From a virus: DNA of 29,502 bases. The first letter of the stretch is position 1. Each line of letters begins with the position of its first letter. This document shows, in pieces, positions 1 to 29,502 of the stretch. The notes beneath the pieces were generated by a model. The model was given only the letters and a program-made list of their open reading frames with translations, did not search any database and had not been told where the DNA came from. The translations under genes and the position numbers were made by a program. The DNA lies in the IMG/VR virus record IMGVR_UViG_3300048837_000737, positions 1 through 29,502 of that record. One strand, written 5' to 3'.

Positions 1-2937
1 CGCGACATCGCCAAGACCATCATGCTCAACGACGCCCGCGCCAAGGCGTCGGCCGACGCGGCCGAGGCCACCGAGCGCGAACAGCGCCTGGCCGAGCAAC
101 TGGCCCGCGCCCGCGCCGCCGCCCGCGGCGCCGAAGACCGAGCCATCGACGAGCACAAGGACAAGCTCGAGCAAGAGCGCCGCGCCGCGCTCAAGAGCGT
201 GCAAGACCGCGTGGCCAGCCTGCAGGACGAGGCCGCCGCCGTCGAACTGACGGCGGGCACCAACCTGTCGCTGGCCGAGGGCATCGAGATGGTGGCGCTG
301 GCGCGCGCGCGCGAAAAGCTCGAGCGCTACTACGAGGGCTCGGCCCCGTGGAAAGACGTGCAGAAGGAGATCGAGGCGCGCGAGAAGCTGCTCGGCCTGA
401 TGGCCGACAAGCGCGTGCGCGAGGCCGGCATCAAGGCCGCCGAAGAGACGGCCGACTACTGGCAGCGCATTTCCGACGACGCCGGCAAGGCCCTGGCCGA
501 CGCCATCTTCGACGGCGGCAAGAGCGCCGGCGAGCTGCTGGAGGACTACTTCCGCACCCTGGTGCTGCGCCCGCTGGTCGAGTTTGCCGGGCAGCAGGGC
601 ATGGCTGCGCTGCTGGGGCTGCTGGGCGTCAACGCCGGCGGTGCCGCCGGCGGCGGCGGTGGCGGCGGCGCCAACTGGCTCGGCATGGCCAGCAACGCCA
701 GCAGCGCCTACAACCTGTACAGCGGCGGCGGCATCTACGGGCAGGCCGCGCGCGCCGCCGTCAACACCTCGCTCGGCAGCTCGCTCTGGTACGGCTCGGG
801 TGCCGGTCTGGCCTCGGGCGGCGGCGCAGCGGCCGGCATCGGCGGGTCTTCGGCCGGCGCCATCCTTGCGGACGGCTCGGGGGCGGTTGCTGCTGGCGCC
901 AGCGGCAGCGGATCGCTCGGCGCCAGCTCCGTCAGCTGGGGCTCGTATGCCGGCTGGGCCGCGCTCATTGCGCTGGGCGTGGCCAAGGCGATGGACGACT
1001 ACGACGAGGGCTTCCGCAGCGAAGGCGCCCGCCAGCTGCAGGACGACCTGGGCGGCGGCGCGCAAGGCTGGATCCTGGGCGGCCTGACCGCCGACTTCAG
1101 CAACCTGGCCAAGAAGATCGGCTTCAACGACAAGTGGGCCGACCTGCTCAGCGGCGCCACGGGCGTGGCCAAGCTGTTCGGCCGTGCGCTGCCGCGCGTC
1201 GACGCGCAGGGCGTCAGCGGCAGCATCACCGATGGCGACTTCAGCGGCCAGATGTTCGCCGACGTCGTGCAAAAGGGCGGCATCTTCCGGTCCGACAAGC
1301 GGTGGACGGAGCTGGCCGCACTGCCAGACGACCTGGGCCGCTTCCTGGACGCGGGCGCCGCCGACATGGTTGCCCGGGCCCGGCAGTTTGGCGACGCACT
1401 GGGCCTGCCCGGCCAGCAGCTTGGCAAGGTCACCAGTGACCTGCGCATCGAATTCGCCAAGCCCGAGAACGACACCAAGGAAGCCATCGCCGAGGCCACG
1501 CGAAAGAACCTCTCGGCCATTGCCGAAGCGCTGGGCGAATACGGTGACGACCTGGTGCAGTCCTGGGCTGCGGCCGTGGGCCCGGTGGCGCAGTACGGCG
1601 AGAGCGCCGCGCAGACCATCGCCCGTGTGGGCCAGGCGCTGCTGGACGTCAACAGCGTGCTCGAATCCATCGGGGTGGCCGCGCTGGCCACCGGCGTGGA
1701 CGGTGGCGCCGCCGCGGTGGCGCTGGCTGACCTGTTCGGCGGCGTGCAGGGCCTGCAGCAGGCCGCCGGCGGCTACGCGCAGAACTTCCTGAGCGAGGCC
1801 GAGCGGCTGGACATCGTGCGCGGCCAGCTCACCCAGGCCTTTGCCGAATACGGCGCCACGCTGCCGGCCTCGCGCGAGCAGTTCCGCGGGCTTGTCGAGG
1901 CGCAGGATCTCACCACCGAAAGCGGGCGCCGCGCCTATGCCGCGCTGCTGGGCGTGGCCGACGCCTTCGCGGCCATCACCGAGCCGGCCGGCGACGCCGC
2001 AGCCATCCTGCGCGAGCGGCAAGACCTGGAGCGCGATCTCCTCGAGCTGCAGGGCAGCAGCGTCGAGCTGCGCCGCCTGGAGCGCGAGGCCATCTCCGAA
2101 AGCAACCGCGCGCTGTACGACCAGGTGCAGGCCCTGCGCGATGCGGCGCAGTTCCAGTCCGGCATCGATGCCATCTACGGGGCCGTCAGCATCGACCGCA
2201 GCCCCGAGATGGGTCGCCGGGCGGCCGACTTCCGCCGGCTGCAGGGGGACCCCATCGTCCAGGATGCGGCGGCCCGCACGCGCGCCGAGTGGACCGAGGC
2301 ATTCACGCGCGGCGGCCAGGAACTGAGCAACTTCGCCCGCGGCTACACCGAGATGCAGGTCAGCCGCGCCGTCAGCTCGGTGACCGACCAGCTCATCCAG
2401 CGCCAGGAGCGAGTCCAGGCCGAAGGCGTGGCCAATCGCGACAAGGTCGAGCAGGCAGCGCAGCAGCGTGCCGCGGCCATGGCGCAGCAGAACAACGAGC
2501 TGATCCGAGCGCTGGACGGCCTGACCATGTCGCTGGACGACTACCTGCGCCAGCTGACAACGGGCTCGATGTCGGCGCTGTCGCCAGAGCGGCAATACGA
2601 GGCGGCGCGCGTCGACTTCGAGGCCGTCTCCCGCCAGGCTATGGCCGGCGACCAGGCGGCCACTGAAGAGCTGCAGTCGCGTGCGGCCACCTTCCTGCAA
2701 GAGTCGCGCGCCTTCTACGGCGGCGGCGCTGGCTTCGCCGGCGACAGCGCGGCCGTGGTCGACGTGCTCAACCGGGTGTTGGACATGCTCGGCCAGCTCA
2801 ACGGCAACGCCGAGGCCAGCGCGTCGATCAACCTGCAGGGCTTCGCCCGGGTGGCCGACACCACCGCGTCGACGACCGCCGCGGTGCGCTCGCAGTCTGA
2901 CCGCGCGCTGCTGCTGGCCCAGCGGGGGGTCCAGTGA
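1..2937 (+). CDS. phage tail tape measure protein (5' partial)
   Basis: The reading frame is open from base 1, so the N-terminus lies outside the window; the first internal ATG is at 22. What remains (about 978 codons) has an Ala/Glu/Arg-rich coiled coil at the start, then the motif LLEDYFRTLVLRPLVE near codon 185, which is characteristic of the C-terminal part of lambda gpH-type tape measures. A long Gly/Ala-rich hydrophobic stretch (about codons 205-330) and a second coiled coil near codon 700 follow. Family role: sets tail length and is ejected at infection. It is the first of a chain of + strand tail genes, and its stop overlaps the next start (GTGA). Length, composition and position make the assignment solid. 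Confidence 0.9.
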   Translation, partial: RDIAKTIMLNDARAKASADAAEATEREQRLAEQLARARAAARGAEDRAIDEHKDKLEQERRAALKSVQDRVASLQDEAAAVELTAGTNLSLAEGIEMVALARAREKLERYYEGSAPWKDVQKEIEAREKLLGLMADKRVREAGIKAAEETADYWQRISDDAGKALADAIFDGGKSAGELLEDYFRTLVLRPLVEFAGQQGMAALLGLLGVNAGGAAGGGGGGGANWLGMASNASSAYNLYSGGGIYGQAARAAVNTSLGSSLWYGSGAGLASGGGAAAGIGGSSAGAILADGSGAVAAGASGSGSLGASSVSWGSYAGWAALIALGVAKAMDDYDEGFRSEGARQLQDDLGGGAQGWILGGLTADFSNLAKKIGFNDKWADLLSGATGVAKLFGRALPRVDAQGVSGSITDGDFSGQMFADVVQKGGIFRSDKRWTELAALPDDLGRFLDAGAADMVARARQFGDALGLPGQQLGKVTSDLRIEFAKPENDTKEAIAEATRKNLSAIAEALGEYGDDLVQSWAAAVGPVAQYGESAAQTIARVGQALLDVNSVLESIGVAALATGVDGGAAAVALADLFGGVQGLQQAAGGYAQNFLSEAERLDIVRGQLTQAFAEYGATLPASREQFRGLVEAQDLTTESGRRAYAALLGVADAFAAITEPAGDAAAILRERQDLERDLLELQGSSVELRRLEREAISESNRALYDQVQALRDAAQFQSGIDAIYGAVSIDRSPEMGRRAADFRRLQGDPIVQDAAARTRAEWTEAFTRGGQELSNFARGYTEMQVSRAVSSVTDQLIQRQERVQAEGVANRDKVEQAAQQRAAAMAQQNNELIRALDGLTMSLDDYLRQLTTGSMSALSPERQYEAARVDFEAVSRQAMAGDQAATEELQSRAATFLQESRAFYGGGAGFAGDSAAVVDVLNRVLDMLGQLNGNAEASASINLQGFARVADTTASTTAAVRSQSDRALLLAQRGVQ

Positions 2938-4475
2938 ACTACCTGGTGGAGCTCACCGGGTACACCGACGCCAGCACGTCGGCCGTGTACCGCTACAGCT
3001 CGGGCGCCTACGTCACGCAGCCGACCGACACGCCGCCGTCGACGTGGTACGACCCGCGCGTGCTGGATCCGGGCAGCATCACCCGCACGCTGGTCGACAC
3101 CAGCAGTGCCGAGGCGCGGGCCAACCCGCGCGCCGAGGTGGGCTACGGGATGATCCGGCTGGCCAACATCGACGGCGTGCTCGACGGCGTGTTTGGCAGC
3201 GGCGCGGTGAGCTTCCGCGAGCGCCAGGTGCGCGTGCTGCAGGTCGAGGAAGGCGCCGCGTACAGCACGGCCGTGGTGCTGCTGGTGGCCACCATCAGCC
3301 AGGCGCAGCTCGACGCCGACGAGGTGGTGGTCGGCATCAAGGACCGGCTGTATGAGCTGGACAGCCCTCACCTGACGGCCACCTATGGCGGCACCAACAG
3401 CCTGCCGGCCGGCGTCGATGGCGTCGAGGATCTGCAGGGCAAGGTCAAGCCGGCGCTGTACGGCAAGGCATTCGCCATCTCGCCCCCGTGCGTCAACACC
3501 TCGCGGCTGATCTACCAGATCAGCACCCGCGCGCTGCAGTCGGTCGATGGCGCGTACGACGGCGGCAGCCCCTACACCGCGGGCGCCACCTACGCCACGC
3601 AGGCCGACATGGAGGCCACGGCACCCAGCGCCGGGCAATACCGCGCGTGGCTGGCTGGCGGGATGATCCGCCTGGGCACCGCGCCGACGCTGGCGCTGAC
3701 GGTGGACGCCACCGGCGACACGGCCGCCAACAGCACGGCCGCGCAGCTCATCAAGACGCTGGCCCTGGCGCGCGGCATCGACGCCGGCGACATCGACAGC
3801 GCCGACGTGGCCGCGCTGGACGCGGCGACCACTGCAGTGCTCGGCGTGTGGGTGGACGACGACCGCCCCACGCTGGAGATCATGGACGAGGTGGCGCGCA
3901 GCGTCGGCGCCGTGTACCGCTTCGACCGCCTGGGCAAACTGCGCATGCAGCGCCTGGAGCCGCCGACCGGCACCGGTGTCTCGCTCGCGCCGTGGAACGT
4001 CGGCGCCGTGGTGCAGCAGCAGGGCGGCGAGGACGTGCCGACCAGCACCGTGCGCATCCGGTATGCGCGCTACTACCGCACCCAGGCCGGCGGCGACGTG
4101 GCCGGCAGCGTGTCCGAGGCCGACCGCGCCGACATCGCGCAGGCGTGGCGTGTCGCCGAGTACAGCGCGGCGCCGTCGCCCAACCCGCACCGCCGCACGC
4201 TGGCCGCCACGCGCGACACCTGCCTCACCACCAAGGCCGATGCCGATGTCGAGGCGCTGCGCCTGCACGGGCTGCTGGGCGCCACGCGGCGCACGCACCT
4301 GCTGTCGCGCGTGCAGCTCGACGACGCGGCCCTGACCGGCATCGACGTGGGTGACGTGATCAGCCTGCGGTGGCCGCGATTCGGGTTCAGCCTCGACGCC
4401 GAAACCCCGCGCCTGGTGATCGCCATCACCAGCTACCTGCGCGAGCGCCGCGCCGACCTCACCGTGTGGGGCTGA
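2934..4475 (+). CDS. phage tail hub-like structural protein
   Basis: GTG start overlapping the tape measure stop by 4 bases, giving translational coupling. The 513-residue product has no signal peptide or membrane segment. It looks like a multi-domain beta-rich virion protein, with an N-terminal beta region, a central helical Ala/Asp-rich part around residues 250-330, and a C-terminal beta region. The place directly after the tape measure is where lambda-like and related siphophages encode distal-tail or hub proteins. I recognise the general family (large conserved proteins of high-GC siphophages) but no enzymatic motif. Tail hub is inferred from position and size; a distal tail protein is the alternative. 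Confidence 0.55.
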   Translation: MNYLVELTGYTDASTSAVYRYSSGAYVTQPTDTPPSTWYDPRVLDPGSITRTLVDTSSAEARANPRAEVGYGMIRLANIDGVLDGVFGSGAVSFRERQVRVLQVEEGAAYSTAVVLLVATISQAQLDADEVVVGIKDRLYELDSPHLTATYGGTNSLPAGVDGVEDLQGKVKPALYGKAFAISPPCVNTSRLIYQISTRALQSVDGAYDGGSPYTAGATYATQADMEATAPSAGQYRAWLAGGMIRLGTAPTLALTVDATGDTAANSTAAQLIKTLALARGIDAGDIDSADVAALDAATTAVLGVWVDDDRPTLEIMDEVARSVGAVYRFDRLGKLRMQRLEPPTGTGVSLAPWNVGAVVQQQGGEDVPTSTVRIRYARYYRTQAGGDVAGSVSEADRADIAQAWRVAEYSAAPSPNPHRRTLAATRDTCLTTKADADVEALRLHGLLGATRRTHLLSRVQLDDAALTGIDVGDVISLRWPRFGFSLDAETPRLVIAITSYLRERRADLTVWG

Positions 4476-4479
4476 GCCG

Positions 4480-6393
4480 ATGAGCAACGTCCGACTCTGC
4501 TACCCCAACCGCGCCGCGGCCGCGAGCTACAGCGGCCAGGGCTGGGTGCCCACGCTGCCGCTGTCGCACCTGGCCACGCGGCAGCTCAGCCAGGTGGCGC
4601 GCTCGCACCCGACGCCGGCGGCAACCTTCTATGCCGCCTTCGGCGCGGCCACTGACGTTGGCGTGGCGGCGCTGGCGGGGCATAACCTGTCCACGTCTGG
4701 CCAGTGGCGCCTGCGCGGCTACAGCGCCGACCCGCGGCCCTATGTCGACCGGTCGGCGCAGGTGGCCACGCTGGATCTGCGCTTCGCCGACGGCGTGCTG
4801 CCGGCTGGCATCGCGTGCACGCGCGCCAGCGTGGCGACGTATTTCGATGCCGCCGGCCTGCTGCAGACCGCCGCGGCCGACACCCCGCGCATCACGCACG
4901 ACCTGGCGACGGGTGCATGCCTGGGGCTGCTGGCCGAGCCGGCCGCCACCAACGTGCTGCAGTGGTGCCGTGACCTGAGCAACGCCTACTGGACGCGCAC
5001 CAACTGCAGCGCCGCGCTCACGGCCACCGGCATCGACGGCGCAGCCAGCAGCGCCACGCGGCTGACGGCGACGGCCGGCAATGCCACGGTCACCCGTGCG
5101 TCGATCACCTCTGGCCGGTTCAGCCTCTTCGTGCGCCGGGTGAGCGGCAGCGGCGCCGTCGAGATCAGCAGCAACACCGGCGGCGGCTGGACGGCCATCA
5201 CGCTGACCAGCACGTGGCAGCGCTTTGACATCGGCGGCACGGCGGCGGCAACGCACGGCATCCGGATCGTGACGAGCGGCGACGAGATCGAGGTCGACTA
5301 CCTGCAGGCCGAGGGCACCGGCGGTGCGCCGACGACGCCGATCTACACCACCGGCGGCACGGCCACGCGGCAGGCCGACAGCATTGTCTACACGCCGGCC
5401 TATGCGCTCTCTCTGGCTGCCGGCACGCTGGCTGTGCAGGCGCGCTACCTGTCCACCTTGAGCGGGTCCGCGGCGCAGTGGCTGCGCCTGCGCGACGCAG
5501 CCGACACCAGCGCCGTGCGGCTGACCAGCGACGTCAGCCGCAACGTGGTGGCCGAGTACATCAACGTCAGCGCCACGCAGTGCAGCCTGACCACGGGTGG
5601 CGCCGCGCCGGCCGTGGGTGCGCTGTTCGGCGCGGCCATGAGCTGGGCCGCCAACGACTACCGCGCCAGCCGCAGCGGCGGCGCTGCAGTGACCGACGGC
5701 GCGGGCACCGTCAGCAGTAACGCGGTGAGCACCATCCTCATCACGCCGCCGACCAACCTCGCGTTCGCGCTGGCCCGCCTGACCGTGTTGCCCGCGGCCA
5801 GCACCAGCGCCGAGCTGGAGGCCCTGAGCACCGCCGACCCCGCACCCGCCGCCGGCTACGACACCGGCTGGCTGGACGCCTGGCCGGCCGAGTGGGTCGC
5901 CGCCACCACTGCCGAGCAGCGCAGCGGTGCCCGCGGCCTGGCGCTGCATGCGCCGACCAGCACGCAGAGCTGGCGCTACTGGCGGATCGACCTGCGCGAC
6001 ACGACGCGCACCTACGTGGAGCTGGGCCGCGTCTTCATGGGTAGCGCCTGGGCGCCGGATGTCGGCCTCGTAGTGGGGGCCTCTCTCGGCTATGAGGACC
6101 GCGCCAGCGTGGTCGAGACCGACAGCGGCGCCGAGTACGTCGTCGAGCGGCCCAACCCGCGCGTGCTGCGCGGCACGCTGGAGGCGCTGTCGCAGGAAGA
6201 GGCCTTCGGCCAGGTGCTCGAGCTGCAGCGCCAGCTGGGCACCACGGGCGAGCTGCTGGTGATGCTGCTGCCGGCCGACCGCGCCAATGCGCCGCGGCAC
6301 CACTTCCTGGCGCGCTTCCGTTCGCTGGCGCCCGCGGCCGCGGTGGGTTGGCGGCGCTGGTCGGCGCCGGTCGAAATCAAGGAGCTGTTGTGA
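4480..6393 (+). CDS. tail protein with inserted lectin-like domain
   Basis: 637 residues. The first ~90 residues and the last ~200 (from about WRYWRIDLRDTTRTYVELGR onward) look like one conserved tail protein. Between them sits a LamG/carbohydrate-binding-like block carrying the hallmark PRITHDLATGACLGLLAEPA (about residue 145), which resembles the PRI-HDP-GLLIEE signature common in phage adhesin domains. This suggests a structural tail-tip protein that acquired a glycan-binding insertion. It starts 4 bases after the preceding stop with GGGGCTGAG as ribosome site, and ends overlapping the next gene. Receptor binding is an inference from the domain type. Confidence 0.6.
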   Translation: MSNVRLCYPNRAAAASYSGQGWVPTLPLSHLATRQLSQVARSHPTPAATFYAAFGAATDVGVAALAGHNLSTSGQWRLRGYSADPRPYVDRSAQVATLDLRFADGVLPAGIACTRASVATYFDAAGLLQTAAADTPRITHDLATGACLGLLAEPAATNVLQWCRDLSNAYWTRTNCSAALTATGIDGAASSATRLTATAGNATVTRASITSGRFSLFVRRVSGSGAVEISSNTGGGWTAITLTSTWQRFDIGGTAAATHGIRIVTSGDEIEVDYLQAEGTGGAPTTPIYTTGGTATRQADSIVYTPAYALSLAAGTLAVQARYLSTLSGSAAQWLRLRDAADTSAVRLTSDVSRNVVAEYINVSATQCSLTTGGAAPAVGALFGAAMSWAANDYRASRSGGAAVTDGAGTVSSNAVSTILITPPTNLAFALARLTVLPAASTSAELEALSTADPAPAAGYDTGWLDAWPAEWVAATTAEQRSGARGLALHAPTSTQSWRYWRIDLRDTTRTYVELGRVFMGSAWAPDVGLVVGASLGYEDRASVVETDSGAEYVVERPNPRVLRGTLEALSQEEAFGQVLELQRQLGTTGELLVMLLPADRANAPRHHFLARFRSLAPAAAVGWRRWSAPVEIKELL

Positions 6394-6395
6394 CC

Positions 6396-6887
6396 ATGTG
6401 GGCCGCCTACGACGACCAGGGCTGGTACACCGGCCAGGTGCCGGCCGACACGCCCAGCGCCACGCCGGTGCAGCCGCCGTCGGCCAGCACCACCACCGCG
6501 CCCGGCGAGCTGCGCGCGCGCTGGGGGCGCTACCGCTGGACGCTGCAGCCGTACCCCGCGCCGCCGCCGCCGCCGGCCGTGCCGGATTGGGCCGATGCGG
6601 ACCTGGACCGGCGCTACCACTGGATCGACGTGGGGCCCTTCATGGACCGCTTCGGCGGCTACGCGGTCAGCATCGCCGGCAGCAATGACCCCGAGGTGCG
6701 CGGTCTCGTCACGCTGCTGCTGCCACGGCAGTACGTGGACCTCAAGCGCACCGACGTGGCGCAGTTTGTCGGCCTGCTGGTGGCAAAGGAGCTGATCACG
6801 CAGGCCCGCGCCACCGCCGTGCTGTCGCCGATCACCACCGAGGCCGAGCGCCACATCAAGGGCCTGCCGCAACCTACTGGAGGCTGA
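6396..6887 (+). CDS. conserved phage tail-module protein, unknown function
   Basis: 163 residues from ATG 6396; a GTG at 6390 overlapping the previous stop is an equally possible start two codons upstream. The N-terminal third is low-complexity (Pro/Thr/Ser, including a run of prolines near residue 52). The C-terminal part, from WADADLDRRYHWIDVGPFMD on, looks globular and mixed helical. No membrane segment or catalytic motif is seen. It lies between two tail genes in a tight operon, so a virion or assembly role is likely but not shown by the sequence. Confidence 0.6.
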   Translation: MWAAYDDQGWYTGQVPADTPSATPVQPPSASTTTAPGELRARWGRYRWTLQPYPAPPPPPAVPDWADADLDRRYHWIDVGPFMDRFGGYAVSIAGSNDPEVRGLVTLLLPRQYVDLKRTDVAQFVGLLVAKELITQARATAVLSPITTEAERHIKGLPQPTGG

Positions 6888-6891
6888 CGCC

Positions 6892-6942
6892 ATGCTGACC
6901 GCCATCCGTGCCGCGCTGCACGTCCCGCCCGAAACCCGCTGA
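6892..6942 (+). CDS. possible 16-residue peptide MLTAIRAALHVPPETR
   Basis: A short frame sits between two tail-module genes. It has a good ribosome site (GGAGG, 7 bases upstream) and stops 19 bases before the next start. It may be a real micro-protein or simply a relay that keeps ribosomes on the message. Nothing beyond the ribosome site and spacing supports it. Confidence 0.2.
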   Translation: MLTAIRAALHVPPETR

Positions 6943-6961
6943 CCATAACCGGAGCCACACC

Positions 6962-7369
6962 ATGCTGCTGCACCAGTCATCCACCCAGGTCGCCACGCTC
7001 GACCCCCTGCAGCCCGACGAGACCGAGGCCGCCGCGCGGCTGGCCTGGAGCTGCGAGGGCCGCCTGCCCGACGGCATGAGCAACACCCACGGCCTGACGG
7101 CCTGGTACTCGGTCATCGCTGGCGCCGTGGCCTGGGGCGACATCGCCATGGGCCTGCGCATCAACGGCGGCGCGCTGTGCGGCGTGGCCGTGGCCCGCGC
7201 CGACGCAGCCGACCGCGGCCGCATGCTGCTGATGACCTGCTGCAGCGCCTACGACGCCGACTGGTATCGGCCGCGCATGGAGGCCGCCATGCGCGACCTG
7301 GTGCATCGCCGCGACCTGGCGCTGGTGCGGCGTCGCACGGTCATCACCGTGACCTACGACGCCGTCTGA
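6962..7369 (+). CDS. small phage protein, unknown function
   Basis: 135 residues from ATG 6962, chosen because it has GGAG 10 bases upstream; an in-frame ATG at 6908 would start inside the preceding region. The sequence is rich in Arg/Ala with several Cys (CEG, LCG, MTCCS) and ends TVITVTYDAV, suggesting a small alpha/beta domain. I do not recognise a family. It belongs to the + strand tail operon between structural genes. Confidence 0.6.
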   Translation: MLLHQSSTQVATLDPLQPDETEAAARLAWSCEGRLPDGMSNTHGLTAWYSVIAGAVAWGDIAMGLRINGGALCGVAVARADAADRGRMLLMTCCSAYDADWYRPRMEAAMRDLVHRRDLALVRRRTVITVTYDAV

Positions 7370-7390
7370 GGCTGCCCCAGCCGCCCGCGC

Positions 7391-7407
7391 CGCGCCGCAG
7401 CGGCGCG
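7391..7407 (+). other. GC-rich intergenic hairpin
   Basis: CGCGCC-GCAGC-GGCGCG forms a 6-bp stem with a 5-nt loop in the 63-base gap between two tail-module genes. It has no T tract, so it is not a classical intrinsic terminator. It may modulate translation or protect the message 3' end. The next gene's ribosome site (AAAGGA) follows about 18 bases later. Confidence 0.35.
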
Positions 7408-7432
7408 TTGAACAACCGAAAGGATCGACACC

Positions 7433-7879
7433 ATGCTGCTCAAGCGCATCTACGCCGACGACGGGTCCGTCTCGGCCATCGAAATCAAGCATACCGGCAC
7501 CAGCCGCGAGCAGAACTTCAGCCATCGCCTGATCGAGCAGGCCATCGTCGATGGCTGGGCCCGCCTGGATGGCGACACGCTGACGCTGCGCGGCCAGCCG
7601 GAGGATCTGACGTACAGCGTGCGGCGCAGCCCAGGCTACTACTGCACCAGCACCGGCGAGCGCATCCCCGTCAGCGCCATGGCCTGGGCATCTCCGCAGC
7701 GCGGCACGCTGGCCCGCAAGGAGGCGCTGGCGTGGCTCGCGGCCCGCGGCAAGCCGGCCGGCGACTACGAGGTGACCAACGCCTACGAATGCGTCCTCGA
7801 CGAGGCGCAGCACCACCAATTCCACGCCGTGCGCGACGCCAAGGGGCGCGTGGTCGGCGCCCACGAGCTGGAGGCCTGA
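7433..7879 (+). CDS. small phage protein, unknown function
   Basis: 148 residues with ribosome site AAAGGA 10 bases before the ATG. The N-terminal half looks like alternating strands and helices. The middle carries TYSVRRSPGYYCTSTGER, reminiscent of a beta-hairpin, and the C-terminus is mixed. No membrane segment, signal or catalytic motif is seen. It ends 3 bases before the next gene, so it is part of the same late transcript. Function unknown. Confidence 0.6.
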   Translation: MLLKRIYADDGSVSAIEIKHTGTSREQNFSHRLIEQAIVDGWARLDGDTLTLRGQPEDLTYSVRRSPGYYCTSTGERIPVSAMAWASPQRGTLARKEALAWLAARGKPAGDYEVTNAYECVLDEAQHHQFHAVRDAKGRVVGAHELEA

Positions 7880-7882
7880 ACC

Positions 7883-8362
7883 ATGGCTGATCAAGTATTC
7901 AACGTCGCCCTCGGCTCGGTGGCCGGCTACTACCGCCGCGTCGACGGCAACGACCCCGCCAATTCGGCGCTGGTGGTCGTGCTGCTGGCCGCGTCAGGCA
8001 TCGAGACCGACGCCACGCTGAAGGACAAGGACACCCTGGCCGATCTGGTCAGCGGCACGACGAACGAGGCCACGAACACCGGCTATGCGCGCAAGGTGCT
8101 GACTGATGCCGACCTCGTGGCCTTCGCGCCCGACGACACGAACAACCGGGTGGACCTCGACTTCCCCGACCAGACGTGGACCAGCGTGGCCAATGACGGC
8201 ACCGGCGCCATCGGCGACGCGGTGGTCTGCTACGACGGTGACACCACCAGCGGCACCGACGCGAACATCGAGCCGCTGACGATGCACGACTTCTCTGTGA
8301 CCCCGAACGGCGGCGACATCACCTTGCAGGTGGCGTCGGCCGGGTTCTTCCGCGCGAGCTGA
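7883..8362 (+). CDS. conserved phage structural-type protein
   Basis: 159 residues, acidic, beta-rich. The pattern YYRRVDGNDPANSALVVVLL near the start and GYARKVLTDADL further on is one I recognise from a family of small conserved proteins in siphophage tail-fibre regions (NDPANSALV and YARK signatures). The family has no known biochemical role; a virion-associated function is inferred from gene order before the fibre gene. The stop overlaps the following ATG (TGATG). Confidence 0.6.
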   Translation: MADQVFNVALGSVAGYYRRVDGNDPANSALVVVLLAASGIETDATLKDKDTLADLVSGTTNEATNTGYARKVLTDADLVAFAPDDTNNRVDLDFPDQTWTSVANDGTGAIGDAVVCYDGDTTSGTDANIEPLTMHDFSVTPNGGDITLQVASAGFFRAS

Positions 8363-8772
8363 TGGCCGAACTGCTCATCAAGGCCCGCGACGCCACGCAC
8401 GCAGACGCCGAGAAGGACCGCCGCGGCTGCTACAAGCGCGGCGATGTGGTCGTGGTGATGGACGACGGCCACGAGTGGGGTGCGAAAGAAGGCCCGCCGA
8501 ACTTCGTGCGCCTGCGCATCCCCGGCGCTGCCCGTGCTTTGGCCGAGCGGCTGACCGAAGAGCAGGACGACGACGACACGGGTGCGCCGTTGCCCGATGA
8601 GCAAGGCCAGCGCCGAGCCTTCCGCCGCCGCCGCTGGCGCGTCGACCTCGACGCCCTGCCGGCCGCCGTGCGCACCGGGCTGCAAAGCGATGGCGTCGCA
8701 TCCATCACCCGTGTGCAGATCCGTTCGCGCCTCAAGCGCAAGCGCGACGGGGCGCAGTTCAACGACCTGTGA
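8362..8772 (+). CDS. small phage protein, unknown function
   Basis: 136 residues, start overlapping the preceding stop by one base. The first half looks globular (KRGDVVVVMDDGHEWGAKEG). It is followed by an acidic stretch EEQDDDD (near residue 68) and then very basic segments (RRAFRRRRWR, SRLKRKR). The charge segregation suggests a nucleic-acid or protein-contact tail, but no domain is recognised. It sits within the fibre-proximal late operon. Confidence 0.6.
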   Translation: MAELLIKARDATHADAEKDRRGCYKRGDVVVVMDDGHEWGAKEGPPNFVRLRIPGAARALAERLTEEQDDDDTGAPLPDEQGQRRAFRRRRWRVDLDALPAAVRTGLQSDGVASITRVQIRSRLKRKRDGAQFNDL

Positions 8773-8779
8773 GGACACC

Positions 8780-9124
8780 ATGAAACTCATGCTCTACGTC
8801 GGCACCGAAGGCTTCACCGACGACGCGCTCAGGGACGGCGACATCTTCGCCGTGTACCCCGACACCTGGGAGCCCGGCAACAAGGAAAAGCAGCGGTACC
8901 TCGTCGTCCAGACCGAGGACTTCTCCGGCTCGTGGGACGAGCTGGTCAAGAGCGAATACGCGCCAGGTCCAGGTGCCGAGCCCGTCATCCGCCGCGCCCG
9001 CGCCTACCGGGTGGACTACGCGCCCAAGCTCGACGCCGAAGAACTGGCCGCAGTGCGTGACCGCAACGTGGCGGTTGAGCCCATCGTCGGCCGGTTCTCT
9101 CTCGCCGACATCGCTCGAAAGTAA
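8780..9124 (+). CDS. small phage protein, unknown function
   Basis: 114 residues from ATG 8780, preceded by GAGG 6 bases upstream; a longer in-frame extension from 8582 overlaps the previous gene and is not used. The protein is acidic with aromatic residues (FTDDALRDGDIFAVYPDTWE) and looks like a compact alpha/beta domain. Similar small proteins sit just before fibre genes in other high-GC siphophages. Function unknown. Confidence 0.6.
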   Translation: MKLMLYVGTEGFTDDALRDGDIFAVYPDTWEPGNKEKQRYLVVQTEDFSGSWDELVKSEYAPGPGAEPVIRRARAYRVDYAPKLDAEELAAVRDRNVAVEPIVGRFSLADIARK

Positions 9125-9125
9125 C

Positions 9126-9266
9126 GTGGGAGAGCCGCGAGCAGATCCGCGCCACATGCGACTGGACCTGCTCGCGGTCGGGGTGCCCTCGACGCACGAA
9201 AGAACCCCCGAAACCAGACCCGAAGCCCAAGCCAAAGCCCAGGAAACGCTAGCCCGTGGCCACTGA
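9126..9266 (+). CDS. uncertain small ORF between tail genes
   Basis: A GTG-started frame of 46 codons overlaps the following fibre gene by 11 bases. The overlapping frame starting at codon ACG 9124 reads TWESREQIRATCDWTC, then ends in a Lys/Pro-rich tail KPDPKPKPKPRKR with stop at 9250-9252. It looks more protein-like but lacks an ATG, GTG or TTG start. Only one of the two frames can be the real gene, and neither is certain. See findings. Confidence 0.25.
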   Translation: MGEPRADPRHMRLDLLAVGVPSTHERTPETRPEAQAKAQETLARGH

Positions 9267-10812
9267 AGTCGTCAGCACCATTCGATCGAGCGGGGGGGAC
9301 TACACCACTCTGTCCGCTTGGGAGGCTGGCGAGCAGGGCGATCTGGTCACGGCCGACGAGATCCGCACCGCGGAGTGTTACGACGACTGGCCTAGCGGTC
9401 TTGTCGACAATGTAACCATCGACGGCAGCACGACCGATAGCACCCGCTACATGCGGATCACGGTGGCCAGCGGGCACCGCCACACCGGCACCCCGCAAAG
9501 CGGCTTCTACATGAAGCGTGCGGCCGGGTCGTCGTCGCGCATGATCAGCATCGCCGACGATTATCTGCGGTGCGAGTGGCTGGACGTTGAAAATACGACC
9601 GCATCGGGCGCTGGATTTGGGTACACCAGCGGCACCGGCGTTGTGCTGCTGAATTGCATCGCCAAGTCAGGAGCGTCGGCCAGCGCCTTTGCAAACATCG
9701 GCAGCGGAGTGACTTTCCTGTGCTGCCTGGCCTGGGGCGGCACCTACGGCTTCCAGTTTGTGACTGGCACCACGCCGCAAGTGCTCAACTGCGTGGCGGC
9801 TAATGCGTCGAACACGGGTTTCCGCGCTAGCGGCAATCTTGGCGGTGGCGCGGCGCTTAAGAACTGCGTCGCCTACAACAACCCGACGCCTTACAGCGCG
9901 GCCAGTTTTGGCACTGGCAGCACCCATAACGCAACAGACAGCGCCAGCGACGACGCCCCGGGCGGCGATAGCGTCACCGGCATCAGCAGCAGCGATTTTG
10001 TCGACGCTGCCAACAACGACTTCCACCTGGCCAGCGGCTCGGCGCTGATCGGCGCGGGGACGAACCTCTACAGCGACTTCACGACCGACATCGACGGCGA
10101 TACCTGGCCGTCGTCGGGGGCGTGGGATATCGGGTTCGATTATCGGGTGGCGGCGGGCGGACAAACTGTCGCCATCGGCCAAGCCACCGAGACCGACACA
10201 GCGCAGGCCTTCACCGCGGTGCCTGGAGCCTTGGCCGTCAGCATCGGCCAGGCCAGCGAAACCGACCTCGCCCAGGCCTTCACTCCGGCCACCGGCGGCG
10301 GACCTCAGACGGTCGCCATCGGGCAGGTCTTGGAGACCGACCTAGCGCAGGCGTTCACGGCCGTCCCTGGCGCCTTCTCGGCAACCATCGGTCAAGCGCA
10401 GGAGCTGGACGAGTCGCAGACCTTCACGCGCGTTGTCGGTGGCGCGACGGCAATCCAGCAAGCGCAGGAGCAGGACGCCGCGCAGCCGTTCACGGCCGCC
10501 CCCGGCGGCGTGGCGGTTGTCATCGGCCAGCCGCAGGAAAGCGACGTTGCGCAGGCCATGGCGGTGCAGGCTGTGGCCGCCATCACGGCGGGCATGGTCT
10601 TCGAGATCGACTTGGCGCAGCCAGTCACGGGCTTGACAGGCGGCGCCGCCGTCGCCATTGGCCAGGTGAGCGAGACGGATACCGCGCTTCCCGTGACGGC
10701 CGTTGGCGGTGGCATCGAGATCGACTTCAGCGCCATCCGGCGCATCTCAAGCGGGGCGGTGGCGGCGCGGGTGTCGCGCGGCGCCGTCTTGCGCATCAGC
10801 GTGGAGGCATGA
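9256..10812 (+). CDS. beta-helix tail fibre-like protein with C-terminal repeats
   Basis: 518 residues from GTG 9256 with AGGAAA 9 bases upstream. Residues 1-300 carry the pattern of a right-handed beta-helix: short strands each with Asn/Cys/Gly turns (LLNCIAKSG, FLCCLAWGG, VLNCVAANASNTG, LKNCVAYNN) and an N-terminal SSGGDYTTLSAWE motif that precedes such helices. Residues 306-489 are eight tandem repeats of the type IGQxxExDxAQxFT-VPGA, followed by a short tail. The architecture fits a receptor-facing fibre or spike. It shares the transcript with the tail genes and overlaps the next gene by 4 bases. Confidence 0.65.
   Translation: MATEVVSTIRSSGGDYTTLSAWEAGEQGDLVTADEIRTAECYDDWPSGLVDNVTIDGSTTDSTRYMRITVASGHRHTGTPQSGFYMKRAAGSSSRMISIADDYLRCEWLDVENTTASGAGFGYTSGTGVVLLNCIAKSGASASAFANIGSGVTFLCCLAWGGTYGFQFVTGTTPQVLNCVAANASNTGFRASGNLGGGAALKNCVAYNNPTPYSAASFGTGSTHNATDSASDDAPGGDSVTGISSSDFVDAANNDFHLASGSALIGAGTNLYSDFTTDIDGDTWPSSGAWDIGFDYRVAAGGQTVAIGQATETDTAQAFTAVPGALAVSIGQASETDLAQAFTPATGGGPQTVAIGQVLETDLAQAFTAVPGAFSATIGQAQELDESQTFTRVVGGATAIQQAQEQDAAQPFTAAPGGVAVVIGQPQESDVAQAMAVQAVAAITAGMVFEIDLAQPVTGLTGGAAVAIGQVSETDTALPVTAVGGGIEIDFSAIRRISSGAVAARVSRGAVLRISVEA
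10171..10722 (+). repeat. eight tandem 66-75 bp coding repeats in the fibre gene
   Basis: Repeat units start at 10171, 10240, 10315, 10384, 10450, 10519, 10585 and 10654, with lengths of 69, 75, 69, 66, 69, 66, 69 and 69 bases, always in frame. The protein consensus is (A/S/T)IGQxxExDxAQ(A/P)(F/V)TxxxGG. Units 1-3 and 8 are closest to the consensus; units 5-7 are degenerate (IQQ, AGM replacing IGQ). Similar GQ-ET(D)TAQ repeats occur in bacterial and phage surface proteins. Confidence 0.85.
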
Positions 10813-11156
10813 CAGTGGTCGTCAATCCCAACTTGCGGCCGGCCGACCAGGTTGCCCCGGTCGATGTCGATGAGCGCGTGCCGCTGCTCTTCGACTTCGC
10901 CAACATGGACAGCGCGGCCACGGAGGTCGCCGGCACGCCCGCGCTGAGCTGCGAGGCCATCGAAGGCACGGACCCCAACGCCTCCGGCTGCGTCGAGAGC
11001 CCGCCACAGGTCAGTGGCCTGCAGGTGGCGGTGTGGTTCAGCGGCGTCGAGCCCGGCGTTGTCTACCTGGTGCGCTGCGTGGCCACGCTCGACACCGGCG
11101 CCGTACTCACCCGGGCGATGAAAGTGCCGGCGCTGCGCGTGGGCGGCGGCGAGTGA
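10809..11156 (+). CDS. small tail-module protein, possible Ig-like domain
   Basis: 115 residues from ATG 10809, overlapping the fibre stop (ATGA). It looks like an all-beta domain of about 100 residues (DERVPLLFDF, GLQVAVWFSGVEPGVVYLVR, AVLTRAMKVPAL), similar in pattern to the Ig/FN3-like accessory domains common at phage tail tips. No signal or membrane segment. It is the last gene of the tail module. The fold is inferred from the strand pattern only. Confidence 0.55.
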   Translation: MTVVVNPNLRPADQVAPVDVDERVPLLFDFANMDSAATEVAGTPALSCEAIEGTDPNASGCVESPPQVSGLQVAVWFSGVEPGVVYLVRCVATLDTGAVLTRAMKVPALRVGGGE

Positions 11157-11165
11157 GGAGGCGGC

Positions 11166-11504
11166 ATGTTGATCGGCATCGCGTCTGCCCTGCTGCTGTG
11201 GGTGCTGCTGGGCGCCGTGGTGGCGGCCCTGACGGGCCAGCTGCACGTGCGGCGCTGGCTGCACCAGGCCTTTCTGGCGGTGGACCAGCTCTGCAACGTC
11301 CTGGCCACACCCATGCACGGCGGCGCCTGGGCCGACGAGACGCTGAGCGCCCGCGCCTACCGCGCGCACAGCGCCGGCCGCTTGTGGGGCCGCGTGTGCA
11401 TGCCGGTCATCGACCTGCTGTTCATGTGGCAGGGACCGCGCCACTGCGAGCGCGCCTACATCGCCGAGCGCGAGCGGCTGCACGCGCCACCGGAGGCCCG
11501 ATGA
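11166..11504 (+). CDS. small membrane protein of the lysis region
   Basis: 112 residues with an excellent ribosome site (AGGAGG). A hydrophobic helix spans residues 2-23 (LIGIASALLLWVLLGAVVAAL). A conserved-looking soluble part with WADETLSARAYRAH and GRVCMPVIDLLFMWQ follows. I recognise this pattern from small proteins that sit between tail and lysis genes in many proteobacterial phages; their role is unknown. Holin function is possible but it has only one clear membrane segment plus a weak amphipathic one. Confidence 0.55.
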   Translation: MLIGIASALLLWVLLGAVVAALTGQLHVRRWLHQAFLAVDQLCNVLATPMHGGAWADETLSARAYRAHSAGRLWGRVCMPVIDLLFMWQGPRHCERAYIAERERLHAPPEAR

Positions 11505-11788
11505 GCGACGATCTGCACCCGACCCGCCTGTACTGGTGCGCGGCCACCGGCCGCTGCATCGTGCGGCATGAGGGCGTGGAGGTGCGGCGCTGCACCCGGC
11601 CGCCGGTGCTGGCTCATGTCGCGCGCCTGGTCGAGCTCGAATACCTGCCCGGCACCGGCCACATGTACGTGCAAGAGGCCACCGGCGCCCGGCGCGACAT
11701 GCAGGCCGGCGAGGCGGCCGAGTGCCTGGCGTACCTGCGGGCGGTAGCTGCAGCGGGACAAGACAAGGCGAGCGACTGGAGGCCCTGA
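11501..11788 (+). CDS. small phage protein, unknown function
   Basis: 95 residues from ATG 11501, overlapping the preceding stop (ATGA) with GGAGG 4 bases upstream of the start. The protein is soluble, contains two Cys near the start (WCAATGRC) and a second pair region (RRCTRPP), and ends in a helical Ala-rich part. The next gene begins directly at the following base. No family recognised; placed in the lysis operon. Confidence 0.55.
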   Translation: MSDDLHPTRLYWCAATGRCIVRHEGVEVRRCTRPPVLAHVARLVELEYLPGTGHMYVQEATGARRDMQAGEAAECLAYLRAVAAAGQDKASDWRP

Positions 11789-12022
11789 GTGGACGGCAAG
11801 CGAATCAACCCCGCGCAAGCCTGGTGGGATGCCGCGCCAAGCGTGGCTGCCGTCACGGCATGGCTGGCCGGCCTGAGCGTCGAGAAGTGGCTCGGCATCC
11901 TGGGCATCGTATTTCTGGCCCTGCAGATCGTCGGCTACCTCTGGCGGCTGCGGCGCGACATGCGGCGCGAGGACGAGCGGCGCGCCAGTCGGATGTCGGC
12001 GCATGAAGAGGACTCGGCGTGA
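11789..12022 (+). CDS. holin candidate
   Basis: 77 residues, GTG start immediately after the preceding stop. One strong membrane helix (WLGILGIVFLALQIVGYLW, about residues 34-52) is preceded by a weaker hydrophobic Ala/Val segment (residues 14-28) and followed by a highly charged tail rich in Arg/Asp/Glu. Small size, charged C-terminus and direct overlap with the endolysin gene (ATGA at 12019) are typical of phage holins. Whether it or another membrane protein here is the true holin cannot be decided from sequence. Confidence 0.6.
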   Translation: MDGKRINPAQAWWDAAPSVAAVTAWLAGLSVEKWLGILGIVFLALQIVGYLWRLRRDMRREDERRASRMSAHEEDSA

Positions 12023-12804
12023 TGCAACTCCCTGACCCATCCTTGCCGTGGCCCATCCCAATGGCGGCCGTGGCCATCATCGCCGAGCGCGAGTCGCTGC
12101 GCCTGCGGGCCTACCTCTGCCCGGCCGGCGTGCCCACCATCGGCTGGGGCGAAACCGACGGCGTGCAGCTGGGCGACACCTGCACCAAGGAACAGGCCGA
12201 CCGCTGGTTGTGCGACGACCTGGCCGACCGGACAAAGGCCGTGCTGGCGATGATGACCGTGCGGCCCAGCCCCAACCAGCTGGGTGCGCTGGTGAGCCTG
12301 GCCTACAACATCGGCCTGCGCGACGACAAGCGCAAGCGCGGCCTGTACTACACCACCGTGCGCCGGCTGCACAACGAGATGGATTTCGACGGCGCGGCCC
12401 GCGCCTTCGACTTGCTGAACAAGGCGCGAAACCCCAAGACCGGCCAGCTCGAGGTGCTGCGCGGCCTGACGATCCGCCGCAAGCTGGAAGCGGCGCTGTA
12501 CGTCACCCCCGAGCCCGACGACCCGCCAGCACCCATGCCGCAGGCCGTGGAGCCAGAAAGCAAGCTGACCGAGAGCCCGCTGGCCCGCACCGGCGCCGGC
12601 CTGGGGCTTGGCGGCGTGGTGGCTGCGGTGCAAGAGTGGGGCGGCAGCATCACCGGCCTGAAGCCCATGCTGGACACCGCGCGCGGTTTGCTGGTCGACA
12701 CGCTGGGTGTGCCGCCGGGTCTGATCTTGCCGTTGGCGCTGCTGGGTGCTGCCGGCCTGGTCGTCTACTGGCGCCGCCGGCAGCGGGCTGAGGGCTGGGC
12801 ATGA
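12019..12804 (+). CDS. endolysin, GH24 lysozyme with C-terminal membrane segment
   Basis: 261 residues, start overlapping the holin candidate. The lysozyme domain (about residues 15-165) shows the T4-lysozyme motif ERESLRLRAYLCPAGVPTIG with Glu25, Cys34 and Thr40 at the spacing of the catalytic Glu-Asp-Thr triad. Cys in place of Asp is known from the P1 Lyz group. NQLGALVSLAYNIG is the second conserved family motif. A Pro-rich linker (about 168-185) leads to a Gly/Ala-rich segment and a C-terminal helix (about residues 234-252) ending in Arg residues. There is no N-terminal SAR or signal sequence. Role: cleavage of peptidoglycan at lysis. Confidence 0.88.
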   Translation: MMQLPDPSLPWPIPMAAVAIIAERESLRLRAYLCPAGVPTIGWGETDGVQLGDTCTKEQADRWLCDDLADRTKAVLAMMTVRPSPNQLGALVSLAYNIGLRDDKRKRGLYYTTVRRLHNEMDFDGAARAFDLLNKARNPKTGQLEVLRGLTIRRKLEAALYVTPEPDDPPAPMPQAVEPESKLTESPLARTGAGLGLGGVVAAVQEWGGSITGLKPMLDTARGLLVDTLGVPPGLILPLALLGAAGLVVYWRRRQRAEGWA

Positions 12805-13346
12805 CCTGGCTGCTGGCCCTTGCCAAACCGCTGCTGGCCGTGCTGCGCGCCGTGCCGCTGGGGGTGTGGGTGTTCATCGCGGTGCTGGCCTGGGGCGGCT
12901 GGCAGCGCCACCGCGCCATCAGCGCCACCGAGGCCCGCGCGCAGGCCGAGCAAGCCGCCGCCGTACACGAGGCCACTGCCGCGGCCCAGGCGGCAGCGCG
13001 CGAGCTCGAGCATGCCCTCAACACCAAGGCCAAGGAGGCCGCCGATGCATACCGAGCCAGGGAGGCGCGCCTGCGCCGTGATGCTGCTGCTGTGCACACT
13101 GAGCGTGACCGGCTGCTCGACGCCGTTGCCGCCGCCGGCGCCTGTCCAGCCGGCCCGGGTGCCTCCGCCCCCGGCGGAGTTGATGCAGCCGCCGGACTCC
13201 GGGATGTGGTCCGACAGTGTGTTGGAGCTCTTGCGCAGGTGGCAGCGGCTGCTGATGCCAGCGACGCCCGCCTGAGTGGCTTGCAGGACTACGTGCGCGC
13301 CGTGGGTCTGGTGCCGGCGGCATCGGGGGCTGAGGCCAGGCCGTGA
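12801..13346 (+). CDS. Rz-like inner-membrane spanin (i-spanin)
   Basis: 181 residues, start overlapping the endolysin stop by 4 bases. An N-terminal membrane helix (about residues 19-35, LGVWVFIAVLAWGGW) is followed by a long Ala/Glu/Arg coiled coil (about 40-110) and a C-terminal periplasmic region with two Cys. This is the topology of Rz/DUF2514-type i-spanins. A lipoprotein frame with a Pro-rich segment is nested in the +1 frame, as expected for embedded Rz/Rz1 pairs. Role: links the membranes at the last lysis step. Confidence 0.8.
   Translation: MTWLLALAKPLLAVLRAVPLGVWVFIAVLAWGGWQRHRAISATEARAQAEQAAAVHEATAAAQAAARELEHALNTKAKEAADAYRAREARLRRDAAAVHTERDRLLDAVAAAGACPAGPGASAPGGVDAAAGLRDVVRQCVGALAQVAAAADASDARLSGLQDYVRAVGLVPAASGAEARP
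13045..13275 (+). CDS. Rz1-like outer-membrane lipoprotein spanin (nested)
   Basis: 76 residues, entirely inside the i-spanin gene in another frame, with a strong ribosome site (AAGGAGG, 7 bases upstream). The signal sequence is RRACAVMLLLCTLSVTGC with lipobox VTGC. It is followed at once by a Pro-rich stretch (STPLPPPAPVQPARVPPPP), and the C-terminus is an amphipathic helix. Short, Pro-rich lipoprotein and nested location are diagnostic of Rz1-type o-spanins. It pairs with the surrounding gene product. Confidence 0.85.
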   Translation: MHTEPGRRACAVMLLLCTLSVTGCSTPLPPPAPVQPARVPPPPAELMQPPDSGMWSDSVLELLRRWQRLLMPATPA

Positions 13347-13636
13347 TCGCCTGGCTACAGGCCCTGCCGTGGTGGGTGTGGGCCCTGTGGGCTGGCATGC
13401 TGCCCATCGGCTGGCTGATCGGCGCGGCCGTCGACCGCCGCCGCCTGGCGCGCGAGGTGCTCGAGCTGAAGGGCCGCCTGGCCGAGGCGCGCACGGCCCG
13501 GCTAGACCTGCTGGTGTACCTGGACCGCGCGGCCAGCGCGGCGGCCGTCATGCAGCGCGAGCGCGATGCCGTGGTGGAGACGGCCGCCGGTGTGGCCAAG
13601 CTGGCACGGCTGGATGCGCTGCGGCCGAGGGTGTAG
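13343..13636 (+). CDS. small membrane/coiled-coil protein at the end of the lysis module
   Basis: 97 residues, GTG start overlapping the i-spanin stop. An N-terminal Trp-rich membrane helix (WLQALPWWVWALWAGMLPIG, about residues 4-23) precedes a charged coiled coil (DRRRLAREVLELKGRLAEAR). The topology resembles a second i-spanin-like or holin-associated protein. It is the last + strand gene before the attachment site. No family name can be given. Confidence 0.55.
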   Translation: MIAWLQALPWWVWALWAGMLPIGWLIGAAVDRRRLAREVLELKGRLAEARTARLDLLVYLDRAASAAAVMQRERDAVVETAAGVAKLARLDALRPRV

Positions 13637-13651
13637 CGCGCCTGTCCTGGG

Positions 13652-13669
13652 TTGTCGCGCCGTTGTAGC
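13652..13669 (+). repeat. left arm-type direct repeat, candidate integrase site
   Basis: TTGTCGCGCCGTTGTAGC, itself two copies of TTGT(C/A)GC. It is repeated at 13845-13862 with 17 of 18 bases identical and in the same orientation, with the tRNA-like core between them. A related unit GTGTAGCGC lies at 13631. Arm-type sites flanking the core on both sides are the hallmark of attP for lambda-type integrases. Binding is inferred. Confidence 0.55.
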
Positions 13670-13673
13670 GCGC

Positions 13674-14957
13674 TCACCCGGCTTTTCGAGGCTTGACGCT
13701 CCGTAAGGTGTTGATTTTCAACACCTGGCCGTCCGCGGATCGGGTTGTGATTCTGGTCGTCGTGGGTTCGAGTCCCATCAGCCACCCCACCCTATGAGAT
13801 TCGGCCCCTTCGGGGGCCTTTTTCTTGGCCGTCTCTGGCGGCACTTGTCGCGCAGTTGTAGCAGGGCCGATGTTGCCGGCCCAGGCAGCTACGTGGCCCG
13901 GCGCCAGGTGCGCATAGCGCTGCAGCATGGCGGGCGAAGCCCAGCCGCCCAGCTCCTGCAGCACGCTGTCGGGCGTGCCCGCGATGCGGTGCCAGCTGGC
14001 CCAGGTGTGCCGCAGGTCGTGCCAGCGCAGAGCGGGCACGCCGGCGCGGATGCAGGCCTTGCGCCAGGCGGCGCTGCTGGCCTTGCCTGTGGGGGCGTCC
14101 CACACCAGGCGCGGCTTCTCTTCCGGCCGGCGCTTCTTGGCCCACCGCGGCGCCGGGAACACCCAGCGCTTGTGCATGCCCTGCTGACCCTGCAGCACGT
14201 CGAGCGCGTCGGCGTTGAGCGGCACGGCAATGGCCTTGCCGGCCTTGGCCTGGTCGGCATGCACCCAGGCAGCAGCTCGCGCCAGGTCTACCTGGGACCA
14301 CTCCAACAGGCGCACGTTGCTCTCACGCAATCCGGTGGACATGGCGAAGCGCGCCATCGCGCGCAGGTGCTCGGGCAGCTCGGCCAGCAGCTTGATGGCC
14401 TGCTCGTGCGTCAGCCAGGTGGTGCGGCCCTGCGGCTCGTGCAGCTTGGGCACGGGCGGCGGCGCCGGCAGCCAGCCGCGCACCTGGGCGTGGCGCAGGA
14501 TGCGCGACAGGTCGGACAGGTAGCGGTTGACGGTGGCAGCCGACAGGTGCCGCGGCGCCGGCGGCGGCTTGCCTGCGGCCCGCGCGGCGGCGATCTCGGC
14601 GGCGTTGGCGGGCTCGGCCTGGCGATCGCTGCTGAGGCGTCGCACCACGTCGGCGGTGATGCTGGCCAGCGGCTTGCTGGCCAAGCGGGCCGAGAGCCAG
14701 CGCAGGTTGCGCTTGGCCTCTTCGATGCTGCGCAGGTGCTTGTGCTCGGCCAGCCAGCTGAGCACGGCTTCGTCCCAGGTGTGGGTGGGGGCCTCGCCTA
14801 GTCGCTGCTGCCGCCACTGATCGCGGTAAGCCGTGGCGGCCCACTCCTTCGCCGCGGCTTCGTCCGAGGTGCCAGTGCTGCGGACAAAGCGGCCGCCGCC
14901 CGGAACGGTGAAGTCGACCCACCAGATTCCGCGCTCGCCGCGGCGGTAGACACGCAT
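13674..14957 (-). CDS. int: phage tyrosine integrase
   Basis: 427 residues. It starts at ATG 14957 with ribosome site AGGGGAG. An N-terminal arm-binding region and a SAM-like core-binding region (about 55-165) precede the catalytic domain. Catalytic residues visible: Arg211 (STGLRESN), Lys238/241, HDLR with His313 and Arg316, Trp339 (GGWAS) and Tyr348 (MLQRYAHL). The family catalyses integration and excision at attP/attB. The domain ends near residue 360; the rest is encoded by the terminator and, for residues about 391-405 (WLMGLEPTTTRITT), by the antisense of the tRNA-His fragment. The frame thus runs through the att core and its real C-terminus would change on integration. Confidence 0.92.
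   Translation of the reverse strand: MRVYRRGERGIWWVDFTVPGGGRFVRSTGTSDEAAAKEWAATAYRDQWRQQRLGEAPTHTWDEAVLSWLAEHKHLRSIEEAKRNLRWLSARLASKPLASITADVVRRLSSDRQAEPANAAEIAAARAAGKPPPAPRHLSAATVNRYLSDLSRILRHAQVRGWLPAPPPVPKLHEPQGRTTWLTHEQAIKLLAELPEHLRAMARFAMSTGLRESNVRLLEWSQVDLARAAAWVHADQAKAGKAIAVPLNADALDVLQGQQGMHKRWVFPAPRWAKKRRPEEKPRLVWDAPTGKASSAAWRKACIRAGVPALRWHDLRHTWASWHRIAGTPDSVLQELGGWASPAMLQRYAHLAPGHVAAWAGNIGPATTARQVPPETAKKKAPEGAESHRVGWLMGLEPTTTRITTRSADGQVLKINTLRSVKPRKAG
13706..13726 (+). other. perfect inverted repeat next to the att core
   Basis: AGGTGTTGA-TTT-TCAACACCT, a 9-bp perfect stem with a 3-base loop, 18 bases left of the tRNA-like core and inside the integrase 3' coding region. It could be a protein-binding site in attP (excisionase or host factor) or a terminator-like element for the leftward transcript. 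No T run follows on either strand. Confidence 0.45.
13745..13789 (+). other. attP-like core: 3' fragment of tRNA-His
   Basis: From the anticodon loop TTGTGAT (anticodon GTG) through anticodon-stem 3' strand TCTGG, T-arm GTGGG-TTCGAGT-CCCAT and acceptor strand CAGCCACC to CCA at 13787-13789, the sequence matches a bacterial tRNA-His. The matching 5' half is absent: upstream bases do not form D-arm or acceptor strands. Phages that integrate into tRNA genes carry exactly such a 3' fragment. Lysis genes lie on one side and integrase on the other, so both flanks are phage, as in attP. Confidence 0.8.
13803..13826 (+). terminator. intrinsic terminator carried beside the tRNA fragment
   Basis: GGCCCC-TTCG-GGGGCC followed by TTTTTCTT on the + strand, 13 bases after the tRNA CCA. 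After integration it would sit right behind the rebuilt host tRNA-His gene and end its transcript. It would also face the leftward integrase transcript. On the minus strand the same DNA encodes part of the integrase C-terminal extension (KKKAPEGAE). Confidence 0.85.
13845..13862 (+). repeat. right arm-type direct repeat, candidate integrase site
   Basis: TTGTCGCGCAGTTGTAGC, second copy of the 18-bp repeat (one mismatch with 13652-13669). It lies 55 bases beyond the tRNA-like core on the integrase side and inside the integrase coding frame. Confidence 0.55.
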
Positions 14958-15181
14958 GCCGGCTTCTCCCCTTGTAACGCTGTTGACCCTTGAAGCGGCG
15001 CACTGTACTGCCGGCGCACCCAGTCGATGAGGTCGGCTTCGACGAACAGGTAGGCGCGCCCCAGGCGGGCCGCGGGCAGACCGCGCTCGCGGATGGCCTC
15101 AGACACCGTGTCGGGGTGCGCCTTGAGCAGGCGCGCGGCCTGGGTCAGGGTGAGGATGCGGGGGCGGGGTGACATGGTCAT
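14798..15181 (-). CDS. excisionase-family HTH protein
   Basis: 127 residues. Residues 8-60 form a MerR/excisionase-type helix-turn-helix ([20 protein letters not shown], then [20 protein letters not shown]). The C-terminal tail with [18 protein letters not shown] and KPRRRS is typical of the small HTH proteins found next to phage integrases. It starts at ATG 15181, overlapping the IntI stop (ATGA); ATG 15175 is the alternative. Its 3' end overlaps the integrase start by 160 bases in another frame. Likely role: recombination directionality factor. Confidence 0.75.
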
Positions 15182-16167
15182 GCCAGGCTGTCCAGCGGGC
15201 TGGCCACGCCGGCGGCGCCGACATTCGCCACGTGGGTGTAGATCATGGTCGTGCTGACGTCGCTGTGCCCCAGCAACTGCTGGATGGTGCGGATGTCCTT
15301 GCCCGACTCCAGCAGGTGCGTGGCAAAGCTGTGGCGCAGCGTGTGCGCGGTGACGTGCTTGTGGATGCCGGCGCGCTGTGCGGCGCCGCGCAGCGTGCGA
15401 TTGAGCGTCTTGGGGTGCAGGTGGTGGCGCCGGATGACGCCGGTGCGCGGGCAGGTGCTGTAGTCGTCGGCGGCAAAGATCCACTGCCATTCCCACGCGC
15501 GCGGGGCGTTGGGGTACTTGATGGCCAGTGCGTGCGGCAGATCGACGTCGACCATGCCGCGCATGGTGTCCAGCGCATGCAGGCGGGCCCGGTGTGCGAG
15601 CTGGGCACGCAGGCCGGCCTCGAGCGACCGCGGCAGCATGGTGGTGCGGTCTTTGTCGCCCTTGCCGGCGCGGATGGTGATGACGCGGCGGTCGAAGTCC
15701 AGGTCCTGCACGCGCAGGCGAAGCACATCACTCTGCCGCATACCGGTGGCGTAGGTCAGAGCTACGGCCAGTCCGGCGCTGGTGCGCGGCAGCTGGGCGA
15801 CGATGGCGCGCACTTCAGCCTGGCTGAGCACGCGGGGCAGGTGCACGGGCTGCTTCGCGCTGACGATGTGATCCAGCCACGGCAGGCTCATGCCCAACAC
15901 CTGCCGATACAGGAAAAGGATGGCCGCTTTCGCCTGGCGCTGGGTGCTGGCCGAGACTTTCTTCTCGGTGGCGAGCTGAGTGAGCCAGGCCTGCACTCGG
16001 TCGCCGCCCAGCGTGGCCGGGTGCTTGCGGTCGGCCCAGCGCACGAAGGCCTTGTACCAGGCCACATAGATGCGCTCTGTGGCCAGGCTGTAGTGGCGCA
16101 CACGGCATGCCTGCCGGATCTGGTCTGCCAGCTTGGCGGGCTTGGCGGTGGCGGTGTTAGTGGACAT
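15178..16167 (-). CDS. intI: integron integrase
   Basis: 329 residues, normal length for IntI. It is a tyrosine recombinase with catalytic Arg144 ([13 protein letters not shown]), Lys169/172, HTLR with His275 and Arg278, His301 ([10 protein letters not shown]) and Tyr310. The IntI-specific extra helix is clearly present at about residues 208-230 ([20 protein letters not shown]); it separates integron integrases from XerCD and phage integrases. The family recombines attI with folded attC sites. Upstream lie an attI-type core and four attC-like sites. Translationally coupled to the HTH gene downstream, so it now sits in an intI-xis-int series. Confidence 0.95.
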
Positions 16168-16185
16168 GGCCGGTGTTAGCGGACA
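16152..16185 (+). repeat. direct repeats at the intI start, attI-type
   Basis: CGGTGTTAGTGGACA at 16152-16166 and CGGTGTTAGCGGACA at 16171-16185, 14 of 15 bases identical and 19 bases apart. They lie over the first codons of intI and just inside attI. Known attI sites carry direct repeats that bind IntI at this place, so these are candidate DR1/DR2-like sites. Confidence 0.5.
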
Positions 16186-16212
16186 GGTGGTGTCTGAGAA
16201 TTCAAGTTAGGC
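16168..16212 (+). other. attI-like site with core GTTAGGC
   Basis: Between the intI start and the first cassette, with core site GTTAGGC at 16206-16212 preceded by TTCAA, like the AAAGTTAG of known attI sites. The core on the + strand, adjacent to and divergent from intI, is the canonical attI position. The core complement also supplies the TAA stop of the neighbouring minus-strand cassette gene. Confidence 0.65.
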
Positions 16213-16437
16213 CTTCTTCTTCGCCTGCGACAGTTCGGCCAACCGGCCAAGCCTGTCGGCCGTAATGGCGGCCTCGTACAGCGCGGAGGCCGCCACCTGT
16301 TCCTGCTGATCCAGCAGCACCGATAGCGGCGGCCAGAAGTCGCCTTCTCGCGGCAGGGCGTCTATCTTGGCCTTCGCTTCGTCGCGCTTGCGCATGAAGA
16401 ACACTAGTTTGTCGGCAAGGCTCTTTTCTTGTGCCAT
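16207..16437 (-). CDS. cassette 1 gene, unknown function
   Basis: 76 residues from ATG 16437; an in-frame ATG at 16497 inside attC1 would add 20 residues. The protein is charged and helical (MRKRDEAKAKIDALPREGDF, then LLDQQEQVAASALYEAAI). It reads like a small cytosolic coiled-coil protein and ends in three Lys. The stop TAA lies within the core GCCTAAC. It reads toward intI, opposite to Pc-driven cassettes and in line with the phage leftward operon. No family recognised. Confidence 0.6.
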   Translation of the reverse strand: MAQEKSLADKLVFFMRKRDEAKAKIDALPREGDFWPPLSVLLDQQEQVAASALYEAAITADRLGRLAELSQAKKKA

Positions 16438-16460
16438 CAGGTTCTCGCTTCGGAGCCGCG

Positions 16461-16545
16461 GCCTAACAGGTCGGTTAACCGGAGCGCGCCACGGCATCGC
16501 GCTTCGGCCAGGCTTTACAGGCGCCCGGTTACCTTTGCGTTAGGC
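16461..16545 (+). other. attC site 1
   Basis: 85 bp. GCCTAAC at 16461-16467 pairs with GTTAGGC at 16539-16545. The inner arm GTTAACCGG (16474-16482) pairs with CCGGTTAC (16525-16532) and has one extra base in the left arm. Extra unpaired base and spacer lengths near 5-6 match attC architecture. Both outer cores are palindromic to each other as in integron recombination sites. Confidence 0.8.
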
Positions 16546-16812
16546 GTCGTCATACAACTCGTGCCGATGGCACAGCGCATCCATATCCAGCCTGGCGCGC
16601 TGCGTCACCAGTTCGCGCCCATCGCGGAACACGATGCAGCGGTATCGCTGGCCCGGCCGGATCTTCCATTTGTCCGCCTCCACGCCTTCAAGCACCAGGC
16701 GGTCATCTGGCGGCAGTTCCTCGCGCGGCGGCCCGTAGCTGCGCCACGCCTCGCTGGCATCGCAGTCATAGAACTTGTGGGCGGTGCGAATCTCATCCTT
16801 CAGTATGAACAT
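16540..16812 (-). CDS. cassette 2 gene D, phage-type small protein
   Basis: 90 residues from ATG 16812, which overlaps the end of the next cassette gene upstream. The sequence carries DEIRTAHKFYDCDASEAWRS, then ADKWKIRPGQRYRC and LDMDALCHRHELYDD. It resembles a group of small proteins seen in phages that start with a CDAC-like metal or redox site and end with a HELxLxD segment. Function unknown. Stop TAA is inside the attC1 core. Confidence 0.6.
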   Translation of the reverse strand: MFILKDEIRTAHKFYDCDASEAWRSYGPPREELPPDDRLVLEGVEADKWKIRPGQRYRCIVFRDGRELVTQRARLDMDALCHRHELYDDA

Positions 16813-17236
16813 GGTCAGCCTTCTTCGGCAGGCGCACTTGCAGTTGCGTGCCGTCCTTGCAGGTAATGTCCAGGACCGTGCCACGCTCCCAGCGCTGGGC
16901 GTGCGAATAGCCCCCGCGCTTGGCGCACAGTTCCTCGGCCACGGCAATGTCGGGCGGCTGCACCATGTCTACGCAGCCCGCCAGTGCGGCAGCAACCCCG
17001 GCCGCAAAGAACACCCGCGCCAAGTGGCATAGCGCCAGGCTCGGCGTGGTCACGTCATACGGGCCGCGGTCATAGGTCAGCGCGCGCCACAGCCGGTCGT
17101 CGTTGTGCTCCCGCAGCACAGCAAACGCCAAGTCCTCAATCTGGCGGTCTGTCAGCGTGTGCGCTTCGGACGCAGCGCCTAACTGGTCGTTGGACTCGGA
17201 CCCTCGACGGGCTGCGTTCGTGTCGTCAGTGCTCAT
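16793..17236 (-). CDS. cassette 2 gene C, start inside attC2
   Basis: 147 residues if translation begins at ATG 17236, which has ribosome site AAGGA 9 bases upstream and lies inside attC2, so the first ~19 residues are attC-encoded and the core reads as QLG. The next part (TDRQIEDLAFAVLREHNDDR) is helical. Around residues 74-88 a hydrophobic segment ends in LAGC, a lipobox. The true product may therefore be a lipoprotein with an internal TTG or GTG start (near 17026 or 17017), followed by a domain with WERGTVLDITCKDGTQLQVR. Start is unsettled; the frame itself is convincing. Confidence 0.5.
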   Translation of the reverse strand: MSTDDTNAARRGSESNDQLGAASEAHTLTDRQIEDLAFAVLREHNDDRLWRALTYDRGPYDVTTPSLALCHLARVFFAAGVAAALAGCVDMVQPPDIAVAEELCAKRGGYSHAQRWERGTVLDITCKDGTQLQVRLPKKADHVHTEG

Positions 17237-17284
17237 TCGTTGCGTCCTTGGCTCTCGCTCGGGCCGGTCAACTTTGCGTTCGGC
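17177..17284 (+). other. attC site 2
   Basis: 108 bp. GCCTAAC 17177-17183 and GTTCGGC 17278-17284 form the outer cores. The inner arm GTTGGACTCGG (17189-17199) pairs with CCGGTCAAC (17264-17272), leaving two extra bases in the left arm. Spacers are TGGTC and TTTGC. It contains the ribosome site and ATG used by cassette gene C on the minus strand. Confidence 0.8.
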
Positions 17285-17285
17285 T

Positions 17286-17708
17286 TCAGGGCGCAGGGTG
17301 CGCGGCCCTAAAGGCTTCGGCCTCGGCCGTCTCCTTGTCCCACAGCGCCTGCGCGCCACCCAGCACGCGGGCCTCGTCCAGGTCGGGCAGGTGCCCCGGG
17401 CCTTCAAGCGTGTTGGCGATCCACTGCATGCCCACGTCCAGCCCTTCCAGCTTCGCGGCCACCACGGCGGCGCGCATGGCGATCACCTGGCTCTGCACGA
17501 TGTCGCCGAACGCGATTGCGCGGCGCTCGCTCTTGGCGGCTTCGGTGTGCAGCCGGTCAACCTCGGCCCCGATCTGTTCCCACAGGTCTGTGGCGGCCTT
17601 GTGGTACGCCGCCGTTTGCTCGGGGGTCTGCTCAAACAGGCCGCCGCCCATGTCGTCGCATGCCTCGGTGTAGCGCGTCACCAGCGCCATGAACTCTGCC
17701 TTTGTCAT
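17286..17708 (-). CDS. cassette 3 gene B, unknown function
   Basis: 140 residues from ATG 17708 with AAAGGA 7 bases upstream; the in-frame ATG at 17729 is weaker. Almost wholly helical, acidic and Ala-rich (TKAEFMALVTRYTEACDDMG, AAKSERRAIAFGDIVQSQVI). No signal or membrane segment. Resembles small phage or mobile-element accessory proteins in composition, but no family is recognised. Stop TGA lies 2 bases from the GCCGAAC core. Same leftward orientation as the other cassette genes. Confidence 0.6.
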   Translation of the reverse strand: MTKAEFMALVTRYTEACDDMGGGLFEQTPEQTAAYHKAATDLWEQIGAEVDRLHTEAAKSERRAIAFGDIVQSQVIAMRAAVVAAKLEGLDVGMQWIANTLEGPGHLPDLDEARVLGGAQALWDKETAEAEAFRAAHPAP

Positions 17709-17738
17709 CGTCGGTCCTTTCGGTTGCATCTAACCCCA

Positions 17739-17838
17739 GCCGAACTGGGCGTTGCAGGCGAGGCCCTACGGCCTCGCCGATTGGCTCGCGGGTCCAGGCG
17801 GTGCAGCCGTAGTGCCCGCCTGAACTTGGGCGTTAGGC
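17739..17838 (+). other. attC site 3
   Basis: 100 bp. Outer cores are GCCGAAC 17739-17745 and GTTAGGC 17832-17838. Inner arm GTTGCAGGCG (17751-17760) pairs with CGCCTGAAC (17817-17825), leaving one extra G in the left arm. Spacers are TGGGC (5) and TTGGGC (6). GCCGAAC is the complement of the GTTCGGC that opens the same cassette at 17278, as expected for a bona fide cassette. Confidence 0.8.
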
Positions 17839-17840
17839 CT

Positions 17841-18233
17841 TCAGGCCACACGGCCGCACTTGTTGCACACGGTGCCGCAGGTTGCCAGGTAGCTGCACCC
17901 TTCGTGCCGCTTGCCTGCGCAGCGTTGCAACCACCGATCGCGCTCCTGCAACACGGCGCCGCTGGCGTCCTCGTGCGCGGCCTCCAGCTCCAACACGCGG
18001 GCGCGCAGTGCGGCCACATCGCCCAGCAACACGGCGCGATGCGGCGCCCGGCCTGGCCAGCAGTCATCGCTCTCAGCCGCCTGCGTCCTCGCGTCTGCCT
18101 CGTCCGTGCACAGCATGGCAACGCCGTCGCGGTCCAGGCAATACCAGCGCGCTTCGGTGGCATGGCCTAACTTCCGCTGCACCGGACCCGCAACGGGCTC
18201 GCTGGGTGCTGGCGTGGTGGCGTCTTCAGTCAT
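17841..18233 (-). CDS. cassette 4 gene A, Cys-cluster protein, start inside attC4
   Basis: 130 residues if started at ATG 18233, which has GAGGA 6-7 bases upstream and lies inside attC4; the core is read as KLG near residue 22. Downstream is a compact region (RWYCLDRDGVAMLCTDEADA), then a coiled coil (about 70-105) and a C-terminal Cys cluster (Cys113, 119, 123, 126: CSYLATCGTVCNKCG) that looks like a zinc site. Function unknown. The stop lies just before the attC3 core. Confidence 0.5.
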   Translation of the reverse strand: MTEDATTPAPSEPVAGPVQRKLGHATEARWYCLDRDGVAMLCTDEADARTQAAESDDCWPGRAPHRAVLLGDVAALRARVLELEAAHEDASGAVLQERDRWLQRCAGKRHEGCSYLATCGTVCNKCGRVA

Positions 18234-18275
18234 GGTCTGTCCTCGCGTTGCGTGCCGGTGAGCTTTGCGTTCAAC
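18165..18275 (+). other. attC site 4, last of the array
   Basis: 111 bp. Outer cores are GCCTAAC 18165-18171 and GTTCAAC 18269-18275. Inner arm GCTGCACCGG (18176-18185) pairs with CCGGTGAGC (18255-18263), leaving an extra G in the left arm. The right core departs from GTTRRRY and also supplies the TGA stop of the membrane protein gene at 18271. No further core sites were seen to the right. Confidence 0.75.
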
Positions 18276-18477
18276 GCGGGCTAATCGCCTGCCACTGCCC
18301 ATCCCACGCCCGCGCCCAGCAGCCAGCGTCATAGCGCACCTGCAGGCCGGTGCGGGCTTGCACCTGCTCGCAGGCGCGCCGCTCTGACTGGCCCCAGGCC
18401 AGCAAGCCGAGCAGTGCCGCGCAGGCCAGCGCGGCGGCGGCCAGCAGCAGCGTCAGGGCAGTGGGGCCGGCGGGCAT
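18271..18477 (-). CDS. small membrane protein coupled to the pilin
   Basis: 68 residues. The start overlaps the pilin stop (TGATG). A single N-terminal membrane helix (residues 7-28, ALTLLLAAAALACAALLGLL) is followed by a short soluble part with two Cys (RRACEQV and DAGCWARAW). It is the only gene between the pilin and the integron array, and its stop is formed by the last attC core. Pilin-associated genes of similar size exist in some type IV pilus loci (accessory or glycosylation helpers), but no homology can be claimed. Confidence 0.6.
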   Translation of the reverse strand: MPAGPTALTLLLAAAALACAALLGLLAWGQSERRACEQVQARTGLQVRYDAGCWARAWDGQWQAISPR

Positions 18478-18944
18478 CACTTGCACGAGCCGGGCAGGTA
18501 CTTGGCGGGCAGCGTGGTGCCGTCGCCGCTGTTGCCGCACCGCCATGTGGCGATGATGCCGCCGGGGGCGGGATCTGCGCTCTGTGCGGCGTCAGCGAAA
18601 GGCCTCAGCGTGATGATGCGGCCGTCGATGTCGGCGGCGCCGATGCCCTGGACCTTCACCGAGATCATGCCCGCGGCGCTGGTGGTGACTTCGGCCACGT
18701 ATTTGGTGCCCGATGCGGCCGACAACTCGCAGCCCCACGCCCCGGCCGCCGGCAGCGCGCTGGCGCTCTGCACGGTCTCGGTGATCGTCGTGCGGCACGC
18801 GCTGGCGGCCAACAAGGCCTCGCTCAACTTGGCCTTGCGGGTGTAATCCTGGTAGGCCGGCAGGGCGACGGCGGCCAGGATGCCGATGATGGCCACGACG
18901 ATCATCAGCTCGATGAGGGTGAAGCCTTGGTGCTTGCGGAACAT
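18477..18944 (-). CDS. type IV major pilin-like protein
   Basis: 155 residues with a 7-residue leader MFRKHQG cleaved before [20 protein letters not shown]. Phe1 and Glu5 of the mature form are present, so it should be recognised by the host prepilin peptidase PilD. Mature length, a beta-rich C-terminal half and four Cys (50, 72, 136, 154) fit a full major pilin; Cys136-Cys154 would close the D-region loop. Ribosome site AAGGAG. It sits at the far end of the phage leftward early operon, after SSB and recombination genes. Major pilin versus a minor pilin or pseudopilin cannot be separated firmly. Confidence 0.9.
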
Positions 18945-18965
18945 GGCGAACTCCTTGGGGTTGGT

Positions 18966-18982
18966 GGCAGCAATGGGCTGCC
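18966..18982 (-). promoter_or_regulatory. hairpin in the pilin leader
   Basis: GGCAGC-CCATT-GCTGCC on the minus strand, 6-bp perfect stem, ending about 13 bases before the pilin ribosome site. It has no T run. It could affect translation or processing of the pilin message. Confidence 0.4.
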
Positions 18983-18987
18983 GGGGT

Positions 18988-19024
18988 GGTGATCGCTGGG
19001 CGATCGACGGGTGATCGCTGGGCG
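18988..19024 (+). repeat. two 15-bp direct repeats upstream of the pilin
   Basis: GGTGATCGCTGGGCG occurs at 18988-19002 and again at 19010-19024, 22 bp apart (two helical turns) and separated by ATCGACG. Their spacing and position between the pilin gene and the upstream gene suggest a regulator-binding site. Confidence 0.5.
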
Positions 19025-19459
19025 CTATGCGCGCCCCTGCAGTTCCCAGATCCGACGCAGCATTGCGCGCTGGATGCGCGCGAGGGGCCTGCCGTCGTTG
19101 TCGCGGATCTCGGTCGTGCGCGGCGTGGTCGACCAGTCGGTGACGGTGGACGTGACGATCGCCGGGAACTTGCGGATGTCGGTCTCGGCGGCGATGGCGT
19201 CGAGCATCTGCTGCTCGGCCGCGGAGATCGGTTCCGTCGGCTCAGGACCGAACGGCGACGGCTGCACAGCCGGGAGCGGCGACACCTGCTGCCCGGTTTG
19301 CGGCTCCGGGGCGTCCAGGGCCTGCAAGTGCATTGCCTCGCCGACCGATAGCCTCTCGACAACGGCCACGATCTGCACAGCGGTGTCCCACGGGATGGGG
19401 CGCTGGTGCTGGGCGACCCAAGCGTCGATAAGGCGGGATGCGGTCGTGGTTGCAGTCAT
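19025..19459 (-). CDS. leftward-operon protein, unknown function
   Basis: 144 residues from ATG 19459 with ribosome site AAGGAG. The N-terminal half is helical ([20 protein letters not shown]), the middle is Pro/Gln-rich (about residues 55-80), and the C-terminal half ends in basic residues ([17 protein letters not shown]). No motif recognised. An 18-bp sequence shared with another gene leader lies about 37 bases upstream of its start. Second gene before the pilin in transcription order would be the HNH-like protein; this gene lies between. Confidence 0.55.
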
Positions 19460-19496
19460 GGTGATCTCCTTCTGGGGTTGGGTCGGGCTACCGGGC

Positions 19497-19514
19497 GCAA
19501 CTCCGGCTATCGGG
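19497..19514 (-). repeat. 18-bp leader repeat, copy 1
   Basis: GCAACTCCGGCTATCGGG (+ strand) is identical to 23240-23257. Both copies lie about 40 bases upstream of an ATG in the leftward operon. Confidence 0.6.
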
Positions 19515-19565
19515 TCATGGTTTCTGTCTGCGGCTTCCCTCACGGCGCATGCCGTCGCCCGGTTG

Positions 19566-20111
19566 CTACGCAAGCATGTGGAAGACGCTGGCGTTCGGCG
19601 CCATCTCGCGCCACAGTTCACCGCGCTTGATGCGGCCAACCATGGCGCGCGATATTCCGAATCGGGCGGCCAGTTCGTTGTAGGTGCCATCGGCGGCGCG
19701 GATCTCGCGCGCCTTCTCGGTGTCGACCTTCAGGTTCTTGCGCTTGGCGCGGATGCCGCGGGTGACGGCGGCAATGCGGCTCGCCGTGCTGAAGCGGCCC
19801 TTGCGCGCTGCAAGGCGCGCGATGGCTGCCGCGCTCAAGAGGCGAATGTGCGAGTGCTCCACACAGCGGCCGTTTCCGCAGATCGGGACCAGCTTCGCGG
19901 GCTTGTCGATGCCACCGCAGCGGACGGTCAGCTTCTGGTCCAGCGGCAAGTCTCGCTTTAGCGTCACCACCAGGCGGCGCACCGGCACGTAGCCGACTCC
20001 GATGATGTGCACGATGGGATACCCGTTCGTGGTGTAGGTGCCGACCCATTCGCGGCATGACCCGACTTCGGTGCACAGGGCCATGAGGCCGTCTAGCGTG
20101 GGGAGGTTCAT
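19566..20111 (-). CDS. HNH-like protein with C-terminal helix-turn-helix
   Basis: 181 residues. The first half has the order seen in phage HNH/homing endonucleases: a GYPIVHI-GYVPVRRLVVTL strand block, then RCGG...VPICGNGRCVEHSHIRLL, which is the Cys-rich zinc and HNH-like region ending in HxRL. The second half (AREIRAADGTYNELAARFGI, then RAMVGRIKRGELW) is a helix-turn-helix that would position it on DNA. The first His expected of HNH is not obvious, so activity is uncertain. It lies between SSB and an unknown gene in the leftward operon. Confidence 0.55.
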   Translation of the reverse strand: MNLPTLDGLMALCTEVGSCREWVGTYTTNGYPIVHIIGVGYVPVRRLVVTLKRDLPLDQKLTVRCGGIDKPAKLVPICGNGRCVEHSHIRLLSAAAIARLAARKGRFSTASRIAAVTRGIRAKRKNLKVDTEKAREIRAADGTYNELAARFGISRAMVGRIKRGELWREMAPNASVFHMLA

Positions 20112-20117
20112 GGCGCC

Positions 20118-20579
20118 TCAGAACGGTATGTCGTCTTCCATGTCGTCGAAGCCGGTCGACGATGCGGGCTTGGCGGCCTGGGATCTCCGCTGCTCGGCGC
20201 TGGGCCGCTGGGCCGGGGCGGCGGGGCGGGGCGCGGCGCCATCTTCCTTTCCACCCAGCAACTGCATGGACTCGCCGACGATCTCGGTGACGTAGCGGGT
20301 CACGCCCTCCTTGTCCTCCCACTTGCGCGTCTTCAGCCGGCCCTCGACGTAGACCGGTCGGCCCTTCTTCAGCCACTCGCCGGCCACTTCCGCCAAGCGG
20401 TCGTAGAAGACAACCCGGTGCCATTCGGTTTCTTCCTGCGCCTCGCCGCTGGTCTTGTCCTTCCAGCGGCGGCTGGTGGCCAGCGAGAGGGTCGCAACGG
20501 CGACGCCGCTGGGGCTGTAGCGCACCTCGGGGTCTTTGCCCAGGTGGCCCAGGAGGATCACCTTGTTGACGCTGGCCAT
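20118..20579 (-). CDS. ssb: single-stranded DNA-binding protein
   Basis: 153 residues. It has a classic OB-fold N-terminus ([20 protein letters not shown]), the typical [20 protein letters not shown] and [15 protein letters not shown] motifs, a Pro/Gln-rich linker from about residue 112, and the acidic interaction tip DDIPF at the end. Role: protects ssDNA in phage replication and recombination and can recruit partner proteins through its tip. It partners functionally with the ERF annealing protein and the YqaJ exonuclease further upstream in the same operon. Start overlaps the preceding stop by one base. Confidence 0.95.
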
Positions 20580-21958
20580 CAGTGAAGGCCCTCCAGGTGC
20601 TTGACCAACCGCGAGCGGATCAGCTCGCGCTGCAGCGGCGTGAACAGCACGGCGCGCTGGGCACGGCCGGCGGGCTTGATGCCAAGCTGCTGCTCGATGA
20701 ATGCCTCGGTCAGCTTGAAGCCGAGCCAGTCGCAGATGGCGCCCAAGGTCAAGGTGGCAATGACGGGTGGGGCGGGATCGGCCGCGCTTTCATCGGCATG
20801 CGCGGCCGGTCCCTCGTCACCACTGGACACGGCTTCAGCCGATTCGGCCGTGCTGCTGGCACACGTGCGCGGTGCGTCCACCGCGGCCGGCGCGTCCGCC
20901 GGGCTACTGCCGCTCTCTTGGGCGTCTTGGGTGAATGGTGACGCCGGCAGGCTCGTCTGGTCCTGCGGGACGGGACCGCTGCACCCGTCCGGCTGGCTTT
21001 CAGGTGCGCGGCACCCGTCCACCTGGCCCCCGACTTGCTCGGGCGGCGTCGTGATCCTCGGCTGCAGCGCCTCCAGCATGGCGGCGTGCTGCTCCATTTC
21101 CTCGGTCGTGAAGGGCTCGGTGCGGCCTTCGATGTCGGGCAGTGCGGCGGTCACCGCGTCGATGCCGACCCGGCCCACGGCGCTGGCCAGGGCCTTGCCG
21201 AACCGCTCCGACGCGGCGCGCTGGCGCTCCTTGGCGCGCAGCTCGGCCAACTCGGCGGCCTGCTGCTCGGCGATCTTGCGCAGGCGCTCGGTTTCGGCCG
21301 CCTCCTGCTCGCGCGCCACGGCCTGGCGATGCAGCTCGCGCATCACCTCCAGCACCTCGTCCTTGCGGGCCAGCGCGCGGGCGTGGAACTCCTGCCAGTC
21401 CTCGGGCGCCAGCTCCAGTTCGGTCAAGGCGCGGATGCCGTTGTGGATGCGCTCGGCGGTCATGCCCGGGGCGCGACAGCGTTCGATCCAGGTCGACAGG
21501 GCTGCCAGCTTGGCCTGCAGGGCTTCGATGCGCTCGGCCTCGATGCGCGCCCGCTCGGCCTTCTCGGCAGCCACGCGGGCTTCCTCGGCCTCGATCTGCT
21601 GGTGGATGGCGTCTTCCACCGGCTTGGTCAGGGCGATGACCTCGGTCGCGCGGGCCTCGACCACGCGCTTCAGGTCGTTGGCCTCGTCCTTCAGGCGCTG
21701 CACCAGGCGCTGCACGGCGAACCGGCCTTCCTCGCGCAGCACCAGGCGCGCAGCCTTGGCGTCCTTCATGCCCTTCGGGGTCGTCACGTCGTAGGCCACG
21801 TCGCGGTAGCGCGCGGCCAGGGTGCGCATGTGGGACTCGATGGGGGTGAAGCTGGCCAGCGCGGTGTCCTTCAGCGTGGCCGGCTCGGGCTGCAGGGCGA
21901 TGATCGGCCCCGGCTTCAGCAGCGCCGGGTCGATCTGGGGCAAAATGTCGGCTTCCAT
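20579..21958 (-). CDS. coiled-coil protein of the recombination operon
   Basis: 459 residues from ATG 21958; an open frame upstream to 22381 overlaps the neighbouring gene and is not used. A short N-terminal part is followed by a long Glu/Arg/Ala coiled coil (about residues 60-270), then a Pro/Ser/Ala linker and a C-terminal helical domain (SHAKY-like [20 protein letters not shown]). Such proteins accompany DUF2303 and SSB genes in Burkholderiales phages and may be related to DUF1351-like recombination accessory proteins. Function unknown. Confidence 0.6.
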
Positions 21959-21963
21959 GGCAG

Positions 21964-22806
21964 TCACTTCGTGGTGTAGCTGCCCAGGGCCACCGGCACC
22001 TTGTCGGCCAGTTCCTTGCGGACGTTCAGGGCCAGCTCGATGGCCATTTCCTCGCGGTGCCACTCGGCGCGGATCGTGCGCAGCACCAGCATCGGCTCCT
22101 TCTCGCCGGTGATGATCGACAGCCGCAACTCGAAGGTGCGTGCGCGCAGTCCGTGGTACGGCTCGCAGGCGAACTGCACGACGGCAGGCAGCGTGTCCTT
22201 CGACGTGGCCTTGACCTGCTCGAACGAACTGCGCTCGACGCTCAGTTGGCCCTCCACCGATTCCGCCTTGCTGGCCGACTCGATGGTGATGGCGCGCACC
22301 GCGGCCGTGGCCTTGCGGCGGTCGATGGCGGTGCCCTCGGCGTCCACGCACACGATGCGTTCGGCCCAGTCCTCCATCCATTCGGCCAGCGAGCGCTGGG
22401 TGAGGCGGCGGGTCTGGCCGGACGTGCTTTCGATGGCGCGCAGCGCGTCATAGGCCGCGGTCGTCTCGGGCTTGTAGATGGCCAGGTTGTCGGCGTGGCC
22501 AGGGGCGACCGGCGTGCCCAGGTTGAGCACGCACACGGCCTGCATGTGGGCGGGGTTGACGAAGGCGGCAGCGCCGCCCTCCTTGTGGATCTCGACGTAG
22601 GCGGCCCAGTCTTCGAGCCGGCTGGTGGTCATCGTGCCGCGGGCGCGGCGGCGGGTGGGCTGGTACGGCTCCAGGTCGTGCAGGTTGAAGTCGTCGGGCA
22701 GCGCGATGGCGCCGGAGGACGAGTCGATGCGATGGCCGATGGCTTCGGCCGCTGCGGTGATGGCCTGGGCCTTGGCCAGTTCCTGGATGGCTTCTTTGTC
22801 GAACAT
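21964..22806 (-). CDS. DUF2303 (YfdQ-like) family protein
   Basis: 280 residues with AGGAC upstream of the start. Family signatures seen: DDFNLHDLEPYQPTRRRARG, DWAAYVEIHKEGGAAAFVNP, VLNLGTPVAPGHADN, TAAYDALR and LAEWMEDWAERI. DUF2303/YfdQ proteins are phage proteins encoded beside recombination genes; biochemical role unknown. It is followed by the coiled-coil gene and preceded by another conserved small gene, an order common in related prophages. Confidence 0.8.
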   Translation of the reverse strand: MFDKEAIQELAKAQAITAAAEAIGHRIDSSSGAIALPDDFNLHDLEPYQPTRRRARGTMTTSRLEDWAAYVEIHKEGGAAAFVNPAHMQAVCVLNLGTPVAPGHADNLAIYKPETTAAYDALRAIESTSGQTRRLTQRSLAEWMEDWAERIVCVDAEGTAIDRRKATAAVRAITIESASKAESVEGQLSVERSSFEQVKATSKDTLPAVVQFACEPYHGLRARTFELRLSIITGEKEPMLVLRTIRAEWHREEMAIELALNVRKELADKVPVALGSYTTK

Positions 22807-22832
22807 GGTGGTGTCCTGGTGATGTGGCGGGC

Positions 22833-23195
22833 TCAGGCGCCAGGGATGCGGCTCTGCGAGCCCTTGGTGTCGTTGTCGAACAGGTCGGGCTGCGCCAGCG
22901 ACATCGCGCCACCCTTGCCGACGTGCAGCACCGTGGCGCCTTCAGCCACCTCGGCGCTCTTGCCCAGCGCGGTCGGGTGCTTGAACTCGACGCTGTGCGC
23001 GACGCGCACCTGGTGGGTGCCCTTGATGGGCTCCAGCTTCAGCTTGATCGTGACCTCGCCCTTCTTGCCGTGGTCCACCACGTTGGCGGCCGTCTTCGAC
23101 AGGGCGACGGAAAGCATGGCGTCGAACTGGCCGCCGTCCAGATCGGTGATGACGCCGGCCACGTCGGTGGTGGCCTGGGAGGGGCGCTCGTGCAT
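22833..23195 (-). CDS. small phage protein next to DUF2303
   Basis: 120 residues from ATG 23195 with AAGGA upstream. The pattern FDAMLSVALSKTAANVVDHG, then GEVTIKLKLEPIKGTHQVRV, looks like an alpha helix followed by beta strands; the C-terminus is acidic. This small gene commonly precedes DUF2303 genes in phages. Function unknown; its co-occurrence suggests a joint role in recombination or replication. Confidence 0.65.
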   Translation of the reverse strand: MHERPSQATTDVAGVITDLDGGQFDAMLSVALSKTAANVVDHGKKGEVTIKLKLEPIKGTHQVRVAHSVEFKHPTALGKSAEVAEGATVLHVGKGGAMSLAQPDLFDNDTKGSQSRIPGA

Positions 23196-23239
23196 GGTGC
23201 GGTCCTTGTGGTTGAAAGTGTTGGTGGGGCGGCCGGAGA

Positions 23240-23257
23240 GCAACTCCGGCTATCGGG
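23240..23257 (-). repeat. 18-bp leader repeat, copy 2
   Basis: Identical to 19497-19514. On the minus strand this copy is part of a hairpin CCGGAG-TTGCT-CTCCGG. It lies about 45 bases before the ATG at 23195. The gap 23196-23317 otherwise shows no gene. Confidence 0.6.
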
Positions 23258-23317
23258 CTGGCTCAGGGAGGAGAAAGTCTCGCCCTCACGCCGCTTGTTT
23301 GGCGCCGCCCCGTTGAC

Positions 23318-24061
23318 TTAGAAACTCGGTTCCAGGCTCTGAGGCTTGGCCGCTTGAACCTTCCACGGCGGGGCGGTGACGGCCTTGGCCTCTTCCTTCA
23401 GCTCGCCGGCCATCAGGCGCTGGCGATAGCTCTCCACCAGCTTGTCGAAGCGGATCAGGTCGGACCAGATCGCCTCGATGCGCGCCTCGTCGCGCTCGAT
23501 CACCTTCAGCGTCAGTGCGCGGTTGATGATCTCGAGCTGCGGGCAGTACAGGCCCATGTGCCAGCGCTTGCGGCCGGTCACGGCGAGGCCGAACAGGCAC
23601 TGGTCGACCACATCGTCCCAGTTGTCCTCGGTGATGATGCGGCGCAGTTTCGACGGCGCGAGGTAGGCCTTGTATTCGGCGCCATCATCGTCCCCGATCA
23701 GGCCGTCCACGCTGACGCCGAACTTGCCGTCGACCGTGCGGATGAAGCCCATGGGCATGACCATCACGCCGGCCTGCACCTCGTGCGCTGCGCGGGCCTC
23801 GGGCTCCAGGCGTTGGCCGCGCGCCGCCTGCCAGGGGCTGAACTCGTCGTCGTCCAGCGGCAGGCCAGTGATGCGCTCGATGGCCAGCCGGAAAGCCAGA
23901 TCCTTGCTGGCCTTGGAGAAGTCGCCCTTGTCGGGGCCGGACTTCAGCAGGTCGCGGATGTCCTTCACCTTCGAGCCGGTGATGCAGCCGGCGCGGGCGC
24001 GATGCCATTCCTCGCTGCCCTGCTCGCAGTTGATGCACTCGATGTCACGCTCCACGCTCAT
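23318..24061 (-). CDS. YqaJ/lambda-type recombination exonuclease
   Basis: 247 residues from ATG 24061, overlapping the ERF stop (ATGA). Motifs in order: GSEEWHRARAGCITGSKV (family signature), GLPLDDDEFSPWQAARGQRLEPEA, then Asp119 (SVDGLIG) and Glu129-x-Lys131 (EYKAY), the metal-binding PD-(D/E)xK triad, at the same numbering as lambda exonuclease. Role: 5'-3' degradation of dsDNA ends to create ssDNA for annealing by the upstream partner. Pairing with ERF replaces the usual Beta/RecT partner. Confidence 0.9.
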   Translation of the reverse strand: MSVERDIECINCEQGSEEWHRARAGCITGSKVKDIRDLLKSGPDKGDFSKASKDLAFRLAIERITGLPLDDDEFSPWQAARGQRLEPEARAAHEVQAGVMVMPMGFIRTVDGKFGVSVDGLIGDDDGAEYKAYLAPSKLRRIITEDNWDDVVDQCLFGLAVTGRKRWHMGLYCPQLEIINRALTLKVIERDEARIEAIWSDLIRFDKLVESYRQRLMAGELKEEAKAVTAPPWKVQAAKPQSLEPSF

Positions 24062-24921
24062 GCTCCTTTGCGTCGTGCGACGGTTTTCATGCCGCCAAAG
24101 TAGGGGTTGGCCTTGTTGCGCTGCTGCTGGGTCAGGCCAGACCACCAGGTGTTCAGGGCCTTCTCGCCCTTCTCGGCAGCGGCATTGCCTTCATCCACGA
24201 GGCGGCTGGCCTCGGGGTCGTCGTCGCCCTCGGGCGCTTGACCGCTGCGCTCCGCGTCTTCGCGGTAGCCGCGGGCGCCGCGGCCGTCGTTGTCCTTGCC
24301 GGCCTGGGCCGTGCCAGTGATGGCCAGCAGGGCATGGCGCATCAGGAAGGTGGCCGACGACTGCATTTCCTGCAGCGGGTTCTTGGCGCCGGAGTCGTCA
24401 GGCGGGCCGCCAAGCGTCAGGGTTTCGACATGGCCCAGCCGATGCTCCAGCAGGCAGGTGACGGTGCACCACGGGCCGTCGGCGCCGCGCTCGAACTTCA
24501 CGTCAAAGCGGTAGCCGAAGCCGCACGCGGCCAGTGCCGGCTGCAGCATGGCGGCCACCACCTCGAACTCGCTCTGCACATACGTGGGGCCGGCGCCGCC
24601 GCCCTTGGCGCGCTGCGTCACCTGCTTCGTCTTCGGCACGACGATGTTCAGTTCCTTGAAGCGGCGGAAGTCCTCGCGCGCCGCCAGCTCCGCCTGCCGC
24701 TTGCGCTCCCGCTCCTGGCTCTCGCGGTAGCGCTCGTCCATGGCCATCAGGCGCTCCAGGCGCTCGATGTCCTTGTCGCCACTTTCCATGGCGATGCGCA
24801 GCAGGTCGGCCGGCGTCACCACCGTGCTCGGCAGCGCAGGCTGCTGCACGACCGGCACATTGGTCGGGGTCAGATCGACGGCCTGCAGCACCTGCTGGGC
24901 CGTGGCTTGTTGGGTGCTCAT
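24058..24921 (-). CDS. erf: ERF family single-strand annealing protein
   Basis: 287 residues from ATG 24921 with GGGAG upstream. The N-terminal coiled coil (about 45-90) leads to the ERF domain: FEVVAAMLQPALAACGFGYR, VTCLLEHRLGHVETLTL, then NPLQEMQSSATFLMRHALLA. The C-terminal part is charged and ends with basic residues. Family role: ATP-independent DNA annealing in phage recombination, as P22 Erf. It is directly followed by the exonuclease gene with overlap, so the two likely form a unit. Confidence 0.85.
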   Translation of the reverse strand: MSTQQATAQQVLQAVDLTPTNVPVVQQPALPSTVVTPADLLRIAMESGDKDIERLERLMAMDERYRESQERERKRQAELAAREDFRRFKELNIVVPKTKQVTQRAKGGGAGPTYVQSEFEVVAAMLQPALAACGFGYRFDVKFERGADGPWCTVTCLLEHRLGHVETLTLGGPPDDSGAKNPLQEMQSSATFLMRHALLAITGTAQAGKDNDGRGARGYREDAERSGQAPEGDDDPEASRLVDEGNAAAEKGEKALNTWWSGLTQQQRNKANPYFGGMKTVARRKGA

Positions 24922-24929
24922 GGGACTCC

Positions 24930-25136
24930 CTATCGAATCCACCACGCCCGCATTGCGCGCACCATGCGCGTCCACAGGCCGGGGGACGGTTGAGGTTGTT
25001 CGCTGTCCTGGCCGATCTCGCTCACGGCGGATGCGGCCTCGGTCTGCGGAAAGCTCGACACGACATCGGTGCTGGGCATCGTGGTCGTGTCGGCGCGGTG
25101 GTGGGGCTTCTGGCCCAGGAGGTAGATGCGGCCCAT
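24930..25136 (-). CDS. small leftward-operon protein, unknown
   Basis: 68 residues from ATG 25136, which overlaps the previous stop (TGATG); an internal Met at 25079 is the alternative start. It has a Ser/Gln/Glu-rich middle and a C-terminal amphipathic segment (LWTRMVRAMRAWWIR). No recognised domain. It is positioned just before the ERF gene in the early operon. Confidence 0.45.
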   Translation of the reverse strand: MGRIYLLGQKPHHRADTTTMPSTDVVSSFPQTEAASAVSEIGQDSEQPQPSPGLWTRMVRAMRAWWIR

Positions 25137-25318
25137 CACAGATGCCTGACGATGACGACGGCCAGCAGGACGCCGATCAGCACGGCCAGCAGCCGCCCTG
25201 CCCAGCCGTTGCGCGCTGGCCGCTGCCAGCCTTCGCACCACTGCGCCCGGCTGTCCGGGAATGCCTCGTCCAGCGTGCGCGGGTGCCGGCGCGTGGTGGG
25301 CCATCCGGTGTTGTTCAC
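25136..25318 (-). CDS. small tail-anchored membrane protein
   Basis: 60 residues, GTG start overlapping the upstream stop (GTGA). The N-terminal soluble part (RRHPRTLDEAFPDSRAQWCE) is followed by a C-terminal membrane helix (residues 42-58, RLLAVLIGVLLAVVIVR). This type of gene recurs in early operons of high-GC phages. Role unknown. Confidence 0.55.
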   Translation of the reverse strand: MNNTGWPTTRRHPRTLDEAFPDSRAQWCEGWQRPARNGWAGRLLAVLIGVLLAVVIVRHL

Positions 25319-25563
25319 TTGGCGCGCTCCTTGAGCATGGCGTCGGCGACCTTGTATGCATACGCTGCGTCTTGTTCGGTGTTGAAGTCTTGCCGAACGT
25401 CTGCAACCACAAGATGCCCGATGACTGCTGCCGCGAAGTAGTCGCGCAGGGTCATGCCAACTTCGTTCTCGTCAATCGTTCGCTCGCCGTCTCCGTAGCC
25501 TTCTCGGCGAATCACGCGAACGCCATACGGAAACGCCGGCCCGCCGTTGTCGTGCGCGCTCAT
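25315..25563 (-). CDS. small phage protein (GGPAFP...RDYFA type)
   Basis: 82 residues from ATG 25563, which overlaps the upstream stop (ATGA). It has the recognisable pattern DNGGPAFPYG near the start, GMTLRDYFAAAVIG in the middle, and AYAYKVADAMLKER at the end. This pattern is widespread in phage genomes; its role is unknown. Likely soluble, helical C-terminus. Confidence 0.65.
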   Translation of the reverse strand: MSAHDNGGPAFPYGVRVIRREGYGDGERTIDENEVGMTLRDYFAAAVIGHLVVADVRQDFNTEQDAAYAYKVADAMLKERAK

Positions 25564-25814
25564 GCCATCGCCTCGTCGCGTTCGCGGTCGCACTCGCGGC
25601 GCAGGCGCTCCTGCACCGCTGTCGAGAAACTGCAAGGCGAGATTTCGCGGCCCTGGTCGTCTTCGATCTTGGTCAGGATCGCCGGGCCATCCGTGGCGTC
25701 GTAGTACACGCGCACGGGCAGTTCGCCCACGTGGCTGTCGATGCGCGGCTCATCGTCGCCATCGGGCAGCACGTTGTTGAGCCACACGTCGCGGTGTGCG
25801 CAGGCGGCGGTCAT
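25560..25814 (-). CDS. small leftward-operon protein, unknown
   Basis: 84 residues from ATG 25814, overlapping the upstream stop (ATGA). It looks alpha/beta (LPVRVYYDATDGPAILTKIE) with a C-terminal charged helix rich in Arg and Glu. No family recognised. Confidence 0.5.
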   Translation of the reverse strand: MTAACAHRDVWLNNVLPDGDDEPRIDSHVGELPVRVYYDATDGPAILTKIEDDQGREISPCSFSTAVQERLRRECDRERDEAMA

Positions 25815-26056
25815 GCCGCCGCTTCCTTCAACCGCGGATGCGCCGCCATCGCGGCCTGCATCAGCTCGGCGCCCAGGGCCAGCGCTTCGGAGGGCGACAG
25901 GCACACATGCGTGCCCATGCCATCGCGGGCGGTGAACAGCAGCACCTGGGGCTGCTGGTTGTTCTCGGCCTGCACGCGCAGCACGGCACCGCGGCTCGTG
26001 ATGCCCTCGCGGACCAGCTTGGTCCAGGGGCTCGAGGCCTGGGTGGCGAAGTTCAT
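25811..26056 (-). CDS. small leftward-operon protein, unknown
   Basis: 81 residues from ATG 26056, overlapping the upstream stop (ATGA). Mixed strands and helices (AVLRVQAENNQQPQVLLFTA, then SEALALGAELMQAAMAAHPR). No membrane segment or catalytic motif. The second gene after the PL-type promoter. Confidence 0.5.
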   Translation of the reverse strand: MNFATQASSPWTKLVREGITSRGAVLRVQAENNQQPQVLLFTARDGMGTHVCLSPSEALALGAELMQAAMAAHPRLKEAAA

Positions 26057-26157
26057 GCGTCGCACCGCCCGAACAGCGCATAGGCCACCACCGGGCCGGC
26101 GCCCAGCCACAGCAGGATGAACAGCGCGACCTCGGCCGCAGTCAGCAGGTGATCCAT
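26053..26157 (-). CDS. 34-residue single-span membrane protein, first gene after PL
   Basis: The product has one hydrophobic span (AAEVALFILLWLGAGPVVAY) and a short charged end (FGRCDA). The ribosome site AAGGAGG is 6 bases upstream, among the best in the window, and the stop overlaps the next start. First gene of the leftward operon, a place where phages often encode Kil- or exclusion-type peptides. Function unknown. Confidence 0.6.
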   Translation of the reverse strand: MDHLLTAAEVALFILLWLGAGPVVAYALFGRCDA

Positions 26158-26183
26158 GCACGCCTCCTTGGGTTGGTGCGCGC

Positions 26184-26212
26184 AGTATCGGTTCTCCGAT
26201 TTAAGTTGTCAA
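26184..26212 (-). promoter_or_regulatory. PL-type sigma-70 promoter of the leftward operon
   Basis: On the minus strand: -35 TTGACA (26212-26207), 17-base spacer, -10 GATACT (26189-26184). The first gene begins 27 bases downstream of the -10. Two repressor-type operators overlap the -10/spacer and the -35 region. Confidence 0.85.
26187..26200 (-). promoter_or_regulatory. operator OL1
   Basis: ATCGG-TTCT-CCGAT, perfect palindrome overlapping the -10 and spacer of the leftward promoter; same family as the OR operators. Confidence 0.7.
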
Positions 26213-26224
26213 CGGTTTTCCGAT
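26211..26224 (-). promoter_or_regulatory. operator OL2
   Basis: AACGG-TTTT-CCGAT overlapping the -35 region, centre 24 bp from OL1. Confidence 0.6.
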
Positions 26225-26242
26225 AGTCACGGACAAGAAATT

Positions 26243-26259
26243 GCCCGCTCGCGGCGGGC
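26243..26259 (-). terminator. terminator-like hairpin after the lipoprotein gene
   Basis: GCCCGC-CGCGA-GCGGGC on the minus strand, followed by AATTTCTT, between the lipoprotein gene and the PL promoter. The short T run makes it a weak intrinsic terminator. It would isolate the repressor operon from the early operon. Confidence 0.6.
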
Positions 26260-26279
26260 TTCTGTCGGGTTGCTTGCGA

Positions 26280-26558
26280 CTACTGCAGCGCAGCTCGTAT
26301 TGGATGTTCCTCGCGCGTGCAGTACACGCTGGTCCCAGACAGGCTCTTGACCGTCAGCGTGCGGCCGTCCGGCAGTGTGATTAGGTCGCCCACCTTGGCG
26401 GACCGCCCGACGCAGTGCTCACCCTCGGCGCCGGTGATGCCGTCGCCAACGGCCTTGATGAGTGAGCCTGGAATGAACACAAACCAGCAGCCAGCCAGTT
26501 GTGTTGTGATGGCCGCCGTCAGAACAAGCCCCAGCTTCCGTCGATCGATTCCACGCAT
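26280..26558 (-). CDS. small lipoprotein encoded downstream of the repressor
   Basis: 92 residues from ATG 26558. A lipoprotein signal peptide (RRKLGLVLTAAITTQLAGC) with lipobox LAGC gives Cys24. The mature part has a short beta-like domain (VGDLITLPDGRTLTVKSLSG) and two further Cys (EHCVG and VYCTR). It is transcribed with the repressor, so it may be made in the lysogen. Such genes are often lysogenic-conversion or superinfection-exclusion factors; this is inference. Confidence 0.7.
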   Translation of the reverse strand: MRGIDRRKLGLVLTAAITTQLAGCWFVFIPGSLIKAVGDGITGAEGEHCVGRSAKVGDLITLPDGRTLTVKSLSGTSVYCTREEHPIRAALQ

Positions 26559-26632
26559 CCTGGTGCCCCTTCCACACTGTTGATGACGACATTGCGCCTT
26601 CGGCCGCTGAATCTGTAGACGTTGCCCGTCAT
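26519..26632 (-). CDS. possible 37-residue ORF coupled to the repressor
   Basis: ATG overlaps the repressor stop (ATGA). The product starts MTGNVYRFSGRRRNVVI and ends WGLF, overlapping the lipoprotein start in another frame. It may be a translational relay rather than a functional protein. Confidence 0.25.
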   Translation of the reverse strand: MTGNVYRFSGRRRNVVINSVEGAPGCVESIDGSWGLF

Positions 26633-27048
26633 GCGGCTCGCGCCGGCGGTTTCCCGCGCAGGCCGGCAGGTTTGGCGGCCTGGTGCTCGGCGTGCAGTTC
26701 TCGCAGCTTGGCCACTGCAGCATCCTCCAGTGCCCCGCGCTCGCGCTCGGTCAACTCACCCCACTGGGCGGCCGTGATGCGGTAGAACGGCCACGGCTCG
26801 GCGGCCACAACGACGGCTGCGTCTCTGCGCTTTGGGCCTACGCCATCGGCCAACCATTGAGCCGACACCTTGTAGAGCTGGGCAAACCGCACGGTCAAGC
26901 TGCTGCCGGCCGCTACGCGCTCCGCGTCCGACAGCGTGCTCTGGCTGATGCCAAGCGCCTTGCAAACAGCGGTTTGCGAAAGCCCGGCCTCAGTCCTGGC
27001 CTCGAACATCCGCTGACCGAACGCCGTCCGTTGCATGGGTCGTCCCAT
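26629..27048 (-). CDS. CI-like repressor, short form
   Basis: 139 residues from ATG 27048 (ATG 27036 gives 135). The XRE/Cro-CI helix-turn-helix spans about residues 10-65: RMFEARTEAGLSQTAVCKAL, GISQSTLSDAERV. The C-terminal half is helical and ends basic (GLRGKPPARAA). The LexA/S24 autocleavage domain of lambda CI is missing, and the total length is about half. Divergent from the Cro-like gene with three operators between. Likely keeps PL and PR silent in the lysogen. Confidence 0.8.
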   Translation of the reverse strand: MGRPMQRTAFGQRMFEARTEAGLSQTAVCKALGISQSTLSDAERVAAGSSLTVRFAQLYKVSAQWLADGVGPKRRDAAVVVAAEPWPFYRITAAQWGELTERERGALEDAAVAKLRELHAEHQAAKPAGLRGKPPARAA

Positions 27049-27052
27049 GCCG

Positions 27053-27066
27053 ATCAGTTTGCCGAT
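27053..27066 (+). promoter_or_regulatory. operator OR3
   Basis: ATCAG-TTTG-CCGAT, nearest to the repressor start and adjacent to its ribosome site region. Confidence 0.55.
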
Positions 27067-27067
27067 A

Positions 27068-27096
27068 TTGACTATCGGCGTTCCGAACGGCACACT
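27068..27096 (+). promoter_or_regulatory. PR-type promoter for the Cro-like gene
   Basis: -35 TTGACT (27068-27073), 17-base spacer, -10 CACACT (27091-27096, weak), then the Cro-like ATG at 27128. The central operator lies between the boxes. The -35 is good, the -10 poor, so the exact -10 is uncertain. Confidence 0.55.
27074..27087 (+). promoter_or_regulatory. operator OR1 (central)
   Basis: ATCGG-CGTT-CCGAA, between the -35 and -10 boxes of PR; centre 21 bp from OR3. Confidence 0.6.
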
Positions 27097-27110
27097 ATCG
27101 GTATTCCGGT
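27097..27110 (+). promoter_or_regulatory. operator OR2 (Cro-proximal)
   Basis: ATCGG-TATT-CCGGT just after the -10 of PR; centre 23 bp from the central operator. Confidence 0.6.
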
Positions 27111-27127
27111 GACTTCCGAGCGCACTC

Positions 27128-27328
27128 ATGGACTGGCCAAGCATCCTCAAAGACCTCAGCGACCGCGGCCTGACCCAGCTTCAGATCGCCGAACGCTGCG
27201 GCGTGGCCCAAGGGACGGTCAGCGACTTGGCTCGGGGCGCAACCAAGAACCCCGCATTTCAGTTTGGGCAGGCGCTGCTTGATCTGCACAAGTCGACGAC
27301 GCCGCGCCGGCCGAAGGCTGCCGCCTAG
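27128..27328 (+). CDS. Cro-like HTH regulator
   Basis: 66 residues with an HTH at about residues 14-37 (LTQLQIAERCGVAQGTVSDL). The C-terminus is basic and short (TTPRRPKAAA). It is divergent from the repressor and reads from the operator region, the place of cro. The ATG at 27128 has a weak upstream ribosome site. Likely switches PRM/PR use during lytic growth. Confidence 0.75.
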   Translation: MDWPSILKDLSDRGLTQLQIAERCGVAQGTVSDLARGATKNPAFQFGQALLDLHKSTTPRRPKAAA

Positions 27329-27430
27329 CGCGGCAACTCCAGCGACCGCCGAGCGTACTCAATCCGTATCTGCGCGCACACCCGCTTGAGCATGTCCGCC
27401 AGCGCCCTTGCAGCCCATTCCTGATCGCAC

Positions 27431-27691
27431 ATGCCTGACTTCGACATCGATCATCTCCTGACCAGCCGCCCGTCCAACCCGGACCGCGATGCGGTGCCGA
27501 TCCGGCTGGACCTCCCGCCCAACTACGCGGCGGCGCTGGACGGCTTGGCGCACATCGACGGCAGCAACCGCAAGGCTCTGTGCGAGCTGGCGGTGCGCGA
27601 GTACATCGACCGGCGCCTCAAGGATTTCAGTCTGGTCCTCAAGATGGCCGGTCGCAATCCAGTCAGCGCGGATTCGGCAGGAGACGACTGA
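27431..27691 (+). CDS. ribbon-helix-helix-like small regulator
   Basis: 86 residues. An N-terminal acidic segment is followed by VPIRLDLPPNYAAALDGLAH and NRKALCELAVREYIDRRLKD, the strand-helix-helix pattern of Arc/MetJ-type DNA-binding proteins. First gene after cro in the rightward early operon, the position of cII-type regulators. The 102-base gap 27329-27430 shows no convincing gene on the + strand. Function inferred from fold only. Confidence 0.55.
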   Translation: MPDFDIDHLLTSRPSNPDRDAVPIRLDLPPNYAAALDGLAHIDGSNRKALCELAVREYIDRRLKDFSLVLKMAGRNPVSADSAGDD

Positions 27692-28023
27692 TGCAGGCCG
27701 ACCTGTTCGCCGCCCGCTCGCGCGGCCACGCGCTGGCCGGCCTTGCTGCCGAGCGCGCCGAGCGAACGGAACCCGGCTGGGTCGACCAGGCCGTGGATCT
27801 GCTGGGCACCTGGGCGCGGCGCCAGCGCGAGCCGTTCACGATCGAGCGCGCCCGCCTGGCCATTGCCAAGGATCTGCCGGAGCCGCCCGACGGCCGCGCA
27901 TGGGGTCAGGTCACGCTCACCGCCAAGCGTCGCGGCGTGATCGTGCAGGTGCCGCGGCTGTACTTGCCCGCGGCCTCGTCGCACGGCAGCCCGAAGGCGG
28001 CCTATGCGGCATGGGGTCGGTGA
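27691..28023 (+). CDS. early rightward protein, unknown function
   Basis: 110 residues, start overlapping the preceding stop (TGATG). It starts MQADLFAARSRGHALAGLAA and contains WVDQAVDLLGTWARRQREPF and a small beta region (VTLTAKRRGVIVQVPRLYL). It resembles early proteins that precede replication genes in phages; a winged-helix-like fold is possible. Soluble. Confidence 0.55.
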   Translation: MQADLFAARSRGHALAGLAAERAERTEPGWVDQAVDLLGTWARRQREPFTIERARLAIAKDLPEPPDGRAWGQVTLTAKRRGVIVQVPRLYLPAASSHGSPKAAYAAWGR

Positions 28024-28337
28024 TGCGCAAGACCCAGGTCAACAACACCAGCGGCATCACCGGCTACTGCCTCGTGCAGCGTCGCAACAAGGGCCGCGGC
28101 AAACCGACCCTGGCCGTGCGTGCGCAGTGGCGCGAGGACGGCCGCGTGCGCGGCACCAGCTACAGCGTCAGCCTGCACGGGCCGATCAAGGCCTGCGAAC
28201 TTGCCATTGATGCGCGCGAGCGCGGCCTTCTCATCAACAGGGGAGGCGGCGCCGACGATGAATGGATCTGGTCTGGCGAACCGGCCCCGCGCCAGCTATG
28301 GGCCGCCATCCGCAACTCCGAACCCAAGGCAGGCTGA
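28023..28337 (+). CDS. AP2-like DNA-binding phage protein
   Basis: 104 residues, start overlapping the preceding stop (TGATG). The pattern NNTSGITGYCLVQRR, followed by LAVRAQWREDGRVRGTSYSV and GPIKACELAIDARE, matches the three-strand plus helix layout of AP2 domains found in phage homing-type and regulatory proteins. A second half with WIWSGEPAPRQLW is small and Trp-rich. The gene ends 2 bases before the next start. DNA binding is inferred. Confidence 0.5.
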   Translation: MRKTQVNNTSGITGYCLVQRRNKGRGKPTLAVRAQWREDGRVRGTSYSVSLHGPIKACELAIDARERGLLINRGGGADDEWIWSGEPAPRQLWAAIRNSEPKAG

Positions 28338-28339
28338 CC

Positions 28340-28666
28340 ATGAACTGCAAGCCCGGCCAGCGCGCCCTCATCGTCCGCGAAAGCCCCACCGACCCCTGCG
28401 TCGGCCTGCGCACCGGCTGCCCGGTCACAGTCGACCGGCTGCACGTGCCTCGCACGGTGCTGGGCGCGATGCTGGAGGCGATCTCCGGCCCGGCCTGGGT
28501 CGTGCGCGATCCGCCGAGCTGCCCATCGGGCGTCAGCGGCTGCTGCGACCTCGAGGTGATCCCCGACCAGTGCCTGCGGCCGTTCGATGACGCGGCCGAT
28601 CTCGTGGTGGCGGCCGAGGGCGAGGTGGTCGGTGCTGCTGCACAAGCGGGAGTCGAGTCGCCATGA
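28340..28666 (+). CDS. Cys-containing early protein, unknown function
   Basis: 108 residues from ATG 28340, two bases after the preceding stop. The sequence has a beta-rich look (PGQRALIVRESPTDPCVGLR, CPVTVDRLHVPRTV) and several Cys, including SCPSGVSGCCDLEV. It resembles small phage proteins of the replication-proximal region that lack an assigned role. Overlaps the next gene by 4 bases. Confidence 0.55.
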   Translation: MNCKPGQRALIVRESPTDPCVGLRTGCPVTVDRLHVPRTVLGAMLEAISGPAWVVRDPPSCPSGVSGCCDLEVIPDQCLRPFDDAADLVVAAEGEVVGAAAQAGVESP

Positions 28667-28914
28667 CCGACAACGAACGCATGTTCGCCCGCGCCATCGC
28701 GCCCGGCATGGTGGTGTACGCGCCGGGCATCGGAACGAAGCGCTTTGCGCGCGACATGGCCACGCTGGAGAGACTGAGCCCGGCGGCAGTGCTGTCACCC
28801 AAGCAGGCGATCTATCTGCGCCAGGTTGTGGTGCGCTTTCGGCGGCAGATCCCGGCGGACATCGTTCGCATCGCGCGGGCCGAGATGCAGGAGATGGAGG
28901 CGCAGACCGCATGA
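28663..28914 (+). CDS. small early protein, unknown function
   Basis: 83 residues, start overlapping the preceding stop (ATGA). The C-terminal part (SPKQAIYLRQVVVRFRRQIP, then ADIVRIARAEMQEME) is helical and basic, a typical small early protein next to replication genes. No domain recognised. Confidence 0.55.
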   Translation: MTDNERMFARAIAPGMVVYAPGIGTKRFARDMATLERLSPAAVLSPKQAIYLRQVVVRFRRQIPADIVRIARAEMQEMEAQTA

Positions 28915-29502
28915 CGGCGCCGCTGACCCCTCACGACTGCGACCTGCGCGATTTCCCGTCGATGCTGCTCGACGTGGCTCGCCTGCGCGATTCCACGCTG
29001 GCCACGAATGAAACTCCCGAGGCATGCTGGGCTGCAGTGCTGCTGTGGTGTGCGTCGTGGCACCAGGTGCCGGCCGCCTCGATCCCGGACAGCGACCAGT
29101 GGCAGGCCAAGCAGGCCGGCTATGTGGCGCGCGGGCGCATCGACAAAGCCTGGCAGGCCGTCCGCGTTGGCGCCCTTCGCGGGTGGGTGAAATGCAGCGA
29201 TGGCCGCCTCTACCACCCGGTGGTTGCCGAGAAGGCATTGGAGTGCTGGCTGTCAAAGCTAGCATCCCGGCTATCCAGCGGGGCCGGCAACGCGAAGCGC
29301 CACAAGATCGCCTTCGACCCGAAGCCCATCGAGGACCAGATTGCAGCTTCCCGCTTGTTGCTGGCGGCGCTGAATCCGCACTCCCGAGCGCTGTCCCGAA
29401 AGAAGCACGTCGCACCATCGGCGGGGCTTGAGCCGGAGCCCGATGCGCCTCCCGACGGGAGTCCCGCCGGGAGCCCGCCGGGGTCGCAAGGGAAGGATAA
29501 GG
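28911..29502 (+). CDS. DUF1376 replication-region protein (3' partial)
   Basis: Start overlaps the preceding stop (ATGA); the frame stays open to the last base, so the C-terminus is outside. The first ~110 residues show the DUF1376 pattern: DLRDFPSMLLDVARLRDS, AAVLLWCASWHQVPAASIPD, then GRIDKAWQAVRVGALRGWVK and DGRLYHPVVAEKALECW. DUF1376 proteins occupy the place of phage replication initiators. A Pro/Gly/Ser-rich linker follows, as is usual before the C-terminal domain. Likely acts in phage DNA replication. Confidence 0.8.
   Translation, partial: MTAPLTPHDCDLRDFPSMLLDVARLRDSTLATNETPEACWAAVLLWCASWHQVPAASIPDSDQWQAKQAGYVARGRIDKAWQAVRVGALRGWVKCSDGRLYHPVVAEKALECWLSKLASRLSSGAGNAKRHKIAFDPKPIEDQIAASRLLLAALNPHSRALSRKKHVAPSAGLEPEPDAPPDGSPAGSPPGSQGKDK

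Follow-up and report, generated by a model that had tools for sequence, protein, structure and literature searches.

In phage λ, the cI gene lies between PL and PR, cro is divergent from it and tandem operators are placed about 23 bp apart. The gene order runs from the early recombination genes through PL, cI with a passenger gene and PR to cro, and the repressor is self-cleaving. According to the available text of PMC4997575, λ has six operators of 17 bp, and in the immB region of N15 and phiKO2 the operators are 16 bp long (T-A-N10-T-A), with OL upstream of the replication gene repA. The paper on Acidovorax phage Aval names CI and CII, and in its available text the word 'operator' occurs zero times (PMC11619371). 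A literature search of titles and the starts of abstracts, with partial coverage, found no operator set of the kind described below for a Burkholderiales phage.

Predicted operator sites and promoters of the window

The window is the entire IMG/VR record of 29,502 bp, which is classed as linear and has a GC content of 69.6%. A cI-like repressor gene and a cro-like gene are divergent, with 79 bp separating their start codons, and sites of the type ATCGG-N4-CCGAT lie close to both. The features of the region are as follows.

26053..26157, minus strand: small ORF, first of the leftward early transcript; 34 aa, hydrophobic, preceded by AAGGAGG (ribosome site by eye)
26184..26212, minus strand: predicted PL promoter; TTGACA (26212-26207), 17 bp, GATACT (26189-26184); 10/12 matches to the consensus
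26187..26200, unstranded: predicted left operator OL1; ATCGGTTCTCCGAT, no mismatches to ATCGG-N4-CCGAT; shares 3 bp with the PL −10 box
26211..26224, unstranded: predicted left operator OL2; AACGGTTTTCCGAT, one mismatch; shares 2 bp with the PL −35 box
26243..26259, minus strand: terminator-like hairpin between the cI transcript and PL, called by consensus scan only
26280..26558, minus strand: 92-aa ORF between cI and PL, with a lipobox-like LAGC (by eye)
26629..27048, minus strand: cI-like repressor, 139 aa; alternative start at 27036; HTH_31/HTH_3
27053..27066, unstranded: predicted right operator site C; ATCAGTTTGCCGAT, one mismatch; adjoins the cI start
27068..27096, plus strand: predicted PR promoter; TTGACT (27068-27073), 17 bp, CACACT (27091-27096); 8/12 matches to the consensus
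27074..27087, unstranded: predicted right operator site B; ATCGGCGTTCCGAA, one mismatch; inside the PR spacer
27097..27110, unstranded: predicted right operator site A; ATCGGTATTCCGGT, one mismatch; immediately 3' of the PR −10 box
27128..27328, plus strand: cro-like gene, 66 aa, HTH

An earlier sequence-only reading had placed sites at 26187, 26211, 27053, 27074 and 27097 with spacings of 24, 21 and 23 bp, and direct reading of the DNA confirms this, the distances from one site start to the next being 24, 842, 21 and 23 bp. Each site is 14 bp long, the length also of the operators of phage 434, and the match to ATCGG-N4-CCGAT is perfect at 26187 only. When a single mismatch is allowed the window holds seven sites, five of them being those at PL and PR; 200 dinucleotide shuffles of the window gave a mean of 0.82 and a maximum of four such sites, with no pair within 60 bp. 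A scan for further sites had been proposed as a check, and over the whole window it adds just 11489 and 13406, a yield compatible with chance. These two were rejected as extra operators because they are far from the immunity region and their number fits the shuffle expectation. A palindrome at 27035-27048 (ATGGG-N4-CCCAT), which covers both candidate cI starts, has two mismatches to the motif and was taken as chance. An Rfam search of the window at gathering scores found no family.

PL is the sole promoter-like match in a consensus scan of positions 25800-27500 (0.2 expected). The claim that the sites overlap both promoters holds at PL, where 2 bp of the −35 box and 3 bp of the −10 box are shared, but not at PR, where the sites flank the boxes. 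There the order is site C, 1 bp, −35 box, site B, 3 bp, −10 box and site A, such that sites and boxes interlock. At the positions equivalent to PR two relatives carry TTGACA-17-CACAAT (L044) and TGGACA-17-TACACT (L008). A consensus scan of the cI strand gave no convincing promoter for PRM.

The family search of the 139-aa repressor returned HTH families only, and an S24 peptidase domain was not found in it. The 92-aa ORF (26280-26558) has no family match in Pfam, PHROG or NCBIfam; it occupies the position of rexAB in λ and, with its LAGC motif, could be a surface lipoprotein made in the lysogen. Leftward beyond the 34-aa ORF are an Erf-like gene (PHROG match, with a Pfam ERF match below the cut-off) and a YqaJ-type exonuclease gene.

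Elsewhere in the record there is a gene for an integron integrase of 329 aa (15178-16167, minus strand; TIGR02249, E 5.9e-125, above the cut-off), separate from a tyrosine integrase at 13674-14957; the available text of PMC9892861 already describes integron integrases carried by phages. The leftward gene block includes a type IV pilin of 155 aa (18477-18944, minus strand; PF00114, E 6e-16) with an N-terminal methylation motif, and pilin occurs among phage families (phrog_3433).

Relatives and conservation of the half-site

Relatives were collected with Cro and repressor queries against IMG/VR, GTDB genomes and 399 genomes of one bacterial family. The 399-genome scan, in which 15 candidates per genome were scored, gave eight matches at E 1e-17 or better; an IMG/VR repressor scan with the single protein of the window as the query found no relative. 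Carriers named in the GTDB scan include Variovorax soli and MAGs labelled Xylophilus, Roseateles, Burkholderiales, Rhodocyclaceae and Chitinophaga pinensis. The relatives nearest to the window in layout (L007, L008, L042, L044 and L055) are all viral contigs, and a divergent Cro with operators in between is also seen in relatives. The relatives are not independent of one another, since they were chosen by HTH similarity or by their PL cassette and some contigs are near copies. Dropped as repeats were L013, L023, L025, L034-L037, L004-L006, L046, L049, L050, L052-L054 and L058-L064. L039 was dropped because no Cro was recognised, and L024/L032, L031 and L033 as distant repressors without an upstream CGG-N4-CCG site, which did not enter the de novo scoring.

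The half-site was sought de novo by scoring all 1024 possibilities on two PR and two downstream sites at 23 loci, in a search made without a shuffled control. The best half-site of the window is ATCGG, matching 37/40 bases across four sites, two at PR and two at PL. In the relatives ATCGG is best in seven loci (tied with ATCGA in L042), AACGG in 12 (tied with ATCGG in L043), ATAGG in one and ATCAC in two. The downstream pair, 23-25 bp apart, scores 16-20 of 20 in 20/23 loci, among which L002, L011 and L030 use other half-sites. The PL pair scores just 13, 13 and 15 of 20 in L008, L009 and L010, where unrelated half-sites reach about 14-16 by chance; the L008 cassette was later located farther off on its contig (L051) by the cassette scan described below. 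L002 (2136-2990) and L030 (2912-2986) have retained a Cro-like gene, and their promoters are laid out similarly, but they carry ATCAC-N4-GTGAT operators and another repressor; judged from their predicted operators, the two loci are a natural immunity swap.

The PL cassette is carried by relatives from IMG/VR, by relatives in GTDB genomes and by Aval. An alignment of 16 PL regions shows CCGTTGAC conserved in 14 of them; CCGATA is conserved in 12, and two more have CTGATA instead. The joint conservation of CCGTTGAC and CCGATA implies that operator and promoter have bases in common. A scan of IMG/VR with this PL cassette as DNA only gave 15 contigs, of which 13 encode a repressor of the window's family, although the pattern was designed from family members, so that re-finding those members is expected, and L053/L059 and L052/L056 share identical cassettes. 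Six of the 15 (L045, L047, L048, L055, L056 and L057) were not among the relatives found earlier, and four of these six hold a repressor. In 11 contigs the repressor lies 0.95-2.4 kb upstream on the same strand; a repressor was linked to L050 via its contig mate L016, and L051, being the contig of L008, also has one. L045 and L056 end 301 and 105 bp out, respectively, on the side where the repressor is expected. A pattern with 12 instead of seven spacer bases had no match in IMG/VR, which mainly shows the rarity of chance matches.

The proposed switch and its alternatives

We consider it very likely that the five sites serve as operators in the CI/Cro-type lysis–lysogeny switch of a temperate phage, because shuffled sequences miss the clusters, the de novo search gives ATCGG and relatives conserve the arrangement. 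The evidence comprises the sites themselves, their statistics, the gene context and conservation; its weak points are that four of the five sites are imperfect and that the PR boxes match the consensus at 8/12. The motif that had been described as shared by two sites at PL and three at PR is present as claimed, and conservation in relatives supports its reading as an operator.

In the mechanism that we propose, the 139-aa repressor and the small Cro-like protein would each bind ATCGG-N4-CCGAT as dimers. Repressor at OL1 and OL2 would cover the −10 and −35 boxes of PL and silence the leftward recombination genes, and repressor at sites A and B would block PR and hence cro. Site C, whose deviant half (ATCAG) is unchanged in four of the six members of the window's clade and one base different in the other two, would most likely act like OR3, with cI shut off at high levels of repressor or once Cro is made; it is a candidate for a weak, late-filled site that limits cI through negative autoregulation of a putative PRM. 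Because the repressor appears to be without an S24 domain, induction would not proceed by S24 self-cleavage and would probably require a different trigger, for example an antirepressor or proteolysis by some other route. No antirepressor was found among the part of the window ORFs that was put to family searches. The statement that the sites define the immunity specificity from sequence alone was too strong: a specificity is predicted, and a shared half-site need not mean that two phages are homoimmune.

That the sites are chance palindromes in GC-rich DNA is an explanation with next to no probability. Loose matches are indeed common in the window, with 26 sites observed and 13 expected when two mismatches are allowed, so that the motif is not rare at that tolerance. 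However, none of 5000 local shuffles per cluster reached two sites in 26162-26279 or three in 27037-27127, and the conservation in relatives already refutes chance. It is also improbable, if less so, that just part of the set acts as operators, with sites A and C being by-products of promoter sequence and cI coding sequence. The surroundings of site C are open in the cI frame as well and similar peptides are encoded in relatives (NIGKLIGM, NIGRLIGM and HIGKLIAM), so part of the conservation here could be coding, and at PL the promoter hexamers share bases with the operators. Against this, L008 and L044 match the motif perfectly at site A and the clade keeps the spacing of the sites.

An alternative that deserves more weight, while still being rather unlikely, is that the operators are split between the proteins, for example with Cro on site C alone and the repressor on all five. 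Such a division is described for phiKO2, where CB occupies five operators (three OR, two OL) and Cro binds just OR3 (PMC4997575, available text). In line with it, site C carries one or two mismatches in all six clade members. The recognition helices of CI and Cro in the window are nevertheless similar (SQSTLSD and AQGTVSD), which suggests shared sites. Our preferred reading remains that of five operators in a CI/Cro-type switch.

Promoter register and comparison with known systems

In 27 relatives the PR −10 box that was counted ends 6-8 nt ahead of the cro start codon, whereas in the window and five relatives (L007, L008, L042, L044 and L055) 28-33 nt separate the −10 box from the cro start, and sites C and B flank the −35 box. 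The predicted PR of the window is about one operator step from its place in the 27 other relatives. Both registers were obtained from consensus-match promoter calls, the promoters counted among the 27 scoring 7 to 10 of 12; the weak cases within the 27 are L047 (second-ranked promoter) and the ties in L012, L041 and L002, and in L042 cro was counted from a TTG start. Transcription normally begins about 7 nt past the −10 box, and with a −10 box 6-8 nt before the start codon the cro messages of the 27 relatives are therefore probably leaderless.

A tree of 24 repressor N-termini (66 columns, no starred branch; L055 was found later and is absent) was labelled with these characters. The register changes once on the tree, and the five shifted rows group together (92/92, drawn open). 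The half-site class also changes once, with L043 and L042 labelled ATCGG by hand although tied de novo, L015 labelled AACGG by eye, and L011, L028 and L029 left without a class or register label. The presence of S24, which was found in seven of the 23 relatives scanned, changes six times; the S24 labels of L027-L029 were assigned before scanning and the scan agreed. One rule would tie the recognition helix to the half-site: AACGG goes with Thr after QSTIS, and ATCGG with Asp, Glu, Gly or His at that position. It agrees with the labelled CI rows and rests on one tree change. Cro proteins from AACGG loci have Asp or Glu there, and the rule does not account for position 5, since L041 has Glu and reads ATCGA; it was set aside as a lead only.

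We tentatively combine these observations in a reading that we hold to be plausible, if somewhat short of probable, in which the cro promoter and the operator ladder form modules that can be separated. Most relatives would have a leaderless Cro. In the clade of the window PR would have shifted nearer to cI by about one operator step, so that the cro message gains a leader of about 25 nt and the sites are matched differently to the promoters they block, with PL remaining fixed. The repressor C-terminus would have been swapped repeatedly: a weak tree gives at least six such changes and a single change of half-site class, so that induction and specificity would evolve independently.

The gene order of the window is that of λ and its register of PR relative to the operators differs from that in λ. 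There are two operators at PL and three at PR, in contrast to the three per promoter of λ. The description 'lambda-like' thus suits the layout in outline; it fits less well in that the five operators (3+2) match N15/phiKO2 better, S24 was not found and the PR register is shifted. As given in the available text of PMC4997575, immB of N15 and phiKO2 likewise has a divergent repressor–cro pair flanked by three operators at OR and two at OL; unlike that region, the window has 14-bp ATCGG-N4-CCGAT sites, and behind PL it has the 34-aa ORF followed by the Erf-like and YqaJ-type genes. OL3 is absent from 933W as well (PMC3317979, available text). The PaaR2/YdaS system of CP-933P resembles the window in pairing a short CI-like repressor (15,081 Da when His-tagged) with a Cro analogue; its leaderless message is that of the repressor, whereas in the relatives of the window it would be that of cro (PMC8630535, available text).

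Aval (OP131589) has, like the window, a divergent repressor (45% across the HTH part, with query coverage of 46%), a Cro (47.5% over 88%) and a PL pair at 24-bp spacing with TTGACG-17-GATACT and operators on the same bases. It differs in its half-site, AACGG, in a repressor with an S24 domain and in a cro start 7 nt past the −10 box. The Cro-like gene of Aval (L003; 2725-2922, minus strand, 65 aa, divergent from the repressor) is unannotated in the record.

For a group of temperate phages that are environmental and for the most part uncultured, the operator motif provides a recognition sequence that can be tested, and within the group the operator, the repressor C-terminus and the promoter register all vary naturally and can be compared. 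The PR register is the part of the switch most worth testing; if the shift is true, a phage can rewire its switch by sliding a promoter along an unchanged operator ladder. There are precedents elsewhere for a 3+2 operator set, for the absence of OL3, for a repressor that is short and CI-like and for a leaderless repressor message. Because relatives carry similar arrangements, the switch of the window is real but mostly of a familiar kind, distinguished by a recognition sequence of its own and by the unusual placement of a promoter.
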